Assembly: GCF_003073135.1 (NCBI RefSeq)
Contig: NZ_PGDQ01000021.1
Span: forward strand, 1 to 64,000
Length of the DNA stretch: 64,000 nt
Reading direction: 5' to 3'
Source: Euzebya rosea
Lineage (GTDB): Bacteria; Actinomycetota; Nitriliruptoria; Euzebyales; Euzebyaceae
In this document: positions 1 to 64,000 of the stretch, one piece after another
Numbering within the stretch: the stretch's first letter is position 1
How the letters are laid out: each line of letters opens with the position of its first letter
Made by a program: the position numbers and the translations under genes
The notes under the pieces: model-generated
The model's database searches: none
What the model saw: the letters and a program-made list of their open reading frames with translations, nothing else
What the model was told of the DNA's origin: nothing

Positions 1-390
1 ACCTGCACCGTCACCGAGGCACGCGACCACATCATCCGCCGACCCGACGGGACGTCGTACTACGTCGACGGCAGCTCGGTCCGACACTGGATCCCCAACG
101 GCGGCACCTACAACTGCCTTTCCCTGCTGCGGGGACGCCCGCTGATCAACAACGTGACCCAGGACCAGGTCGATGCCATCCCCGAGGGTGGGCACCAGGT
201 CTGCTTGGCGCTGCTGGTCGGGCCCGACCAGACCTCGTTCTACGTTGACCAGACCGGCGAGCGGCACTGGGTGCCGGACGGTGACACCTTCGTGTGCCTC
301 GAACGTCGAGGCGTCCCGGTCTACCGGTACAACAACTGGGACACCATCAACCGGTTCGACGAACACCGCGACAGCTGGGCGTCCTGCTGA
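1..390 (+). CDS. C-terminal end of a repeat-containing protein (5' truncated)
   Basis: The frame is open from the first base, so the start lies outside the window. The visible 129 residues hold two copies of a roughly 55-residue module. Each copy has an aromatic core of the type SYYVDGSSVRHWIPNGGTYN (first) and SFYVDQTGERHWVPDGDTFV (second), followed by a conserved Cys-Leu. The R-H-W-[IV]-P-[ND]-G core is shared by both copies. The protein ends in Trp-Ala-Ser-Cys 24 bp before the end of the convergent ftsY gene. Similar RHW-P-[ND]-G modules occur in secreted actinobacterial proteins, but no function can be assigned from this fragment. The modules may bind a ligand or the wall; that is inference. 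Confidence 0.75.
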   Translation, partial: TCTVTEARDHIIRRPDGTSYYVDGSSVRHWIPNGGTYNCLSLLRGRPLINNVTQDQVDAIPEGGHQVCLALLVGPDQTSFYVDQTGERHWVPDGDTFVCLERRGVPVYRYNNWDTINRFDEHRDSWASC

Positions 391-413
391 TGTTGCTCAG
401 GATCTGAGCGGGC

Positions 414-1691
414 TCAGGCGTCCCCGTCGCGTTGGTCGTCCTGCTGGTCGGCGATGAGGTCGGCGAGCTCGGCGTCGAAGTCCTCGAGCTCGACCTCCTG
501 CACGACCTCCGCGAAGAGCGCGTCGATGAACGCGTCGGGGTCGAACTCGGCCAGGTCGTCGATGCCCTCGCCGAGGCCGACGAGCTTGACGGGAAGGCCG
601 AGGGCTCGCTGGATGGCGATGACGATGCCGCCCTTGGCGGTGCCGTCGAGCTTGGTGAGGACCACACCGGTGACGTCGACGGCCTCGGTGAACGCCTTGG
701 CCTGCGACAGCCCGTTCTGGCCGGTGGTGGCGTCGATGACCAGCAGGACCTCGTCGAGGTGCTCGGCCTCGCGGACGACGACCTTCTTGACCTTGGTCAG
801 CTCGGCCATCAGCTCCTTCTTGTTCTGCAGGCGGCCGGCGGTGTCGATCATCAGCAGGTCGGCGTTCGCGGCGCTGGCGGCCTTCCAGCCGTCGAAGGCG
901 ACGGCGGCCGGGTCGGCTCCCTCGTCCTGACGGATCACGCGGGCACCGGAGCGTTCGCCCCAGATCTCCAGCTGCTCCGACGCGGCGGCACGGAAGGTGT
1001 CGGCGGCGGCCAGGACGACCTTCTCGCCGGCGTCGACGTGGCGCTTGGCGAGCTTGCCGATGGAGGTGGTCTTGCCGGTGCCGTTGACGCCGGTGAACAG
1101 CCACACGGTGGTGCCGTCGGGTCGGCGGGCCATGGTCCGGTCGGCGGTGCCGAGCTCGAGGCGGAGGACTTCCTTGAGGAGCGCGAGCGCACCCTCGCCG
1201 TCGGTGATGCCCTGCTCCTTGACCCGCGCGCGCAGGCCCTCGACCAGCTCGAGGGTGGCGTCGACGCCGACGTCGGCGGCGATGAGGGACTCCTCGAGCT
1301 CCTCCCACGCCTCCTCGGTGAGGCCGCTGGAGAAGATGCCACGGAGGTTGCTGCCCAGGGCCGAGGAGGCACGGGTCAGCTGCTGGCGGAACCGCTGGAC
1401 GAGGCTGAGCGGCGCCTCGACGACGACGTCGGGCTCGTCCTCGGTCAGCAGGTTCGGGCCGCCCGGGTAGGGGTCGACGTCGAGGTCCGGGTCGGGTGTC
1501 TCGACCGCCGGGGTCGCCGCCGGGTCGATCGCGTCCTCGGTCGGCGTCGGCGAGAGGGTCGGGGCCTCGCTGTCGGTCCCGGTCCTCGGGGGGAGGGTGG
1601 CGGTTCCGCCACCGCGGCGACCGACGAACAGGCCGCCGACCACCACGAGGGTCAGGACGGCGACGACGGCAAGGATGATGATGAGTTCCAT
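414..1691 (-). CDS. ftsY: signal recognition particle receptor FtsY
   Basis: SRP receptor GTPase that docks ribosome-SRP complexes at the membrane for co-translational insertion. The 425-residue protein starts with a membrane helix (residues 1-22), then an acidic Pro/Thr-rich linker to about residue 95, then the helical N domain and the GTPase G domain. The P-loop GVNGTGKTT is at 201-209, followed by the DTFRAAA, DTAGR and TKLDG motifs. The ATG at 1691 gives the N-terminal helix usual for actinobacterial FtsY; a longer open frame upstream overlaps the divergent sulfotransferase gene and is not used. In many actinobacteria ftsY directly follows smc. Here a cell-surface gene and a sulfotransferase gene lie between them. 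Confidence 0.95.
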   Translation of the reverse strand: MELIIILAVVAVLTLVVVGGLFVGRRGGGTATLPPRTGTDSEAPTLSPTPTEDAIDPAATPAVETPDPDLDVDPYPGGPNLLTEDEPDVVVEAPLSLVQRFRQQLTRASSALGSNLRGIFSSGLTEEAWEELEESLIAADVGVDATLELVEGLRARVKEQGITDGEGALALLKEVLRLELGTADRTMARRPDGTTVWLFTGVNGTGKTTSIGKLAKRHVDAGEKVVLAAADTFRAAASEQLEIWGERSGARVIRQDEGADPAAVAFDGWKAASAANADLLMIDTAGRLQNKKELMAELTKVKKVVVREAEHLDEVLLVIDATTGQNGLSQAKAFTEAVDVTGVVLTKLDGTAKGGIVIAIQRALGLPVKLVGLGEGIDDLAEFDPDAFIDALFAEVVQEVELEDFDAELADLIADQQDDQRDGDA

Positions 1692-1830
1692 GGCGAGTCG
1701 CAGGCTACCGCCGGACGCCGACATCGCCGCTGTCGGCCGGGTGACTCGTGCCCGTGGTTGACCCCGTCCCCCGGATCGTGAGAACGTCGTTCGAGCGGGC
1801 GCCGAGGTGGCCCGCGGGCGAGGAGACGAG

Positions 1831-2739
1831 ATGGCGGGCCCTCCGATATTCGTGACCGGCGCGAACCGGTCGGGGACGACGTGGATGGGCAACGTCCTGT
1901 CGCTGGCGGCTGATGTGGCGTACGTCCACGAGCCGTTCAGCCCGTCGTTGGACCCGGCCGTCGGCCGCATCCCCACGCGCGCCCACTTCACCCACGCGAC
2001 GACGCTGGAAGCGGTGCAGCAAGCGGCGCTGGACCGACTGCTGGCCGGGCGGGTCCCGAACCCGGCGGGTTGGCGGCGCGACGTGACGGCATGGAAGCCG
2101 TTCGGCATGGCGGTCAGGGAGGTCGGCCGGGCCGTCGCGCGACGACGGCGACGGGTGCTGATCAAGGATCCCACCGCCTGCCTGCTGGCCCCGGCCGTGC
2201 ACGAGGCGACGGGCGGGCCGGTGGTGTTCATGGTCCGCCGCCCGGAGGCCTACGTGAGCAGCATCACCCGGCTGGGGTGGGGGTTCGACTTCACCGTCTG
2301 GGCCACCGACGAGCGGCTGATGGGCCTGCTGGGGGGCGTGGCCGACGAGGTCGCGCGGGCGGCGGCCACGGACCTGCCCATCTTCGACCAGGCGATCACG
2401 ATCTACAACGGCATCTACACGATGGCCGACCGCTTCCGGGCCGACCATCCCGACTGGCTGTTCCTGCGGCACGAGGAGATGGCCGCCGATCCGCTGGAGA
2501 CCCTCCCGCCCGTCTACGAGCGGCTGGGCCTGGACTGGACGCCGGAGGTCGTCCGGGCGGTGGAGCGCGACAACGTGCGGGCGCCGTCCAAGGACATCGC
2601 GCCGGCCGAGTTCCGCACCGTGGTCAGGCAGAGCTCGGCAACGGTGGACACGTGGCGCGCACGGCTGGATGACGACGAGGCCGACACGATCCGTGCCCGA
2701 ACCCACGCTGTCGCCAGCCTGTTCTACGACGACGTCTGA
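1831..2739 (+). CDS. sulfotransferase family protein
   Basis: Putative PAPS-dependent sulfotransferase of 302 residues. The N-terminal motif TGANRSGTTWMGN fits the 5'-phosphosulfate loop of the family, and RPEAYVSSITRLGW fits the 3'-phosphate-binding region. The ATG at 1831 has AGGAGA about five bases upstream, so it is preferred to the GTG at 1807. The gene is divergent from ftsY (139 bp between starts) and ends 12 bp before the convergent surface-protein gene. The acceptor substrate cannot be read from the sequence; modification of a surface glycan or lipid would fit the surface-protein neighbour but is speculation. Confidence 0.8.
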   Translation: MAGPPIFVTGANRSGTTWMGNVLSLAADVAYVHEPFSPSLDPAVGRIPTRAHFTHATTLEAVQQAALDRLLAGRVPNPAGWRRDVTAWKPFGMAVREVGRAVARRRRRVLIKDPTACLLAPAVHEATGGPVVFMVRRPEAYVSSITRLGWGFDFTVWATDERLMGLLGGVADEVARAAATDLPIFDQAITIYNGIYTMADRFRADHPDWLFLRHEEMAADPLETLPPVYERLGLDWTPEVVRAVERDNVRAPSKDIAPAEFRTVVRQSSATVDTWRARLDDDEADTIRARTHAVASLFYDDV

Positions 2740-2751
2740 TCTGCTGACGGG

Positions 2752-5070
2752 TCAGCCGGGGCCGGAGCGGTACACGTCCCATCCGCCGTAGACGAACTGG
2801 TGGGTGTCGTCGCCGGCGTGCAGGGTGGCCAGGTGGTCCAGCACCACAGTGCCGTCGTTGGCGACGTCGGAGCGAAACGGACAGTTGTTGGCGTGCTCGA
2901 CGGGGTCGACGTCGATGCGGTCGAGGGTCCCCTCGGCGACGGACCAGCGGTACACCCCGCACCCTGCCCCGTCGCCCGAGAGGGTCCGGAAGCTGGCGAA
3001 GACGACCCACTCGCCGTTGGGCGAGACCTGGGGGTTGGCCGACAGGCGGGTGCCCTGTCCCTCCCCGCCGGGGCTGACCAGCGTGGTCGTCCCGGCGGTG
3101 CGGTCGCGGAGGTACACCTGGTCCGGCAGCGTCGCCGGCGGGTTCACGAGGTCTGCCCCCTCGTGGGCGAAGGCCACGAACCGGCCGTCGTGGCTGATGC
3201 CGATCTCGTCAGGCAGGTTGAACTCCGTCGCCGTGCTGGCGGTGCCGTCAGGGGTGACCGAGACCAGCTCCAGCGTGCCGGTGGTGCGGTCCAACACGTA
3301 GGCGTCGGTGGCGGTGTTGGTGTCCAGCGGCAGCAGCGACGCGCTGGTCATGAAGGCTATCCAGCGCCCGTCGCCGGACAGCATCGGCCGGTGGCTGCCC
3401 TCCGCCTCGACCGGCTCGCCGTCGGGAGTGGCGACGTAGCCGATCTCCCCGCTGTCGAGGTCGTGCCACCAGTACCAGTAGCACGAGCAGGATGTCGGGC
3501 GGCCGACAGACCCCTGGGAGACGTAGGTGACCACCGACCCGTCCTCGTCGAGGGAGGGGTGGTCCACGTAGTTGCCTGGAGTGCCCTCGATGTCGAATGA
3601 GACCGCCCGGGTGCTGCCCGTTGCCAGGTCGCGCACGTAGGCGGTGCGTGAAGCGTCGACGTCCTGCCCGGCGAGGGTCGGGTCTTCGCTGGTGAACGCC
3701 ACGACCTGCCCGTTGCCGGACACGTGCACGCTCGAGGAATCACCGCTGGCCGGCTGACCCGACGGGGTGGTGTCCAGCATCTCCGTGCCATCGGGGGTCA
3801 CGAGGTAGGCGTGGTACCGCTCCTCGGTGGGGTCGGCGAGGCCTGCGACGGGGCCGTCGCTGACGAAGGCCACGACGGTGCCGTCGCCGGAGACGGCCGG
3901 CGCGAACCCGCCGGTGGCCGTCCCGTCGGCGTCGGTGCTCAGCAGCTCCAGCGGTCCGGCTGCTCCGGTGTCGGGTGGCAGGCCGAGGGTGACGCGGGCC
4001 TCTTCGCAGAGCGAGGGGACGACGACACAGGTGAGGACCGGTCCCCCGTCGCCGGGGACGACGGCGTAGCCGGATTCGGCGTACGTCGGGTCGGTGACGC
4101 CGTCGCGCAGCCAGTCGAGGGTGGCCGGCGGCAGGGTGTCGCCGGTGGCCAGCACGATGGGGGCGTCCAGCGAGGCGGCGTGGGCCGCTGCGGCGAACCC
4201 GCCGGCCCAGGCGTCGGCGGTCTGGCCCTGCACGACCACGACGTGGTCGGCGTCCGCTGCGGTCGGGGCGCCGAGCTTGTCGGCGACGGCGAGGGCGGTC
4301 TCGGCCCGGCTGTTGCCGGCGAGGCGTTCGGTGGTGATGCCCATGTCGCGGATCTGCTGCTCGACGGCGGCGGCGATGGCCGCGGTGCCGCCCATGATCT
4401 CGACCTGCTGGATGCCGGCCTCGGTCAGGTAGGTGCGGGTGGCCTCGGTGAGGGTGTCGGACTGGGTCAGCAGCACCGGCCAGCCCATCTCCGCCGACAT
4501 GCCGCCGGCGGCGATGGAGTCGGCGAAGCCCTGGGTGGGGTCGGTCGAGCCCTCGGAGGGAAATGCACGAGCCAGGATGGCGGTGTCGGCAGCGCCGGCG
4601 TCGGTCCGGGCGATGGTGATGGCGGTGTCGAACCGCGACCCGCCGGCCCGTCGCTCGACGTCGAGCCCCATGTCACGCAGCTGCTGCTCGACGGCGGGCT
4701 GGACGGCGGCCTCGCCGCCCAGGACCACCGCACGGGAGGGCGCGAGCCGCTCGATCTCCTCCACGACCTCGTCTGGGACGGGGCCGGCGGAGGGCACGAG
4801 GAGCAGCGGCGAGCGGGACTGCAGGACGCCGGAGGCAAGGGCGTCGGCGAAGTTGTCGTCCCGCCCGATGAGGACGGTGTCGAGGGCGTCGAAGGTGGTG
4901 ACCTGGCTGAGGGCCACGGCGATGTCGACGTTGGACGGTGGGGTCTCGGCCTTGATGACCGAGATCGTGTCGGACGGCTGGGATGACGACGGTGCAGGTA
5001 CCCCAAGCACGGCTAGACACACAGCCGCGACCACGACCCCCGCAACGTCGCGTGAGGATGCGACGTTCAT
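2752..5070 (-). CDS. secreted CWB2-repeat / beta-propeller protein
   Basis: Exported surface protein of 772 residues. Residues 1-30 form a signal peptide. Three cell-wall-binding repeat 2 units follow (about 45-350); recognisable features are IGRDDNFADALASGV, VVLGGEAAV and the Arg-x-Ala-Gly...Arg...Thr-Ala signatures. From about 365 to the end there is a TolB/PD40-like beta-propeller, with repeated blades such as SGDGTVVAFVSDGP, SGNGQVVAFTSEDP, SGDGRWIAFMTSAS and SPNGEWVVFAS. CWB2 units in Gram-positive bacteria bind anionic wall polymers, so the protein is probably displayed on the wall with the propeller exposed. It lies between smc and the sulfotransferase gene. The partner of the propeller is unknown. 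Confidence 0.88.
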   Translation of the reverse strand: MNVASSRDVAGVVVAAVCLAVLGVPAPSSSQPSDTISVIKAETPPSNVDIAVALSQVTTFDALDTVLIGRDDNFADALASGVLQSRSPLLLVPSAGPVPDEVVEEIERLAPSRAVVLGGEAAVQPAVEQQLRDMGLDVERRAGGSRFDTAITIARTDAGAADTAILARAFPSEGSTDPTQGFADSIAAGGMSAEMGWPVLLTQSDTLTEATRTYLTEAGIQQVEIMGGTAAIAAAVEQQIRDMGITTERLAGNSRAETALAVADKLGAPTAADADHVVVVQGQTADAWAGGFAAAAHAASLDAPIVLATGDTLPPATLDWLRDGVTDPTYAESGYAVVPGDGGPVLTCVVVPSLCEEARVTLGLPPDTGAAGPLELLSTDADGTATGGFAPAVSGDGTVVAFVSDGPVAGLADPTEERYHAYLVTPDGTEMLDTTPSGQPASGDSSSVHVSGNGQVVAFTSEDPTLAGQDVDASRTAYVRDLATGSTRAVSFDIEGTPGNYVDHPSLDEDGSVVTYVSQGSVGRPTSCSCYWYWWHDLDSGEIGYVATPDGEPVEAEGSHRPMLSGDGRWIAFMTSASLLPLDTNTATDAYVLDRTTGTLELVSVTPDGTASTATEFNLPDEIGISHDGRFVAFAHEGADLVNPPATLPDQVYLRDRTAGTTTLVSPGGEGQGTRLSANPQVSPNGEWVVFASFRTLSGDGAGCGVYRWSVAEGTLDRIDVDPVEHANNCPFRSDVANDGTVVLDHLATLHAGDDTHQFVYGGWDVYRSGPG

Positions 5071-5147
5071 CGGCGGAGTATCCGCTCCGGTCAGGGCAGC
5101 GTCAACGCCCTGTCATCGTCGCGTCACGGGTGGCCCGTGAGGCGTGT

Positions 5148-8100
5148 TCACGACGCCTCGACGGGACTGGACCGGGCGAGGCCCGACTGGTCCAGCTTGC
5201 GGCTGACGACCCGCGAGACACCTGCCGACCCCATCGACACGCCGTAGATCGTGTCGGCGATCTCCATCGTCCGCCGCTGGTGGCTGACGATGATCCACTG
5301 GCTGAAGCCCCGGAACTCCTCGACCACGCTGAGGAACCGGCCGAGGTTGGCGTCGTCCAGGGCTGCCTCGACCTCGTCCAGCACGTAGAACGGCGAGGGT
5401 CGGGCGGCGAAGATCGCGAACAGGACGGCCAGGGCGGTCAGAGAGCGCTCGCCACCGGACAGCAGCGACAGGCGCTTGACCTTCTTGCCCGGCGGACGTG
5501 CCTCGACCTCCACGCCGGTGGTCAGCATGTCGTCGGGGTCGGTCAGGATCAGCTTGCCCTGCCCGCCCGGGAACAGCTTGGGGAAGATGTGCTCGAAGTG
5601 ACCGGCCACGTCCTGGAACGCGGCGGCGAAGACCTCGCGGATACGGTCGTCCACGGCCTCCACGACCCGCATGAGGTCCTTCTTGGACGTGCGCAGGTCC
5701 TCCAGCTGGCCGGTCATGAACTCGTGACGTTCCTGCAGCGCGTGGAACTCCTCCAGCGCCAGCGGGTTGACCGTCCCGAGCAGGCCGATCTTGCGGGCCA
5801 GGTCGTCCTCGGCCTCGGCGAGCTCGGCGTCACGCTCCTCGCCACCCGCCAGCAGGTCGTCCTCGGGGTCGGCGGTGCGTTCCTTCAGGGCCGCCTCGCC
5901 GTCCTCGATGCCGATCTCGCGGAGTCGTGACCGCACTCCGTCGAGCTGCATGGACAGCTCCTGGCGGATCAGGTCCTCGCGGTGGCGGCTGTCGCGTAGC
6001 GACTCCAGCTGCTGCGCCAGCTCGGCCAGCTTGGACCGGGCCACACCCAGGCGACGCTGCTGCTCGGCGCGTGCCTCCTCCAAGCGGTCCCGCTCGGCCG
6101 CGGCCTCCACGCGGGACGCCTCGGCACGGGCCAGCGCCGCGCGGGCCACGTGCTCCAGCTCGTCACAGCGGGCGATGGCTGCCAGCCGGGCCTTCTGCCG
6201 CCGTTCGCGTTCGGCCAGCTGCGCCTCGACCCGCTGGGCTTCCTGCTCCAGCGCGGCGATCCGCCGACGGAGCTCACCGGCTTCCTGCTCGGCGGTGGAG
6301 TGCGCCAGGCGAGCCTGGACCTCGGCCTCACGGGCTTCGGTCAGGGCATCGTCGAGCCGTTCGGCCTCGACGTCACCGCCGCCCTCGTCGTCGGCGAACC
6401 GGGGGTCGGGCACGTACGGCTCGGGGCCGCGTGCCTCCAGCTCGTCCAGCTTCTCCTGACGGGCCTTGGTCTGGGCGACCAGCTGGTCGTGCTGCTTCTG
6501 GACCTGATCACGCTCGCGGTGGCAGCGGAACAGCTCCTTGTTCAGCCGTCCGAGCCGTTCGGCAGCCGACGTGATCTGCGCGTCGGACTCCTGCATCTGC
6601 GCCTGGGCGGTCTCCAGCTGCTGGCGGACCTCCTCCAGCTCGCGATCGGCATCGCCGACCTTGCGATGCACGATCCGCAGCTCAGCCGCGACGGCGTCGG
6701 CCTGCTGCTTGGCTTCCTCCGCCGCGGCCCGCGACAGCACGGCCGTGTGGGCGACCGCCCCCCCGCCAGCGTGTCCGCGGGCTCCGGCGATCTGCCCGTC
6801 GGTGGTGACGAAGACCAGCTCGGGCTTGGTGTCGGCCAGCCGCAGCGCGGTGTCGAGGTCGTCGCACACGTAGACGCCGGCCAGCGCCCGGCGGGCGGCC
6901 GCGCGGATGCCCGGTTCGCCGTCGACCATGGGGGCCAGCGGACGTGCGCCGATGGCGTCAAGCGACGGCTGGTCGGCCGGTTCGTTGTGCGGCGCGCCGG
7001 CGACCAGCAGCAGGGTCCGTCCGGCCTCGCGGGCGGCGACGAAGCCCAGCGCCGACTCGGCAGCCGAACGGCCGGCCACGACCAGGGCGTCGGCGAGCGG
7101 ACCGAGCGCCGCGGACACGGCGACGGCATGGCCGTCGGCGACCTGCAGCAGCGCCGCCAGGGGGCCGAGGACCCCGTCGACCTGTCCCGTCTCTGCGGCT
7201 TCTGCCAGGACGGCGGCGCCCTCGCTTGGTTCGGCGGAGGCGGCGAACAACGCGTCGGCGCGTGCCTCGAGGCTGGCCCGTCGGCGTTCGAGCTCGCGTT
7301 CCTCCTTGGCGGCGCCGCTGGCGGCCTTCTGGGCGCGCGCCCGCCGCTCCTCCATGGTCCTGAGGTGGTCCGACAGGTCCGGCACGGCCGCGTCGAGGCG
7401 CTGGATCTCGTTCTGGACGGCGGTGACGTCGGCCTCGAGCTCGTCGGAGCGGTCCTGCTGGGCCTGCAGCTGGATGCTCAGCCGGCCCTCCTCCCCCGAC
7501 GCCTGGGCCAGCGAGCTGCGCAGCTGGCCGACCTCGCCCTCCCAGCGGATCTGCCGTTCGCGGGCCTCGACCCGGCGGCGTGCCTCGGCGGCAGCAGCCT
7601 GCTCGTGGGCGCGGCGGGCCTGCTCGGCATGCCGGGTGTTCTGGCGTGCGCGTTCCAGCAGGCCGGAGGTGGTGGTGACCCGTTCGGCGACCTCGGCCAG
7701 GTGCCCGCGGTCGCGCTGGGCCTCGCCGCGCAGCTCCTCGGGGTCGCGTCCGGCGACGGGTTCCTCGGCTGCCTCGGCGAGGCCGTTGCGTCGCTCGACG
7801 ATGCGCTCGACGATGCCGCTGGACCGCTCGACGAGGTTGGCGAGGGCGAACTGGGTCTCGGTGGCCAGGCGGACGGCGGGGGTCAGCTCCGACAGGCCCT
7901 GGGCGATGGCCTGCTCGTCCCGCTTGAGGGCAGCGTTGGTCTCCTCCAGCTCGCGCAGCCGCTGGTCGGACGCGGAGCGGCTGGCCTGCTCGGTCGACCA
8001 GCGGTCCAGCAGGCGGGCGAGGTCACGAAGCCCACGGTCGGTGCGGATGGCGTGCAGCTGGTCCGACAGGTTCCGGTGCTTGGCGGCGGCCTCGGCCTGG

Positions 8101-8720
8101 CGTTCCAGGGGCCGAAGCTGGCGGCGCATCTCGCTGAGCAGGTCGACCAGGCGCTCGAGGTGGCCCTCCATCTGCCCGAGCTTGCGCAGCGCCCGCTCCT
8201 TGCGACGGCGGTGCTTGAGGATGCCGGCCGCTTCCTCGATGAACGCGCGGCGTTCCTCGGGGCGGGCGTTCAGGACCGCGTCGATGCGGCCCTGGCCGAC
8301 GATGGTGTGGGTCTCGCGGCCCAGCCCCGTGTCGGACAGCAGCTCGGCGACGTCCAGCTGACGGCACTCGACGTCGTTGATGGTGTAGGCGTTCTCGCCG
8401 GTGGCGAACATCGCCCGGCCGACGGTGACCTCGGTGAACTCGATGGGCAGGCTGTCGTCGGAGTTGTCGATGGTGATCTCCACCGACGCACGGCCCATGG
8501 CCTTGCGGCTGCCGGCACCGGCGAAGATGACGTCCGACATCGACCCGCCGCGCAGGTCCTTGGCGGACCGGGTGCCCATCGACCAGGTCAGGGCGTCCAC
8601 GATGTTGGACTTGCCCGACCCGTTGGGTCCGACGATCACGGTGATGCCGGGCTCGAAGTCCAGCCGAGTCGAGTCGGCGAAGGACTTGAAGCCACGCAGG
8701 GCGAGAGACTTGAGGTACAC
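5148..8720 (-). CDS. smc: chromosome segregation protein SMC
   Basis: Structural maintenance of chromosomes ATPase, 1190 residues, the full family length. The N-terminal head has the Walker A motif GPNGSGKSN at 31-39. Two long coiled-coil arms flank a hinge in the middle (roughly 510-680). The C-terminal head has the ABC signature LSGGERSLTALA and the Walker B motif FYVLDEVEAALDD. It forms condensin with ScpA/ScpB, which are not in this window. The GTG start at 8720 lacks a Shine-Dalgarno sequence. A -10-like TAACCT on the minus strand (8731-8736) lies ten bases upstream, suggesting a very short leader. Confidence 0.97.
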   Translation of the reverse strand: MYLKSLALRGFKSFADSTRLDFEPGITVIVGPNGSGKSNIVDALTWSMGTRSAKDLRGGSMSDVIFAGAGSRKAMGRASVEITIDNSDDSLPIEFTEVTVGRAMFATGENAYTINDVECRQLDVAELLSDTGLGRETHTIVGQGRIDAVLNARPEERRAFIEEAAGILKHRRRKERALRKLGQMEGHLERLVDLLSEMRRQLRPLERQAEAAAKHRNLSDQLHAIRTDRGLRDLARLLDRWSTEQASRSASDQRLRELEETNAALKRDEQAIAQGLSELTPAVRLATETQFALANLVERSSGIVERIVERRNGLAEAAEEPVAGRDPEELRGEAQRDRGHLAEVAERVTTTSGLLERARQNTRHAEQARRAHEQAAAAEARRRVEARERQIRWEGEVGQLRSSLAQASGEEGRLSIQLQAQQDRSDELEADVTAVQNEIQRLDAAVPDLSDHLRTMEERRARAQKAASGAAKEERELERRRASLEARADALFAASAEPSEGAAVLAEAAETGQVDGVLGPLAALLQVADGHAVAVSAALGPLADALVVAGRSAAESALGFVAAREAGRTLLLVAGAPHNEPADQPSLDAIGARPLAPMVDGEPGIRAAARRALAGVYVCDDLDTALRLADTKPELVFVTTDGQIAGARGHAGGGAVAHTAVLSRAAAEEAKQQADAVAAELRIVHRKVGDADRELEEVRQQLETAQAQMQESDAQITSAAERLGRLNKELFRCHRERDQVQKQHDQLVAQTKARQEKLDELEARGPEPYVPDPRFADDEGGGDVEAERLDDALTEAREAEVQARLAHSTAEQEAGELRRRIAALEQEAQRVEAQLAERERRQKARLAAIARCDELEHVARAALARAEASRVEAAAERDRLEEARAEQQRRLGVARSKLAELAQQLESLRDSRHREDLIRQELSMQLDGVRSRLREIGIEDGEAALKERTADPEDDLLAGGEERDAELAEAEDDLARKIGLLGTVNPLALEEFHALQERHEFMTGQLEDLRTSKKDLMRVVEAVDDRIREVFAAAFQDVAGHFEHIFPKLFPGGQGKLILTDPDDMLTTGVEVEARPPGKKVKRLSLLSGGERSLTALAVLFAIFAARPSPFYVLDEVEAALDDANLGRFLSVVEEFRGFSQWIIVSHQRRTMEIADTIYGVSMGSAGVSRVVSRKLDQSGLARSSPVEAS

Positions 8721-8843
8721 GGTCGAGTGAAGGTTAACGGCCGCGGACGGACGCCCGGATCAGGCCGGACGGCCGGGTGGCCGGTGCGATCGGAGGGACA
8801 TTGCGGTAGCTGGTCCGCCGGTCGGCCGACGGGAACACAACAA

Positions 8844-8871
8844 GAGCCCCTGCCGGGACCGGCAGAGGCTC
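8844..8871 (-). terminator. hairpin terminator after the 67-residue coiled-coil gene
   Basis: A 13-bp stem with one mismatch closes over a very small loop, starting 15 bases past the stop codon at 8886. On the minus strand the hairpin is followed by TTGTTGTG. The position and the T-rich flank fit an intrinsic terminator that separates this gene from smc. Confidence 0.65.
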
Positions 8872-8885
8872 GCGTCGTGGGGCTG

Positions 8886-9089
8886 CTAGGCGGAGGCGGT
8901 CGCCAGGTCCTCGGCGACCATCTCGACGCCCGCGCGGTCGTCGGCGTCGACGAGGCCGCGCAGCATGGCGTTCTCGGCCTGCAGGCCCTCGTTCTCGGCC
9001 TTCAGCTGGGCAACCTTGCTGCGCAGCGCGGTGATCTCCGCGAGCAGCTTGTGGGGAGCGGCGTCCCAGGATCCGACGAGCGCCTTCAT
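8886..9089 (-). CDS. small leucine-zipper-like coiled-coil protein
   Basis: A 67-residue acidic protein. Residues 15-47 form a heptad-patterned helix (LLAEITALRSKVAQLKAEN and onward) that should make a short parallel coiled coil. The rest is a flexible acidic tail. The ATG at 9089 has AGGAG six to eight bases upstream and a hairpin terminator follows, so it is a free-standing expressed unit. It is divergent from the alpha/beta hydrolase gene with a 219-bp shared upstream region. It has no catalytic motif; it could be a small scaffold or nucleoid-associated protein. No family is recognised. Confidence 0.75.
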   Translation of the reverse strand: MKALVGSWDAAPHKLLAEITALRSKVAQLKAENEGLQAENAMLRGLVDADDRAGVEMVAEDLATASA

Positions 9090-9292
9090 GCGTTCTCCTA
9101 GAAAGAGGTCTTCGAGTTGCGTGCGAGTGACCCGGCACGACGGGCGATGGGCGCCTGACAGTGAGTGGCACCGCGGGGACACCACGCCACACCCAACGTG
9201 CGCAGCAGCCGTCCCTCCGGGAGTGTACGACGCGAAACGCCGCCGAAACAAGGGGGTTTCGGGGTCTCGCAGCGTCGATCGTACAGGGGTCC

Positions 9293-9298
9293 TACCCT
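9293..9298 (+). promoter_or_regulatory. -10-like element TACCCT before the hydrolase gene
   Basis: TACCCT matches the actinobacterial TANNNT -10 consensus and ends ten bases before the ATG at 9309, with no clear Shine-Dalgarno sequence between. This predicts a leader of only a few bases. No good -35 is visible. The assignment rests on the consensus and on the same arrangement at several other genes in the window. Confidence 0.4.
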
Positions 9299-9308
9299 TC
9301 GGGACGAC

Positions 9309-10322
9309 ATGAGTCGCACCAGCTGGATCCTGACCGCGGCCGGCGGCGCCGCGGCCGTCACCGCCGCCACCGCATGGGTCACGGGTCGTTCCCGTCCCGA
9401 CGACACCTCCCTCGGCGTCGCCAAGCCGCCCAGCGGGCTGCCGCCGTCGCGCACCGTCTCCCTCGACGGGCACGGCGAGATCTTCTTCCGCGACCAGCCG
9501 GGCCCCGCCGACAAGCCGCCGATCGTGCTGCTGCACGGCTGGGTCGTCTCCGCGGACCTCAACTGGTTCACCACCTACGGTCCGCTGGAGGAGGTGGGGC
9601 GCGTGATCGCCCCCGACCACCGGGGCCACGGGCGCGGCGCGCGCCACAGCATGCCGTTCCGCCTGGCCGACGTGGCCGACGACATCGCCGCCCTGCTCCG
9701 TGCGGAGGGCACCGGCCCGGCCATCATCGTGGGCTACTCCATGGGCGGCCCGCTGACCCAGCTGCTGTGGCAGCGCCACCCCGACGTCGTTGCCGGCATC
9801 GTGCTGTGCGCCACGGCCGCCCACTTCAACTTCTCCACCGTCACCGCGCTCGGCTGGCGGTTCATCACGCTGTACCAGCTGGGCCAGCGGCTCCTCCCCC
9901 GGACGTGGATCGAGCGGGTCCTGCTGACCCAGGCCCAGGACGCCGTCGGCCCCAACCTGCTGCGCCGCGCCGCGCCGGGGATCACCGAGCTGTCGCCCCT
10001 CCTCCCCTGGGTGGTCGGCGAGCTGCAGCGCGGCGAGATCGAGGACCTCGCCGAGGCCGGACGCGAGCTGTCCCGCTTCGACTCCCGCGGCTGGATCACC
10101 GGCATCGACGTGCCCTCGGCGGTCGTCGTCACCACCCGCGACCGCCTGGTCCCACCGAGCGCACAGCTGCAGCTGATCGACCTGCTGAACGACCCGCTGG
10201 TGGTCGAGGTCGAGGGCGACCACGACGTCTCGGCCGCCATGGCCACGGAGTTCAACTCCGCCCTGCGCAAGGCCATCGACCACATCGCCAGCACCAGCCC
10301 GCGCCTCGGCGGCGGCGCGTGA
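9309..10322 (+). CDS. alpha/beta hydrolase with N-terminal membrane anchor
   Basis: Alpha/beta-fold hydrolase of 337 residues. An N-terminal hydrophobic segment (about 5-20, ILTAAGGAAAVTAATAWV) suggests membrane attachment or export. The oxyanion region LLHGWVVS is followed by the nucleophile elbow GYSMGG (Ser nucleophile), a late Asp region (TTRDRLVPP) and a His (EGDHDVS), which complete a plausible Ser-Asp-His triad. The downstream gene overlaps by four bases (GTGA), so the two are translationally coupled. The substrate cannot be predicted; esterase or lipase-like activity is most likely. Confidence 0.85.
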   Translation: MSRTSWILTAAGGAAAVTAATAWVTGRSRPDDTSLGVAKPPSGLPPSRTVSLDGHGEIFFRDQPGPADKPPIVLLHGWVVSADLNWFTTYGPLEEVGRVIAPDHRGHGRGARHSMPFRLADVADDIAALLRAEGTGPAIIVGYSMGGPLTQLLWQRHPDVVAGIVLCATAAHFNFSTVTALGWRFITLYQLGQRLLPRTWIERVLLTQAQDAVGPNLLRRAAPGITELSPLLPWVVGELQRGEIEDLAEAGRELSRFDSRGWITGIDVPSAVVVTTRDRLVPPSAQLQLIDLLNDPLVVEVEGDHDVSAAMATEFNSALRKAIDHIASTSPRLGGGA

Positions 10323-10708
10323 CCGATCGTCCCGCCCCCGAGGTGCCGGTCAGCCGACAGCTCGGTCGGGCCACCGGCCGCTGGTGGAACCGCCACGGCG
10401 ACACCGTCAAGCAGGTCAGCCGTCCGGCCCGGAAGGGCTGGGCCACGCTCGCCGGCTACCTGTGGTTCGTGGCCTACATGTGGGTCGGGCTGATGATCGC
10501 CGTCGGGGTGCGCAACATCACCGGCACCAACGGCCCGTTCGTCATGGTCGCCGCCGTGGGCGGTGGCGCGGTCCTCGGCTGGTGGCAGGCCCAGCACCGC
10601 ATGGCCCGCCACGTCGATCCCGACACCCCGCCGATGAACCGCTTCGGGCTGGCCCTGTGCGCCTGGCTCGGCGTCGTCGGCCTGGCCCTGCTGCTGGACC
10701 TCCGCTGA
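10319..10708 (+). CDS. small two-helix membrane protein
   Basis: A 129-residue protein with a basic cytoplasmic N-terminus rich in Arg and Trp and three hydrophobic stretches: about 46-65 (AGYLWFVAYMWVGLMIAVGV), 75-92 and 111-127. The GTG start overlaps the TGA of the hydrolase gene in a GTGA junction, so the two products are probably made together. The two hydrophobic stretches flanking the motif GWWQAQHRM may form a hairpin in the membrane. No family or function is recognised. Confidence 0.75.
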   Translation: MTDRPAPEVPVSRQLGRATGRWWNRHGDTVKQVSRPARKGWATLAGYLWFVAYMWVGLMIAVGVRNITGTNGPFVMVAAVGGGAVLGWWQAQHRMARHVDPDTPPMNRFGLALCAWLGVVGLALLLDLR

Positions 10709-10721
10709 CCGGTCCAGCAGC
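10690..10721. terminator. hairpin between convergent genes
   Basis: A perfect 11-bp inverted repeat (GCTGCTGGACC / GGTCCAGCAGC) with a ten-base loop spans the stop codon of the membrane-protein gene, just before the end of the convergent MutM-like gene at 10739. It has no T-run, but it is suitably placed to end transcription in both directions. Confidence 0.5.
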
Positions 10722-10738
10722 GACGCCCCCTCCCCTGC

Positions 10739-11572
10739 TCAGGTCTGGGTGCGGGGCGAGTGGTAGGCGTACAGGCCCTTCTTGATCTTGCCGTACTCGA
10801 TGGTGGCGCGGGACCGGGCGTCGGCCTGGCCCTCGCGGGCGTAGATCTTGAGGTGGTCGACCTCCTCGTAGGGCAGGAAGCCCTTGTCGGTCTCGCTGGG
10901 TGCCTTGTCGGTGCCGCCCTGCTTGATGGCCTCGTAGATGACCTCGAGGATCGCCCGGTGCAGCCGGCGCACCTCCTGGCTGGACAGGGTCGCGGAGTTG
11001 CGGGCCGGGGCCAGGCCGGCCTCGAAGAGGATCTCGTCGGAGTAGATGTTGCCGAGGCCCACCACGAAGCTGTCGTCGACCATGACGGCCTTCAGCAGGT
11101 CCTTGCGGTCGGTCAGCGCGGAGGAGAACACCGGCCAGGGGATGGGCTCGGCCAGCGGGTCCATGCCCAGCTTGGCGAGGTCGTCCAGGTCGTCGACGGT
11201 GTCGGTGTCGACGACGAACAGGTCACCGTCGGCCTCCAGGTCGTGGTAGTGCACCGACCCACCGGTGGTCCACGTCAGCACCATCCGGGTGGCGTCGCCG
11301 CGGGCTTCCTTGGCCGTCTCCTTGGTCATGCGCGCACGGCTGCCGGGGATGACCACCAGCGTCGTGTCGTTGTCCAGCTCGAACAGCAGGCACATGCCCT
11401 TGCGGTCCACCGACGTGATCTTGTTGTCGACCAGGCTGGCGGAGAAGTCCTTGATCGTGCCGTGCCGCTTGACCAGCTCGGCCGGCGACAGCCAGACCTC
11501 CTTGATCTTCTTGCCGACGAGCTCCTTCTCCAGCTCACGCTTGATGACTTCGACCTCGGGCAACTGGGTCAC
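10739..11572 (-). CDS. MutM/Nei-family protein lacking the catalytic residues
   Basis: A full-length (277-residue) homologue of formamidopyrimidine-DNA glycosylase in the usual place beside rnc, but without the known active-site residues. The catalytic Met-Pro-Glu start is Met-Thr-Gln (MTQLPEVEV). The lysine of the R-x-G-K motif is Met60 (DRKGMCLLF). The H-L-G-M-S-G and D-x-R-R-F-G lesion-contact motifs are lost. None of the four zinc-finger cysteines remains in the C-terminal segment 244-277. By contrast, the helix-two-turn-helix DNA-binding part is well kept (VVGLGNIYSDEILFEAGLAP, 171-190; KQGGTDKAP). It overlaps rnc by four bases (ATGA). It should bind DNA without glycosylase/lyase activity; this is inferred from the missing residues. 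Confidence 0.88.
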   Translation of the reverse strand: MTQLPEVEVIKRELEKELVGKKIKEVWLSPAELVKRHGTIKDFSASLVDNKITSVDRKGMCLLFELDNDTTLVVIPGSRARMTKETAKEARGDATRMVLTWTTGGSVHYHDLEADGDLFVVDTDTVDDLDDLAKLGMDPLAEPIPWPVFSSALTDRKDLLKAVMVDDSFVVGLGNIYSDEILFEAGLAPARNSATLSSQEVRRLHRAILEVIYEAIKQGGTDKAPSETDKGFLPYEEVDHLKIYAREGQADARSRATIEYGKIKKGLYAYHSPRTQT

Positions 11573-12348
11573 TGACTGTCCTTCTGTCGGTTGGTGAATC
11601 TGGTCCTGAGCAGGCTGTAGGCCTCGGCGGCGGCGTTCTGCTCGGCTTCCTTCTTGCTGCGGCCCTCGCCGCGCCCGAGCTCCTCGCCGGCCACCCGCAC
11701 GACCGCCGTGAACGTCTTGGCGTGGTCTGGCCCGACGTCGCTGAGCTCGTAGCTGGGAAGCGTCGACAGCTCGCCGGCGGTCAGCTCCTGCAGGGAGGTC
11801 TTGAAGTCCAGGGACTCACGACGATCGATGATGTCGTCGAGCAGGTCACGGGTGAGGTCCAGCACGACGGTCGTGGCCGCCTCGATGCCGGAGTCCAGGT
11901 ACACCGCGCCGATCACGGCTTCCATGGTGTTGGCCAGGATCGAGTCCTTGTCGCGCCCGCCGGACTGCTCCTCGCCGACGCCCAGGCGGACGGCCTCGCC
12001 GATGCCGATGCCGCGGGCGAGGTCGGCCAGGCTGAGGGTGTTGACGGCGGCCGACCGCACCTTGGCCAGCCGACCCTCCGCGGAGTTCGGCAGCCGGGTG
12101 AAGATCTCGTGGGTCACGATCACGCCGAGCACCGCATCGCCGAGGAACTCCAGCCGTTCGTTGTCGGCCAGCCCCCCGGCTTCGAAGGCATAGCTGCGGT
12201 GGCTGAGCGCCTTGTGCAGCAGCCCGCGGTCGACGAACCGGTAGCCCAGCGCCTCCTCCAGCGCGATCTCGGCCTCCGGCCGGTCGTCGGTGTCGGGTTC
12301 GACGGATACGGCGGCGCCGTCGTCGGGGTTGGTCTGGTCGGTCTTCAC
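11569..12348 (-). CDS. rnc: ribonuclease III
   Basis: Double-strand-specific endoribonuclease for rRNA and mRNA processing. Length 259 residues, slightly above average because of an acidic 25-residue N-terminal extension. The catalytic domain contains the signature NERLEFLGDAVLG and a later acidic pair in NTMEAVIGAVYLD. A double-stranded-RNA-binding domain ends the protein (GRSKKEAEQNAAAEAYSLL). Both ends overlap neighbours by four bases, with acpP upstream and the MutM-like gene downstream, so acpP-rnc-mutM-like is one tight operon. Confidence 0.96.
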   Translation of the reverse strand: MKTDQTNPDDGAAVSVEPDTDDRPEAEIALEEALGYRFVDRGLLHKALSHRSYAFEAGGLADNERLEFLGDAVLGVIVTHEIFTRLPNSAEGRLAKVRSAAVNTLSLADLARGIGIGEAVRLGVGEEQSGGRDKDSILANTMEAVIGAVYLDSGIEAATTVVLDLTRDLLDDIIDRRESLDFKTSLQELTAGELSTLPSYELSDVGPDHAKTFTAVVRVAGEELGRGEGRSKKEAEQNAAAEAYSLLRTRFTNRQKDSQ

Positions 12349-12635
12349 GTCGGCTCCTTCCGTGTCGCAGTCGAGGTGGGATGCTGGGTCAGCGCGGCGA
12401 AGGCCTCGGCGGCGTCGCGGACGGTGCCGAGGGAGCGCAGGTCGTCCTCCGGCAGGCGCACGTCCACCCCGGCGGCGGCCAGGTCCTGCTCGACCCCCTC
12501 GACGACCTCCACCAGGTCCAGGGAGTCGGCGTGCAGGTCCTCGTCGAACCGGGCGGTCGGTGCCGGCGGCGCATCGAGGGCCAGCACCGCCTGGAGCCGC
12601 GGAGCGAGGAGGCTGTAGATCTCGTCACCTGTCAT
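12345..12635 (-). CDS. acpP: acyl carrier protein
   Basis: Carrier of fatty-acid intermediates, 96 residues. The phosphopantetheine attachment motif is LHADSLDLVEVVE with Ser38. The remaining sequence shows the usual four-helix acidic pattern. At 96 residues it is longer than the common 77-80 because of a Thr/Ser-rich tail (QHPTSTATRKEPT). It lies between plsX and rnc with four-base overlaps on both sides, the standard lipid-synthesis cluster order. Confidence 0.93.
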   Translation of the reverse strand: MTGDEIYSLLAPRLQAVLALDAPPAPTARFDEDLHADSLDLVEVVEGVEQDLAAAGVDVRLPEDDLRSLGTVRDAAEAFAALTQHPTSTATRKEPT

Positions 12636-13558
12636 GGTCGTGTGTCAGCGTCGGTGTCGACGGGGTCCGTGGTCCGTGCGGCGGGGGCCGCAGCGGTTCC
12701 GGTACCGGCCGCTGCGCGCTCGGCGGCCAGGGAGACCGCCTCGGCGAAGTCCTCGCCGGTCGCAGCACCGTGCATGACCAGCACCGTACCCCGAACGCCG
12801 AGCAGTTGGGCGGCACGATCGTGGGGTACGCGGGCCCCGACGCCGTCGGCGAGCCGAGCCGACAGCCCCTCGATCGTCTTCAGCACGAGGTTGCCGGTGA
12901 AGCCGTCGCAGACGACGACGTCGACGGCGCCGTCGAGGACGTCGCCGGGCTCGACGTTGCCGACGAACCCGTCGGTGTCGGCCAGCAGGCCCTCGGCCTC
13001 GATCGTCCGGCGGGTGCCCTTGCCCGGTTCGACACCCATGTTCAGCAGCCCCACCCGGGGCTGTGCGACCCCGTGGGCGCGGGCGTGCTCGACCCCGAGG
13101 CGCGCCATCGTCGGGTAGGCATCCGGCTGCGGGTCGGGGTCGGCGCCGGCGTCCAGCAGGACGACAATCCCGCCGGCGGGCAGCGGTACGCGGGCCGCGA
13201 CGACCGGCCGGCGGACCCCGTCGCAGCGCCCGAGCTCGAGCAGGGCAGCACCGACGGTCGCGCCGGTCGACCCCGCCGACAGCAGCACGCTGCCGGGAAC
13301 GGCGGCCACGGTGCGGGCCGCCACCCGGATCGAGGCGTCGGGGACGCGACGCAGCCCGAGGGCGGCGTCCTCGTCCATGGCGACGACGCCGTCGGACACG
13401 ACGACGGGCAGGTCGGTGCGGTCGCGCAGCGACGCGTCGCCGCACAGCACGACATCGACCCCTCGCCCTGCGGCGACGGCGGCACCGTCCAGCGCAGCCG
13501 AGGGGGCGTGGTCGCCACCCATGGCGTCCACGACGACGGCCCCGGCGGGGATCGTCAT
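12632..13558 (-). CDS. plsX: phosphate acyltransferase PlsX
   Basis: Makes acyl-phosphate from acyl-ACP in the first step of phosphatidic acid synthesis (PlsX/PlsY route). Length 308 residues, a little short for the family. Family motifs visible are VVVDAMGGDHAPS at the N-terminus, SAGSTGATVGAAL, LLNMGVEPGKGT and VVCDGFTGNLVLKTIEG. It overlaps acpP, its substrate carrier, by four bases, and rpmF lies 31 bases upstream, the conserved rpmF-plsX-acpP order. Confidence 0.95.
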   Translation of the reverse strand: MTIPAGAVVVDAMGGDHAPSAALDGAAVAAGRGVDVVLCGDASLRDRTDLPVVVSDGVVAMDEDAALGLRRVPDASIRVAARTVAAVPGSVLLSAGSTGATVGAALLELGRCDGVRRPVVAARVPLPAGGIVVLLDAGADPDPQPDAYPTMARLGVEHARAHGVAQPRVGLLNMGVEPGKGTRRTIEAEGLLADTDGFVGNVEPGDVLDGAVDVVVCDGFTGNLVLKTIEGLSARLADGVGARVPHDRAAQLLGVRGTVLVMHGAATGEDFAEAVSLAAERAAAGTGTAAAPAARTTDPVDTDADTRP

Positions 13559-13589
13559 GGGGTCATCCGCGTACGCGGATGGGCAACGC

Positions 13590-13772
13590 CTACAGCTTCG
13601 GCTCGACGACCTGGCGGCCGCGGTACGTGCCGCAGGTCGAGCAGGCGGTGTGGGGACGGGTGTCGCTGCCGCACTGGCCGCACTTGGTGACGGTGGGGGC
13701 GGCGGTCTTCATCCACTGCGCCTTGCGGTGGCGGGTGGTGCTGCGGGACTTCTTGCGCTTCGGGACTGCCAT
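13590..13772 (-). CDS. rpmF: 50S ribosomal protein L32
   Basis: A 60-residue ribosomal protein of the zinc-ribbon L32 type. It begins MAVPKRKKSRSTTRHRKAQW and carries two Cys-x-x-Cys pairs (KCGQCG and ACSTCG) for one zinc. This is the zinc-binding form, not the Cys-less paralogue. It lies between the DUF177 gene and plsX in one operon. Confidence 0.97.
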   Translation of the reverse strand: MAVPKRKKSRSTTRHRKAQWMKTAAPTVTKCGQCGSDTRPHTACSTCGTYRGRQVVEPKL

Positions 13773-13817
13773 GGCAGAGCTCCTCGGGATGGTTGGTCGG
13801 TCGGGAGAGTTGGGGGG

Positions 13818-14360
13818 TCAGCTGTCGAGGTCGAGGTCGGCCAGCGCCGACCAGCGGTCGTCGACGACCGTGTCGTGGCAGTCGCAGGTGGCCTCGTTGC
13901 GGTTGATGCCGCAGGTGGGGCACAGGCCCTTGCAGTCGGGACGGCAGTGCGGCGCCGTGTCGATGTCGGCGGCCAGCGCGTCGCGGATCAGCGTGTCGAT
14001 GTCGATGACGCCGCCGCGGATGGTGTAGCCGACCTCGACGTCCTCGGGATCCTCGGCGGTCGCCGGGTCGGAGAACAGCTCGGCGACGTCGGCGGTGGAC
14101 GGGTGCCGGTCGATGGGCTCCAGGCACATCGCGCACTGCTGGTCGACGTCGATCTCCACGGTGCCGCGCAGCAGCACCCCGTCGACCAGGGACTCCAGCA
14201 CGCCGTCGACGCGGACCTCGTCACCGAACGCGGTGAGCGGCACCTCGAACCCCTCGGGAACGGGCAGGTCCAGCTCCACCTCGCGCGTGGCGCCGGGTGT
14301 GTCGAGCAGCTCGGCGACGTCGATCTTCGTCGACGCCAGCTCGGTCGGGTCGTTGGTCAT
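13818..14360 (-). CDS. DUF177 / YceD family protein
   Basis: A 180-residue member of the DUF177 (YceD) family, nearly always encoded directly before rpmF and thought to act in 23S rRNA metabolism. The C-terminal half has the family Cys-rich motif: CAMCLEP, then CRPDCKGLCPTCGINRN and CDCH, probably a metal site. The ATG at 14360 has no good Shine-Dalgarno sequence. An in-frame ATG at 14420 would add 20 basic residues not expected in the family. Confidence 0.9.
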   Translation of the reverse strand: MTNDPTELASTKIDVAELLDTPGATREVELDLPVPEGFEVPLTAFGDEVRVDGVLESLVDGVLLRGTVEIDVDQQCAMCLEPIDRHPSTADVAELFSDPATAEDPEDVEVGYTIRGGVIDIDTLIRDALAADIDTAPHCRPDCKGLCPTCGINRNEATCDCHDTVVDDRWSALADLDLDS

Positions 14361-14544
14361 GGGAGATGGCCGTGGCGGCAGGCCGCGGTCGTGAATCCTT
14401 CTGGATCGGGGGCGTGGCATCCGCCCGGACCGGGTCGGGATGCAGGCACGCTGACGTGCGCGGGAATCGCGCAGGGTCAGAAAGCGTAGCGCACGCCGGC
14501 GGCGCTGGCCACCGGCCCGGCGTGTCCCTTCAGGGGTGTCCCGC

Positions 14545-15198
14545 CTAGAGCGTTTCCTCGTGGTCGAAGAACTTCACGCCACCCGTGCGCGGCGACATGT
14601 CGTCGCCGGGCTGTTCCCGTTCGGCACCGGGCCACTGGGTGGCCTCACCGGGCGGGATCGTGTCCTCGGGCCCGTGCGGGGACGGCTGGCCCTGCTGGAC
14701 GGGCAGGCCGGCGGGCAGCGTGGGGTCCTCGCCGGACCGGATCTCCGAGGAGGCCTGTCGGCCGCGCAGCCGGTCGCGGCCACGGGTGACCGTCGACAGG
14801 GTCTTCTGGAGGACGACCTCGAAGTCGCCGAGCTTGGCATCGACGTAGTCCTCGGCTTCGTTGCGGATGCGTCGCCCCTCCTCCCCCGCGCGGTCCACGA
14901 TGCGCTGGGCCTCGCGCTGGGCCTCGCGGACCAGCTCGGTGTCGGCGACCAGCCGGTCGCGTTCGCGACGGCCGTCCTCGACGATCTGCTCGGCGTCTCG
15001 GGATGCCTGGGCCAGGATCGTGTCGCGTTCCTTCAGCACCCAGCGGGCCTGGCGGATCTCCTCGGGCAGGGCCGCACGGATGGCCTGGGCGACGCGTTCC
15101 AGCTCGTCCTTGTTGACCATGACCGACGCCGACAGCGGCACGGGCCGTGCGTCGGCGAGCTGGTGCTCCAGCTGCGCGAGGGCGTTCTCGAGGTCCAT
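14545..15198 (-). CDS. SepIVA-like DivIVA-domain coiled-coil protein
   Basis: A 217-residue soluble coiled-coil protein. Residues about 25-145 form a long charged helix (for example DELERVAQAIRAALPEEIRQ), followed by a Pro/Gly-rich tail. Its place between coaD and the DUF177 gene matches the mycobacterial septation factor SepIVA (Rv2927c region: rnc, DUF177, SepIVA). By that synteny it is probably a cell-envelope or division scaffold. It is a coiled coil without catalytic motifs, so the functional assignment rests on gene order and overall character. Confidence 0.75.
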   Translation of the reverse strand: MDLENALAQLEHQLADARPVPLSASVMVNKDELERVAQAIRAALPEEIRQARWVLKERDTILAQASRDAEQIVEDGRRERDRLVADTELVREAQREAQRIVDRAGEEGRRIRNEAEDYVDAKLGDFEVVLQKTLSTVTRGRDRLRGRQASSEIRSGEDPTLPAGLPVQQGQPSPHGPEDTIPPGEATQWPGAEREQPGDDMSPRTGGVKFFDHEETL

Positions 15199-15209
15199 CG
15201 TGGCTCCGA

Positions 15210-16339
<1,130 letters not shown>

Positions 16340-16397
16340 GGACGCCAACCGTAGGCGCCGGCCGCACGTCCGTCACGGCGACCGCCCGTCCGGTGGA

Positions 16398-18797
16398 TCA
16401 CCTGACCCCGGTCGGCACCCCGAACGTCGCGCGCAGCAGGTGCATGACCAGCACCAGCTCCTCACGCATGGACCGGGTCAGCGACTCGACCACGTCGAGG
16501 TCGCCCTCCTCGGCGGACAGCTCGACGCGTTCGGCCGTGGCGGCCAGCCGGCCAGCGGCGAGGTTGCCGCTGCTGCCGCGGAGGCTGTGCGCGGCCTGGG
16601 CCACGGTGTGGGCGTCGCCGCGGGCTGCCGCAGACGTGATCTCCCGCAGGCGTTCCCTCGCGCGCAGCTCGAAGCCGTCCAGCAGCTCGTCGAGGCGCTG
16701 GCCGGAGCGGTGCAGCAGGACCAGCCCGTGGAGGATGCGCTGGTCGAGCGGGTCCTCGACGGGGTCCTCGTGGGTGTCGTCGTGGGGTTCGTCGGGGGTG
16801 GTGGCGTGGACGTGGCTGATGACGGCCCGCTCGAGGACGGCACGAAGGTCGTCCCACACGAGCGGCTTGAAGGCGCAGTCGTCCATGCCGGCGGCGAGGA
16901 ACCGCTCGCGGTCGGTGTCGAGGGCGCTGGCGGTCATGGCGATGATCGGGGTGGCCGACTCGGGGCCGGGCAGGGCGCGGATGGCGGCTGTCGCCGTCAC
17001 CCCGTCCATGATCGGCATCTGGGCGTCCATGAAGACCGCGTCGATGGGAACGTTGCGCACCACCTCGACCGCCTCTCTCCCGTCGCCGACCAGCAGGACC
17101 TCGTGGCCGAGCGCCCCCAGGAGCCCACGGGCGACCCGCCGGTTGATCTCGTTGTCGTCGGCCACGAGCAGCCGCAGCGGGGTGGCGGACACCTCGACAG
17201 CGGGCTCCACGGTGTCGGGGACGGGTGGGGACGGCTGGTCGGCCACCTCGCCGAAGGGCAGGACGAACCAGAAGCAGCTGCCGTGGCCGACGCTGCTGCG
17301 CACCCCGATCGTGCCGCCCATGCGCTCGACCAGCTTCTTGGCGATCGACAGGCCGAGGCCGGTGCCCGCCACCGTGGACGAGTCGTCGTCCTGGACCTGC
17401 ACGAAGCTGTCGAAGATCACGTCGACCATGTCCGCGGGGATCCCTCCGCCGGTGTCGAACACCGCCACGGAGATCGTCCGTCCCTGCTCGCCGGGCCTGA
17501 CGCCGGCCGAGACGAGTACCCGTCCACCCTCGGTGAACTTGACGGCGTTGCCGACGAGGTTCAGCACGACCTGTCGCAGGCGCTGGGGATCGCCGAGGAC
17601 GAGCCGTGGGAGGTCGGGTTCGAGGTGTACCGACAGGTCGGTGCCCTTGTCGGCGGCCATGCCCTCGAACAGGCCGACCGCCTCGCCGATGACCTCGCCG
17701 GGATCGTGCACCTCCTCGCGGATGCCGAACGTGCCGGCCTGCACCTTGGACGCATCGAGCAGCTCGTTGAGCAGCTCGACCATCGACTCGGCCGAGGACC
17801 GGATGATCCCGACGTGCTGCTGCTGCTCGGCGTCGAGGTCGGTGACGTCCAGGAGTGCGGTCATCCCGAGCACCCCGTTCATGGGGGTGCGCATCTCGTG
17901 GCTGACGTTGGCCAGGAACGCGGTCGTGGCCCGCGAGGCCGCCTGGGCCTGCTGGGCCCGCTTGGCGAGCAGGCGGCTGGCCCGGTGCACGGCGCCGGCG
18001 CAGCGGCCGAGCTCGTCGTCGGGCCAGTCCTCCTCCGGCGCGGCCAGCGCCGTCTCTTCGGCCAGCCGTGCGGCGTCGTCCTGCAGCCGGACGATCCGGT
18101 TCGCCAGCCGTGTGCCGAAGGACCGGGCGGCCAGGAGCGCGCCGGCCACGCCCACCAGCAGCGCGACGGCCAGCCAGCGGAGGACTTGCGCGTCCCGGTC
18201 GGCGGCGTCCCGTGCCGTCTCCAGCCGCTGCCAGCCGTCACCGAGGCTGGCCTCGACCTGCTGCTGGAGGGCGTCGGCGACCACGTCGTGCTCGTGCCCG
18301 GTGTCCAGCTCGTCGACGTCGAGGTCAGTCGAGGGTTCGACCGCGGCGAGCGACGCGATCACGTGCTCGGCCAGCTCGTGCACGACGTGGAAGCTCAGGC
18401 GTGCGGTCAGCGTGCGATCGATCGTGCCCAACCGCTGGAGGCCGTCTCGGGCCCGGTCGAGGCTCGCGTCGCGTGCGGCGATGTCGCCCTCGGCTCGACC
18501 GTGGCCGATCTCGTGGGCAGCGCCCTCGGCCTGCTCCAGCCCGAGGAACAGGTGATAGGCCCCTTCGCTCATGGCCGCGAACTGGACGTCGATGGCCGCG
18601 TGCGACCGGGCGGCCGATGCGGTCGAGACCAGCACGAGCGCGGTCAGCAGCAGCAGGGCGAGGGGGATCGAGACGACCGCCGCGACCTTGCCGGTGATCG
18701 GCACGTCGTCCCACCGTGCGGCCCATCTGCCCGTCTGCCGAGCGGCCCGCGCCCCCGCGTCGCTCGATGCCCTCGTCGTCCGGTCCTGCGTCACCAT
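16398..18797 (-). CDS. hybrid sensor histidine kinase with REC and HPt domains
   Basis: A 799-residue membrane phosphorelay protein. Two membrane helices (about 36-60 and 207-224) bracket a 145-residue extracytoplasmic sensor. A HAMP-like linker and HisKA domain follow with phospho-accepting His300 (NVSHEMRTP), then an ATPase domain (NLVGNAVKF at 413-421, GTGLGLSIAKKL). A receiver domain has Asp591 (FMDAQMP) and Lys644 (FKPL). A C-terminal HPt has His737 (AAHSLRGSSGN). Its final response regulator is not encoded here. It lies between recG and rsmD, which are neighbours in many relatives, so it was probably inserted there. Confidence 0.93.
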   Translation of the reverse strand: MVTQDRTTRASSDAGARAARQTGRWAARWDDVPITGKVAAVVSIPLALLLLTALVLVSTASAARSHAAIDVQFAAMSEGAYHLFLGLEQAEGAAHEIGHGRAEGDIAARDASLDRARDGLQRLGTIDRTLTARLSFHVVHELAEHVIASLAAVEPSTDLDVDELDTGHEHDVVADALQQQVEASLGDGWQRLETARDAADRDAQVLRWLAVALLVGVAGALLAARSFGTRLANRIVRLQDDAARLAEETALAAPEEDWPDDELGRCAGAVHRASRLLAKRAQQAQAASRATTAFLANVSHEMRTPMNGVLGMTALLDVTDLDAEQQQHVGIIRSSAESMVELLNELLDASKVQAGTFGIREEVHDPGEVIGEAVGLFEGMAADKGTDLSVHLEPDLPRLVLGDPQRLRQVVLNLVGNAVKFTEGGRVLVSAGVRPGEQGRTISVAVFDTGGGIPADMVDVIFDSFVQVQDDDSSTVAGTGLGLSIAKKLVERMGGTIGVRSSVGHGSCFWFVLPFGEVADQPSPPVPDTVEPAVEVSATPLRLLVADDNEINRRVARGLLGALGHEVLLVGDGREAVEVVRNVPIDAVFMDAQMPIMDGVTATAAIRALPGPESATPIIAMTASALDTDRERFLAAGMDDCAFKPLVWDDLRAVLERAVISHVHATTPDEPHDDTHEDPVEDPLDQRILHGLVLLHRSGQRLDELLDGFELRARERLREITSAAARGDAHTVAQAAHSLRGSSGNLAAGRLAATAERVELSAEEGDLDVVESLTRSMREELVLVMHLLRATFGVPTGVR

Positions 18798-18923
18798 CGG
18801 TGCTGCCCCTCCCGTTTCGCGCAGTCGTTCGACCGATCACGCGAGAAATGTCTGTCCGCGAGGTCCATCGGCACCAAGAGGCACGAACTGCGCGTTCAGC
18901 ATCACCCAGTGAAGGATGTTCGG

Positions 18924-21074
18924 TCAACCCGCTTCGAGCACCCCGAAGTCGGCGGCGTCCCAGCGGCGGCCGACCTCGGCCAGCAGCGCCGGGTGCGCGT
19001 CGAGGTCCGGGTCGGCCTCGAGCAGCGCCCTGGCGTCGTCGCGCGTGCGGGCCACGACGTCGACGTCGCTGACCACCGAGGCGATGCGCAGGTCCCCCTC
19101 ACCGGTCTGGGCGGTGTCGAACAGCTTGCCCTCGCGCCGCAGCTTGAGGTCCTCCTCCGCCAGCTCGAACCCGTCGTCGCTGGCGGCCAGCGCCGCCAGC
19201 CGCGGGTTGTCCGTCGGATCCTCGGCGAACAGCACGCAGAAGTTGGTCGGGTAGCCGCGGTACAGGCGGCCGCGCAGCTGGTGCAGCTGGGAGATCCCGA
19301 AGCGGTCAGCGTCCTCGATGATCATCACCGACGCCTCGTCGACGCTGACGCCGACCTCGATGACGGTCGTGGCGACGAGGATCGGCACGGTGCCGTCGCG
19401 GAAGGCCTTCATGACCGCGTCGCGGTCCTCGGCCGACATGCGGCCGTGCATGAGCCCCACCTCGTAGCCCCTGAACGGCCCCTCGGCCAGCTCCTCGTGC
19501 ATCTCCACCGCCGAGGTCACCTTCTCCAGCGCTTCGGAGGGGTCGATCAGCGGGCAGACGACGTAGGCACGGCGACCGGCGTCGACCTCGCTGCGCACGA
19601 AGGCATACAGCTTCTCGCGCCGGTCGGAGTGGGACTCGATCACCTCCGTGCGGACGGTGATGGTGTCCGCGCCCGGCCGGTTGCGCAGGACGGTGACGTC
19701 GAGGTCGCCGTAGATGGTCAGCGCCAGGGACCGCGGGATCGGGGTGGCGGTCATGACCAGCACGTCGGGTGAGGCCCCGTCGGGCCGCTTGCTGGCCAGG
19801 GCCGCCCGGTGCTCGACGCCGAAGCGATGCTGCTCGTCGATGACGACCACGCCGAGGTCGGCGAAGGCCACGTTGTCCTCGAGGATCGCGTGGGTGCCGA
19901 TCAGGAGGTCGCAGTCGCCGGACACGACGTCGGACATGACGCGGGCCCGGTAGGACTTCGGCATCGCGGAGGTCAGCAGGTGCACCCGGGGTGGCCGGCC
20001 GAGCGCGGGGATCATCACCTTCTCCATCAGCGCCTGGAAGGTGACGAGGTGCTGCTCGGCCAGGACGGTGGTCGGGGCCATCAGGACGGCCTGCCGTCCG
20101 GCGTCGACGGCACGGAGCATGGCGTGGGCGGCCACGATCGTCTTGCCGGTCCCCACGTCGCCCTGGAGCAGCCGGTGCATGGGGGCGCTCTCGGCGAGGT
20201 CGGCGTCGATCTCGTCGAACGCCTGCTCCTGGTCGCGGGTGGGGGCGAACGGCAGCGAGGACCGGAACGCGTCGACCGCGCCCATGGCGACGGGGTGGTG
20301 GATCAGGCCGACGGCGTCGGACTCCAGCTCGATTCGGCGTCGCTGGAGGACCAGCTGCAGGACGAGCAGCTCGTCGTAGACCAGCCGTTCGCGGGCGATC
20401 GCCAGGTCGGCCTGGTCCGGCGGGGAATGGATGGTCCGCAGCGCCCAGTCCAGGCGTGCCAGCTCGTGTCGGCTGCGCAGGTCATCGGGCAGGTGGTCGG
20501 ATATCGTCGGCAGCAGCTCGAGGGCCTGCTGGACCAGCCGGGCGATGCGTGGCGAGGACACCTTCTCGGTGGCCTTGTACACGGGGACGAACTGGTTCTC
20601 CTCCAGGTCGCTGGCCACCACGTCGTCGTCCAGCGACGTCATCTTCGGGGCCTTGATCCGCAGCTCGGTGCGCCATTTCTCCACCGTGCCGGAGATCGCC
20701 ACCCTGCTGCCCTCGGCGTGCTTGCCGGGCAGCCACGGCTGGTTGAAGAACGACGCGGTGATGGTCCCGCGCTGCTCGTCGCGGAGGGTCGCCTTCTGGA
20801 TCGTCAGCTTCTTGCCGCCGCGGCCTCGCTTCTGCGGGAAGACCTTGTCCCAGCGGACCAGCGTGGCCACGACGGTCGCCGGCTTGCCGATCTCGAGCTC
20901 GGCGATGGGCACGAGGGCGCCGAGGTCGCGGTAGGCCCCCTGCCTGGGCAGGTACCAGACCAGGTCGCGGATCGTCTCGATGCGGAAGGGGTCGGCGGCC
21001 AGGTCACCTGCCAGGCGAGCGGTGACGCCCGGGACGTCGGTGACCGGGTCGTCGAGGGACAGGGAGGGCGACAC
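18924..21074 (-). CDS. recG: ATP-dependent DNA helicase RecG
   Basis: Branch-migration helicase that reverses stalled forks and processes Holliday junctions. Length 716 residues. An N-terminal OB-fold wedge is followed by the motor: Walker A LLQGDVGTGKTIVAAHAML, the DEQH box VVIDEQHRFGV, and motifs MTATPIPRSL and QLRGR. The GTG at 21074 is chosen because the frame upstream runs back through thiD and no other start codon gives a typical length. thiD ends 17 bases upstream. Confidence 0.95.
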   Translation of the reverse strand: MSPSLSLDDPVTDVPGVTARLAGDLAADPFRIETIRDLVWYLPRQGAYRDLGALVPIAELEIGKPATVVATLVRWDKVFPQKRGRGGKKLTIQKATLRDEQRGTITASFFNQPWLPGKHAEGSRVAISGTVEKWRTELRIKAPKMTSLDDDVVASDLEENQFVPVYKATEKVSSPRIARLVQQALELLPTISDHLPDDLRSRHELARLDWALRTIHSPPDQADLAIARERLVYDELLVLQLVLQRRRIELESDAVGLIHHPVAMGAVDAFRSSLPFAPTRDQEQAFDEIDADLAESAPMHRLLQGDVGTGKTIVAAHAMLRAVDAGRQAVLMAPTTVLAEQHLVTFQALMEKVMIPALGRPPRVHLLTSAMPKSYRARVMSDVVSGDCDLLIGTHAILEDNVAFADLGVVVIDEQHRFGVEHRAALASKRPDGASPDVLVMTATPIPRSLALTIYGDLDVTVLRNRPGADTITVRTEVIESHSDRREKLYAFVRSEVDAGRRAYVVCPLIDPSEALEKVTSAVEMHEELAEGPFRGYEVGLMHGRMSAEDRDAVMKAFRDGTVPILVATTVIEVGVSVDEASVMIIEDADRFGISQLHQLRGRLYRGYPTNFCVLFAEDPTDNPRLAALAASDDGFELAEEDLKLRREGKLFDTAQTGEGDLRIASVVSDVDVVARTRDDARALLEADPDLDAHPALLAEVGRRWDAADFGVLEAG

Positions 21075-21091
21075 GTGCGCTCGTGGGGCCG

Positions 21092-21931
21092 TTACGCCTG
21101 CGCGACGTCGGTGGCGGGCACAGGGCGGCGCTGCCAGCCGTGGTCGACCGGGCCGATGCCCGCCCCGATCCGCAGGCCGTGGCTGATCGCGCCGGTGATG
21201 TAGTCCTTGGCGACCTGGACCGCCGACGGGACGTCCATGCCCTTCGCCAGGTTGGCGGCGATCGCGGAGGAGAGGGTGCAGCCGGTGCCGTGGGTGTCGG
21301 TCGACGCCGAGCGGGCCGTGGCGATCTCGATCATCCGCTCGCCGTCGAACAGCAGGTCGACGGCCTCGGCGTTGTCGGGCAGGTGCCCGCCCTTGATGAG
21401 CACCCACTGCGGCCCGAGCGCCTTCATCGCCTCGGCGGCCTTGTCGAGGTCGTCGGTGCCGGTGACCTCCACGCCGGTCAGCAGCGCCACCTCGCCCAGG
21501 TTGGGGGTGACGATCGTGGCGACGGGCAGCAGGACGTCGCGGACGGTCGCCAGCGCCTCGGGGGCCAGCAGCGCATCGCCGTGCTTGCTGGCGGCGACGG
21601 GGTCGACCACGACGTTGGTCAGGCCGTGCCGGCGGATGCCGTCGACGACGGTGTGGACCAGCTCGCTGCTGGCCAGCATCCCCGTCTTGGTCGCACGGAC
21701 GTCCATGTCGGAGGCGACGGCGTCGAGCTGGGCGGTGACGAAGTCGGCGGGGACCTCGTGGACCCCGTGCACGCCCACGGTGTTCTGGGCGGTCAGGGCG
21801 ACGATGACGGAGGTGCCGAAGACGCCGTGTTCCTGGAAGGTCTTCAGGTCGGCCTGGATGCCGGCCCCACCACCGGAGTCGGAGCCGGCGATGGTCAGGA
21901 CGACCGGCAGGTCGGAGGACGTGGTTGCCAT
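21092..21931 (-). CDS. thiD: hydroxymethylpyrimidine/phosphomethylpyrimidine kinase
   Basis: Phosphorylates HMP and HMP-phosphate for thiamine synthesis. Length 279 residues. Family motifs: [20 protein letters not shown] at the N-terminus, [15 protein letters not shown] and the C-terminal anion hole/catalytic motif [12 protein letters not shown]. No thi-box (TPP) riboswitch is visible in the 52 bases between its start and the divergent ATPase gene. thiL, another thiamine gene, lies nearby on the same strand. Confidence 0.95.
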
Positions 21932-21970
21932 GGCCGTCCACGGTAGCGCCGGGGTGCGACGCGCCGGCTG

Positions 21971-21976
21971 TACCGT
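21971..21976 (+). promoter_or_regulatory. -10 element TACCGT, predicted leaderless start
   Basis: TACCGT (TANNNT type) ends seven bases before the GTG at 21984, with no Shine-Dalgarno sequence. This spacing places the expected transcription start at the start codon itself, so the ATPase mRNA is probably leaderless. Based on consensus and position only. Confidence 0.45.
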
Positions 21977-21983
21977 CCACACT

Positions 21984-22715
21984 GTGGTGGCGTACCTGAC
22001 CGATGTCCGCCTCGGCGACGACGCGCCGACGGACGGATACCCGTGGACCCTGCCGGCGGTGCGGCGCGTGGCGGACCTGCGCTTGGGCGACGTGACGATG
22101 CTGGTCGGCGACAACGGGACCGGCAAGTCGACCCTGGTCGAGGCGATCGCCGTCGCCGCGGGGTTCAACGCCGAGGGCGGCAGCCGCAACCTGCGGTTCG
22201 GGACCCACGACACGCACAGCGACCTGTCGGATCACCTGCGGCTGGTGTGGCGCACCCGGCCGCGGTGGGGCTGGTTCCTGCGAGCCGAGACCTTCTACGG
22301 GATGGCCAGCCACATCGCCGAGGACGATGACCCGGTGTCCGGGGTGGCGGCGATGTTCCCCGACCTGCATGCCCGTTCCCACGGCGAGTCGTTCCTGCTG
22401 CTGGTGGAGGAACGGATGCGCAGCGACGGCCTGTACGTCCTGGACGAGCCCGAGTCGGCGCTGTCGATCCAGGGGCAGCTGCGCCTGCTGGCGATGATGC
22501 ACCAGGCGGTCGCCGACGGGGCGCAGTTCGTCGTGGCCACCCATTCGCCGCTGCTGATGGCCTACCCGAGTGCGGTCATCCACGAGCTGCACGCCGGAGG
22601 GATCGACGTCGTGGAGTGGGAGGACGTCGACGCCGTCGCCCTCTGGCGCACCGTCCTGGACGACCCCCAGCGGGTGCTCCGCCACCTGCTCGCCCCGGAC
22701 GACCGGCCGGACTGA
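21984..22715 (+). CDS. ABC/SMC-type AAA ATPase (COG3910-like)
   Basis: A 243-residue stand-alone ATPase. Walker A is [11 protein letters not shown]; Walker B is [11 protein letters not shown], followed by a His switch in [12 protein letters not shown]. An SHGES motif ([15 protein letters not shown]) stands in for the ABC signature. This pattern matches the small predicted ATPases of the COG3910 type, whose cellular role is not settled. It may be cotranscribed with the acetyltransferase gene, 14 bases downstream. Confidence 0.82.
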
Positions 22716-22717
22716 CC

Positions 22718-22723
22718 TACCCT
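22718..22723 (+). promoter_or_regulatory. -10 element TACCCT, predicted leaderless start
   Basis: TACCCT ends six bases before the GTG at 22730, inside the short gap after the ATPase gene. Together with the lack of a Shine-Dalgarno sequence, this suggests the acetyltransferase also has its own leaderless transcript. Consensus match only. Confidence 0.4.
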
Positions 22724-22729
22724 CTGGGC

Positions 22730-23260
22730 GTGGACGAGGTGACGTTGATGCTGCGGCCGGAGATGCCCGGGGACGCCGAGGCGGTGGCGTCGGTGCACCG
22801 TGCCGCGTTCCCCGTGCCGGAGGGTGCCGATGAGCCGATGGAGGTCGGGCTGGTCGCGGCGCTGCGCGACGGCGGGCACCTGCTGGAGGGGGTGACGCTG
22901 GTCGCGGAGGTCGACGACCGCGTCGTCGGCCACGTCGCCTGTTCGCGGGGCTGGGTGGGGTCGGGGTCCGCCGGCGGGGTCCCGGCGGTGGGCATCGGGC
23001 CGATCGGCGTGCTGCCGGCCGTGCAGGGGCGCGGGGTCGGCGCGGCGCTGATGACCACGGTGACCCGGCTGGCCACCGATGCCGGCGAGACGCTGCTGGC
23101 CCTGCTGGGCGACCCGGCCTGGTACGCCCGGTTCGGCTACGTCACCTCCACCGACGTGGGCGTGGAGGCACCCGACCCGGCGTGGGGCGTCCACTTCCAG
23201 GTCCGCCCGCTGGTGCCCGACCACCCCACGGGCCGGTTCCACTACGCCCCACCGTTCTGA
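22730..23260 (+). CDS. GNAT family N-acetyltransferase
   Basis: A 176-residue acetyl-CoA-dependent acetyltransferase fold. The acetyl-CoA loop is VLPAVQGRGVGAALM (Q/R-x-x-G-x-G/A). The C-terminal part contains LLALLGDPAWYARFGYVTS, typical of the YhbS-like GNAT group. The start codon may be GTG 22730, GTG 22739 or ATG 22748; 22730 is used because a -10-like element lies just before it. The substrate is unknown. Confidence 0.82.
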   Translation: MDEVTLMLRPEMPGDAEAVASVHRAAFPVPEGADEPMEVGLVAALRDGGHLLEGVTLVAEVDDRVVGHVACSRGWVGSGSAGGVPAVGIGPIGVLPAVQGRGVGAALMTTVTRLATDAGETLLALLGDPAWYARFGYVTSTDVGVEAPDPAWGVHFQVRPLVPDHPTGRFHYAPPF

Positions 23261-23290
23261 CCCTCCACCCGGCTTCGCCGATCACCCGGC

Positions 23291-24277
23291 TCACCCGTGG
23301 TCGTAGCCCCACGTGTCGATGCGGTCGGGGCCGCCGAGGCCGTCGAGCCAGACGGCTGGGGTCCCCTCCTCCCCCGAGGTCCCGGCGGTGCCGATCCAGC
23401 GCCAGGGTGCCTCGGCGGTGGCGTCCAGCGCCTCGGCGACGGCATCGGCGTGGTCGGCGGGGACGGTGGCCAGCAACGCGAAGTCCTCGCCGCCGCCCAG
23501 CGCGACGCGGTGCAGCAGGTGGTCGGGCAGCAGGTCGACCGCGGTGGAGGGGACGGCGGCCATGACGGCGGTGCGGTCGATGTGCAGGTCCACGGCGGAG
23601 GCGCGGGCGAGGTGCCCGGCGTCGGCGCCCAGCCCGTCGGAGATGTCGATCATCGCCGTCGCACCGGCTCGGGCCAGGGCCACCCCGGAGGCGGGGAGGG
23701 CGCGCGGTCGACGATGCGCGGCCAGCAGGTCCGGCGGCACGGCCACGCCCTCGCCGTCGGCCCACAGCGCGGTCGCCGCCGCCCCGAGCGTCCCGACCAG
23801 CACCAGGCGGTCGCCGGGACGGGCACCCGCACGGGTGATCGACCGGTCCGCCGCCGGGCGACCCAGCGCGGTGAGGGAGACCGACCACACCGGCGCGGTC
23901 ACCGTGTCGCCGCCGACGATGGCCACTCCCCATTCCCGGCCGGCCTCGGCCATGCCGGCGTACAGCTGGTCGATGACCTCCTCGGTCAGCGCCGCGGTGC
24001 GCTGCAGCCCGACCACCGCCGCGTGCGGGATCGCCCCCATCGCGGCGAGGTCGCTGACGTTGACCGCCATGGCCTTCCAGCCGACGTCGGCAGGTGAGGA
24101 CAGGTCGGTGCGGAAGTGCACCCCGTCGACGATCACGTCCACGCAGACGACGACGTCCTGCTCGCCGATCCGCACGACCGCCGCGTCGTCGCCGACGCCG
24201 ACGGGCACCGCCGGGCTGCTGCCCGCGAGGTGACGGCCGAGGTCGGCCAGCCGCTGGAACTCGCCCCTGGAGGTCAT
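23291..24277 (-). CDS. thiL: thiamine-monophosphate kinase
   Basis: Phosphorylates thiamine monophosphate to the active diphosphate. Length 328 residues. Family features: GVGDDAAVV, CVDVIVDGVHFRTDLSSP (metal/substrate loop), IVGGDTVTAP, IDISDGLGADAGHLAR and GGGEDFALL. It is one of two thiamine genes in the window and is syntenic with ddl and recG as in other actinobacteria. The ATG at 24277 agrees with the family N-terminus (GEFxxL). Confidence 0.95.
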   Translation of the reverse strand: MTSRGEFQRLADLGRHLAGSSPAVPVGVGDDAAVVRIGEQDVVVCVDVIVDGVHFRTDLSSPADVGWKAMAVNVSDLAAMGAIPHAAVVGLQRTAALTEEVIDQLYAGMAEAGREWGVAIVGGDTVTAPVWSVSLTALGRPAADRSITRAGARPGDRLVLVGTLGAAATALWADGEGVAVPPDLLAAHRRPRALPASGVALARAGATAMIDISDGLGADAGHLARASAVDLHIDRTAVMAAVPSTAVDLLPDHLLHRVALGGGEDFALLATVPADHADAVAEALDATAEAPWRWIGTAGTSGEEGTPAVWLDGLGGPDRIDTWGYDHG

Positions 24278-24340
24278 CAGCGGAGTATGGCGCGATCGCC
24301 TGCGCGCACCGTGGACGTCGTGGCGTAGGATCTGCCGAAC

Positions 24341-24550
24341 ATGCCGGTCCTCAACTCGATCGAACTCGAAGGCGTCTCCAGCATCGGCTGGGACGACGCC
24401 GCTCAGGATGCCGTGCGCGAAGCCGGCCGGACGTTGCGGCGCATCATGCGCCTGGACGTCCTGGCCGTGGGCGTGGGGGTCGACGCGGAGGGGGAACGGG
24501 AGTACCGGACGACCATCCGCCTGTTCTTCGAGGTCGACCGGCAGCCGTGA
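24341..24550 (+). CDS. dodecin family flavin-binding protein
   Basis: A 69-residue small protein of the dodecin fold, which forms hollow dodecamers storing flavins or coenzyme A. It has the family helix SSIGWDDAAQDAVREAGRTL with the flavin-stacking Trp (residue 17), followed by two strands ending in TTIRLFFEVD. A -10-like TAGGAT at 24326-24331 precedes the ATG by nine bases. The Lrp-like gene follows 25 bases downstream. Confidence 0.85.
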   Translation: MPVLNSIELEGVSSIGWDDAAQDAVREAGRTLRRIMRLDVLAVGVGVDAEGEREYRTTIRLFFEVDRQP

Positions 24551-24575
24551 TGCCCACCAGCGAAGGGACAGACCC

Positions 24576-24809
24576 GTGGTTTCCGCCTACATCCTCATCC
24601 TGACCGAGGTCGGCAAGGCCGCCGAGGTCGCGGCCGCGGTCGCGGAGATCCCCGGGGTGAAGGCCGCCGATGACGTCACCGGCCCCTACGACGTCGTGGT
24701 GCGTGCGGAGGCCAAGGACATGGACGAGCTCGGCCGGCTGGTCGTCGCCCGCGTGCAGTCCATCGAGGGCATCGACCGGACGCTCACGTGCCCGGTCGTG
24801 CACCTCTAG
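24576..24809 (+). CDS. Lrp/AsnC ligand-binding domain protein (stand-alone)
   Basis: A 77-residue protein consisting only of the alpha/beta RAM domain of Lrp/AsnC regulators (YILILTEVGKAAEVAAAVAE, then GPYDVVVRAEA and a C-terminal TCPVVHL). It has no DNA-binding helix-turn-helix. Such stand-alone domains occur near ddl and thiL in actinobacteria. It may sense an amino acid or form mixed oligomers with full-length Lrp proteins. The GTG at 24576 has GAAGGGA about eight bases upstream. Confidence 0.88.
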   Translation: MVSAYILILTEVGKAAEVAAAVAEIPGVKAADDVTGPYDVVVRAEAKDMDELGRLVVARVQSIEGIDRTLTCPVVHL

Positions 24810-24868
24810 GCCAGCCCTGACGCACCGGCCCCCGGCCGCCCCCCTCGGCAGCGGCCGGACGCCCGTGG

Positions 24869-25441
24869 TCAGGTCTTGCGCAGCGTGATCGCGGTGCCCA
24901 ACGTGGCGCCGACCGCACCGACGAGGCACAGCCACAGGCCGATGCCGACGGTGGCCCCGACGTCGCTGACGCTGCCCACGTCGATGACGACGGCCAGCAG
25001 CGTGAACAGGGCGAACAGCAGCCCCACGATCGACACCCAGCGGAACCGCAGGAATGCCCGCACGACACCGCAGATCAGCAGGATCACGGCCAGGACGATG
25101 ACGATCACGCCGTCGTCGGCGTCCAGGCCGGTCAGCGTGATCGGGCCGAGGTCGATCCACGGCAGGAACGTGCCGACGACCAGCAGGACCGATGACACGA
25201 CCGTCAGCCACGCGATGGGGTCGCCCTTCCCCTTCTCCGCCTGCTGGGCGAACCCGCCGGCGCCGTAGGCCGGCTGCCCGCCTGTACCAGGCTGCCCGTA
25301 CGCCTGGGCGTGGCCCTGCGGGGGTGCCTGTGGTGCCGGGTTGTAGGCCTGCGGCGAACCCGGTGGGGCGGCGGTCGCACCGCTCGGCCCCCCGAACGGA
25401 GTGGGCGGTGGGCCGCTCGACCCCTGCTGGTAGTCGCTCAT
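24869..25441 (-). CDS. membrane protein with Pro/Gln/Ala-rich cytoplasmic tail
   Basis: A 190-residue protein. Residues 1-72 are low-complexity, rich in Pro, Gly, Gln and Ala. Four membrane helices follow, including WLTVVSSVLLVVGTFLPWI, VIVIVLAVILLICGVV, VSIVGLLFALFTLLAVVI and a last one near LWLCLVGAVGATLG. The layout fits small actinobacterial membrane proteins of unknown function. AAAGGA lies nine bases before the ATG. The same strand carries ddl upstream, 124 bases away. Confidence 0.8.
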   Translation of the reverse strand: MSDYQQGSSGPPPTPFGGPSGATAAPPGSPQAYNPAPQAPPQGHAQAYGQPGTGGQPAYGAGGFAQQAEKGKGDPIAWLTVVSSVLLVVGTFLPWIDLGPITLTGLDADDGVIVIVLAVILLICGVVRAFLRFRWVSIVGLLFALFTLLAVVIDVGSVSDVGATVGIGLWLCLVGAVGATLGTAITLRKT

Positions 25442-25452
25442 CTTCGGCGTCC

Positions 25453-25539
25453 TTTCCCTCGGTGACGCGCGCCCCTCACAGACGCTGATCCGTCGACACT
25501 AACACCGAGGGGAAGGGACGGACCGGCTCGTTTCGAGCC
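25453..25539. other. inverted repeats between the membrane-protein gene and ddl
   Basis: A 9-bp inverted repeat CCCTCGGTG / CACCGAGGG (25456-25464 and 25503-25511) encloses the region upstream of the membrane-protein gene. A 6-bp hairpin GGCTCG-TTT-CGAGCC (25525-25539) lies 27 bases past the ddl stop and may end that transcript. No T-run follows. The role of the outer repeat is unknown. Confidence 0.35.
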
Positions 25540-25565
25540 CGTCACATCCTCTCCCGGCACACCGA

Positions 25566-26738
25566 TCAGGGCGAGTAGCGGAGCGACTCCTCGCTGGCCT
25601 CCATCGCGTAGGCCAGCAGGCGGTCGATGAGCTGGCGGAACGCCATCCCCTGGGCCTCCCACACGGGCGGGAACATCGACTGCGGGGTCAGGCCGGGGAT
25701 CGTGTTGATCTCGTTGACCAGCACCTCGTCCCCGTCGGGCAGGTAGAAGAAGTCGACGCGGGCCAGCCCGCGGGCACCGACGGCGTCGTAGGCCTGCGCG
25801 GCGTAATCACGGCAGCGCTCGATCACGTCGTCGGGCACGTCGGCGGGGCACTGCAGCTTGACCGGCTCGAGGTACTTGGCGTCGAAGTCGTAGAACGACG
25901 CACCCGTGTGGATCGTCTCGCCCGGCGCGGTGATGACGGGGTCGTCGTTGCCGATGACGCCGCACTCCAGCTCGCGGACGCCGTCCAGGCCACGCTCGAC
26001 GATGACCACCCGGTCGTAGCCCAGCGCATCCTCCACCCCGGCACGGAGGCTGGCGGTGTCGGTGCACCGGCTGATGCCGATCGACGACCCCTGACGGGCC
26101 GGCTTGGTGAACACCGGGTACTCCAGCAGCCCCTCGATCCGGGCGAGCTCACCCTCCGGATCGCGCTCCCAGTCGGCACGGCGAACGACGTCGTGGGCGA
26201 CCTGGGGCAGCCCGGCCGCGGCGAACACGTGCTTCATCTGTCGCTTGTCCACCGCGATGGCGCTGGCGGCCACGTCAGCGCCGACATAGGGCACCCCGAC
26301 GCTGGCCAGCAGCCCCTGGATGGTGCCGTCCTCCCCGTAGGGGCCGTGCAGCACCGGGAAGCAGATGTCGATCCCGCCGAGGTCGACGGTGCGACCCCGG
26401 TCGGCGTCGACGACGTCCTCGGCCCCTGCCTCGACGTCGTCGGGCAGCAGCATCAGGCGCGGGCCGACGCGCGTCTGGACCAGCGTCACCGTCTCGCCGT
26501 CCTCGGGCACCGCCGGAAGGGTGCCCTCGCGGGTCCGCGGCACGCCGTGTGGCATCAGCGTCCAGCGGCCGCTGCGGGTGATCCCGACGCTGACGACGTC
26601 GTAGATGTCGGGGTCGATGGCCCACAGCACCCCCCGGGCCGACAGGCACGACACCTCGTGCTCGCTGGATCGGCCCCCGAACAGGACCAGGACGCGCGGC
26701 TTGTCCGCCGTCTGCGTGTCGTCGGTTTCCTGGCTCAT
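25566..26738 (-). CDS. ddl: D-alanine--D-alanine ligase
   Basis: Joins two D-Ala residues for peptidoglycan precursor synthesis. Length 390 residues, with the ATP-grasp fold. Motifs: VLFGGRSSEHEVS (N-terminus), HGPYGEDGTIQGLL, TKPARQGSSIGIS, and metal-site LVNEINTIPGLTPQSMFP. The His-Gly-Pro-x-Gly-Glu-Asp-Gly motif is intact. Its start overlaps the end of gpsA by four bases (ATGA). Confidence 0.96.
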   Translation of the reverse strand: MSQETDDTQTADKPRVLVLFGGRSSEHEVSCLSARGVLWAIDPDIYDVVSVGITRSGRWTLMPHGVPRTREGTLPAVPEDGETVTLVQTRVGPRLMLLPDDVEAGAEDVVDADRGRTVDLGGIDICFPVLHGPYGEDGTIQGLLASVGVPYVGADVAASAIAVDKRQMKHVFAAAGLPQVAHDVVRRADWERDPEGELARIEGLLEYPVFTKPARQGSSIGISRCTDTASLRAGVEDALGYDRVVIVERGLDGVRELECGVIGNDDPVITAPGETIHTGASFYDFDAKYLEPVKLQCPADVPDDVIERCRDYAAQAYDAVGARGLARVDFFYLPDGDEVLVNEINTIPGLTPQSMFPPVWEAQGMAFRQLIDRLLAYAMEASEESLRYSP

Positions 26739-27760
26739 CCTCGTGCCTCCTCCATGCCGTGGAACTCCGACTTGGGAGATCGTCCCATGAGGGCCACGGC
26801 CATGTCCTGCGGGTCGAGCCCATCGTGGAGGACACGGACGACGTGCTCCACGATCGGCATCTCGACATCGTGGTCCCGCGCGATGCGTGCGATCGCGGGG
26901 GACGACTTCACTCCTTCTGCCACCATGTTCATCTCGTCGATGATCGTCGCGAGGGGCCGTCCCCGGCCCAGCTGCTCGCCGACGTGGCGGTTGCGCGACT
27001 GGGTGCTGGTGCACGTGGCGACCAGGTCGCCCATGCCGGCCAGCCCGGCGAAGGTCATGGCCCGTCCGCCGAGCGCGAGGCCCAGGCGGGTCATCTCCGC
27101 CAGGCCGCGGGTCAGCAGCATCGCCTTGGTGTTCTCGCCGTAGCCCATCCCGTCGGCCATGCCGGCGGCGAGGGCGATGGCGTTCTTGACGGCACCGCCC
27201 ACCTCCACGCCGGTGCGGTCGGGGTTGGTGTAGACCCGGAACCACGGGGTGTGGCAGATCGCCTGCACCCGGGCGCAGATCGCCTCGTCGGGCCCGGCCA
27301 CGACCGTCCCGGACGGGAAGCGCTGGGCGCACTCGCGGGCCAGGTTCGGCCCGCTGGCGACGACCGCGCGCTCGTCGGGCAGGTCCCAGGCGTCGCGGAT
27401 GACCTCGCTGGCCCAGCGGCCCGTGTCCAGCGCGATGCCCTTGACCAGGCTGACCGCCACGGCGTCGCGCGGGACCAGGGCACGCCATGCGGCCAGGGAG
27501 TCGACGAGGGCGTGGGAGGGGACGGCGAGGACCACGATGTCGGCACCCGCCAGCGCCTCCTCCGGGTCGGGGGTGGCCCGCAACGCCTCGTTCAGCCCGA
27601 TGTCGGGCAGGTACTCGGGGTTGCCGAGGCCCGCGTTGATCGTGTCGGCCACCTCGGGCCGGCGGGCCCACAGCCGCACCTCGGCGCCGGTGTCGGCGCA
27701 GATCGACCCGAAGGCGGTTCCCCAGGACCCCGCGCCCATGACCGCAACGGCGGTGGTCAC
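26735..27760 (-). CDS. gpsA: glycerol-3-phosphate dehydrogenase [NAD(P)+]
   Basis: Reduces dihydroxyacetone phosphate to sn-glycerol-3-phosphate for phospholipid synthesis. Length 341 residues. Motifs: VMGAGSWGTAFG (Rossmann loop), KGIALDTGRWASEVI, SGPNLARECA, GGAVKNAIALAAGMADG (catalytic Lys), AGMGDLVATCTS. The GTG at 27760 has GGAGG about seven bases upstream. Together with plsX it supplies phospholipid precursors. Its promoter region is shared with the divergent CWB2 gene. Confidence 0.96.
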   Translation of the reverse strand: MTTAVAVMGAGSWGTAFGSICADTGAEVRLWARRPEVADTINAGLGNPEYLPDIGLNEALRATPDPEEALAGADIVVLAVPSHALVDSLAAWRALVPRDAVAVSLVKGIALDTGRWASEVIRDAWDLPDERAVVASGPNLARECAQRFPSGTVVAGPDEAICARVQAICHTPWFRVYTNPDRTGVEVGGAVKNAIALAAGMADGMGYGENTKAMLLTRGLAEMTRLGLALGGRAMTFAGLAGMGDLVATCTSTQSRNRHVGEQLGRGRPLATIIDEMNMVAEGVKSSPAIARIARDHDVEMPIVEHVVRVLHDGLDPQDMAVALMGRSPKSEFHGMEEARG

Positions 27761-27912
27761 GGCTGGCCTCCTCGGGGTCGACTGGCAGAACGCGGGTGCG
27801 TCGTCGGCGGGTCGCCGCCGGGTCCGCAGTCTACGGGCGAGGCCGACCTCGACGGCAGCACCCACGCTGGCCCGACCGGCCGACCCGTCGCGCCGGACCG
27901 TGTCGCCGACCC

Positions 27913-27978
27913 GACAATGTGGAGCGACAGTCCACTTCTCCTGTCCATTGTCCCACCGTCGGGTTACCCTGCCGACGG
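27913..27978 (+). promoter_or_regulatory. promoter region with two inverted repeats before the beta-helix/CWB2 gene
   Basis: GACAATG (27913-27919) and CATTGTC (27946-27952) form a perfect 7-bp inverted repeat, with a GACAG/CTGTC pair nested inside. A second pair, CCGTCGG (27956-27962) and CCGACGG (27972-27978), encloses a -10-like TACCCT (27965-27970). The start codon is 52 bases downstream. The layout suggests an operator overlapping a promoter. The regulator is unknown. Confidence 0.4.
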
Positions 27979-28021
27979 TCGGCCCGGGAGGGGTCGTCGC
28001 GGTCACCCGAAAGGTCTCTTC

Positions 28022-31000
28022 GTGCACAGACGTCTTCTGCTGCTAGCCCTCGTTCCCTGCCTGCTGGCGTCGCTGCTGGTCGCTGCCCCCGTGGCGGCGC
28101 ACCCCGAACGGCCGGCGGAGTTCCCCGCCGGGGCGCTGGGCACACCGGCGTACCGCTTCGACGGGGACACCCACGTGGTGTGCAAGCCCGACACCGAGGC
28201 GCGCCTGCAGGTGCTGCCGGATGCGCTGCGCACCCGCAACGAGGCGCTGCTGGAGGACTGTGCGTTCGAGCACATCAACGAGGCGATCGCCGAGGTCGAG
28301 GCCAACGGCGAGCAGGGCAGCCGCATCCTGGTGATGCCCGGCGTGTACCGCGAGGAGCCCTACGTGGGCGCCGTCGACCCGGCGTGCCTCGAGATCGAGC
28401 CCCCCGCCGACGACGAGGGCGGCGGCATCATGGACATCGGCGCCATCCCCCTGCCGCCGATGCAGCAGCACGAGCTGTACCAGCAGGAGGACCCCACCGA
28501 GGACGAGGGCAACAACAACCCCGGCGCGCTGGTGCTGTCCTACGAGCAGCAGCGGGAGTGCCCGTTCCTGCAGAACCTCATCCCGATCCTCGGCGACACC
28601 GACGGTGACTCGGTCTGCGACAACGCGCTGTGCAACCTGCAGATCGAGGGCACCGGCGCCTCACCGCTTGACACCGTGATCGACGGCGACTACTCCCAGC
28701 TCAACGGCATCCGCGCCGACCGGGCCGACGGGCTGTACCTGCGGAACTTCACCGTCCAGCGGTTCGAGTTCAACGCCGTGTACATCATCGAGTCCGACGG
28801 GTTCGTCTTCGAGGAGATGATCACCCGCTGGAACGACGAGTACGGGTTCCTGTCCTTCGCCGTGGACCACGGGCTGTACCAGAACTGCGAGGGGTACGGC
28901 AACGGCGACTCCGCCATCTACCCGGGGTCGGCGACCGACCTCAACCAGGACGCGGGCCTCTTCGACGACAACGAGGGCCTGCGCTTCGGCACCGAGATCC
29001 GCGGCTGCCGTGGCCACCACAACACCCTCGGCTACTCCGGCACCGCCGGCAACTCCGTGCACACCCACCACAACGAGTTCGACCGCAACCTCGTCGGCGC
29101 GGCGACCGACTCGTTGTTCCCCGACCACCCCGGCCTGCCGCAGGACCACGCCTACTTCCACGACAACCTGTTCCACTCCAACAACACCGGCTACTACGAG
29201 CGTGACCTGCTGGCCGGCAAGTGCACCGGTCCGTTCAGCGAGCGCGACTACGACGAGGGGATCGTCTGCCCGGTGGTGCCCCTTCCCGTCGGGACCGGCC
29301 TGGTGCTGGCCGGCGGCAACTACAACCTCTTCGAGAACAACCGCGTCTACGACAACTGGCGCCAGGGCACCTTCCAGTTCTTCGTGCCGGCGACCCTTCG
29401 TGGCGAGGACGCCCCCGACAAGCAGTTCGACACCTCCAACTTCAACACCTGGCGCGGGTCGACCTACGGCGTGAACATCAACGGCCTGGCCCAGCCCAAC
29501 GGCACCGACATGGTGTGGGACGGCGAGGGCGAGGGGAACTGCTGGACCGACAACGTCGGCATCGACGGTGGGGCCCCCACCACCGCTGTCGGCGACGGGT
29601 CGGGTGTGTTCCAGGTCCCGGGCATCCCGCTGCCCGGATGTGACCCCCGTCCGCCGTTCACGCCCGGACCGGGCATCGTCACGGCCGCGCAGTGCGCCTC
29701 CTACTCCCGTGGCAGCGAGCCCAACCCGCCCGGCTGCAACTGGTTCTCCACCCCGGAGCCGCCGGCGGACCGCACCCCGGAGGGGCCGACGGTCGACCGC
29801 CTGGCCGGTGCCGAGCGCATCGAGACCAACCTGATGACCTCCCGTGAGGCCTTCCCGGGTCAGTCCGCCAACGTCGTGCTGGCGACGGCCGACAACTTCG
29901 CCGACGCCCTTGCCGGTGCCCCGCTGGCGGCGCACCTCGAGGCCCCCCTGCTGATCACCCCGACCGGCGGCCTCGACGACCGCGTCGCCGAGGAGATCAC
30001 CCGCTTGGGTGCCCAGCGTGTCTGGCTGCTCGGTGAGACGGCCGCCCTGTCCGACACCGTGGTCGCCGACCTCGAGGCGCTGGGGATCCGCGAGATCACC
30101 CGCGTCGGCGGCGCGAACCGCTTCGAGACGGCCACCCTGATCGCCGGGATGATCGGCTCCGGCAACGCCTTCCTCGTGGAGGGTGGCGACTTCGCCTCCG
30201 CGCTGTCGGCCTCCGCCGTCGGTGCGCTCGTCGGACGGCCCGTGCTGCTGACGTCGGCCGACACCATCTCCCCCGAGCTCGAGACCTTCCTCGAGGGCGG
30301 CCTGATGGTCGACATCCGCCTGGTCGGGTCGGCCGTGTCCGACGCGGTCATGGCGCAGCTGCCGGTCGTGCAGCCCCGCATCGTCGACATCGAACGGACC
30401 GCAGGGGCCGACGCGGTGGAGACGTCCGCGATGATGGCCGAGCTCGGCGTGCAGATCGGCCAGGACGACACGGAGCTGTGGATCGCCACGGTCGACAACT
30501 GGCCGGACGCGCTCGGCGCAGCCGCGGCTGCCGCCGTCGACGAGGGCGTCCTGCTGCAGGTGCCGGCCTCGCTGGACGGCGAGTCGCCGGTGCTCGACTA
30601 CATCACCGAGAAGAACTCGATCCTCGAGCACATCCGCATCGCCGGTGGGACCGCCGCCGTCAGCCAGGAGGTGGAGGACACCATCCTCACCGCCACCGGC
30701 GGCGTCACCGGCGACGTCCGCGGAGACCGGTCGCACGGGACCTTCGTGTCCACCGGATCCTTCGCCCCGCTCCCCGACGTCGACCAGGCCTACGCCGGCG
30801 TCACCGGCACCGCCACGATGGTCCGGACCATCCACGGCACCACCGAGGTCGAGGTCCTGGTCGAGGGCATGCCGGCCAACACCTTCGCGCCGGTCCACCT
30901 TCACGTGGACTCGTGCGACGTGGCCGGCGGTGACCACTTCCAGTTCGTGCCCGGTGGATCGATGATGCCGCCCAACGAGATCCACCCGCGCTTCACCTCC

Positions 31001-31306
31001 GACGCGGTCGGCGTGGGTCGCGGCACCGACACGGCGTTCGCCATCGCCGGCAACGACGCCCGCTCGGTGGTCATCCACGACCCCGACGGCAACAAGGTCG
31101 CCTGCGCGGAGTTCGACGGACCCGAGATCCCCGACGGTGCGGCGACCACCCCGGCGCTGGCCTCGTTCATGGCACCGGAGCTCGCGATGGGCGACGACGA
31201 CGGCGGCATGCCGGCGTGGCTGTGGTACGCGGTGGCCGGCTGGATCATGGTCAGCCTGCTGCTGGGCTGGGTCCCGCGTCGGGCCCGTGCCCGTCGGGCT
31301 GGCTGA
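28022..31306 (+). CDS. secreted beta-helix / CWB2 / SOD-like protein with C-terminal membrane anchor
   Basis: A 1094-residue exported protein. A signal peptide (about 1-25, ending VAAHPE) precedes a large region with right-handed beta-helix character (about 40-560; for example LYLRNFTVQRFEFNAVYIIE and repeated N/G-rich turns). Three CWB2 units follow from about 590 (DRLAGAERIETN) to 905. Next comes a Cu/Zn-superoxide-dismutase-like domain (PVHLHVDSC, GGDHF, NEIHPRF, SVVIHDPDGNKVACAEF). The end is a membrane helix (AWLWYAVAGWIMVSLLLGWV) plus an Arg-rich tail. GTG 28022 follows AAAGG. Beta-helix folds often bind or cut polysaccharides; activity is not proven here. Confidence 0.85.
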   Translation: MHRRLLLLALVPCLLASLLVAAPVAAHPERPAEFPAGALGTPAYRFDGDTHVVCKPDTEARLQVLPDALRTRNEALLEDCAFEHINEAIAEVEANGEQGSRILVMPGVYREEPYVGAVDPACLEIEPPADDEGGGIMDIGAIPLPPMQQHELYQQEDPTEDEGNNNPGALVLSYEQQRECPFLQNLIPILGDTDGDSVCDNALCNLQIEGTGASPLDTVIDGDYSQLNGIRADRADGLYLRNFTVQRFEFNAVYIIESDGFVFEEMITRWNDEYGFLSFAVDHGLYQNCEGYGNGDSAIYPGSATDLNQDAGLFDDNEGLRFGTEIRGCRGHHNTLGYSGTAGNSVHTHHNEFDRNLVGAATDSLFPDHPGLPQDHAYFHDNLFHSNNTGYYERDLLAGKCTGPFSERDYDEGIVCPVVPLPVGTGLVLAGGNYNLFENNRVYDNWRQGTFQFFVPATLRGEDAPDKQFDTSNFNTWRGSTYGVNINGLAQPNGTDMVWDGEGEGNCWTDNVGIDGGAPTTAVGDGSGVFQVPGIPLPGCDPRPPFTPGPGIVTAAQCASYSRGSEPNPPGCNWFSTPEPPADRTPEGPTVDRLAGAERIETNLMTSREAFPGQSANVVLATADNFADALAGAPLAAHLEAPLLITPTGGLDDRVAEEITRLGAQRVWLLGETAALSDTVVADLEALGIREITRVGGANRFETATLIAGMIGSGNAFLVEGGDFASALSASAVGALVGRPVLLTSADTISPELETFLEGGLMVDIRLVGSAVSDAVMAQLPVVQPRIVDIERTAGADAVETSAMMAELGVQIGQDDTELWIATVDNWPDALGAAAAAAVDEGVLLQVPASLDGESPVLDYITEKNSILEHIRIAGGTAAVSQEVEDTILTATGGVTGDVRGDRSHGTFVSTGSFAPLPDVDQAYAGVTGTATMVRTIHGTTEVEVLVEGMPANTFAPVHLHVDSCDVAGGDHFQFVPGGSMMPPNEIHPRFTSDAVGVGRGTDTAFAIAGNDARSVVIHDPDGNKVACAEFDGPEIPDGAATTPALASFMAPELAMGDDDGGMPAWLWYAVAGWIMVSLLLGWVPRRARARRAG

Positions 31307-31330
31307 CGCCAGCACGAGGATGCGTTGACA

Positions 31331-31359
31331 CGACCGGGAGCGACGTAGGCTCCCGGTCG
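31331..31359. terminator. perfect 11-bp inverted repeat between the CWB2 gene and cofC
   Basis: CGACCGGGAGC and GCTCCCGGTCG enclose a seven-base loop, 24 bases after the CWB2 gene stop. The hairpin could end that transcript, but there is no T-run. Its right arm reaches the first base of the cofC start codon and overlaps the -10-like TAGGCT (31346-31351), so it could instead control cofC. Confidence 0.5.
31346..31351 (+). promoter_or_regulatory. -10 element TAGGCT, predicted leaderless cofC start
   Basis: TAGGCT ends seven bases before the GTG at 31359. A TTGACA at 31325-31330 lies 15 bases upstream, a short but possible -35 spacing. The arrangement predicts a leaderless cofC transcript. Confidence 0.45.
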
Positions 31360-32054
31360 TGGTTTGTCCGGACCGAGTCGCTGGCGATCGCCCCCCTCCG
31401 GCGGTCGTGGCGGTCGTGCCGCTGAAGGCCATCGGCTCGTCCAAGACGCGGATGGCGCCGGCGTTGTCCCCCGACGACCGGGCGCTGCTGCTGCGCCGCA
31501 CGTTCGACCGGGTCGTTGCGGCCGCCAGGCGATGTGTGGCCGTGACCGAGGTGCTGGTCGTCGTCGGTGACGACCGTGGGGCTGCCTGGGCGATGATGTC
31601 CGGCGCGTCGGTGGTCCGGGAGACCCCCGGGCCCGGCGGGCTCAACGCCGCGCTGGCCGAGGCGGACGCCTCGCTGGCCGACACTGCGACGCTGGTGATC
31701 CCCGCCGACCTGCCCCTGGTGACCGCCGAGGACCTCGACGCCATGGTCGACGCGCTCCCGGGTGTCCCCGGAGTGGTCGTGTGCCCGACGGCGGACGGTG
31801 GCACCGGTGGCCTGTTGCGTGCGCCGGGAGGGGTCGTGCCGCCGTGCTACGGGCCCGGGTCAGCCGACGCCCACGTCGACGCTGCCCGGCGGGTGGGCGT
31901 GCCCGTGCGTCGCCTCCTCCTCCCCGGGCTGGCCCTGGACCTGGACCGGCCGAGCGACATCGCCCTCGCCGGCGGGTGGCGGGCAGTGACGGCGGGCGGC
32001 CGCGGGTCCGTCGACTCGGAGACCGGGCCGGTCGAGCGGTACCCTCACCGCTGA
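31359..32054 (+). CDS. cofC: 2-phospho-L-lactate / phosphoenolpyruvate guanylyltransferase
   Basis: Nucleotidyltransferase that activates phospholactate or phosphoenolpyruvate with GTP in coenzyme F420 synthesis (CofC; FbiD in mycobacteria). Length 231 residues. Family motifs: VVPLKAIGSSKTRMAPALSP at the N-terminus, VIPADLPLVTAEDLD with the metal Asp, and CPTADGGTGGLLRAP. It is next to gpsA with one CWB2 gene between, a variation of the cofC-gpsA-ddl order seen in other actinobacteria. The other F420 genes are not here. The GTG start has no Shine-Dalgarno sequence; see the -10 element just upstream. Confidence 0.92.
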   Translation: MVCPDRVAGDRPPPAVVAVVPLKAIGSSKTRMAPALSPDDRALLLRRTFDRVVAAARRCVAVTEVLVVVGDDRGAAWAMMSGASVVRETPGPGGLNAALAEADASLADTATLVIPADLPLVTAEDLDAMVDALPGVPGVVVCPTADGGTGGLLRAPGGVVPPCYGPGSADAHVDAARRVGVPVRRLLLPGLALDLDRPSDIALAGGWRAVTAGGRGSVDSETGPVERYPHR

Positions 32055-32098
32055 CCCGAAACGGGCCGACGTCCGGCCCAACGACTCAAGGAGATGCG

Positions 32099-32305
32099 AT
32101 GCCGCAGGGCACGATCAAATCGTTCGACCACGGCACCCGGTCGGGCAGCCTGGTCCTGGACGACATGACCGAGTTCACCTACGACACCGCCACCTTCCAG
32201 GCCTCCGCGCTCGCCGAGCTGCGGATCGGCCAGCGCGTGCGCTTCGACCTGGAGGGCAGCGACGACGATCGGCGCGTCACCAACCTCCAGCTCGTCTCGC
32301 TGTAG
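32099..32305 (+). CDS. degenerate cold-shock-domain protein
   Basis: A 68-residue OB-fold protein with the length and layout of CspA: MPQGTIKSFDHGTRSGSLVL, then DDMTEFTYDTATF and LAELRIGQRVRFDLEG. The canonical RNA-stacking aromatic residues are missing: the W-F, K-G-F-G-F and V-F-V-H positions read S-F, R-S-G-S-L and F-T-Y-D. It therefore probably does not bind single-stranded nucleic acid like a true cold-shock protein. AAGGAG lies five bases before the ATG. A -10-like TACCCT at 32040-32045 precedes it within the end of cofC. Confidence 0.78.
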   Translation: MPQGTIKSFDHGTRSGSLVLDDMTEFTYDTATFQASALAELRIGQRVRFDLEGSDDDRRVTNLQLVSL

Positions 32306-32309
32306 CGGG

Positions 32310-32579
32310 TCAGGCGGGGGGGCTCGCGGGGGTACGCGGCCCGACGGTGTCCTCCCACTCCTGCCAGTAGCGCTCCATGCGGCCAGCGGCGGTCGCGACG
32401 TCGTGCTTGGAGGAGTTGGTGATGGCGATCAGCCGCTGCTGCCAGCGCTGCTTGTCCTCCACCGGGATGTCGGCCGGCCCGAGCGCGGCGAACGCCTGCT
32501 TGAGCTCCTCCGCGAGGTCGAGCGTGGGGTCGTTCGCGGCGGGGCTGCTGGTGGGGGCGGTGGGCTGCTGATCGGCCAT
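32310..32579 (-). CDS. small helical protein of unknown function
   Basis: An 89-residue soluble protein. The first 20 residues are Pro/Ala/Thr-rich and disordered. Two to three amphipathic helices follow (LDLAEELKQAFAALG, EDKQRWQQRLIAITNSSKHD, TAAGRMERYWQEWEDTVG). It is divergent from the membrane-protein gene at 32604 with only 24 bases between starts. No catalytic motif or known family. It ends four bases from the convergent cold-shock gene. Confidence 0.65.
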   Translation of the reverse strand: MADQQPTAPTSSPAANDPTLDLAEELKQAFAALGPADIPVEDKQRWQQRLIAITNSSKHDVATAAGRMERYWQEWEDTVGPRTPASPPA

Positions 32580-32603
32580 GTCCACCAGCGTACGCTTGAG
32601 CTC

Positions 32604-32966
32604 GTGAACGCACTCACGAGCTCTCGGACCGCCGCCGTCATCGCCGGGATCGCCGCCTTCGGCAACCTGCTGCTGGGGATCGCCCACACGGGGGTGACGG
32701 TGCCGTTGCTGTCCCGCATCGGCCCCCAGGGCGGCGCCGTTCCCCCGGCCGTCGTGGCCTTCGGCGTGGGCACCCTCGTCTTCGCGGTGCTGGCGTGGGG
32801 GCTGTGGCGCGGTGCGGCGTGGGCACGCTGGGTCGGACTGGCCGTCTGTGCCCTTGCCATCCTCAGCGGGATCGGCCAGTTCCGCGGCGTCGTCAGCGCC
32901 GCCGGCATCGTCCTGGCCGTGGCCCTGGGCGCCCTCCTCCTCCGCCCGCCCACCCCGGCGGAGTAA
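32604..32966 (+). CDS. small four-helix membrane protein
   Basis: A 120-residue hydrophobic protein with about four membrane helices (AAVIAGIAAFGNLLLGIAHT, PAVVAFGVGTLVFAVLAWGL, WVGLAVCALAILSGIGQF, AAGIVLAVALGALLL). The layout resembles small DUF-type actinobacterial membrane proteins. It starts at GTG 32604. Function unknown. Its 3' end leads into the direct-repeat region at 33002. Confidence 0.7.
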   Translation: MNALTSSRTAAVIAGIAAFGNLLLGIAHTGVTVPLLSRIGPQGGAVPPAVVAFGVGTLVFAVLAWGLWRGAAWARWVGLAVCALAILSGIGQFRGVVSAAGIVLAVALGALLLRPPTPAE

Positions 32967-33001
32967 CCCCTCCCGCGGCGCCGTGTGCGTCGGGTGGCGA
33001 C

Positions 33002-33123
33002 CGGCGCGATCGGGGCCTCCGTCGTCCATGGCCGACGACCGGCACGATCCGTCCGGCTGGTGGGCCTCCCGTTCGGCGCGATCGGGGCCTCCGTCGTCCA
33101 TGGCCGACGACCGGCACGATCCG
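33002..33123. repeat. two 50-bp perfect direct repeats between convergent genes
   Basis: Copies at 33002-33051 and 33074-33123 are identical and separated by 22 bp (72-bp period). Each copy contains an interrupted inverted repeat: outer GATCG/CGATC and inner GTCGTC/GACGAC around a CCATGG core. They fill the 180-bp gap between the end of the four-helix membrane protein gene and the end of the PrsW-like gene. They may act as bidirectional terminators or be members of a genome-wide repeat family. Confidence 0.85.
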
Positions 33124-33146
33124 CTCGACCACCCTGCGGCCCGTGG

Positions 33147-34079
33147 TCAGCCTCGAGGACGGCGACCGGGAGGCCTCGGCGGCCCGTCCGGGCGTCGGGA
33201 TGGCGGACCTGGATGGGGAGGAGGGGGCTCGGGCCACGTCGGGGGCCGCGAACCGGGCGGTGGTGGGCCGCCGCGCCACTGGACCGGCTCACCGCCGGTC
33301 GGCCACGTCCCCGGGACGCCGAAGCGCTCGGGGACCCAGTACCGCTCGGGCACGACGGCGCGAGCCACGAACGGGGAGCGCTCGAGCGCACCCTTGACCA
33401 GCTGGGCGTAGACGACGACGGGGATGACCAGGACAAGGAAGCTGGCGGTGTTCCACAGGGCGTGCACCAGCATCGCCAGCAGGACGAACCCGATCGCCGT
33501 GGTGACCGGGCGGCCCTCCAGCCGACGCCGCGACATCCCGTAGCCGGCGATGCCGCTGGCGGTGGCGTGCAGCACCGCCGATCCCATCCCCCGAAGGAAC
33601 GCGGTCACCGCGAAGCACTCCAGCCCCGCGTCGCAGAAGTCGATCGGCGAGCCCAACGGCCCGACGCCCATCCACGCCTGGATCAGGTAGTCCGTCGTCT
33701 CGGCCGCCGCGAAGCCCAGCCCGACGGTGGTGCCGTAGATGATCCCGTCCATCGGCTCGTTGAAGGCCCTGCTGCGCCACGCCCCGAGCTTGGTGCCCCA
33801 GTACTTCAGCGTCTCCTCCGTCACCGGCGCGATGCCGATGGCCAGGACGGGCAGTAGGAGCAGCGCCCGCTCCCCCGACAGGTCCCCGCCGGCGATGACG
33901 AGCAGCGCCACCGCGTTGACGACCCCGGCCACGAACGCCACCGGCAGCGCACCGATGAGGAACAGCCTGATGATCAGCCCGATGGGCTCGGGATCGTGGC
34001 GGTCGCGGCTGTAGAAGAACCACAGCCACAGGAGGCAGGGCAGGACCGCCCCGGCCAGGGCGAGCAGGAACAGCGACAT
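33147..34079 (-). CDS. PrsW family intramembrane metalloprotease
   Basis: A 310-residue polytopic membrane protein. The PrsW signature is complete: E88-E89-x-x-K92 in PVTEETLKYW, E127 in GFAAAETTDY, H171 in GSAVLHATASG and H206 in LVHALWN. These residues form the likely metal-protease site within the membrane. In Bacillus, PrsW cleaves an anti-sigma factor. Here the nearest candidate substrates are elsewhere in the window and no link is shown. The last 70 residues are Pro/Arg-rich and cytoplasmic. Confidence 0.9.
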   Translation of the reverse strand: MSLFLLALAGAVLPCLLWLWFFYSRDRHDPEPIGLIIRLFLIGALPVAFVAGVVNAVALLVIAGGDLSGERALLLLPVLAIGIAPVTEETLKYWGTKLGAWRSRAFNEPMDGIIYGTTVGLGFAAAETTDYLIQAWMGVGPLGSPIDFCDAGLECFAVTAFLRGMGSAVLHATASGIAGYGMSRRRLEGRPVTTAIGFVLLAMLVHALWNTASFLVLVIPVVVYAQLVKGALERSPFVARAVVPERYWVPERFGVPGTWPTGGEPVQWRGGPPPPGSRPPTWPEPPPPHPGPPSRRPDGPPRPPGRRPRG

Positions 34080-34240
34080 GGTGGCGGCAAGCCTGCCACG
34101 AACAGGGCCGACCGGACCGTCCGGACAGGGCGCGCTCGTGATCCGAGGAACAAACCCGACTCCCGAGTTGGACGACTCGGGGAGGCGCTGCTACTCTCTT
34201 GCATCCGCCGCCGCCCAAGTCAGGCAGGTGGCGGACCCTT

Positions 34241-34312
34241 TCCGGGGTGGTGTAATTGGCAACACAGCTGGTTCTGGTCCAGTCATTGAGGGTTCAAGTC
34301 CTTCCCCCGGAG
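34241..34312 (+). tRNA. tRNA-Gln (CTG)
   Basis: A 72-nucleotide cloverleaf. The acceptor stem is TCCGGGG/CCCCGGA. The anticodon stem GCTGG/CCAGT encloses a loop TTCTGGT with anticodon CTG (reads CAG codons). The T-loop GTTCAAG is standard. CCA is not encoded. It lies upstream of tRNA-Glu. Confidence 0.93.
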
Positions 34313-34386
34313 CGAGGGTGAGCCACAACACTCACCCGGCACAAGCAGAGCAAGGAACGGCAAGCACCGAACCGCGCTCGACATAT

Positions 34387-34460
34387 GGTCCCGTCGTCTA
34401 GCTGGCCTAGGACGCGGCCCTCTCAAGGCTGAAACGGGAGTTCGAATCTCCTCGGGACTA
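34387..34460 (+). tRNA. tRNA-Glu (CTC)
   Basis: A cloverleaf with D-arm GTCTAGCTGGCCTAGGAC, anticodon stem CGGCC/GGCTG and loop CTCTCAA (anticodon CTC, reads GAG), T-arm GGGAG-TTCGAAT-CTCCT. The 5' end is a little unusual: the best seven-pair acceptor stem (GGTCCCG/CGGGACT) needs a G-T pair at position 1-72, and one T is missing between stem and D-arm compared with many tRNA-Glu. It lies 74 bases after tRNA-Gln. Confidence 0.9.
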
Positions 34461-34469
34461 CACAACACG

Positions 34470-34503
34470 AACGGCCGCTCGACCCAGCTATCGAGCGGCC
34501 GTT
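34470..34503 (+). terminator. hairpin terminator after the tRNA genes
   Basis: A perfect 13-bp stem (AACGGCCGCTCGA / TCGAGCGGCCGTT) with an eight-base loop starts ten bases after tRNA-Glu. It is the strongest hairpin in this stretch and very likely ends the tRNA transcript. Confidence 0.75.
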
Positions 34504-34552
34504 CTGCTGCCCGGACATCCGAGCAGTGACAGGGGGAGGGGTTGTGCGCGGG

Positions 34553-35209
34553 TCACCGTGCCGACGGCGGTCGACCGCCGCCACCGTCCCAGTCCTCGGT
34601 ACGGAACATGACGCAGATCCGCGGGCCGGACCGCGCGACCTTGGGCACGGCGTGCTGCCACGTCCGCTGGCAGGTCCCGCCCATGACGGCGAGGTCCCCG
34701 CGGCCGAGCGACCAGCCGACGCTCCTGCCCCCACCGCGGGGACGCATCTTGAACGGCCGCGGATGCCCCAGCGACACCACGGCCACCGTCGCGGTCGGCA
34801 GGGTGCGCAGGTGCGTGTCGCCGTGCCAGGCCACCGAGTCGGAGCCGTCGCGGTACAGGTTGGCCGACACGCGGGTCAGCGGCACGCCGTAGCGGGCCGA
34901 GAGCGACGCCGACATCGCCTTGATGGGCTCCAGCCCGGGCGGCAGGGCCGAGCCGGACCAGCTGACCGACAACCGGGGCTGCTCGACCACCTTGTCGAAC
35001 ATCGGCCGCGTCCACACCTGCCAGTCGGCGGCCTCCAGGACCGCTTCGAACAACGACTCGTGCCCGCTGACCCACCCGCGGGAGAGGTCGACCCACGCGC
35101 CCCGGTCGAGGCGAACCCGTTGGACGTCGGCGAACGACGGGTCGTGGGTGATCCCGTCGTCGAGGTCGAGCAGGGAGGGCTGGCGGGCGATGACCGGCGT
35201 TGCGCTCAT
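34553..35209 (-). CDS. AlkB-type Fe(II)/2-oxoglutarate dioxygenase
   Basis: A 218-residue putative alkylated-nucleic-acid demethylase. The iron ligands are in WHGDTHLRTLP (His-x-Asp) and TWQHAVPK (His). The 2-oxoglutarate-binding Arg pair R-x5-R is in GPRICVMFR. The substrate-recognition lid lies N-terminal, with VSANLYRDGSDSVAWHGD typical of AlkB. It lies 49 bases past the tRNA terminator on the opposite strand. DNA or tRNA repair are both possible substrates; the tRNA neighbours alone do not decide. Confidence 0.88.
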   Translation of the reverse strand: MSATPVIARQPSLLDLDDGITHDPSFADVQRVRLDRGAWVDLSRGWVSGHESLFEAVLEAADWQVWTRPMFDKVVEQPRLSVSWSGSALPPGLEPIKAMSASLSARYGVPLTRVSANLYRDGSDSVAWHGDTHLRTLPTATVAVVSLGHPRPFKMRPRGGGRSVGWSLGRGDLAVMGGTCQRTWQHAVPKVARSGPRICVMFRTEDWDGGGGRPPSAR

Positions 35210-35271
35210 GCCCCCAGCGTAGAACAGGTGTTCGATTCGCGCCAGCAGTCACAGCGCCCGCACCCGACGGG

Positions 35272-36030
35272 TCAGCCGGTCGAGCGACGACCCTCCGGCG
35301 GCTCGGACTCCCCCGAGAGGCTCCGGAGGGCCTGCTGGCGGTGGGCCACCCAGTCGTTGAGGGCCGACAGCTCCTCAAGCGCCCGTTGTTGCCGGTCCTC
35401 GCGGCTGCCCGGTCGGACCGGTCCGAGCGTGGCCACCAGCTCCTCCAGCTCGGCCAGGGCCTGCTCGACGCGGTCCTGCAGCGCCGTGACCCCGTCGACG
35501 AGGCCGACCTCCCGCTCCGGCACGACGGAGTCGTCGAGCAGCATGTCCTCCACCATCTCCGCCTCTGCCTCCGCCAGCAACGGCACGGCGTCACGCAGGT
35601 TGACGGCGGACAGGTAGGCCACCCGCCGGCCGGCGAGGACGACCTCCACCAGCGACGGATCCCCCTCGGCGCCGTCCAGCGCCCCCACGGCGGCGAGCAG
35701 GCGAACCGCCAGCGCGTCCTGACGGGCGGCGATCGGGACCAGCGCGGCCGGCGGGCCGTCCTCCTCCGCGGAGGTGAAGCGCAGCTCGGAACCGTGCACC
35801 ACCGGGTCCTCCATGCCTCGCTGCACGATCGCACCCAGGCCCAGCCCGACGACACCGGCAGCGACGGTCGGCCAGGCCCACCCCTCGATCACGTCGAAGG
35901 CGGTCAGCCCGAGGACGACCAGCAGCGCCATGAAGGCAAGCCCGCCGATCCCCCACGCGGCGTCGCCCAGGCCCCAGCGGAGCCGAGCTGCGCGGGAGGC
36001 GTCGGGATCGGTGATGGAGTCGGCCGCCAC
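35272..36030 (-). CDS. two-helix membrane protein with cytoplasmic coiled coil
   Basis: A 252-residue protein from GTG 36030 (an ATG at 36081 would overlap the end of gltX by 41 bases). Two membrane helices (WGIGGLAFMALLVVLGLTAF and WPTVAAGVVGLGLGAIV) are followed by a mixed domain and a long charged helix (LQDRVEQALAELEELVATLG) ending in a basic tail. No known family. It follows gltX on the same strand, so it is probably cotranscribed. Confidence 0.7.
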   Translation of the reverse strand: MAADSITDPDASRAARLRWGLGDAAWGIGGLAFMALLVVLGLTAFDVIEGWAWPTVAAGVVGLGLGAIVQRGMEDPVVHGSELRFTSAEEDGPPAALVPIAARQDALAVRLLAAVGALDGAEGDPSLVEVVLAGRRVAYLSAVNLRDAVPLLAEAEAEMVEDMLLDDSVVPEREVGLVDGVTALQDRVEQALAELEELVATLGPVRPGSREDRQQRALEELSALNDWVAHRQQALRSLSGESEPPEGRRSTG

Positions 36031-36040
36031 GGCGGGAAGG

Positions 36041-37570
36041 CTACTCCCCTGCCTGGACCTTCGATCGGCCGTCGCGGACACGTGCCAGGACCCATTCGCG
36101 GTCCAGGGCGGCCAGGGTCTCGGGCAGCGGCGGGCTGACGGCCGACCCGGTCACGACGACGCGGACGGGCTGCATGGCCTTGCCCATCCCGACCTCCAGG
36201 GCCTCCGTCGCCTCGGTGAAGACGGCCATGATCGACTCGGCGTCCCAGGACTCCAGCGCCTCCAGGCGAGGGGTGACGAAGTCCAGCACGTCCCCGGCGG
36301 CCGGCTTGAGCCACTTCTTGATCGCCTTGTCGTCCCACTCGACCTCGTCGCGGAAGGCGAACGCGACGAACGGCACGGCGTCGTTGAGGGTCTGCGAACG
36401 GTCCTTCAGGTGCGGGGCGAGGGCGGCGATGAGCGCGACGTCGGCCTCGGGCGCCGGGTCGGCCACCAGGCCGGCGCGCTGGAAGACGGGCACGAGCGCT
36501 GCGGCGAAGTCGGCGTCGGACATGGCCTTGATCGCATCGCCGTTGAGGGACCGCAGCTTGGCGGTGTCGAAGAACGCGGGGCTGGGGTTGACCCGATCGA
36601 AGGAGAAGGCCTCGACGAGCTCCGGGACGGTGAACCGCTCGGTCGTGCCGTCAAGCGACCAGCCGCACAGCGCCAGGAAGTTCATCATCACGTCGGGCAG
36701 CATGCCCTCGGCCTCGAACGCCTCGATCGCGACGTCGCCGTGCCGCTTGGACAGCTTCTTGCGGTCCTCGCCGACCAGCAGCGGCATGTGGGCGTAGGTG
36801 AGGGAGTCGGGCCAGGCGTCCTCGCGGGCGGGGAAGTCCACGTCGGCCAGGGCCGCGTCGAGGATCCCGTCGGCGGTCAGCAGCTGGGTCATCAAGATCT
36901 GTCGGGGGGTGGCCGACAGCAGGTCCTCACCTCGGGCGACGAACCCGACGCCCTGGGCGATGTCGTCGACGACGTTGGCCAGCTGGTAGGTCGGCGAGCC
37001 GTCGGCGCGGGTGATGACGAAGTCGCCGATCTCGGCCCACTGGAAGGTCACCGTGCCGCGCACGCCGTCCTCCCACGACACCTCGCCCTCGTCGGGAGTG
37101 CGGACTCGGAGGACGGGCTCGCGACCCTCGGCCCGGTAGGCGGCACGCTGCTCGTCGGTCAGGTCGCGGTGGCCGGTCTTGTAGGGCTGGTTGGACGCCC
37201 GCAGCGCCTCCAGCTCCTCGGGGGTCTCGAACGCCTCGTAGGCGTGGCCGGCCTCGAGCAGCCGACGAGCGACCGCGTCGTGGAGGGGGCGGCGCTGGGA
37301 CTGCAGGTAGGGACCGTGGTCACCGCGTGCCTCGAACTCGCCGATCGCGGGCCCCTCGTCCCAGGTCAGGCCGAGCCAGTCCAGCGCCTGCATCATGCCG
37401 GCCGCGGACTCCAGAGTCGCCCGCTCGGCGTCGGTGTCCTCGATGCGCAGCACGAAGGTGCCGTCGTGGCGACGGGCCCACAGCCAGTTGAACAGGGCGG
37501 TGCGGGCACCACCGACGTGCAGCCAGCCGGACGGGGCAGGACAGAACCGGACGCGAAGAGGAGTGCTCAT
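36041..37570 (-). CDS. gltX: glutamyl-tRNA synthetase
   Basis: Class I aminoacyl-tRNA synthetase charging tRNA-Glu and, in actinobacteria that use the GatCAB route, also tRNA-Gln. Length 509 residues. The HIGH-like motif is LHVGGART (His18), the KMSKS-like motif is KKLSKRHGD, and the Rossmann core continues with LRIEDTDAERA. It lies about 1.6 kb from tRNA-Gln and tRNA-Glu, both substrates of a non-discriminating enzyme. Confidence 0.95.
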   Translation of the reverse strand: MSTPLRVRFCPAPSGWLHVGGARTALFNWLWARRHDGTFVLRIEDTDAERATLESAAGMMQALDWLGLTWDEGPAIGEFEARGDHGPYLQSQRRPLHDAVARRLLEAGHAYEAFETPEELEALRASNQPYKTGHRDLTDEQRAAYRAEGREPVLRVRTPDEGEVSWEDGVRGTVTFQWAEIGDFVITRADGSPTYQLANVVDDIAQGVGFVARGEDLLSATPRQILMTQLLTADGILDAALADVDFPAREDAWPDSLTYAHMPLLVGEDRKKLSKRHGDVAIEAFEAEGMLPDVMMNFLALCGWSLDGTTERFTVPELVEAFSFDRVNPSPAFFDTAKLRSLNGDAIKAMSDADFAAALVPVFQRAGLVADPAPEADVALIAALAPHLKDRSQTLNDAVPFVAFAFRDEVEWDDKAIKKWLKPAAGDVLDFVTPRLEALESWDAESIMAVFTEATEALEVGMGKAMQPVRVVVTGSAVSPPLPETLAALDREWVLARVRDGRSKVQAGE

Positions 37571-37599
37571 GGGGGCCGCATGGTAGTCGGGCCGACGAC

Positions 37600-37748
37600 G
37601 CCGCCCACCCGGTCACGCGGCCGGGGCCGACCACCGCGGCCGGGGCGACGGCGGGGCCGGGTCGACGGCGGGGCCGGGTCGACGGCGGGGCCGACCACCG
37701 CGGCCGGGGCGACGGCGGGGCCGACCACGAGACGGCGGGGCCGACCAG
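37600..37748. repeat. GC-rich tandem repeats upstream of gltX
   Basis: Degenerate tandem repeats of GACGGCGGGGCCG-type units (17-bp period in part: GACGGCGGGGCCGGGTC). The block occupies the first part of the 387-bp gap between gltX and the FAH-family gene. No gene is seen in the gap. Confidence 0.75.
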
Positions 37749-37843
37749 GAGTTGTGCACTTCAGTGCCCCACGTGGCTGAGCTGCACGAGACCCGAGCCG
37801 TCTCGTGCACCTCAGCCCGACACGTGGCCAAGGTGAACAATTC
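37749..37843. repeat. long imperfect inverted repeat
   Basis: Two arms of about 44 bases close over a seven-base loop (37793-37799). The inner part pairs GCTGAGCTGCACGAGAC with its complement GTCTCGTGCACCTCAGC with one mismatch; CACGTG occurs in both arms. The base composition of this block is lower in G+C than its flanks. It may be a mobile repeat, a terminator or a processed RNA structure. Confidence 0.75.
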
Positions 37844-37847
37844 GGGC

Positions 37848-37945
37848 GGCGCGCCCGGGCCGAGCCGGCGCGCCCGGGCCGAGCCGGGCCACCCCGCCGA
37901 CCGAGCCGGGCCACCCCGCCGCCAGGGCCACCCCGCCGCCCGGGC
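37848..37945. repeat. second GC-rich repeat block
   Basis: Tandem units of the type GCGCGCCCGGGCCGAGCCG (two copies, 19-bp period) followed by three copies of GGGCCACCCCGCCG. This block completes the gap before the FAH-family gene. Confidence 0.7.
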
Positions 37946-37957
37946 CGGCCGGTCCGG

Positions 37958-38725
37958 CTATGCCGCGGTGACGGTGTTGCGGAGGATGCCCAGGCCCTCG
38001 ACCTCGACCTCGACGGTGTCGCCGTCGGCGAGCGGGCCGACGCCGGAGGGGGTGCCGGTCAGGATGACGTCGCCCGGGAGCAGCGTGGCGAAGGACGAGC
38101 ACCACTCCACCAGCTCGCCGACCCCGAAGACCAGGTCGTCCAGCGAGCCCTCCTGGCGGGCCTCGCCGTTGACGCGACAGCGGACCTTCGCACCCGACGA
38201 CGGGTCGAAGTCGGTGTCGATCCACGGGCCCAGCGGGGCGAACGTGTCGAACCCCTTGGCCCGCGTCCACTGGCCGTCGCTGCGCTGCAGGTCGCGGGCG
38301 GTGACGTCGTTGGCGCAGGTGTAGCCCATGATGACCTTGTGGGCGTCGGCGGCCGGCACGTTGCGGGCGACCGCACCGATGACGATCGCGAGCTCGGCCT
38401 CGTGGTGGACCTCCTCGCTCTGCGTCGGCAGGACGATCGTGCCGTCCTGGCCGATCACGGCGGTGGAGGGCTTGGAGAAGATCAGCGGCTGCGCCGGCAC
38501 GTCCCCGCCCATCTCCGCGGCGTGGGCGGCGTAGTTCTTGCCGACGCACAGCAGCTTGGTGGGCAGCACCGGTGGCAGCAGGGTGACCTTCTCCATCGGG
38601 GCGACCATCTCGGTCAGCGTGTACTCGCTGAACGGGTTGCCCTGCAGGAGGATGACGTGCTGGCCGTCGGCGTGGAGTGCGGCCCAGGCGGGGCCGTCGG
38701 GGCGGGAGACTCGGACGAAGCGCAT
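37958..38725 (-). CDS. fumarylacetoacetate hydrolase family protein
   Basis: A 255-residue enzyme of the FAH fold (2-hydroxyhepta-2,4-diene-1,7-dioate isomerase / acylpyruvase type). Visible family motifs: [31 protein letters not shown] with the metal-binding Glu residues, [14 protein letters not shown] with the metal Asp, [13 protein letters not shown], and [12 protein letters not shown] at the C-terminus. The specific substrate cannot be told. ATG 38725 starts directly at the conserved MRFVRV. Confidence 0.9.
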
Positions 38726-38803
38726 GGCCCACGATGATGGCACGCCCGGCGCCGGATGTGCGCCGCGCCCCTCAGGTCCCGCCCCCGGCCCCGCCCCCGG
38801 CCC

Positions 38804-39796
38804 TCACCCCTGCCCGTCGGACGTGCCGTTGTTGCGCAGCCGTCGGACCTCGGTGACCGCCCGGCGTCCCATCTGCCCGAGGGTCGGCACGTCCGGCGGC
38901 GGGTCACCGGCGGGGTGGGCACGTTCGATCTCGGCGTTCAGCTCGCCGCCGATCAGCAACGACATCGCCAGCAGCCACACCCACAGCAGGATGGCCAGTG
39001 GTGCGGCCAGCGGCGCGTACACGGCCTCACCGCCGAAGGCGAAGCTGGTGTAGGTCCGCAACCCCAGGCTGGCCAGCAACCCGAGCACCGCCGCGAGCAC
39101 CGCACCGGGCAGCTCGCGGTGGAACGGGGTCCGCCAGGGCGTGGCCCAGTGGTACAGGGCCGCCAGCAGGGCCGTCCCGAGGAGGATGGCGACCGGCCAG
39201 TAGAGGAACCGCCACGTCTCGGCGAGCAGGAACTGCACGCCCAGCCGGTCCTCGATGATCTCGCCCATCCGCGGGCCGGCGACGACCAGCGGGATCACGA
39301 CCAGCCCGCCGAGGAAGATCACGAGGGTGAAGCCGAAGCCCAGCAGGACGCTGACCCAGCCGGGCCGCGTGTCCTCCAGGTCGTAGGCGATGGTCAGCGC
39401 ATGCACGACCACCCGCAGGGCACGGCTGGCGGAGAACAACGTCGTCAGGAACGACAACGACACCACCGACCCCGACCCCTCCGTCAGCAGGCTCTCCAGC
39501 GTCGGACGGATGGTTGCGTCGACGGTGTCGGTGGCGAACACCTGAGCTGCCAGATCGACCATCTGGGTGATCAGCTGCACCTCGACGTCCGTGCCGAGCA
39601 CGTCACCGACGAACCCGGCGGAGGCGACGACGGTCAGCAGCAGGGGCGGCAGGCTGAGCAGCATCCAGAAGGCGATCTCGGCGGCGAGGCCGGTCACCCG
39701 GTCGTCTGCGGACTCCTTGCCGGTGTCGACCAGGACCTGCACCGCACCCCGGACGCGTGGCGGGAGGCGCCCGATGAGGCGCTGGATCCTGCTCAT
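38804..39796 (-). CDS. YihY/BrkB family inner-membrane protein
   Basis: A 330-residue membrane protein with six helices and the YihY/UPF0761 pattern (RVTGLAAEIAFWMLLSLPPL, SRALRVVVHALTIAYDLEDT, TPWRTPFHRELPGAVLAAVL, YAPLAAPLAILLWVWLLAMS). The family was once called ribonuclease BN in error; its role is still unclear. The short gap to cimA (16 bases) suggests they are cotranscribed. Confidence 0.88.
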   Translation of the reverse strand: MSRIQRLIGRLPPRVRGAVQVLVDTGKESADDRVTGLAAEIAFWMLLSLPPLLLTVVASAGFVGDVLGTDVEVQLITQMVDLAAQVFATDTVDATIRPTLESLLTEGSGSVVSLSFLTTLFSASRALRVVVHALTIAYDLEDTRPGWVSVLLGFGFTLVIFLGGLVVIPLVVAGPRMGEIIEDRLGVQFLLAETWRFLYWPVAILLGTALLAALYHWATPWRTPFHRELPGAVLAAVLGLLASLGLRTYTSFAFGGEAVYAPLAAPLAILLWVWLLAMSLLIGGELNAEIERAHPAGDPPPDVPTLGQMGRRAVTEVRRLRNNGTSDGQG

Positions 39797-39812
39797 GTCG
39801 CGGCGACGGGGA

Positions 39813-41393
39813 TCAGCTCTCGCGGGCCAGCAGCGACGCGGTGTAGGCGTCGGACATGGCCTGCCAGGATGCCTCGATGATGTTGGCGTCCACACCGACG
39901 GTCGTGTACTCGTGGTCGGCGTCGCTGGAGGTGATCAGCACGCGTGTCGTGGCGTTGGTGCCGGCCTGCGCGTCCAGGATGCGCACCTTGTAGTCGGCCA
40001 GGTGCAGCTCGTCGAGCGGCAGCACCCCGCCGATCGCCGCTCGGAAGGCATGGTCGAGCGCCGACACGGGGCCGTTGCCCTCCCCCACGCCGATCAAGCG
40101 GGTGTCGCCGACCCACACCTTGACGGTGGCCTCGGCGACCATGCTGCCGTCCTCGCGCCGTTCGACGATGGTGCGGAAGGACTCCAGCACGAACCGGTCG
40201 ACGTCCTGGCCGGTGTGACGACGCACGAGCAGCTCGAAGGAGGCGTCGGCGGCCTCGAAGGAGTAGCCGAGGTGCTCCAGCTCCTTGACCCGCTCGAGGA
40301 TCGCCATCGCGTCGGCGGAGTCGAGGTCCAGGCCCATGTCGGCGCCCTTCATCACGACCGTCGCGCGGCCGGCGAGCTCGCTGACGAGCAGGCGGATCCG
40401 GTTGCCGACGCTGCCCGGGTCGACGTGCTGGTACAGGTCGGTGTCCTTCGCCAGCGCCGAGACGTGCAGTCCGGCCTTGTGGGCGAACGCGGCGTTGCCG
40501 ACGTAGGGGGCCGAGGGCGGCACGGAGAGGTTCATGATCTCCGCGACCTGGTGGGCGATGTGGGTGATGCGGCCGACGGCCCCCTCGCCGACGACATCGG
40601 TCATGCCCTTCTTGAGGGTCAGGTTGGGGATGATCGAGGAGAGGTTGGCGTTGCCGGTCCGCTCACCGATGCCGTTGAGGGTGCCCTGGACGTGGGTGAC
40701 GCCGGCGTCCATGGCGATCAGCGAGTTGGCGACCGCACAGTCGGTGTCGTTGTGGACGTGGATGCCCACCTGGGCGCGGCCGGGCCCGTCGCCCCCGACC
40801 TCGGCCATGACGTCGGAGACGACCGCCTCGACCTCGCGGGGCAACATGCCGCCGTTGGTGTCGCACAGCACGACGCACTCGGCCCCGCCGGCGATGGCGG
40901 CGCGGAGGGCGTCCAGCGCGTAGGCCCGGTCGCGCCGGTACCCGTCGAAGAAGTGCTCGGCGTCGTAGAAGGCGCGCCGTCCCTCGCCGCGGATCAGCTC
41001 GAAGGAGGACTGCAGCATGGCGAGGTTCTCCTCGCCGGTGGTGTTGATCGCGTGGGTGACGTGGCGGATGTCGGACTTGCCGACCAGGGTCACGATCGGG
41101 GTGGCGGCCTCGAGCAGTGCGGCCAGGTTCTCGTCACCGGCGGCCTCGCGGTTGGGCTTGCGGGTCATGCCGAAGGCGACGAGCGTGGCGGTGGTCAGCT
41201 CCAGCTCGCCGGCGGCGGCCCGCTTGAAGAACTCGGTGTCCTTGGGGTTGGCGCCGGGCCAGCCACCCTCGATGTAGGGCACCCCGAGCGCGTCGATGGT
41301 GCGGGCGACCCGCAGCTTGTCCTCCACGGACAGGGAGATGCCCTCCTGCTGGGTGCCGTCGCGGAGGGTGGTGTCGTAGAGCTCGACCGTCAT
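39813..41393 (-). CDS. cimA: citramalate synthase
   Basis: Condenses pyruvate and acetyl-CoA to (R)-citramalate, giving a threonine-independent route to isoleucine. Length 526 residues, close to the CimA group and different from most LeuA. Motifs: YDTTLRDGTQQEGISLS, IEGGWPGANPKD, VVLCDTNGGMLP, VGIHVHNDTDCAVANSL and GIGERTGNANLSSII. A LeuA-type regulatory domain is at the C-terminus (IGVGEGNGPVSALDHAFRAA). leuB and ilvE in this window provide later steps. Confidence 0.92.
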   Translation of the reverse strand: MTVELYDTTLRDGTQQEGISLSVEDKLRVARTIDALGVPYIEGGWPGANPKDTEFFKRAAAGELELTTATLVAFGMTRKPNREAAGDENLAALLEAATPIVTLVGKSDIRHVTHAINTTGEENLAMLQSSFELIRGEGRRAFYDAEHFFDGYRRDRAYALDALRAAIAGGAECVVLCDTNGGMLPREVEAVVSDVMAEVGGDGPGRAQVGIHVHNDTDCAVANSLIAMDAGVTHVQGTLNGIGERTGNANLSSIIPNLTLKKGMTDVVGEGAVGRITHIAHQVAEIMNLSVPPSAPYVGNAAFAHKAGLHVSALAKDTDLYQHVDPGSVGNRIRLLVSELAGRATVVMKGADMGLDLDSADAMAILERVKELEHLGYSFEAADASFELLVRRHTGQDVDRFVLESFRTIVERREDGSMVAEATVKVWVGDTRLIGVGEGNGPVSALDHAFRAAIGGVLPLDELHLADYKVRILDAQAGTNATTRVLITSSDADHEYTTVGVDANIIEASWQAMSDAYTASLLARES

Positions 41394-41499
41394 GGTTGGA
41401 CGATCGTAGTCGCCGGGACCGTGGTTGCCCGATCCCGCCGGGCCCTGCCCCCTCCCACGGTCGGATCGTGCGTCGACGACCCGCGGGAGGGACGTGTCG

Positions 41500-42483
41500 T
41501 CAGACCCGGCTCTCCTCCATGCGACGGCGCAGGACGGGACGAACGCGGACACGCGGACGCGGACGTGGGAGGGGCCGGCGCCGCAGCGCTGACGCGCCCG
41601 GAACGCGCGGCAGGACCGCCCGGGGACGGACGCCGGCGAGGGCCGCGACCGTGGACAGGACGAGGGCGCCACCGGCGACCTGGACGGCGGTGACCGGCTC
41701 GCCGAGCGCGACCGCGGCGAACGCCGTGGCCATGATCGGCTCGGCCGGGCCCAACGACGCGACCTGGGTGGCACCCATCCGCTGGACCGCCGCGTAGAGG
41801 GCGACGACGGGCAGGGCGGTGGCGAACGCGCCGTGCAGGGCGGCGATGCCGACCCCGGCCATGGTCGGCCACGCGGGCACGACGAGGGGCACCAGCGCGG
41901 CGGCGCTGAGCAGGCCGCCCATGGTGACCCACGTCGTGGCGACGAGCGGCGGGACACCGCTCAGCAGCGGCTCGCTGAGCCGCATGTAGGTCGCGTAGAC
42001 GATCGCGCAGACGAGGGCGAGCAGCACGCCGAGGTCCAGCCGTCCGGTCGGCATGCCGGCCGCCAGCCACAGGCCGGCGAGGGCGACGACGAGCAACGAC
42101 AGCCGTGCGACGGACGGGACGCGTCGGGCCAGCAGGGAGTCCAGCAACATCACGATGACCGGGTAGACGGCCACGACCACGACGACCAGGCCGACCGGGG
42201 CGACCTCGACGGCGGAGTAGAAGGCCATGGACTGGCCGGTGAAGACCGTGCCGAGGGCGAGGAGGATCGCGATGGTCCGGCGCGGGATCGCCAGCAGCTG
42301 CCGGCGGCCGAGGACGACGAGCACGACGACGGCCGCGGCGAACCGGACGACCAGCAGCGACAGCGGCTCGGCGCCCTGGGCGTAGGCGAACTTGCCCAGC
42401 ACGCCGGCGACGGCGAAGCCGAGGAAGGCGAGGAGGGTGAGGGCGCGGCCGGAGCCGCGGACGGTGTGGACGGCTGCAGACAT
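41500..42483 (-). CDS. EamA-family (DMT) transporter
   Basis: A 327-residue metabolite/drug exporter of the EamA type with ten membrane helices in two repeats (LLAFLGFAVAGVLGKFAYAQ; TWVTMGGLLSAAALVPLVV; VASLGPAEPIMATAFAAVAL). ATG 42483 is used; an upstream in-frame ATG at 42576 has AGGA six bases before it and would add 31 mostly basic residues. The Arg-rich C-terminus is unusual. Confidence 0.88.
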   Translation of the reverse strand: MSAAVHTVRGSGRALTLLAFLGFAVAGVLGKFAYAQGAEPLSLLVVRFAAAVVVLVVLGRRQLLAIPRRTIAILLALGTVFTGQSMAFYSAVEVAPVGLVVVVVAVYPVIVMLLDSLLARRVPSVARLSLLVVALAGLWLAAGMPTGRLDLGVLLALVCAIVYATYMRLSEPLLSGVPPLVATTWVTMGGLLSAAALVPLVVPAWPTMAGVGIAALHGAFATALPVVALYAAVQRMGATQVASLGPAEPIMATAFAAVALGEPVTAVQVAGGALVLSTVAALAGVRPRAVLPRVPGASALRRRPLPRPRPRVRVRPVLRRRMEESRV

Positions 42484-42741
42484 GGCGGATGACACGGCGG
42501 CAGGCAGACGGGAACCGGGCACGGGGCGACCGACGTCGGCGCGTCGGCGGGCCGCGCCCGGGTACAGCTGAAGCATCAGCGTTCCTGGACGATGGCGGGT
42601 TTGCCCTTCCCGGCAGTCAGGGCAGAACGGGGCGCGGAATTCCCCCCGCGGCACGCGACATGGTGCACCCGCGGATGACGCGCCGTGGCCTGTCCGCTCC
42701 TGTCCGTCGGGCCGACCCCGGTCAGCACCGGGCGATGGGAC

Positions 42742-44634
42742 TCAGACGACGGGGTCGCCGCGAACCCAGGCCTGCACGTCGCGGCTGCCGTACCGCTGGT
42801 CGGCGGTGGTGACGACCAGCAGGTCCCCCACCAGCAGGCGGGTGCTGCCGCGCGGGACCAGCACACGCTCGCCCCGCACGATCGCCGACACGAGCAGGCC
42901 CTCGGGCACGCCGCTGTCGGACAGCAGCCGTCCGGCGACCGAGGAGTCGGCGTCCACGACGACCTCGGCGACGTCCACGCCGGCGTCCTCCAGCGGCATG
43001 ATCTCCACCGAGCCGCTGGGACCGTCCTCCGCCGGCAGGCCCAGCCGACGGATGACCGGCATCGCGGTCAGGCCCTGCACGAGCGCCGAGGTCAGCACGA
43101 CGAAGAAGACCACGTCGAAGACGACGGCGGCCTCGGGCAGGCCGCTGGAGAAGGCGAGGGTGGCCAGGACGATCGGCACGGCCCCCCGCAGGCCCAGCCA
43201 CGACACGGCGGCCATCTCGCGCAGGGAGAGGTCGAACCAGGTCAGCGACAGCCACACCGCCAGCGGGCGGGCCACGAACACGAGCACGGCGCTGACGGCC
43301 AGCGCCGTCCCGGCCACGCCCGGTAGCTCGCCGGGCGAGACCAGCAGGCCGAGCAGCAGGAACAGGCCCACCTCGGCGCCCGACGACAGCGCGCCGACGA
43401 ACAGGCGGACCGAGCGGCGGCGGCGCGGTGCCTCGGCCGCGAGCACGATGCCGGCCAGGTAGACGGCCAGGAACCCGCTGGCCCCGACGGCCACGGCCGC
43501 GCCGTAGGCCAGTCCCGCGACGCCCAGCGCCAGCACGGGATACAGGCCGCCGGTGCCCAGGTCGACCCGACGCAGCAGCCAGGCACCGGACCAGCCGACG
43601 GCGGTCCCGACGGCCAGCGCGCCGATCAGCTGCAGCGCCCCGAAGCCGATCCATGCCGCGGCGGTCGAGGGCGCGTCCCACGACGACAGCAGGCCGACGG
43701 TCAGCAGCACCGCGATCGGGTCGTTGACCCCGGACTCCAGCCGGAGGGCGTCCGCCACCCGGTTGGGAACCTTGACGCGGCGGAGCAGCGGCAGGACGGC
43801 CGCGGCGTCGGTGGAGGCGACGATGGCGCCCGTCAGCCACGCGAGCCGGCTCGGCGCACCCAGCAGCCACATGGTGCCGATGGCGGTGACGCCAGCGGTG
43901 ACGGCCACGCCGACGGTGCCCAGCGCCAGCCCGGGGATCAGCCCGCGGCGCAGCCGGTCGGCGTCGGTGCCGAGCCCGCCGTCGAACAGGATGATGACCA
44001 GCGCGACGACGCCGATGCTCTGGACCATCCCCGCGTCGGAGACGTTGACCAGCTCGAGGCCGTCGCTGCCGATGAGCATGCCGAGGCCGAGGAACAGCAG
44101 GGCGCCGGGGATGGCCAGGCGGTTGCCGACGCCCGCGACGAGGATGCCGGCGACCAGCAGCGCCGCGCCCACCAGCAGCGGCCGGTCGATGGCCAACGAC
44201 ACCTCGAGGAGGTGCTCGACCTGGTCGGGCTCGCTGCTGGTGATCACCGCCAGGAGTGACCCGACGACCAGCGTGCCGACGACGACCACGGCCGTGGCGG
44301 CCAGCACGACGCGCAGGGCACGCAGGCCGTCGTCGTCGGTGCGTCGTTGCAGCAGCGCGTGGGCGGTGGCGAGGGCGACCAGCCCCAGCAGCACCGAGAC
44401 GGCAAGCCGCCAGCCCGCGCCGAGGACGGGCCCGGGAGTGGTGGGACCGAGGGCCACACCGACCCCCACCACGACCAGTCCGGCCGTGACCATCTTGACC
44501 GGGTGGACCGCCTCGCGTGCCGCCCAGGCGAGCTCCTCCAGCAGGAGGCGCCCGAGTCCCGGACCACCGGGGGGTCCGGTGCTCCCTCCTCGGCGAAGGC
44601 CCTGCCGCAGCAGGGTGGCCCAGAACGCATGCAC
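42742..44634 (-). CDS. NhaP/CvrA-type K+(Na+)/H+ antiporter
   Basis: A 630-residue cation:proton antiporter (CPA1). About 12 membrane helices; the active-site region is LESGVNDPIAVLLTVG and FDGGLGTDADRLRRGL is conserved. A TrkA-C-type regulatory domain ends the protein (SDSGVPEGLLVSAIVRGERV...LLVGDLLVVTTADQ). By family it extrudes K+ or Na+ in exchange for protons. An N-terminal extension of about 90 residues carries two extra helices. Divergent from pfkA. Confidence 0.92.
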   Translation of the reverse strand: MHAFWATLLRQGLRRGGSTGPPGGPGLGRLLLEELAWAAREAVHPVKMVTAGLVVVGVGVALGPTTPGPVLGAGWRLAVSVLLGLVALATAHALLQRRTDDDGLRALRVVLAATAVVVVGTLVVGSLLAVITSSEPDQVEHLLEVSLAIDRPLLVGAALLVAGILVAGVGNRLAIPGALLFLGLGMLIGSDGLELVNVSDAGMVQSIGVVALVIILFDGGLGTDADRLRRGLIPGLALGTVGVAVTAGVTAIGTMWLLGAPSRLAWLTGAIVASTDAAAVLPLLRRVKVPNRVADALRLESGVNDPIAVLLTVGLLSSWDAPSTAAAWIGFGALQLIGALAVGTAVGWSGAWLLRRVDLGTGGLYPVLALGVAGLAYGAAVAVGASGFLAVYLAGIVLAAEAPRRRRSVRLFVGALSSGAEVGLFLLLGLLVSPGELPGVAGTALAVSAVLVFVARPLAVWLSLTWFDLSLREMAAVSWLGLRGAVPIVLATLAFSSGLPEAAVVFDVVFFVVLTSALVQGLTAMPVIRRLGLPAEDGPSGSVEIMPLEDAGVDVAEVVVDADSSVAGRLLSDSGVPEGLLVSAIVRGERVLVPRGSTRLLVGDLLVVTTADQRYGSRDVQAWVRGDPVV

Positions 44635-44724
44635 ACCGACAGCCTAGATGGGCTGCAAACGGGCGGCGTGACCGTCTGCTGGCCGTCGGGCGCGGTGTAC
44701 TACCCCTCCACCCACTCCTCCGTC

Positions 44725-44730
44725 TAGGGT
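44725..44730 (+). promoter_or_regulatory. -10 element TAGGGT before pfkA
   Basis: TAGGGT ends ten bases before the ATG at 44741, with no Shine-Dalgarno sequence between. A second TANNNT (TAGTCT, 44734-44739) directly abuts the start. A leaderless or near-leaderless pfkA transcript is likely. Confidence 0.4.
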
Positions 44731-44740
44731 TTGTAGTCTC

Positions 44741-45709
44741 ATGAAACGAATCGCCGTACTGACGTCCGGGGGCGACGCGCCCGGCATGAACGCTGCTGTC
44801 CGTGGCGTCGTCCGAACCGCCGACGCGCTGGGGGTCCAGACCCTCGGGGTCGAGTTCGGGTACCGGGGCCTGATCAAGGATCGGATGCGCGAGCTGGACG
44901 CCCGCGCGGTCTCCGGCATCATCCAGCTGGGCGGCACGATCCTGGGGACCGCCAGGTCCGAGGAGTTCCGCACCCCGGAGGGCCGCGCCCTCGCGGCGGC
45001 CAACCTGAAAGCCCGCGGGGTCGACGGTCTGGTCGTCATCGGCGGTGACGGGTCCTTCCACGGGGCCCAGGCGCTGAGCGTCGAGCACGGCCTCGCCGTC
45101 GTCGGCATCCCCGGCACCATCGACAACGACCTGGGCGGGTCGGACTTCACCCTCGGGTTCGACACCGCGGTCAACGTGGCCCTGGAGGCCATCGACCGGA
45201 TCCGCGACACCGCGTCCAGCCACGAGCGGCTGTTCTTCGTGGAGGTCATGGGTCGGCGTGCCGGGTGGCTGGCCCTCTACGCCGGTCTGGCCGGCGGTGC
45301 GTCGGCCGTGCTGGTCCCCGAGCGGCCCACCGACATCGAGGCGGTCCGCGAACGCGTCCGCGGATCCTTCGAGATGGGCAAGACCTTCTGCATCGTCGTC
45401 GTGGCCGAGGGCGACGACGCCGGCGGCGCCTACGGCATCGCCAACGGCGTGGTCGAGGGCACCTCGCTGGACTCGCGTGTGACGGTCCTCGGCCACGTCC
45501 AGCGTGGCGGTCCGCCGACGATGCGCGACCGTGTCCTCGGGGCCCGGCTGGGGCACGCAGCGGTCAAGGCGCTGCTCGACGGCCAGGACCGGATCATGGT
45601 CGGCGAACGCTCCGGCCAGATCATCCGCACGGCCCTGGAGACCGCCTGGACCGACAACGACCACGACGCCGGTCCCCTGCTGGAGCTCATCGACCTGCTG
45701 GCCCGCTGA
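44741..45709 (+). CDS. pfkA: ATP-type 6-phosphofructokinase
   Basis: Phosphorylates fructose-6-phosphate in glycolysis. Length 322 residues. The N-terminal motif is LTSGGDAPGMNAAVR. VVIGGDGSFHGA contains Gly-Gly-Asp-Gly-Ser, typical of ATP-using enzymes (PPi-using ones have GGDDT). Catalytic region: PGTIDNDLGGSDFTLGFDTA, and substrate Arg/Gly in EVMGRRAGWLA and GHVQRGG. The length and motifs indicate a complete enzyme. Confidence 0.95.
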   Translation: MKRIAVLTSGGDAPGMNAAVRGVVRTADALGVQTLGVEFGYRGLIKDRMRELDARAVSGIIQLGGTILGTARSEEFRTPEGRALAAANLKARGVDGLVVIGGDGSFHGAQALSVEHGLAVVGIPGTIDNDLGGSDFTLGFDTAVNVALEAIDRIRDTASSHERLFFVEVMGRRAGWLALYAGLAGGASAVLVPERPTDIEAVRERVRGSFEMGKTFCIVVVAEGDDAGGAYGIANGVVEGTSLDSRVTVLGHVQRGGPPTMRDRVLGARLGHAAVKALLDGQDRIMVGERSGQIIRTALETAWTDNDHDAGPLLELIDLLAR

Positions 45710-46439
45710 CCGCGACCCGACTGAGGGGTTGTCGGCCGGGCAGCCCCTTGAGGCGCACTCGCCCGGCCGGCTGGAAGGCGACCCCGTCGATGTCGCCGCA
45801 GTGGTCGACCACCGCGTCGGACACGAGCGTCTCCGCCCCCTTCGCCCGGTCGGCGATACGGGCGGCCCGCACGACCTCGGTGCCGTAGAAGTCCCCGCCG
45901 CGGCCGATGACCTCACCGCAGTGGACGCCGATACGGGCCGGCAGCGGCACCCCGATGCGCGGGTTGGCCGCGAGGGCCTCCTGCAGGCCGACCGCCGCTC
46001 GGACCCCGGCCGCCGGGGTCCGGAAGACCGCCATGAAGCCGTCCCCGGCCGTCTTGACGATCCGGCCGCGGTGCGTGGCCACGACCTCGCTGGAGACGTG
46101 CTCGTGGATCCGCAGCACCTCCGCCCAGCGGTCGTCGCCGAGCTCGACGTTCAGGCGGGTCGACCCCTCGATGTCACAGAACAGCAGGGTCACCACGCCG
46201 TCGTCCTCGCGGGCACCGGCGACCTGGACGAGGGTGCGCAGCGCGCCGCCGACGGTGCCGGCCAGCAGGTCCACCGACCCCGACAGCACCTGGCCGAGCA
46301 GCGTGCTCCGGTCGGCGTCGGGTTCCGGTGCCGCGTAGGCCTCGGCGAGGGCGGCCCGGCGTCGTCGCCGCAGCCGGACGCCGACCGCGACGAGGGTGGC
46401 CACGATGGCCACGCCCGCCACCGCGGCCAGCACGTCCAC
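45687..46439 (-). CDS. membrane-anchored class III nucleotide cyclase
   Basis: A 250-residue protein from GTG 46439, two bases after the NDH-2 stop. One N-terminal membrane helix (VLAAVAGVAIVATLVAVGV), a linker, then the cyclase domain. The metal-binding Asp is in TLLFCDIEGSTRLN, and the second in KTAGDGFMAVF with the purine-selecting Lys. The transition-state Arg is present in VVRAARIADRA, but the adjacent Asn of the usual V-N-x-A-A-R motif is Val, so activity is uncertain. Translation is probably coupled to NDH-2. Its end overlaps the convergent pfkA end by 23 bases. Confidence 0.85.
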   Translation of the reverse strand: MDVLAAVAGVAIVATLVAVGVRLRRRRRAALAEAYAAPEPDADRSTLLGQVLSGSVDLLAGTVGGALRTLVQVAGAREDDGVVTLLFCDIEGSTRLNVELGDDRWAEVLRIHEHVSSEVVATHRGRIVKTAGDGFMAVFRTPAAGVRAAVGLQEALAANPRIGVPLPARIGVHCGEVIGRGGDFYGTEVVRAARIADRAKGAETLVSDAVVDHCGDIDGVAFQPAGRVRLKGLPGRQPLSRVAVSGPAGR

Positions 46440-46441
46440 GG

Positions 46442-47854
46442 TCAGCCGGCTGCCCGTTCCGACGCCTGCGAGGACTCCGACCTCTCCGGCACCTCCAGAG
46501 CCTCCGGGTCGACCACACCGCGCCCCTCCGGGGCGACCACATCGCGCCCCTCCGGGGCGACCACACCGCGCCCCTCCGGGGCGACCACATCGCGCCCCTC
46601 CGGGGCGACCACCCCGTGGACGACCCTCGCCGCACGGTCCCACGTCAGGTAGTTCCAGGCCCAGTTGACCAGCACGCTGATGCGGTTGCGGAAGCCGATG
46701 AGGAAGTAGATGTGCAGCACCAGCCAGGCCAGCCACGCCAGGGTGCCGCCGAACCGGATGCCGCCGGGGACCTGGGCGACGGCCGCACCCCGTCCGATGG
46801 TCGCCATCGACCCCTTGTCGGTGTACCTGAAGGCCGGTGGCTTGCGCCCCTCGGCCACGGCGCGCATGACCTTGGCGACGTGCCGGCCCTGCTGCATGGC
46901 CACGGGCGCGAGCTGCGGCAGCACCTCCCCCTTCTTGTCGGTCGCCGCCGCGAGGTCGCCGATGACGAAGACGTTGGGACGGTCGGGGATGCGAAGGCTG
47001 TCGTCGACCACGATGCGCCCGGCCCGTCCGGTCTCCAGCCCGAGCATCCTCCCCAGCGGCTCGGCCTCGACCCCGGCCGCCCACACGCAGGTCGCCGCGG
47101 CCAGGAACGTGCCGTCGTCCAGCAGGACCCCGTCGTCGGTGACCTCCTCGACCGACCGCCCCAGGTGCATGGTGACGCCGCGTCGCTCCAGCTGGTCGAT
47201 GGCGTGCTGGCGCAGCTTGGGGTGGAACGGACCGAGCGGCTCGGGTGCCATCTCCACCAGCTCGACCTGCGCCCGGGTCAGGTCCAGCTCGGGGAAGTCC
47301 GCCCGCATCACGCGGGTGAACAGCTCCGACATGGCGCCGGCCATCTCCACCCCGGTCGGGCCACCACCGACGACCACGACCGACAGCGCACCCTCGTCGA
47401 CGAGCTCGGGCCGGACGGCGCAGCGCTCGAACTGCTCGAGCATGTGCTGCCGGATGGCCATGGCGTCGTTGAGGCTCTTCAGGCCGAACGCGTGCTCGGC
47501 GACCCCGGCGATGCCGAAGTCGGCGGTTCGCGCCCCGGCGGCGAGGACGAGGGTGTCGTAGGGGATGTCGCGTCCGCCGGCGGTGTGCAGCACCCGCGCG
47601 TCGAGGTCGGCTCCGGTGATGTCGGCGGCGGTGAACCGCACGCCCGGCTCCTTGCGGACGATCCCGCGCACGGCGTAGGCGATGTCGGAGGGTTCGAGGC
47701 CCGCGGTCGCCACCTGGTACAGCAGCGGCTGGAACAGGTGGTGATTGCGGCGGTCGATGACCTCGACCTCGACGTCGGGGCCGGCGACGGCCCGGGCAGC
47801 CGACAGGCCACCGAACCCGGCACCGACGATCACGACACGGCGGGTGACACCCAT
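46442..47854 (-). CDS. ndh: type II NADH dehydrogenase
   Basis: Single-subunit NADH:quinone oxidoreductase (non-proton-pumping). Length 470 residues. FAD motif VVIVGAGFGGLSAAR, NAD motif VVVVGGGPTGVEMAG, quinone/FAD motif VFVIGDLAAATDKKG. A hydrophobic membrane segment lies at WLAWLVLHIYFLIGF. The last 60 residues contain four near-identical octapeptides (VVAPEGRD / VVAPEGRG) from 24-bp DNA repeats (46520-46615). A class III cyclase follows two bases after the stop. Confidence 0.94.
   Translation of the reverse strand: MGVTRRVVIVGAGFGGLSAARAVAGPDVEVEVIDRRNHHLFQPLLYQVATAGLEPSDIAYAVRGIVRKEPGVRFTAADITGADLDARVLHTAGGRDIPYDTLVLAAGARTADFGIAGVAEHAFGLKSLNDAMAIRQHMLEQFERCAVRPELVDEGALSVVVVGGGPTGVEMAGAMSELFTRVMRADFPELDLTRAQVELVEMAPEPLGPFHPKLRQHAIDQLERRGVTMHLGRSVEEVTDDGVLLDDGTFLAAATCVWAAGVEAEPLGRMLGLETGRAGRIVVDDSLRIPDRPNVFVIGDLAAATDKKGEVLPQLAPVAMQQGRHVAKVMRAVAEGRKPPAFRYTDKGSMATIGRGAAVAQVPGGIRFGGTLAWLAWLVLHIYFLIGFRNRISVLVNWAWNYLTWDRAARVVHGVVAPEGRDVVAPEGRGVVAPEGRDVVAPEGRGVVDPEALEVPERSESSQASERAAG
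46520..46615. repeat. four 24-bp tandem repeats in the NDH-2 3' end
   Basis: Four units of GCGCCCCTCCGGGGCGACCA-type sequence (24 bp each), alternating at one base (ATC/ACC). They encode an octapeptide repeat in NDH-2. Copy number change would keep the reading frame. Confidence 0.9.
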
Positions 47855-47894
47855 CTGACGGTTCCTCCTCGTAGCGGCAGGGCCACGGCGGGCC

Positions 47895-48818
47895 TCACCG
47901 CTGGCTGACGTAGTCCAGCATGTGGTCGTACTTGGGTTCCCTGCCCCGAACGACGCTGAAGAACACGTCCTGCAGCTGCTTGGTCATGGGACCGGGCGGT
48001 CCGATGACACGGTCGTCGACGGAACGGATGGGCACGATCTCCGCCGCGGTCCCCGTGAAGAACGCCTCGTCGGCGGTGTAGAGGTCCTGGCGCAGCAGTG
48101 GGGTCTGCTCGACCGGGATGTCACGGTCACGGGCGAGGTCGAGGATCGCCGCGCGGGTGATCCCGGGCAGGACGCCCTCGCTGGTCGGCGGGGTCACGAG
48201 CACGCCGTCACGGACGACGAAGACGTTCTCGCCCGACCCCTCGGCGACGCGGCCGTGCTCGTTGAGCATGATCGCCTCGTCGTAGCCGGCCTTGACGGCC
48301 TCCATCTTGGCCAGCGAGCTGTTGACGTAGACACCCGAGGCCTTCGCGCCGGTCGGGATGATGTTGGCGCCCATGCGCTGCCACGACGACACCTTGGCGC
48401 GGACGCCGTTCTTGACGCCCTCGTCCCCGAGGTAGGTGCCCCACGGCCACACGGCGATCATCACCCGCACCTGCGACGGCAAGGGGTTGAGGCCCATCTC
48501 GCCGTAGCCGAGGTAGGCCAGCGGGCGGATGTAGTAGCTGTCCTGCCCGTTGACCCGGCACAGCTCGCGCGACCCCTCGAGGATCTCGTCGGGCGAGTAG
48601 GGGATCTGCATGCTCAGCACCTGGGCGGAGCGGTACAGCCGCTCGACGTGGGCCCGGTGCTGGAAGATCGCCGGGCCTCGGTCGGTGGCGTAGGCCCGCA
48701 TGCCCTCGAAGACCGCCCAGCCGTAGTGCAGCGACGGGGTCAGCACGTGGATGGTCGCGTCGTCCCAGTCGACGAGCTCGCCGTCCATCCAGATCTTCGA
48801 CATCTTCGGTACGGGCAT
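47895..48818 (-). CDS. ilvE: branched-chain amino acid aminotransferase
   Basis: PLP-dependent class IV transaminase for the last step of valine, leucine and isoleucine synthesis. Length 307 residues. N-terminal IWMDGELVDWDDATIHVL, active-site region with the PLP Lys in TGAKASGVYVNSSLAKMEA, and phosphate-binding EGSGENVFVV and GITRAAILDLARD. leuB follows upstream on the same strand. Confidence 0.94.
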   Translation of the reverse strand: MPVPKMSKIWMDGELVDWDDATIHVLTPSLHYGWAVFEGMRAYATDRGPAIFQHRAHVERLYRSAQVLSMQIPYSPDEILEGSRELCRVNGQDSYYIRPLAYLGYGEMGLNPLPSQVRVMIAVWPWGTYLGDEGVKNGVRAKVSSWQRMGANIIPTGAKASGVYVNSSLAKMEAVKAGYDEAIMLNEHGRVAEGSGENVFVVRDGVLVTPPTSEGVLPGITRAAILDLARDRDIPVEQTPLLRQDLYTADEAFFTGTAAEIVPIRSVDDRVIGPPGPMTKQLQDVFFSVVRGREPKYDHMLDYVSQR

Positions 48819-48887
48819 GGATCCCTCGGTGCTCGGTGGCCTCGGGCCGCATCCTAGTGCGCCACCGTGGTGGCGCGGGTGGATGGG

Positions 48888-49949
48888 TCAGCCGGCCACG
48901 ATGCCGGCGATGCGGTCCCCGAGCTCGTCGGTGGACCCGCCCATGTCCGGCCCGCCCATGGCCGTCATGGTCGTCAGGACCTCCGCCGCGGCGTCCTCGA
49001 CCGCGCGGGCGGCATCGGCGTGGCCCAGGTGGTCCAGCGCCATCGACAACGACAGGACCGCCGCGACCGGGTTCGCCCAGCCCTTGCCGGCGATGTCGGG
49101 TGCCGAGCCGTGGACCGGCTCGAACATCGACGGGTGCTCGCCGCTCGGGTTGAGGTTGCCGCTGGCGGCCAGGCCCAGCCCACCCTGCACGGCCGCACCG
49201 AGGTCGGTGACGATGTCGCCGAACAGGTTGTCGGTCACGACCACGTCGAACCGCTCCGGGGTGGTGACCATGTACAGGCACATCGCGTCGACGTGCACGT
49301 AGTCGCGCTCGACGTCGGGGAAGTCGGCCTCGCCGACCTCGGTGAACGTGCGCATCCACAGGTCACCGGCGAAGTTCAGCACGTTGGTCTTGTGCACGAG
49401 GGTGAGGTGGTTGCGGCGCTGCTGGGCGCGGGCGAACGCGTCGCGGATGACCCGCTCGACCCCGTGACGGGTGTTGAGGGACTCCTGGGTGGCCACCTCG
49501 GCCCCGGTGCCGTGGAACAACGAGCCGCCCGCACCCACGTACATGCCCTCGGTGTTCTCGCGCACGATGACCATGTCGCAGCGGTCCGGGGTCAGCCCGG
49601 CGATCGGCGTGGGCACGCCAGCCAGCAGCTTGACGGGACGCAGGTTCACGTACTGGTCGAAGGCGAACCGCAGCTTCAGCAGCAGGCCGCGCTCGAGCAC
49701 ACCCGGCGGCACGTCGGGGGTCCCGACGGCACCGAGGAGGATCGCGTCGGCCTGGTCGAGCTCGGCCATGACCGCGTCGGGCAGCACCTCACCGCTGGAG
49801 AGGTAGCGGCGCCCGCCGAGGTCGTACTCGGTGCGAGTGGTGGAGAAGCCGAAGCGCTGCTCGGCGGCGTCGAGGACCTTGAGTGCCTGGGCGGTGACCT
49901 CGGGGCCGACCCCGTCGCCGCCGATGATGGCCAGATGGTGTGTCGTCAT
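48888..49949 (-). CDS. leuB: 3-isopropylmalate dehydrogenase
   Basis: Oxidative decarboxylation of 3-isopropylmalate (leucine) and probably of 3-methylmalate (citramalate route). Length 353 residues. Motifs: [62 protein letters not shown], and the C-terminal [20 protein letters not shown]. These mark the beta-decarboxylating dehydrogenase family; the IPMDH/tartrate-like branch cannot be fully excluded. Near ilvE. Confidence 0.92.
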
Positions 49950-50045
49950 TGGCGACGCAGCCTACCGGGCCACGGCCCGAAGCCCAGATCCGGTGGGCCG
50001 GCAGCGGGCATGCCGCACCGACCGGATCCGAGCCCCGGGTGGCGG

Positions 50046-51329
50046 TCAGCCGCGCAGGTTCTGCATGTTGTCGGCGCTGAAGCGCGAGACGCGCAGCGAC
50101 CGGCCCGGGTCGCTGGACCCGCCCGGCGCGTTGTCCTGCTCGTAGTTGGGGTTGTGCCAGCCCTTCGCGCCCTGCTGGCGGAAGAACCGCTGGTAGTCGA
50201 TGTCGCTGCTGGGGTCGCCGAACGGCACCATGTCGTAGCCGTTCCCCTGCCCCTCCGGCTGGGCGGTCCGGTCGCCGTCCTTGGCGTGGTACAGCGGGAT
50301 CCGCTTGGTGTTGGCGGCGGTGAAGGCGTGCGGGTCGAAGACCTGCTCGACCCGGTTGCCGTCCCAGTCGTAGTACCAGCGATGCTGGTGGCGGGCGACG
50401 TGGGCCCAGAAGACGTCCAGCTCGATGGGACAGCTCTGGTCGGTCATCGCCAGGTACCGCTCCATCAGCCTGGTCCCGGACTCGCCGCGGACCAGCTGGG
50501 GCGCGGGCAGCGGCGCCCCGGTCAGCCGGTCCTCGGTGACCTCGACCATGGGACCGTCCTGCAGGAAGGCGTAGGCCGGGCTGTGGTTGTGCGGGTAGAT
50601 CGCCACGCCGGTGGGCTTGGCCAGTTCGTTGAGGGCCAGCCACTTCTCCGCGGCCAGGTCCCATGTCTCGACGTTGCGGTTGTTCGCGCTCGTCGGGTCA
50701 CCACCGGTGCCGGTGTAGGGCATGCCGAGGATGCTGGCGACCTCGAGCTCGAGCATGAAGCGGTCGTGGTCGCCCTGGGTCATGCCGCCGTTCGGCCCGC
50801 CGGGCCACGTGGCGGGGATGAAGCCGTGGCTGCCGATGGCCTCCAGGCCCGTGGCGTCCAGGAAGCTGCGCAGGGTGCGGGCATGGTCCCTGTACGCCTC
50901 GAAGTTGGCGTAGTTGGGGTTGGTGCCGTTGCCGACGTTCGGGGCGGACCCGCCGACGTTGTTCGGGTGCTGGTTGTAGCCGGCGAACTCGACCTGGCGG
51001 AACCCCGCGGCGGCGAGGAACTCGAAGACCTCGAGGAAGCCGCCGGGCAGCGGGACGAGGGGACCAAGGTCGTTGGGGTCGTCGGGGTAGTCGGGTCCAC
51101 CGACGTACCCCATGGTCGGATTGGGGTTGTCGTGCACGCCCCACCGACTGATGGCGTCGCGCTGGGTGTAGAGGATCGTGCCGACCCTGGGTGGCGGGAT
51201 GAGGCGGCCGTTGCCGCTGCTGGCACGGACCTGTGCGAGGGCGCCCGTCGGGGCGAGGGCGGCGACCATCAGGCTGCCGGCCCCCAGCCCGAGGAAGCGA
51301 CGTCGGTCGAGGTGGACGTTGTGGACCAT
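50046..51329 (-). CDS. Tat-exported sugar-phosphate isomerase/epimerase-like protein
   Basis: A 427-residue exported TIM-barrel protein of the xylose isomerase-like fold. The N-terminus is a twin-arginine signal (DRRRFLGLGAGSLMVAALAP). The barrel shows GFRQVEFAGYNQHP, LEAIGSHGFIPATW, GVAIYPHNHSPAY, IELDVFWAHVA and a C-terminal IPLYHAKDGDR. These fit metal-binding His/Glu/Asp positions of the family. AAGGAG lies nine bases before ATG 51329. Secreted members probably act on extracellular sugar derivatives; the substrate is unknown. Confidence 0.85.
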   Translation of the reverse strand: MVHNVHLDRRRFLGLGAGSLMVAALAPTGALAQVRASSGNGRLIPPPRVGTILYTQRDAISRWGVHDNPNPTMGYVGGPDYPDDPNDLGPLVPLPGGFLEVFEFLAAAGFRQVEFAGYNQHPNNVGGSAPNVGNGTNPNYANFEAYRDHARTLRSFLDATGLEAIGSHGFIPATWPGGPNGGMTQGDHDRFMLELEVASILGMPYTGTGGDPTSANNRNVETWDLAAEKWLALNELAKPTGVAIYPHNHSPAYAFLQDGPMVEVTEDRLTGAPLPAPQLVRGESGTRLMERYLAMTDQSCPIELDVFWAHVARHQHRWYYDWDGNRVEQVFDPHAFTAANTKRIPLYHAKDGDRTAQPEGQGNGYDMVPFGDPSSDIDYQRFFRQQGAKGWHNPNYEQDNAPGGSSDPGRSLRVSRFSADNMQNLRG

Positions 51330-51611
51330 GGCGGGTTGCTCCTTCGGCTCGAGGGATCCGCTGTCTCGGCGCACGACGACGAAGGGTCGGGCGACGACCG
51401 GCGGGACTGCGTCACGACATCCGTCCCGGGCTCGGCGGAGCCCCGTTCGGCGGTTTCCCCATTCAACGAATGTCGCTTGCCGCAACAATCCACCGTCCGG
51501 TTGGTTGTGTCAACCGTTTGTTCGAATCCATGCCGGTTGGGGGGTGGTCCGTCGGTCCCCCGCAGGTACAGCGTGGGCTGGCAGGATGGGTCCGGAAAGG
51601 AGCCAACCCCC
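51330..51611. other. intergenic region with short inverted repeats
   Basis: A 282-bp divergent region. Hairpin-prone blocks include CATTC-AAC-GAATG and CGGTTG (51498-51503) / CAACCG (51511-51516). The latter may be an operator for either flanking gene. AAAGGAG at 51596-51602 is the Shine-Dalgarno sequence of the acetyltransferase. No gene is seen. Confidence 0.4.
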
Positions 51612-52142
51612 GTGTCAACCCGCAGCGCCGATCCCGTGGACGTCCTCCACGGCACGCAGGTGACCCTTCGCAAGGTCACCGAGGCCGACATCGAACCACT
51701 CGCGAAGATCCTGGCCGAGCCCGAGGTGGCGCGCTGGTGGGGTCGCTACGACGTGGACCGGGTCCGCCGCGAGCTGCTGGAGTCACCGGCGATGGTGGTG
51801 TTCGTCATCGACGTGCACGGCGTCGTGGCCGGCAGCATCCAGTACTTCGAGGAGCCTGCCGCCGACTACCGCCACGCCGGCATGGACGTGTTCCTGTCGC
51901 GTGACTGGCACGGGCAGGGACTGGGGTCGGACTCCGTCCGCACGCTCGCGCGCCACCTCGTGCACGACAGGGGGCATCACCGGTTGGTGATAGACCCAGC
52001 CGCCTCCAACGAGGCCGCCATCCGCTGCTACGAGCGGGTGGGCTTCCGCAAGGTCGGTCGGATGCGTGCCTACGAGCGGGGTCCCGACGGCACCTGGCAC
52101 GACTGCTACATGCTCGAGGCGCTGCGCGACGAGATCGTCTGA
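51612..52142 (+). CDS. GNAT acetyltransferase similar to AAC(6')
   Basis: A 176-residue acetyltransferase. ARWWGRYD at the N-terminal substrate region and GRDW-type acetyl-CoA loop (SRDWHGQGLGSDSV) plus IDPAASNEAAIRCYERVGF resemble aminoglycoside 6'-N-acetyltransferases and the RimJ/siderophore-acyl group. Resistance is not implied without tests. GTG 51612 has AAAGGAG nine bases upstream. Confidence 0.82.
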   Translation: MSTRSADPVDVLHGTQVTLRKVTEADIEPLAKILAEPEVARWWGRYDVDRVRRELLESPAMVVFVIDVHGVVAGSIQYFEEPAADYRHAGMDVFLSRDWHGQGLGSDSVRTLARHLVHDRGHHRLVIDPAASNEAAIRCYERVGFRKVGRMRAYERGPDGTWHDCYMLEALRDEIV

Positions 52143-52162
52143 GGGCCGCCGAACTGCGGCCC
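52143..52162. terminator. hairpin between convergent genes
   Basis: GGGCCGC (52143-52149) and GCGGCCC (52156-52162) form a seven-pair stem with a six-base loop directly after the acetyltransferase stop and before the convergent membrane-protein gene. Confidence 0.5.
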
Positions 52163-52196
52163 GGCTGGGGGGACGGTCCGGGCCGCCTCCCTGCGG

Positions 52197-53276
52197 TCAG
52201 ACGGCGGACTCGGCCGCCAGCTCGTCCTCGTCGAACTCCGGCAGCAGGGCGCGGGTGCCCATCACCGTGGCGATCGCCATGGGGATCAGCTGCGCGACGC
52301 TGAGCGCCACGACGACGCGGGTCAGCCAGCCGGGGAACAGGCTGGCCGTCTGCGAGGCGCCGAGGACGGAGAAGTACAGCAGGCCCTGCCCGATGAACAC
52401 CGCGCCGGCACCGACGCCGAGGGCGGTGAACGCCCCCTCCTCCCCCTGTATGGCCCGCCACGCCCCGAACGCGGCGATGGCGATGAAGAAGGCCGTCTGC
52501 ACCGCCGAGACGGCGGACTGCGAGATCGGGATGGGGGTGGCGAACAGGTCGTCGACCAGGTGGATGATGTTGGCGAGCGCCAGGATCATCAGCACGAGCC
52601 CCATGGGGGTCGACAGGCCCCGCCACTCGACCTTCTCCAGGTCCGGCTTGGTGCGCAGGCCGATGGCCAGCGGGACGAGCAGGACCAGCAGCGCAGGGAC
52701 CAGCCAGACCCACGGGCTGCCGCCGGGCACCCAGATCAGGTCCCCGACGACGGCGTACTCGGTCCCGTCGACGACGAAGGGCACCTCCCAACCGGGGTTG
52801 ACGACCTGCTCGCTGTCGGGGTCGGTCTGCACGCCCGGCGGTTCGGCGGCCGCCATCCAGTGGATGCGGTGGTCGTGCCATGCGTAGGCGTTGCCGTCGC
52901 TGATCCGTTCCCAGTCCGGGTCGCCGTTGACGTCGACCTCCGGCGGGATCCGCACGTCGCCGAACCGGTCCTCGTTGAGGTAGGTGGCGTGGGAGTTGAT
53001 GTTGCGGAACACCCCGTCGGGCCCGATCCGCAGGTACGGCTCCTGGGAGTAGCCGGGGATGGTGACTTCCTCGTCGCTGGTGTTGGTCAGCTCGAGGTAC
53101 TCGTCGGAGTTGATGACCGCCCACGAGAGGCCCTCGACGTCGGGGACGTCGGTGATCTGGCTGAGGTAGTTGCTGGCGTCCGACCCACGCCCGTGGGCCA
53201 GCGCCGGACCGGCCAGGCCGACGGTGGCCACGGCGACGAGCAGGGTGAGGACGAACAGTCGGTGGAGGGAGGTCAT
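52197..53276 (-). CDS. exported membrane protein with His-rich surface domain
   Basis: A 359-residue protein. A signal peptide (ending PALAHG) precedes a 165-residue exposed domain with motif GYSQEPYLRIGPDG, repeated Tyr-x-x-x-Asn strands and a conserved AWHDHRIHWM motif (possible metal site). Five membrane helices follow (WVWLVPALLVLLVPLAIGL and onward). Similar proteins occur in actinobacteria without known function. The Nudix gene overlaps its start by four bases (ATGA). Confidence 0.75.
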   Translation of the reverse strand: MTSLHRLFVLTLLVAVATVGLAGPALAHGRGSDASNYLSQITDVPDVEGLSWAVINSDEYLELTNTSDEEVTIPGYSQEPYLRIGPDGVFRNINSHATYLNEDRFGDVRIPPEVDVNGDPDWERISDGNAYAWHDHRIHWMAAAEPPGVQTDPDSEQVVNPGWEVPFVVDGTEYAVVGDLIWVPGGSPWVWLVPALLVLLVPLAIGLRTKPDLEKVEWRGLSTPMGLVLMILALANIIHLVDDLFATPIPISQSAVSAVQTAFFIAIAAFGAWRAIQGEEGAFTALGVGAGAVFIGQGLLYFSVLGASQTASLFPGWLTRVVVALSVAQLIPMAIATVMGTRALLPEFDEDELAAESAV

Positions 53277-53746
53277 CGCCGCCCAACGGTAGCGCGGAAG
53301 CGCCCCAGGACCTCAACGTCCAGCGGGTAGGTCAGCAGCGCGTCGGCGTCGTCCAGCGGGACCCAGCGCAGCTCGTCGACCTCCTCGGCGTCCATCGGGT
53401 CGAGGTGCTCGACGTCGGTCTCGCCGGTGCGGGACCGGTCGGCCTCCATCGCCCACCACCGCACGACCTTGTCACGGCCCTTGTGGTCGACGTAGCGGAC
53501 CTCGCCGAGGTCGGCACCGAGGGCCGCGCTGATGCCCGTCTCCTCCTCCACCTCTCGGACCGCCGCGTCCTCGAAGGACTCCCCGTCGTCGAGCTTGCCC
53601 TTGGGCATCGACCAGTCGTCGTACCGCGGACGGTGGACCAGCAGCACCTGCACGGTGTCGTCGGCCTGCCGCCAGACCACTCCCCCGGCCGCCCTGACCC
53701 GCGGCGTGGCGGGGTCAGCCGGTCGGTCTGCCTCGGGGTCGGGCAC
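53273..53746 (-). CDS. Nudix hydrolase
   Basis: A 157-residue hydrolase of nucleotide or nucleoside-diphosphate derivatives. The complete Nudix box reads GKLDDGESFEDAAVREVEEE followed by TGI. GTG 53746 is used; the frame continues upstream without a better start. The C-terminus overlaps the downstream membrane-protein gene start by four bases, so the two are cotranslated. MutT-like or Ap4A-like substrates are both possible. Confidence 0.9.
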   Translation of the reverse strand: MPDPEADRPADPATPRVRAAGGVVWRQADDTVQVLLVHRPRYDDWSMPKGKLDDGESFEDAAVREVEEETGISAALGADLGEVRYVDHKGRDKVVRWWAMEADRSRTGETDVEHLDPMDAEEVDELRWVPLDDADALLTYPLDVEVLGRFRATVGRR

Positions 53747-53821
53747 GAAACGATCCTCTCCGGGTCGGCGTCGATGGGGCGTCGGGTGTTGGAAGCGCAG
53801 CGTGCCGGGTAGAGGTGAGGC

Positions 53822-54331
53822 ATGTCCACTCCACAACAACCCGAACTCCGACGCAGCGAGGAAACCCCCTCCCTGGCCCCCGACGCGATCGAGGGCGAGC
53901 TCGAGGCATCCTCGTTCCCCACCCCGTCCGGCGGCGACGGCCACGTGCCGAAGGGCAACCGACCCGGCAGCAGGTCCGGCCCCGTGCAGGACAAGCCGGA
54001 CCTCGACGCCATGGCCGCCAAGCTGGGCGCCCACAAGGCCGACCCGTCCACCGGGAAGCTCGACACGTCCCATCCGGACGCCGCCCCCGAGCAGGTCGAC
54101 CCCTGGTACCGGACCGCGCCGGCCATCGTCGGTGCGGGCGCCCTGGTGCTCGGCGCGGCCGCGTTCGGCGTGATGCGCTGGCGCCGCAGCCGTCAGGAAC
54201 CCGACACGCTGATCGAGCGCCTGACGTCGGAGTCCGACGCCATGATCGACCGCGTGCGCTCGGAGTCCGAGGCCCTCATCGCCCGCCTGTCCTCGGAGTC
54301 CGAGGCCCTGCTGGACCGCCTGCGGTCCTGA
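53822..54331 (+). CDS. membrane protein with C-terminal 11-residue (hendecad) repeats
   Basis: A 169-residue protein. Residues 1-95 are hydrophilic and Pro/Gly-rich, without signal peptide. One membrane helix follows (about 99-118, APAIVGAGALVLGAAAFGVM) with a positive stop-transfer RWRRSR. Residues 130-169 consist of 11-residue repeats: SESDAMIDRVR, SESEALIARLS, SESEALLDRLR, encoded by 33-bp DNA repeats (54209-54328). Hendecads form amphipathic helices that can lie on membranes or form right-handed coiled coils. No family is recognised. Confidence 0.78.
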   Translation: MSTPQQPELRRSEETPSLAPDAIEGELEASSFPTPSGGDGHVPKGNRPGSRSGPVQDKPDLDAMAAKLGAHKADPSTGKLDTSHPDAAPEQVDPWYRTAPAIVGAGALVLGAAAFGVMRWRRSRQEPDTLIERLTSESDAMIDRVRSESEALIARLSSESEALLDRLRS

Positions 54332-54352
54332 CGGGGCCGACCGGGCTGCCGG

Positions 54353-55294
54353 TCAGCCGGAGGCTGCGATCCAGTCGATGACGTGGGCGGTCGCGACCGC
54401 GTCCTCCACGTCGATCGGCGGCCGAATGCCCTGCGTGGCGTGCTCGAAGGCCTCGAGGAGTCGTTCCCAGGGGTCGGCACGCCACGTGCCGATGACCTCG
54501 TCGGAGCGCAGCAGCGCGGCCTGGTCGCCGGGGCCCGCGGTGAAGGGACGAGGCATGCGCAGCGTCCCGTCGGAGCCGACGATCTCCAGGGTGGAGTGAC
54601 GGGCCGAGTCGAACGAGGCGTGCAGCGCCGCGGTGGCCCCCGACGGGAAACCCATGACGGCCGAGGTCGTCGCGTCGGCCCCCGACGCCCAGCGGCGGGT
54701 GACCGCCCGGACGACGTCGGGCTCCTCGCCCAGGACCCAGCGGATCAGGCTGACCAGGTCCGCTCCGACGTCCAGCAGGGCACCGCCACCGCGTGAGGGG
54801 TCGGCGTGGTAGCTGTCGGCGTCGGTCATGGGATAGGCGGACGTGGCCGAGACCAGCCGGACCGCACCGATGCCGCCGGAGCGAACCAGCTCCAGCAGCG
54901 CGGCGGTACGCGGGTGGAACCGCAGCGGGAGGGCCTCCATGAGGGTCAGGCCGGCCCCGGACGCCGCGGCAGCGGCCATGCGGGCGGCGCCGTCGGCGTC
55001 GATGGAGAGGGGCTTGAGGCACAGGACGTGCTTGCCGGCGTGCAGCGCCTCGGTGACCCAGTGCTCGCGTTCGGAGGTGGGGAGGGCAACGAAGACCGCG
55101 TCGACATCGCGCGAGACGAGGACCTCGGCGTGGTCCCGACGGGCTCGCCGGACCCCCTGGGTGGCCGCGAACTGCTGGGCAGCAGTCAACGTCTCGGCGG
55201 AGACCACGGCCAGGTCGTGACCGACCGAGCGCATGGCCGGGCCGACGGATTCCTCCGCCGTCGTGTTCACTCCAAGGATTCCCCAGCGCAGCAT
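54353..55294 (-). CDS. Gfo/Idh/MocA family oxidoreductase
   Basis: A 313-residue NAD(P)-dependent oxidoreductase. N-terminal Rossmann motif MLRWGILGVNTTAEESV, then VFVALPTSEREHWVTEAL and the family Lys motif KHVLCLKPLS (E-K-P variant L-K-P), and the C-terminal substrate domain with GGGALLDVGADLVSLIRW. ATG 55294 gives the usual start. Sugar or polyol derivatives are the typical substrates. Confidence 0.88.
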   Translation of the reverse strand: MLRWGILGVNTTAEESVGPAMRSVGHDLAVVSAETLTAAQQFAATQGVRRARRDHAEVLVSRDVDAVFVALPTSEREHWVTEALHAGKHVLCLKPLSIDADGAARMAAAAASGAGLTLMEALPLRFHPRTAALLELVRSGGIGAVRLVSATSAYPMTDADSYHADPSRGGGALLDVGADLVSLIRWVLGEEPDVVRAVTRRWASGADATTSAVMGFPSGATAALHASFDSARHSTLEIVGSDGTLRMPRPFTAGPGDQAALLRSDEVIGTWRADPWERLLEAFEHATQGIRPPIDVEDAVATAHVIDWIAASG

Positions 55295-55390
55295 GACGGC
55301 GGAGGGTACCCAACGTGTCACCCCGGGGGGTCGGCCGTCCGTCCCGCGGGCGCAACCGGCAGGCCGAGCGCCGACCACCGAGCCGAGGCT

Positions 55391-57685
55391 TCAGAGCAGC
55401 GCGGCGAGGGTCGACTCGGCCCCGAGGCCGACGGCGGCCTCCCCGCCGACGATCCGGATCCGGGTCACACCCGCGTCGACCAGCACGGCCTCGGCGTCCG
55501 GGGCCAGCCCGCCGTCGTCGACCAGCACGAGCGTCCCGTCCCGCCGCGCGGCGATCCCGGCCGACAACGCGTCGGGGAACCTCGTGGCGCTGGCGGCGTA
55601 GACCGTGGGGCGCAGGCCGGCTTCCCGGGCGAACGCCGCCGCCGTGGCGATCCGGTCCGGCCCGGCGATCCTCGTGACGGCCAGCCCCTGCCTGGCGATC
55701 TCCGCCGCGACGTCCTCGCTGACCGCCGCTGGGCCACCGGCGATGACCACCGACGACACCCCGAGGTCGGTGACCGCCTGCCCGCACGTCGGCGACAGCG
55801 CCGTCGGGGCGGTCAGCAGCACCGGGATCCCGAGCACACCCGCGGCGAGGGCGTCCGGGAACCGATCGGCCGTGGCGACGACCACCCGGTCGGCCCGGTC
55901 CGCCAGCGTCCGCGCGACCCCGGCGGCGAGGTCAACGGGGTCGTCGGCGTCGACGCGGCTGGTCGGTGCGATCCCGGCCAGCACCCCCTCGATGCCGGCC
56001 GACACCTGCCCCGTCGAGCCGGCGATGACGATCCGGTCGGGACCACGTCGGCGCAGCTCCGCCTCCGCGACCTCGTCCAGCGCCTCCCCCAGCACCAGCA
56101 CGAGGGCGTCGGCCAGCGCCGCCCCGGCCAGGGCGCCGGCCCACTCCAGCCCGCTGGCGACGACGACCGTCCCGCCCGTCCCGCCCCCGTGCGCCGACAC
56201 CGCTGCGGCGGTCCGGACACGGTTGCTGCCGGCGATGCGGCCGAGGTCCACGACCCGGAACTGGCTCATCATGTCGTGGTCCTCGTGCTCGAGGACGTGG
56301 CAGTGGTACATGAAGTCGCCGAGGTGGTCGGCGAACCGGGCGTCCAGCTCGACGGTCTCGAACGCGCGGACGAGCACGGTGTCCTTCCACCCCTGGTCCT
56401 CGGGTCGCAGCGGGGCCACGGCGCCGGCGGTGGTGGTCCGTCCGCGGACGAGGAAGCTGACCAGGTGCAGGTGGATGGGGTGGCCGAAGGAGGTCGTGTT
56501 GACCAGCCGCCAGCGCTCGACCGCACCCAGCCGCGCGTACACGTCGCGTACGGCGTCGTCGTACCCGTGCCCGTTGAGCAGGAAGCGGCCGCCGTGTTCG
56601 TCGAGGGTGATGGTGCGGACGACCTCCGGTGGGTCGAGGGCGGGGGCGGGCCCCAGTTCGCTCGGCAGGATCGCAGGCTCCGTCGGGCCGCCGGTCACGT
56701 CGACGGCCATCAGGTCGCCCACCCCCGCGTCGACGATGACCACCCGTTCCCCGTCGGCCATCCGGGACAGGTCCAGCAGCAGGTCGACGCGCTCGGACGG
56801 CCACACCTCCACCTCTCCCCTGGTGGCCGGGGCGGCCAGCAACCCCCCGTCGGTGCCGACCTGCACCAGCGGCAGGCCGTCGGCCCGTCCCAGCCGGTAG
56901 GGCCGGGCGTTGGACGCGTTGAGGATCCGCAGCCGCAGCAGGCCCGGCTCGACCGCCAGCACCGGCCGGTCGACGCCGTTGACCAGCACGACGTCGCCGA
57001 GGAACCCGCTGTGCCCGTCGGGGTCGTAGACCAGCTGGCCGCCCGCGTCGAAGGTCTTGTCCGTCAACACCACGGGGATGTCGCGCTCGTCGCCGTTGGG
57101 CAGGCCCAGGGCGTCGTGGGCCGGATCGATCAGCAGGTAGCTACCGGCGAGGCCCCGGTAGACCCGTTCGGCGGTCCGCATCAGCAGGTGGTCGTGGTAC
57201 CAGAGGTGGGCCGCCCGCTGCGCGTTGTCGAAGGTGTACCGGCGCTGCTCGCCGGCGGGGATCCGGTCCCGGACGTGCCCGTCGTGCACCGCCGCGACGT
57301 GCGCGCCGTGCAGGTGCAGCACCGCCGGCTCGTCGAGCTCGTTGACCACGTCGATGTCCACGACCTGCCCGGGCCGGGCGATGACGGTCGGTCCCGGGAA
57401 GGCCCCGCCGAAGGTCAGCATGGTGGTCGTCACGCCGGGCATCAGCTGGACGGCCGTCCGGTTCAGCGGCAGCACGACCGGCTCGGTCCCGGGGCGCACC
57501 GCCGACGGGATCGGCAGGGGGGCCGTGAAGGGTTCGGCGCGCAGTGTCGCGGGGGTGCGACGGCGGGCCGGCAGCGCGCAGCGGAGGGGTGGATCGGAGC
57601 GGTTCGAGACGGACCCCCGGTACCCGAACTGGAGGTGCCCTGCCCCTCCGACGATGCCCCGGATCAGCGATCGCCGAGAAAGCAC
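55391..57685 (-). CDS. multicopper oxidase fused to CWB2 wall-binding repeats
   Basis: A 764-residue protein from GTG 57685. The N-terminus has twin arginines (SRRSLIRGIVGG), suggesting Tat export. The oxidase part (about 55-480) contains all copper motifs: HLHGAH (His124, His126), WYHDH (His164, His166), GHPIHLH (His402, 405, 407) and HCHVLEHEDHDMM (His461, Cys462, His463, His467, Met472). These define a trinuclear cluster and a type 1 site with axial Met. Residues 487-764 are three CWB2 units ending RIRIVGGEAAV. The fusion should display a laccase/bilirubin oxidase-like enzyme on the wall. Divergent from the cupredoxin-CWB2 gene. Confidence 0.9.
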   Translation of the reverse strand: MLSRRSLIRGIVGGAGHLQFGYRGSVSNRSDPPLRCALPARRRTPATLRAEPFTAPLPIPSAVRPGTEPVVLPLNRTAVQLMPGVTTTMLTFGGAFPGPTVIARPGQVVDIDVVNELDEPAVLHLHGAHVAAVHDGHVRDRIPAGEQRRYTFDNAQRAAHLWYHDHLLMRTAERVYRGLAGSYLLIDPAHDALGLPNGDERDIPVVLTDKTFDAGGQLVYDPDGHSGFLGDVVLVNGVDRPVLAVEPGLLRLRILNASNARPYRLGRADGLPLVQVGTDGGLLAAPATRGEVEVWPSERVDLLLDLSRMADGERVVIVDAGVGDLMAVDVTGGPTEPAILPSELGPAPALDPPEVVRTITLDEHGGRFLLNGHGYDDAVRDVYARLGAVERWRLVNTTSFGHPIHLHLVSFLVRGRTTTAGAVAPLRPEDQGWKDTVLVRAFETVELDARFADHLGDFMYHCHVLEHEDHDMMSQFRVVDLGRIAGSNRVRTAAAVSAHGGGTGGTVVVASGLEWAGALAGAALADALVLVLGEALDEVAEAELRRRGPDRIVIAGSTGQVSAGIEGVLAGIAPTSRVDADDPVDLAAGVARTLADRADRVVVATADRFPDALAAGVLGIPVLLTAPTALSPTCGQAVTDLGVSSVVIAGGPAAVSEDVAAEIARQGLAVTRIAGPDRIATAAAFAREAGLRPTVYAASATRFPDALSAGIAARRDGTLVLVDDGGLAPDAEAVLVDAGVTRIRIVGGEAAVGLGAESTLAALL

Positions 57686-57852
57686 GACACGACGATATCC
57701 CAAGGGTTACCGTCATGGGTCTCGGGCGGCGACGGTGTGGCGGCACCAAGGCTGAGGGGCTTCCCCCGACTCCGTGCGAGGAGGGATTGACACCACCCCG
57801 GCAACGGGCGGGCGACCGCATTTTTCCGGGGACACGAACGAAGGGGACTGTC

Positions 57853-59952
57853 ATGCACAGATTCGTCCGATCCGCCACGGCCGTGATGGCTGCGGCGCTA
57901 CTGATCCTGTCGGTCCTGGCGGGGCCCGCGTCGGCCCAGACCACCGAGATCAGCGTCTTCGAGTTCGCCTACGATCCGTACGACACCGTGGTGGAGGTCG
58001 GCACGACCGTCGAGTGGACCAACAACGGCACCGCGACCCACACGGTCACCGCGGCCGACGGTTCCTTCGACCGTCTCCTCAACCCCGGCGACAGCTTCGA
58101 GCTGACGACGGAGGAAGCGGGGCAGGTCAACTACTTCTGTCGCTTCCACGGCGGTCCGGGTGGCGGGCAGAACGCCTACCTGACGGTGTACGAGGAGGGG
58201 GCGGAGCCGCCCGAACCGCAGGTCGCACCGAGCGCGGACTTCACCTCGGTGACCGCCACGGACGACAGCAACGTGGCGGCGGCGATCGCGTGGACCTCCC
58301 TACTGGACGGTCCGCAGGAGACGGTGCTGCTGGGTCGTGACGACGACTTCGCCGACCTGCTCGCCGCCGGGGCGACCGGCCGCCCGTTCCTGGTGACCCC
58401 GACCGACACCCTCGACGACCGGGTCGCTGCCGAGCTGCAGCGCCTGAACGCCCAGCAGGTCGTGGTCGTGGGCGGCACCGCTGCCGTCAGCGAGGACGTC
58501 GTGGGTGAGCTCGAGGCGGCAGGGTTCACGGTGACCCGCGTCGCAGGTGCCACCCGCATCGAAACGGCCGTCGACCTTGCCGACCGGTTCTTCGTCGCCG
58601 GTGGTGGGTTCGCCCAGCCGCCGTCGGACGCGCCGCGGCCCGGCGCGATCATCGCCCGCGCGTTCGGCACCGAGGACAACCCGACGGCCGGGTTCGCGGA
58701 CTCGCTGGGTGCGGCGTCGGCTGGTGCCAACCTCGGCATCCCGATCCTCGTGGCCGGGCCCGACGGGCTGCCCGCAGGCGTCGGGTCCTTCCTGGCCGCC
58801 AACGGCATCGGTCACGTGGCGGTCGTCGGTGGCGAGGCCGCCGTGCCCTCGGCGGTGACCGACGGCCTCGACGAGCTCGGCGTGACCTGGGACCGGGTCG
58901 CCGGCGCCAGCCGCGACGGCACCGCTGCCGCGCTGATGGGGTACCTGGACGGTCAGGGTGCGCGGTACGGCAACGTCGTGCTGGTCGACGGGTTCAACGA
59001 CAACGCGTGGGCACAGGGCTTCGGCGCCTCCGTGCTCGGGTCGGCCGTGCTGCTGACCAACGGGCCGGACGTTCCTGCCGTCACCCAGGACGCCCTGAAC
59101 GACTTCTTCGGGTCGGTCCTGGCGAACGGGCTCAACGTTCGATGCGGCCCCGGGATCGACGAGGCCGCCTGTGACCTGGTCGGCACCGTGCTGGAAGCCG
59201 AGTACATCAGCCCGGCCAGCCTGATCGGCGTCCTCGAGGGCACCAACGAAACGGCGGAGGGGCACCCGGTCGCCAACGGCATCGGCGGGGTGACCCGCAC
59301 CGAGGACGGCACCATGTGCTGGATCTACTCCGTCGTGCTGCTGGAGGACGTCACCGCAGCCCACATCCACAGGGCCGCAGCCGGGGAGGACGGCGACGTC
59401 GTCATCCCGCTGGAGGCGCCCCTCGTCGGTGAGGCAGAGGCCAACGGCTGCCTGCCCGACGCCGACGCCGACCTGGTGGCCGAGATCTTCGCCAACCCCG
59501 GCGAGTTCTACATCAACGTCCACTCCATGGAACACCCCGCCGGGGCGGTCCGCGACAACCTGTTCCCCTTCGACGACTTCTACGCCGCCGAGCTCTCCGG
59601 GGACCAGGAGGTGCCCGACCCGGGCGCCATGATGGCCGGAGGCGTGACGTTCCTGACCACCAACGACGACGACGACATGTGCCACGTCACCTTCTGGGGT
59701 GGCCTCGAGAGCGCCCCGACCGCTGCCCATATCCACTCGGGTGGTCCGGGTGAGGCGGGCGACGTCCTGATCGGCCTGACCGTGTCCCCGGTCGGGATCG
59801 GTTCGCACAGTGACTGCGTGGAGGACACCGACGGCGACGCGTTGGCGACCTTCCGAGCAGCCCCGGCCGACCACTACGTGAACCTCCACACCGCGGAGTT
59901 CCCGGGCGGCGCCCTCAGGGGCCAGGCCAACCCCCAGTGGGTCCTCCCGTAG
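57853..59952 (+). CDS. secreted cupredoxin / CWB2 / double CHRD protein
   Basis: A 699-residue exported protein; signal peptide 1-28 (ASA-QT cleavage). A cupredoxin domain (30-113) has the type 1 copper ligands His63 (ATHTVTA), Cys96 and His99 (FCRFHGG); the usual axial Met is absent and Gln106 may take its place. Three CWB2 units lie at about 135-430. Two CHRD domains follow (AHIHRAAAGEDGDVV...FYINVHSMEHPAGAVRDNL; AAHIHSGGPGEAGDVL...YVNLHTAEFPGGALRGQ). AAGGGG six bases before ATG 57853 is the ribosome site. Divergent from the multicopper oxidase-CWB2 gene. Confidence 0.9.
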   Translation: MHRFVRSATAVMAAALLILSVLAGPASAQTTEISVFEFAYDPYDTVVEVGTTVEWTNNGTATHTVTAADGSFDRLLNPGDSFELTTEEAGQVNYFCRFHGGPGGGQNAYLTVYEEGAEPPEPQVAPSADFTSVTATDDSNVAAAIAWTSLLDGPQETVLLGRDDDFADLLAAGATGRPFLVTPTDTLDDRVAAELQRLNAQQVVVVGGTAAVSEDVVGELEAAGFTVTRVAGATRIETAVDLADRFFVAGGGFAQPPSDAPRPGAIIARAFGTEDNPTAGFADSLGAASAGANLGIPILVAGPDGLPAGVGSFLAANGIGHVAVVGGEAAVPSAVTDGLDELGVTWDRVAGASRDGTAAALMGYLDGQGARYGNVVLVDGFNDNAWAQGFGASVLGSAVLLTNGPDVPAVTQDALNDFFGSVLANGLNVRCGPGIDEAACDLVGTVLEAEYISPASLIGVLEGTNETAEGHPVANGIGGVTRTEDGTMCWIYSVVLLEDVTAAHIHRAAAGEDGDVVIPLEAPLVGEAEANGCLPDADADLVAEIFANPGEFYINVHSMEHPAGAVRDNLFPFDDFYAAELSGDQEVPDPGAMMAGGVTFLTTNDDDDMCHVTFWGGLESAPTAAHIHSGGPGEAGDVLIGLTVSPVGIGSHSDCVEDTDGDALATFRAAPADHYVNLHTAEFPGGALRGQANPQWVLP

Positions 59953-59967
59953 GACCACCAGATCGGG

Positions 59968-59996
59968 ACGGGCCGGGACCTCGTGTCCCGGCCCGT
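59968..59996 (+). terminator. strong hairpin terminator after the cupredoxin gene
   Basis: A perfect 12-bp stem (ACGGGCCGGGAC / GTCCCGGCCCGT) with a five-base loop begins 16 bases past the stop codon. This is the expected end of the cupredoxin transcript. Confidence 0.75.
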
Positions 59997-60119
59997 TCCC
60001 GTTCCCGGGTCGTGACCGTCCGCGCGTTCGACCTGCCCGCGTTCCCGGCCGGCTCGCCGGGATCCGCATCCGGCCGACCCGCCGCCCACCGGGCTCACCG
60101 GGCTCACCGGGCCCGCCGT

Positions 60120-60283
60120 GATTGGCATCCGGCCACGATTGTGGCGAGGGGTGCACCCGTGCCCCCGTCCCTACGATCGTCGCCGGAAACCAGACTTCCG
60201 GGATTGGCGTCCGGCCACGATCGTGGCGAGGGGTGCACCCGTGCTCCCGTTCCGACAATTGTGGCCGGAAGCCGGACTCAACC
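60120..60283. repeat. two imperfect 82-bp tandem repeats with phased palindromes
   Basis: Two adjacent 82-bp copies (60120-60201 and 60202-60283) share most positions. Each contains two palindromes: GCCACGATYGTGGC (60132-60145; 60214-60227) and ACGATCGT / ACAATTGT (60173-60180; 60255-60262), plus GGGTGCACCC. Their centres are 38, 44 and 38 bases apart. The array ends about 80 bases before the sigma-factor gene. It could be an operator array or a dispersed repeat. The rest of the gap (59953-60119) holds the terminator and short ACCGGGCTC repeats. Confidence 0.7.
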
Positions 60284-60360
60284 GATCGGGTGGGTCGGGC
60301 GTCGGACATGGTGAGATGCCACCACTTGTCCACGACCACCGACCCCGAGCCGTGCCGCCG

Positions 60361-60849
60361 GTGACCACGACGTCGCTGGAGCAGGCCTTCGCTGCCCACC
60401 ACGCCGGCGCCGTCCGGCTGGCCTACCTGCTGTGCGGCGACCGCGAGCAGGCCGAGGACGTCGTCGCCGGCGTGTGGCTGAAGATGCACCGCCGGCTCGA
60501 GCGGGGGCCCGTCGACGACGTCGGTGCCTACGTCCGGCGGGCGGTCGTCAACGAGGTCAACTCGTGGTTCCGCAAGCTGGGCGTCCGCCGGCGCGAGGCC
60601 GCCGTGCGCAAGGGCGACGACCGAGGCACGTACGGCCACGACGACCGGATCGCCGACGCCGACGCGGTGCTGCGGGCGCTCGACCGGCTGCCGGCCCGGA
60701 CCAGGGCGGCCGTGGTGCTGCGCTACTACGAGGACCTGTCGGTGGCCGACACCGCCGCGGCGCTCGGGGTCAGCGAGGGGACGGTCAAGTCCAGCGTGTC
60801 CCGCGGGCTGACGACGATGCGAACGATCATGGAGGAGGACGAGCGATGA
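60361..60849 (+). CDS. SigE-family RNA polymerase sigma factor
   Basis: A 162-residue group 4 sigma factor. Region 2 includes AVRLAYLLCGDREQAEDVVAG; region 4 includes DRLPARTRAAVVLRYYEDLS, VADTAAALGVSEGTVKSSVS. GTG 60361 gives the typical V-T-T start; ATG 60316 is an alternative. It overlaps the downstream gene in an ATGA junction, the classic sigma/anti-sigma arrangement. Confidence 0.9.
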   Translation: MTTTSLEQAFAAHHAGAVRLAYLLCGDREQAEDVVAGVWLKMHRRLERGPVDDVGAYVRRAVVNEVNSWFRKLGVRRREAAVRKGDDRGTYGHDDRIADADAVLRALDRLPARTRAAVVLRYYEDLSVADTAAALGVSEGTVKSSVSRGLTTMRTIMEEDER

Positions 60850-62681
60850 CCGACCGCCACAGCGACGACCGGACCAGCGGCGGGGAGCCCGTGTCCGCCT
60901 TCGAGCAGCGACTGCGGGAGGGGTTGCACACCTCCGCGTCATCGGTCCAGCCCGCACCGGACGGCTGGCGGAGGGTGCAGGCCGGGCTACGGCGCCGACG
61001 AACCCTCCAGGTCGGCGGGTTCGCCGTGGCCGGGGCTGCGGCGGTGCTGGTCGGCGTGCTGGTGCTCGGCAACGTGCCCGAGACCGCCATCACCTTCGAC
61101 CCGGGCGTGGGGGCCTCGACCGCACCCGTGACCCCCACCACCGAGCAGGTCACGGCCGAGACCGCCGCGACCGTCGTGGACCCGGCCCAGGACGTACAGG
61201 CCGGCCCTCCCGGTGAGGTCGCCGCGGTGCTCTACGCCGACGTCGACGGGGTGCACATGATCACCCCGGACGGGACGGCGATCGCCACGGACGTGGTCGA
61301 GGTCAGCGGCCCGGTCACCGACATCGCCGTGCGTCCGGGCAGTACACCCGACGACGTCGTGCTGGTGGTCCGCACCGAGGACACCGACGGCTGCGGACAG
61401 CTGTGGTGGACCACGTTCGGCGTCGACCCGGGGTGGTCGACCGGCACCCAGCGGGACGGCGCCGACCTCGATGGAGTCGCGGTGTACGGCACCGAGAACA
61501 TCCTCGTCGACCCGGACTCGACCACCTGCGCCGGCGCACCGGTGTTCGCCAGCGACGGATCCGCGCTCGTGTGGCTGACCGACCCTGCGGGGTCCGGCGA
61601 CGCCGACACGGAGGTCCGGGCCGTCTCCTGGTCCGGCTCGTTCCCGGAAGGGGCAGTGCAGCGTGTGGCCACGTCGTTCCCGGGTGGCAGCCCCCACCCG
61701 GTGGAATGGACCGTGGTCCCCGGCCAGCCAGATGAGGGCATCCTGCACGTGCGCATGATCGGCCCCGATGGCGACGCGGCCGTCGAACCCGTTGGGGTCT
61801 CGCTCGTCGGCGACACGCTGTCGGTCGACGAGGTCCTGGCCCTGACCGGTCAGTCCGCCCGTGACATCCCGCGTGTGCTCGACACCGACGACGGCTGGGC
61901 GCTGGGTCGGCCGGCCACGCCGTTCCAGGACGGCGTCGAGGACGACCGGGAGGTCGTGTGGTCGTTGACCACCCTCAGCATCGACACCGTGGTCTCCGCG
62001 GACTCGGCCCTGTCGTGGGCGCCGGGCGAACCCCTCTACATGGACGGGCTGGGCGCCACGGTCGTCATGGGCACGGGTGGCCCGATGGTGCTCAGCACCC
62101 GCACCGGGTCGGGGGACGCCACCCGCTCGAACCTGCCGGTGGCGATCTCCGCTGCCCTGCTGGGCTCCGGCGACCCCGTCGACCCCCAACCCACCGATCC
62201 CGCCCGCGAGGGTGAGGACACCGAACCGGACGGCGGCAGTGAACCCACCACGCCCACGGAACCGACCGAGTCCTTCGAGCCCACCGAACCGACCGACCCC
62301 GCCGATCACGCCGATCAAGCCGATCAAGCCGATCAAGCCGATCAAGGCGTGCCGCCCGCCGCCATGGGTACGGCGTCAGCGATCCGCGACGCCGCCCTGG
62401 CCGGGGACTGGGAGGCCCTGCGGGCGCTCGTCCCGGCCGACGGATTCACCGCGAGCTTCGGGGGAACCGACGACCCGATCGCCTACTACCAGCAGCTGCA
62501 GGCCGAGGGCACCGATGTCCTCGGCATCCTCGCCGGTCTGCTGGACGGCCCCGCCACCGCCGTCCCCGACACCGACCTGTGGGCATGGCCACGCGAGTTC
62601 GTCGAGTCCGACGGGTACTACGACTGGCGGGTCGGCATCACGGCCGACGGCACCTGGCGGTACTTCGTGGCCGGGGACTGA
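60846..62681 (+). CDS. membrane protein, candidate anti-sigma factor
   Basis: A 611-residue single-pass membrane protein. A cytoplasmic N-terminus of about 54 residues resembles the helical start of SigE-linked anti-sigma proteins (SAFEQRLREGLHTSA, DGWRRVQAGLRRRR). A membrane helix is at 55-76. A large exported region with beta-propeller-like strands follows, then a Pro/Thr/Glu-rich linker with ADQ repeats (9-bp DNA repeats 62301-62345) and a C-terminal domain (AIRDAALAGDWEALRALVP). Overlap with the sigma gene suggests it controls that factor. No zinc-binding HxxxCxxC motif is seen. Confidence 0.78.
   Translation: MTDRHSDDRTSGGEPVSAFEQRLREGLHTSASSVQPAPDGWRRVQAGLRRRRTLQVGGFAVAGAAAVLVGVLVLGNVPETAITFDPGVGASTAPVTPTTEQVTAETAATVVDPAQDVQAGPPGEVAAVLYADVDGVHMITPDGTAIATDVVEVSGPVTDIAVRPGSTPDDVVLVVRTEDTDGCGQLWWTTFGVDPGWSTGTQRDGADLDGVAVYGTENILVDPDSTTCAGAPVFASDGSALVWLTDPAGSGDADTEVRAVSWSGSFPEGAVQRVATSFPGGSPHPVEWTVVPGQPDEGILHVRMIGPDGDAAVEPVGVSLVGDTLSVDEVLALTGQSARDIPRVLDTDDGWALGRPATPFQDGVEDDREVVWSLTTLSIDTVVSADSALSWAPGEPLYMDGLGATVVMGTGGPMVLSTRTGSGDATRSNLPVAISAALLGSGDPVDPQPTDPAREGEDTEPDGGSEPTTPTEPTESFEPTEPTDPADHADQADQADQADQGVPPAAMGTASAIRDAALAGDWEALRALVPADGFTASFGGTDDPIAYYQQLQAEGTDVLGILAGLLDGPATAVPDTDLWAWPREFVESDGYYDWRVGITADGTWRYFVAGD
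62301..62345 (+). repeat. five 9-bp tandem repeats
   Basis: GCCGATCAC followed by four copies of GCCGATCAA, encoding ADH-ADQ-ADQ-ADQ-ADQ in the linker of the candidate anti-sigma protein. Gain or loss of a unit would keep the frame. Confidence 0.9.
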
Positions 62682-62798
62682 CCGCCTCCACGGACCGCCC
62701 GAAAGAATTCTCGTGGACCTGTCTGTTTCGACCGGCCGCCGTTCGTGGCTAGGGTGACGGCGCCGACCCGCGGCGCCGCAGTCCAGGGGAGAACCGAC

Positions 62799-63158
62799 AT
62801 GCCACAGCAGTACCTCTTCGCCGTCCACCACGTCGAGGGCGAGGCCCCGCCCAGCCCCGAGGTGATGGAGCAGATGTTCGCCGACGTCGACGCGTTCAAC
62901 ACCCGGGTCATGGACGAGGGCCGCTGGGTCTTCGGTGGCGGCCTGGAGCCACGCGAGACCGCCACGGTGGTCCGCGCCGTCGACGGCGACCACGTCATCA
63001 CCGACGGCCCGTTCATCGAGGCCCGCGAGTGGATCGGCGGGTTCTGGGTCCTCACAGCCGAGGACCTCGACGAGGCGCTGGCCCTCGCCAAGGACGCCTC
63101 CACCGCCTGCCGGGGGCCGGTCGAGGTGCGCCCGTTCCAGCCCGAACCCGAGGAGTAG
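62799..63158 (+). CDS. YCII-related DGPF-domain protein
   Basis: A 119-residue protein of the DGPF/YCII group. Visible motifs: MPQQYLFAVHHVEG, GRWVFGGGLEP, and the family signature VITDGPFIEAREWIGGFWVL. Such proteins are encoded with ECF42-group sigma factors, and one follows immediately here. AGGGGAG lies eight bases before ATG 62799. It may be a small binding or enzyme partner of the sigma system. Confidence 0.92.
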   Translation: MPQQYLFAVHHVEGEAPPSPEVMEQMFADVDAFNTRVMDEGRWVFGGGLEPRETATVVRAVDGDHVITDGPFIEAREWIGGFWVLTAEDLDEALALAKDASTACRGPVEVRPFQPEPEE

Positions 63159-64000
63159 GTGCCCTCGCGCCAGCAGCTCGACCTCGACCGGATCTTCCGG
63201 GCCGAGTACGGGCGGTGCGTGGCAACCCTCCGCCGGGTCCTGGGCGACCTGGACCTGGCCGAGGAGGCCGTCGCCGAGGCGTTCGCCGTTGCGGCCGACC
63301 GCTGGCCGGCCGACGGCGTCCCACCCAACCCGGGCGGCTGGATCACCACGACCGCCCGCCGCCGGGCGATCGATCGGATCCGTCGCCGGCGGGTGGGTGA
63401 GGACCGGCAGCGCCGTGCCGTCGTCGAGGACGTCGCCGGGCAGGGAGGTGAGGACGTGGCGTTCGAGGACCCGACGGAGGACGATCGGCTTCGCCTCCTG
63501 TTCACCTGCTGCCACCCGGCGCTGTCGATGGAGGCACGCGTCGCGCTGACCCTCCAGGTCCTGGGCGGCCTGCGCGTCGACGAGGTCGCCCGGGCGTTCC
63601 TCGTCAGCGAGCAGACGATGTCGCAGCGACTCGTCCGGGCCAAGCGCAAGATCAAGGCAGCGCACATCCCCTACCGGGTACCGGACGACGCCGAGCTGCC
63701 CGACCGGCTCGCCGGGGTGCTGGCGGTCGTGTACCTGATCTTCAACGAGGGGTACGTCGCGACCAGCGGCCCCGACCTGGTCCGTGACGACCTCACCGAC
63801 GAGGCGGTCCGCCTGGGTCGGCTGCTCGCGGTGCTGATGCCCGACGAACCGGAGGTCCTCGGCCTGCTCGCCCTGATGCTCCTGCTGTCGTCCCGCCGAC
63901 CGGCCCGCATCGCCGCCGACGGGTCGCTGGTGGCCCTGCCCGACCAGGACCGGTCCCGCTGGGACGCCGGGCTGATCGCGGAGGGGCAGGCGCTGGTCGA
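63159..64000 (+). CDS. ECF42-type RNA polymerase sigma factor (3' truncated by window end)
   Basis: The first 280 residues of an extracytoplasmic-function sigma factor of the ECF42 group. Region 2 begins with [18 protein letters not shown]; region 4 includes [22 protein letters not shown]-terminal extension contains the group hallmark [11 protein letters not shown]. The GTG follows the DGPF stop with no gap, and GAGGAG just upstream is its ribosome site. ECF42 factors have no anti-sigma factor; the C-terminal extension and the DGPF protein are thought to matter for control. Confidence 0.92.

Follow-up and report, generated by a model that had tools for sequence, protein, structure and literature searches.

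The gene at positions 28022–31306 (+ strand) of the window, the 64,000-nt stretch of Euzebya rosea DNA analysed here, probably encodes a doubly anchored surface protein, a membrane-to-wall strut that would place a Cu-only SOD outside the cytoplasm and close to the membrane, with the β-helix pointing outward. In this marine actinobacterium the gene is one uninterrupted ORF of 1094 aa that begins with GTG and has an AAAGG about 8 nt upstream of the start. The product opens with a predicted Sec-type signal peptide (residues 1–26, 28022–28099, +; hydropathy 2.56 over residues 1–28) whose predicted cut, AAPVAA/HPERP, follows an AxA and leaves His first. Next come a right-handed β-helix module starting with His27 of an HxER motif (residues 27–584, 28100–29773, +), three CWB2 repeats (residues 592–892, 29795–30697, +) and a Cu-only-SOD-like domain (residues 901–1031, 30722–31114, +). 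The chain closes with a linker that is 59–93% identical to that of the orthologues (residues 1032–1061, 31115–31204, +), a predicted membrane helix (residues about 1062–1085, 31205–31276, +) and the basic tail RRARARRAG with the stop codon (31277–31306, +), presumably cytoplasmic. The SOD-like domain had been described in the original prediction as lying beside the β-helix, but the CWB2 repeats stand between the two. None of the parts is new in kind, but their combination appears to be, and searches of the open-licence literature listed no account of the β-helix/CWB2/SOD/helix architecture.

The full-length layout is present in 4 of the 101 genomes searched, that of E. rosea included, and the orthologues display 96% (G003), 74% (G001) and 66% (G022) identity. 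It is absent from G002, which belongs to the same genus, and from G004 of the same family; the case of G002 shows that the genus can do without this protein. The flanking genes are a divergent one, which we take from its translation to be gpsA, and on the 3′ side a gene that, again from its translation, is presumably cofC-like. These neighbours are conserved at the locus of G003, presumably E. pacifica, and not at the G001 or G022 MAG loci, that is, in one of the three orthologous loci checked, so gene context lends no support to the proposed role. In the plasmid collection, nine records match parts of the 1094-aa protein, none covering more than 80% of it, and phages gave a single weak match, to CWB2 only.

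According to the structural model, the Greek-key β-barrel fold of SODs is present in residues 901–1031. The structure prediction that had been proposed as a check of a SOD-like fold in residues 905–1060 did return one, although the core of the domain proved to span residues 901–1031. AlphaFold2, supplied with an alignment of 41 rows (A4: the window and 40 of the 46 related loci from the species-level contig scan described below), built eight strands with a pLDDT of 91.3. VIA-align superimposed this model on the Cu/Zn SOD 2q2l with a Z-score of 13.6 and an rmsd of 2.4 over 120 aligned residues; each of the best 50 matches listed is either a SOD or the SOD-like domain of CCS, the copper chaperone. 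The best 50 Foldseek matches listed likewise contain nothing but SODs, the top one at E 9.4e-6. When the PDB was searched with a profile built from 24 relatives of the domain (A2), the matches included Cu/Zn SODs (1srd best, E 3.7e-11), SOD5 (2.9e-4) and DR_0644 (1.1e-3). The domain of the window itself matches no Pfam or NCBIfam SOD model; among the 24 A2 members, five match PF00080 (best E 3.6e-8) and seven match CHRD. Because both fold and profile retrieve SODs, and the four-part layout recurs in four genomes, the resemblance is not a matter of chance.

Sequence alignment places putative Cu ligands at H959, H961, H972 and H1019 and a putative disulfide at C965–C1028, corresponding to the four Cu ligands and the disulfide of SOD1. 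The H-L-H and the later His-Asp singled out in the original prediction are indeed found, at 959/961 and 1019/1020, and H972, C965 and C1028 complete the SOD signature. All four Cu histidines are present in 23 of 24 A2 rows and 41 of 41 A4 rows and, together with the cysteine pair, are conserved in all four orthologues. The situation at the zinc site differs: of the classical zinc ligands (H71, H80 and D83 in SOD1 numbering), the H80/D83 stretch is gapped and the H71 column unconserved when the profile is aligned with 1srd. The column of H988 contains His in 8 of the 24 A2 rows and Trp in 15. The electrostatic loop VII is likewise absent, as just eight residues lead from H1019 to C1028. Given this spacing and the lack of an H80/D83 counterpart, the domain seems to have lost both the zinc site and loop VII, two losses that PMC13017621 describes for Cu-only SODs. 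It fits the Cu-only SOD pattern, with the Cu site retained, these two elements apparently lost, and export suggested by the signal peptide. Thus, of the earlier label ‘Cu/Zn-SOD-like’, the SOD fold and the Cu ligand pattern stand, but counterparts of the zinc ligands are absent and ‘Cu-only-SOD-like’ is more exact. The same source gives E110/D113 as a Cu-only SOD hallmark; E986 (conserved in 23/24 A2 rows) and D994 (18/24) are candidate counterparts, mapped by sequence and with a different spacing.

The position of the catalytic Arg is occupied by Lys1025 in the window protein, by Met in one orthologue and by Pro in nine of 24 A2 rows, whereas the 41 rows of A4 have Arg in 24, Lys in 12 and another residue or a gap in five. 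The Arg-to-Lys change counts against an active Cu-only SOD, as do the missing match to a SOD family model and the existence of inactive SOD-fold proteins, namely dominin and some CSRPs (PMC13017621). The substitution and these precedents also speak for a different explanation, in which the SOD-fold domain has no catalytic role and acts as a spacer or binding module, in the way of oyster dominin or domain II of CCS, and the whole protein would be an adhesin or scaffold working through its β-helix. Indeed, conservation is highest in the β-helix: the two more distant orthologues are 81 and 75% identical there, compared with 73 and 62% in the SOD domain, and the β-helix occurs without the SOD domain in many genomes. 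However, the four Cu histidines and the cysteine pair have been retained in the four orthologues despite drift to 62% identity, and we consider a silent module rather unlikely.

The E. rosea genome has no match to PF00080 (4 of 14 controls positive) or PF02777 (12 of 14 controls positive) and a single match to PF09055 (Ni-SOD), a model found in 28 of 31 genomes and in none of the 14 controls. Since the assembly (5.5 Mb, 40 contigs) is 97.6% complete, the absence of PF00080 and PF02777 is no proof; both are also unmatched in G003, an assembly of two contigs. With the Fe/Mn and classical Cu/Zn models unmatched and PF09055 matched, the lineage appears to rely on Ni-SOD. That the fused domain might be the sole SOD of the organism was considered and rejected, Ni-SOD having been found. 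Three SOD-like domains were found in the E. rosea genome, on two presumably exported CWB2 proteins. The second of these proteins (L042, G000:C8:15811-24519, minus strand) is a 2902-aa frame with two SOD-like domains and CWB2 at the C-terminus, and by eye it also has what we take to be ThuA-like, glucose/sorbosone-dehydrogenase-like, PKD and plastocyanin-like parts. Its product may thus hold several copper sites within one wall protein.

Relatives of the SOD-like domain extend well beyond the fusion. A scan of genome contigs with one genome per species for 84,980 species, a collection that may not include the record of the window itself or those closest to it, yielded 46 loci, among which the fusion occurs only in L073, the same 9137-base MAG contig as G022. 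The lipobox pattern is found in 41 of the 45 free-standing relatives, which are consequently also expected at the membrane, and the Cu ligand pattern in 44. G002 has a lipoprotein-like SOD version (L045) in place of the fusion. In the phylum sample, the SOD-like domain is present in 22 of 396 genomes. Loci L074–L118 represent a wide family of actinobacterial SodC-like lipoproteins, many with Met/His/Asp-rich linkers, that occur in Acidimicrobiia, Streptomyces, Saccharopolyspora and Nocardioides.

In our phylogenetic tree, the fused clade (support 100/98) and the clade of the multidomain protein on contig C8 (100/97) are placed separately, implying that SOD-like domain and CWB2 were brought together on more than one occasion or that the pairing was reshuffled. 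The fused clade has the SodC-like lipoproteins as its nearest neighbours, with weak support (86/77). They share with it the Cu pattern and a PPNE[IV]H stretch, but are lipid-anchored and have neither CWB2 nor β-helix. Among published systems, DR_0644 comes nearest: this Cu-only SOD belongs to the S-layer complex SDBC of Deinococcus radiodurans, and PMC9823218 (PDB 8ACA) gives a measured activity of the complex. Both are Cu-only SOD folds in the cell envelope, DR_0644 being on the periplasmic side, and the A2 profile links them; DR_0644, however, forms a trimeric subunit of its own within a multilayered envelope with an SLH stalk, whereas the Euzebya domain is part of one polypeptide with CWB2 and a C-terminal helix. 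Candida albicans SOD5 (Cu-only, PDB 4N3T), also retrieved by the profile, has the Cu histidines, no zinc site and a shortened loop. In contrast to the Euzebya domain, it is a stand-alone fungal enzyme, secreted or at the cell surface, and its E110/D113 map onto that domain without certainty.

Three tandem PF04122 repeats (E 4.8e-35, three stretches) on a protein with a predicted signal peptide place the product among CWB2 surface proteins. The repeats match Cwp6, Cwp8 and SlpA-type chains in the PDB, the Clostridioides difficile proteins likewise having three CWB2 repeats. According to PMC5817068, C. difficile has 29 CWB2 proteins and these are held via the wall polymer PSII; the Euzebya protein adds a predicted membrane helix. 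The hydrophobic stretch (residues 1063–1085) reaches a Kyte–Doolittle maximum of 1.65, borderline with respect to the usual cut-off, and runs directly into RRARARRAG. The membrane helix and Arg tail foreseen at the C-terminus thus reappear as predicted features, and the helix and Arg cluster are maintained in all four orthologues despite drift (helix identity of 35–47% for the two more distant ones). E. rosea has 159 PF04122 matches, the best 150 of which fall into 99 gene clusters, and its count of at least 99 CWB2 gene clusters is far above that of C. difficile. Seven clusters run past the end of the stretch analysed, leaving 92 with a visible C-terminus, and a hydrophobic helix with a basic tail is found in two of them, the gene studied here and C9:114901. 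These calls are based on Kyte–Doolittle values alone, some higher values inside CWB2 folds having been dropped, with no basic tail after them. Accordingly, CWB2 with a membrane anchor is out of the ordinary in this genome, as had been proposed, in being rare; uniqueness was rejected in view of the second case. The latter, L169 (G000:C9:114901-115182, minus strand), has CWB2 together with a C-terminal hydrophobic helix and an RRRR tail, and its N-terminal part bears no resemblance by eye to the β-helix.

Alternatively, the C-terminal helix could be a temporary sorting signal that is removed, leaving the mature protein held by the wall only. Six β-helix relatives (L013–L018) carry an LPXTG-like motif near the C-terminus, followed by a helix and Arg in five of them (L015 ends at the contig end), and the E. 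rosea genome has four sortase matches. Yet, unlike LPXTG sortase substrates, the window protein and its three orthologues have no LPXTG-like or other conserved motif ahead of the helix, which argues against cleavage and makes a removable signal improbable.

PF13229 matches all 11 rows of the β-helix family alignment (A6; residues 228–360, E 9.1e-8, above cut-off, in the window protein), TIGR03805 matches eight, NosD (PF05048) five and TIGR04247 one. The β-helix profile retrieved no PDB chain at E ≤ 1, and an AlphaFold2 model from two rows (pLDDT 27.6) was not usable. Besides the LPXTG-like members, the Nonomuraea relative L041 apparently ends in several helices, and L220–L222, L224 and L226 have a plain C-terminus. 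Such LPXTG-like, multi-helix, plain or CWB2-SOD-helix ends indicate that the anchor has been exchanged around a conserved β-helix module. It is accordingly possible, if doubtful, that the protein chiefly acts on sugars or handles copper, as a NosD-like β-helix protein for which CWB2, SOD and helix are interchangeable modules for display or protection, a reading compatible with the doubly anchored strut. The NosD and TIGR03805 matches and the variable C-termini agree with it. However, PF05048 and PF13229 are both β-helix models, so weak NosD matches may mirror the fold alone, and the window member is unmatched by NosD at E ≤ 0.01.

A further feature of the family is its histidines. In 18 of 18 full-length members (the window protein, with HxER encoded at 28100–28111, L013–L018, L041 and L220–L226 among them), the mature chain is predicted to begin with the His of HxER, immediately behind an AxA-like site; the 11 A6 rows were hand-trimmed to start at this His and are hence not blind, so that the seven further full-length phylum hits are the better evidence, and in L225 HxER was found by pattern behind a less regular cleavage site. 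All 17 aligned rows have H27, H349 and H369. A speculative and, on balance, improbable extension is that these residues form a histidine-brace copper site on the β-helix, a second Cu site through which an outer copper oxidase or relay would be coupled, via the wall grip, to the superoxide or peroxide chemistry of a Cu-only SOD lying beneath it at the membrane. A structural role is equally possible for the three histidines. We know of no β-helix that serves as scaffold for a histidine-brace copper site, and searches of the open-licence literature for a histidine brace on a β-helix, or for a NosD right-handed helix with copper and histidine, found nothing.

For the doubly anchored strut, we propose that the chain is exported by Sec and cut by signal peptidase before His27, after which the C-terminal helix would act as a stop-transfer, with the Arg tail remaining cytosolic. 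The three CWB2 repeats would grip an anionic wall polymer, fixing the chain from membrane to wall. Since the SOD domain lies between the wall grip and the membrane helix in the chain, it is expected at the inner side of the wall, below the CWB2 grip and at most about 30 linker residues off the membrane, and the β-helix would be on the outer side. With one copper bound by the four histidines, the SOD domain could dismutate superoxide from the membrane or from outside, as an extracytoplasmic complement to the cytosolic Ni-SOD. Such a protein suggests how the space separating membrane and wall could be protected in a Gram-positive that lacks Fe/Mn and classical Cu/Zn SODs. Among CWB2 proteins it would also be a rare case of additional anchoring in the membrane, providing a single chain in which a membrane-to-wall bridge can be tested. 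Finally, it points to a wide, poorly described actinobacterial family of Cu-only-SOD-like proteins and to a β-helix family with an invariant mature N-terminal His.

Follow-up and report, generated by a model that had tools for sequence, protein, structure and literature searches.

A divergent gene pair for a CWB2-bearing multicopper oxidase and a cupredoxin-CWB2-CHRD protein in Euzebya rosea, a possible wall-tethered copper redox pair

Do two divergent genes that each encode a copper protein with a predicted wall anchor serve one task at the cell surface, or are they independent neighbours? The question is raised by a locus in the 64,000-nucleotide stretch of Euzebya rosea DNA that was analysed here (the window), and the coordinates, divergence, domains and 167-bp spacing that an earlier note had given for the two genes all proved correct. 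The multicopper oxidase-CWB2 gene occupies positions 55391–57685 on the minus strand and encodes 764 amino acids from a GTG at 57685, and the cupredoxin-CWB2-CHRD2 gene (hereafter, the partner) occupies 57853–59952 on the plus strand and encodes 699 amino acids from an ATG preceded by an AAGGGGA ribosome-binding site. With the alternative start codon TTG (57703) the oxidase would be six amino acids longer, and both the GTG and the TTG are present in the sister species G022; the GTG is preferred because the twin-arginine motif is then N-terminal and because the gap in G022 is then also 167 bp. The intergenic region between the two starts (57686–57852) is thus of equal length in both species; a sigma-70 consensus scan of the locus found no promoter, and no terminator was found either. 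On the left, the pair is flanked by a Gfo/Idh/MocA oxidoreductase gene (54353–55285, minus strand, start uncertain) and on the right by a SigE-family ECF sigma gene (60352–60849) with a gene that overlaps its end (60846–62681), together spanning 60352–62681 on the plus strand; these are the left and right borders of an empty site in relatives. The overlapping gene encodes 611 amino acids with 62% identity in G022, matches no Pfam family and stands in the usual place of an anti-sigma factor.

By its domains, ligands and modelled fold, the minus-strand protein is a complete three-domain multicopper oxidase, with copper loading predicted. It carries Cu-oxidase_3 (PF07732; 57125–57454, minus strand; 1.4e-21) with the copper motifs HLH and WYHDH, Cu-oxidase_2 (PF07731; 56249–56587, minus strand; 1e-26) with the copper motifs HPIHLH and HCHVLEHEDHDM, and three CWB2 units (PF04122; 55412–56254, minus strand; 1.4e-25, three stretches). 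All copper ligands are present (H124, H126, H164, H166, H402, H405, H407, H461, C462, H463, H467 and M472), and these twelve residues (10 His, one Cys and one Met, in four copper motifs) are invariant across a 28-sequence alignment of relatives. A structure model built on the same alignment, with a pLDDT of about 80–97 over about residues 50–480, matched solved three-domain oxidases of the 8z59, CueO, SufI and CotA kind with Z of about 49–54; SufI was the top match, tied with others (Z 54.0), and 8z59 aligned over 422 residues at 1.7 A and 37% identity (Z 53.9). The oxidase scored far below every cut-off of the named NCBI subfamilies CueO, PhsA, FtsP and CopA, including the NCBIfam equivalogs for CueO (246.6 bits against a cut-off of 525), FtsP (196 against 581) and the aminophenol oxidase PhsA (204 against 950). 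It also lacks a CueO-type Met-rich segment, with eight Met in the oxidase domain and none in residues 331–380. The gene is under purifying selection relative to G022 (dN/dS 0.20). Several further proteins of the multicopper oxidase family are encoded in the same genome, so the paired oxidase is not the sole candidate for the oxidase activity of the organism.

The cupredoxin domain of the partner (57928–58224, plus strand; Cupredoxin_1, 1.7e-7) has His-Cys-His ligands (H63, C96 and H99) in cupredoxin spacing and a probable axial Gln106, which falls at or adjacent to the axial Met seen in G045 and G006, with gaps in the loop of the alignment leaving some doubt. Gln is found at this position in the window partner, the G022 copy and the paralogues of the genus, and Met in the copies of G045 and G006. 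Gln serves as the axial ligand in stellacyanin-like sites, generally with a lower potential as the result. With every oxidase ligand in place and Gln106 standing for Met in the cupredoxin, the earlier description of the copper sites as complete or near-complete is a fair one. The claim of three CWB2 units in each protein is likewise borne out by Pfam and our own profile: in the partner (58237–59115, plus strand), Pfam matched two stretches and our profile identified a third, degenerate unit at residues 344–421 (20 bits). Two CHRD domains follow (59215–59940, plus strand), matched by PF07452 over its cut-off in two stretches (5.6e-41, 140.5 bits), each with AHIH and NVH/NLH histidines. Relative to G022 the partner is under purifying selection (dN/dS 0.35), with a fast-evolving CHRD part (65% identity, dN/dS 0.47). 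A single-sequence structure model of the partner was set aside (pLDDT 38.7), and in a search for plasmid carriage of the partner the matches were limited to the CHRD part at less than 40% identity.

The CHRD domains may contribute to metal binding. An HxH and a later NxH-type histidine are kept in 16 of the 17 bacterial CHRD domains compared. The solved CHRD domains of human chordin are superoxide dismutase (SOD)-like barrels in which the SOD metal histidines are not conserved (PMC13382577); the bacterial copies belong to the same family and differ in keeping the HxH and the later H. Profile comparison of bacterial CHRD with SOD using hhalign was not significant (probability of about 1% or less), and a demonstrable SOD relationship by this route was rejected, although the short local alignment, at that same probability, places the HIH motif of CHRD opposite the HVH motif of SOD1. 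Bacterial CHRD may have a copper site, which is best treated as a lead, not a result, and the conserved histidines raise a testable question for a domain whose microbial role has been open since it was named in 2003.

The earlier note held that both proteins are exported, which stands for the partner, with a clear Sec-type signal peptide (judged by eye), and is likely for the oxidase, with an orthologue-like Tat motif and a poor hydrophobic core. The N-terminus of the oxidase reads MLSRRSLIRGIVGGAGHLQFGYRGS and includes the twin-arginine motif LSRRSLIRG; the motif region MLSRRSLIRGIVGGAG (57626–57685, minus strand) probably forms a Tat signal, its hydrophobic core being weak, at the same place as the Tat signals of orthologues. 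Ordinary Tat signals occupy the matching position in G045 (LSRRSLLRNGVVAGLGLSAFRPVALA, LSRRSLLRN), G023 (LSRRRLLATGAVGAAALAIPGRAAA, LSRRRLLAT) and G002 (LTRRQLLQMGLVGGAAVLLPW, LTRRQLLQM); all share the twin-arginine motif, and the core in the window oxidase is less hydrophobic than in these three. Export by the predicted Tat route is considered likely because of the motif in orthologues and because CWB2 units would presumably be useless inside the cell. Two other readings of this region were discarded. A frameshift was rejected after comparison of three frames in two genomes, none of which had a better hydrophobic core, and special constraint at the nucleotide level was rejected because the 96-nt identical run against G022 at the 5' end of the oxidase gene is matched by runs of 101, 97 and 89 nt in ordinary coding parts.

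Conservation of the arrangement bears directly on whether the two genes belong together. In G022, a member of the same genus, the divergent layout is identical, with protein identities of 90% for the oxidase and 78% for the partner. In G023, also of the same genus, the site is empty and the sigma-factor gene directly adjoins the Gfo/Idh gene (L177: 4103–4585 and 4772–5653), and in G024 the Gfo/Idh gene is present and the pair is absent beside it. Since the flanks abut without the pair in G023 and the pair is absent in G024, the two genes came or went together, as a two-gene unit. A related arrangement is found in G045, from another order and family of the class, in which the oxidase-CWB2 gene lies between a divergent cupredoxin-CWB2 gene and a convergent cupredoxin-CWB2-CHRD2 gene. 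The product of the divergent gene (L122:1733–2428) lacks the second His ligand (YFCRFDVDKGMVG) and may not hold copper in the normal way. In a tree of partner sequences, the copy in the pair grouped with the G045 copy and that of G006, apart from the paralogues of the genus, with support (92/93) below the mark of the tree tool itself; in the oxidase tree, the window, G022 and G023 sequences were joined (99/99) and the placement of G045 was unresolved. The earlier note would have given up its proposal had the genes never co-occurred in relatives, and the proposal survives this check: we found the divergent pair in G022, its joint absence from G023 and G024, and the related arrangement in G045. 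Overall, the pair is real and conserved, and its genes are probably more than chance neighbours.

The link between oxidase and partner is nevertheless not obligate, as one sister has the oxidase alone and paralogues of the partner lie elsewhere. G023 encodes an oxidase-CWB2 protein (45% identity) at another site, beside a gene for a CWB2 propeller protein; no CHRD match was found in its genome and no cupredoxin beside this oxidase, so the oxidase does not need this partner. The neighbour, directly upstream on the same strand (L121:8575–10671), is a CWB2-triplet protein with an NHL-like propeller. The paralogues of the partner are far from any oxidase of this type, and G022 also carries a CWB2-CHRD2 copy without cupredoxin. 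Three members of the genus, including the organism of the window, carry a second cupredoxin-CWB2-CHRD2 gene (L128:1685–3736, on contig C11; also L130 and L131), which in each case immediately follows a gene for a GMC oxidoreductase.

More widely, 1.85 Mb of sequence from 123 loci that encode an oxidase of this type (with some genomes represented twice) was surveyed with our own cupredoxin and CHRD profiles. Each separate gene for a cupredoxin or CHRD protein that was found directly adjoins the oxidase gene; overall, a cupredoxin gene stands next to the oxidase in only a minority of oxidase loci. Among haloarchaea the adjacent cases are two divergent pairs and one in tandem; the remainder are G272 (a convergent cupredoxin gene), G066 (a CHRD gene in tandem), G022 and G045. 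Actinobacteria other than the window organism are thus represented as well as haloarchaea. In an additional search of haloarchaea, three of the ten genomes having the oxidase showed the divergent pair. In a placement simulation on the class data, adjacency in at least one lineage of the class other than this one arose by chance with a probability of 0.022, which is small and not negligible, and two cupredoxin matches beside the G045 oxidase with a probability of about 2e-5. The former is the fair figure for recurrence in the class, because the window pair itself was chosen for its adjacency. Other combinations of these domains were also seen: a CHRD-domain gene immediately followed by that of a multicopper oxidase, in a distant actinobacterium (L171:3596–6485); a recurring association of a cupredoxin-beta-helix protein with a two-domain multicopper oxidase, found in the genome of the window (L183:5615–8683) and at L159, L161 and L162, and also in a genome of another family; and a cupredoxin fused to a two-domain oxidase, like cupredoxin-fused nitrite reductases, on contig C16 of the genome of the window (L181:5164–6735).

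The shared anchor, which the earlier note had offered as an argument for a shared task, is weak evidence, because CWB2, with at least 150 matches in the genome, is among its commonest surface modules. Among related oxidases outside the class, CWB2 was found in none of 80 loci from other genomes. Two further CWB2-triplet proteins are encoded in the window (26759–31306 and 2752–5070); a beta-helix is present in one of them and PD40 repeats in the other. A 2,673-amino-acid protein on the minus strand of contig C8 of the same genome (L182:3812–11833) has ThuA, glucose/sorbosone dehydrogenase, CBM6, PKD and cupredoxin domains and three CWB2 units, and so combines dehydrogenase and cupredoxin in a single polypeptide with a wall anchor.

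The reading that we prefer, tentatively and at a little under even confidence, is that the two form a copper redox pair tethered to the wall, with the cupredoxin feeding electrons to an O2-reducing oxidase of the laccase type. Domains, ligands, divergence, conservation and joint presence and absence are observed; oxidase export, copper loading, electron flow and substrate are inferred. The CWB2 triplets would hold both proteins in the same wall layer. The oxidase would be exported folded by Tat, would carry four coppers and would reduce O2 to water, with electrons entering one at a time at its T1 copper. The partner would be exported by Sec, and its blue-copper domain would supply the oxidase with electrons drawn from a phenol, a reduced metal or another dehydrogenase bound to the wall. 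The Gln axial ligand would make the cupredoxin a donor of lower potential, such that the flow of electrons would run towards the oxidase. A role as spacer or binding arm is proposed for the CHRD domains, which may also bind metal of their own. The function proposed in the earlier note (surface electron transfer serving metal or phenol oxidation, or copper defence) is plausible, and if the pair works as proposed it would represent a compact, genetically defined surface redox chemistry in a monoderm bacterium. A far more speculative extension, which we regard as improbable, is a copper-only extracellular electron-transfer layer without cytochromes in the actinobacterial wall. Several proteins tethered by CWB2 would form a chain in it, namely this oxidase, the proteins that combine cupredoxin and CHRD, and the giant protein with ThuA, sugar dehydrogenase and cupredoxin parts; electrons from wall-bound dehydrogenases or external metals would pass by way of cupredoxins, and perhaps of CHRD domains that bind copper, to the O2-reducing oxidase.

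We consider it unlikely that the pair instead handles copper, with the cupredoxin, perhaps aided by CHRD, buffering wall copper or delivering it to the oxidase, which would convert Cu(I) to the less toxic Cu(II) in the manner of periplasmic CueO. The oxidase is near CueO in fold and sequence, the conserved HxH and H of bacterial CHRD could bind copper and the cupredoxin and oxidase genes are adjacent; however, no copper pump or efflux, sensor or chaperone gene was found among the genes nearest the pair, the CueO score and Met-rich segment are wanting as described above, and a Tat-exported oxidase is normally loaded before export. Doubtful to the same degree is the view that the two wall proteins work independently and have just a regulatory region in common, with the oxidase acting alone on phenols or metals, the partner serving as an adhesin or scaffold, and joint regulation as the sole reason for their adjacency. 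Their joint presence and absence at one site, the recurrence of a cupredoxin or CHRD gene beside this oxidase type in several lineages and the cupredoxin His-Cys-His ligands kept under purifying selection argue against independence, which is favoured by the abundance of CWB2 in the genome, the unpartnered G023 oxidase, the partner paralogues without an oxidase, the G022 CWB2-CHRD2 copy without cupredoxin and the replacement of Met by Gln. Lastly, a structural, non-enzymatic role of the SufI/FtsP kind is very improbable despite the tied top match to SufI, a protein without copper ligands, as all twelve ligands are present and invariant here and the FtsP score is far short of its cut-off.

Laccase-type oxidases and cupredoxins are individually well known, and in the literature searched we found no paper on either being tethered to the wall by CWB2, nor on a cupredoxin-CWB2-CHRD fusion. 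The nearest precedent for the anchor is provided by the cell wall proteins of Clostridioides difficile, in which three CWB2 motifs are needed for anchoring (PMC4973711). The window proteins are alike in having three tandem CWB2 units each and differ in their cargo, a copper oxidase or a cupredoxin-CHRD; they keep the C. difficile-type P[ILV][ILV][LV] motif only partly (by eye), and wall binding here is predicted. The Sulfurimonas oxidase 8z59, CotA laccase, bilirubin oxidase and CueO share with the window oxidase the fold, all copper ligands and the last motif HCHxxEHEDHDMM, and differ from it in having no wall anchor. Attachment of a related oxidase to the wall by a triplet module is seen in a fusion protein of G002 (L123:8281–10209), in which three SLH motifs replace CWB2 and beside which no cupredoxin neighbour was found. 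The haloarchaeal oxidase-halocyanin pairs (L055, L060, L197 and L198), which differ in having no CWB2, no CHRD, a Met axial ligand and an archaeal envelope, share with the pair described here a cupredoxin gene divergently adjacent to that of a related oxidase.
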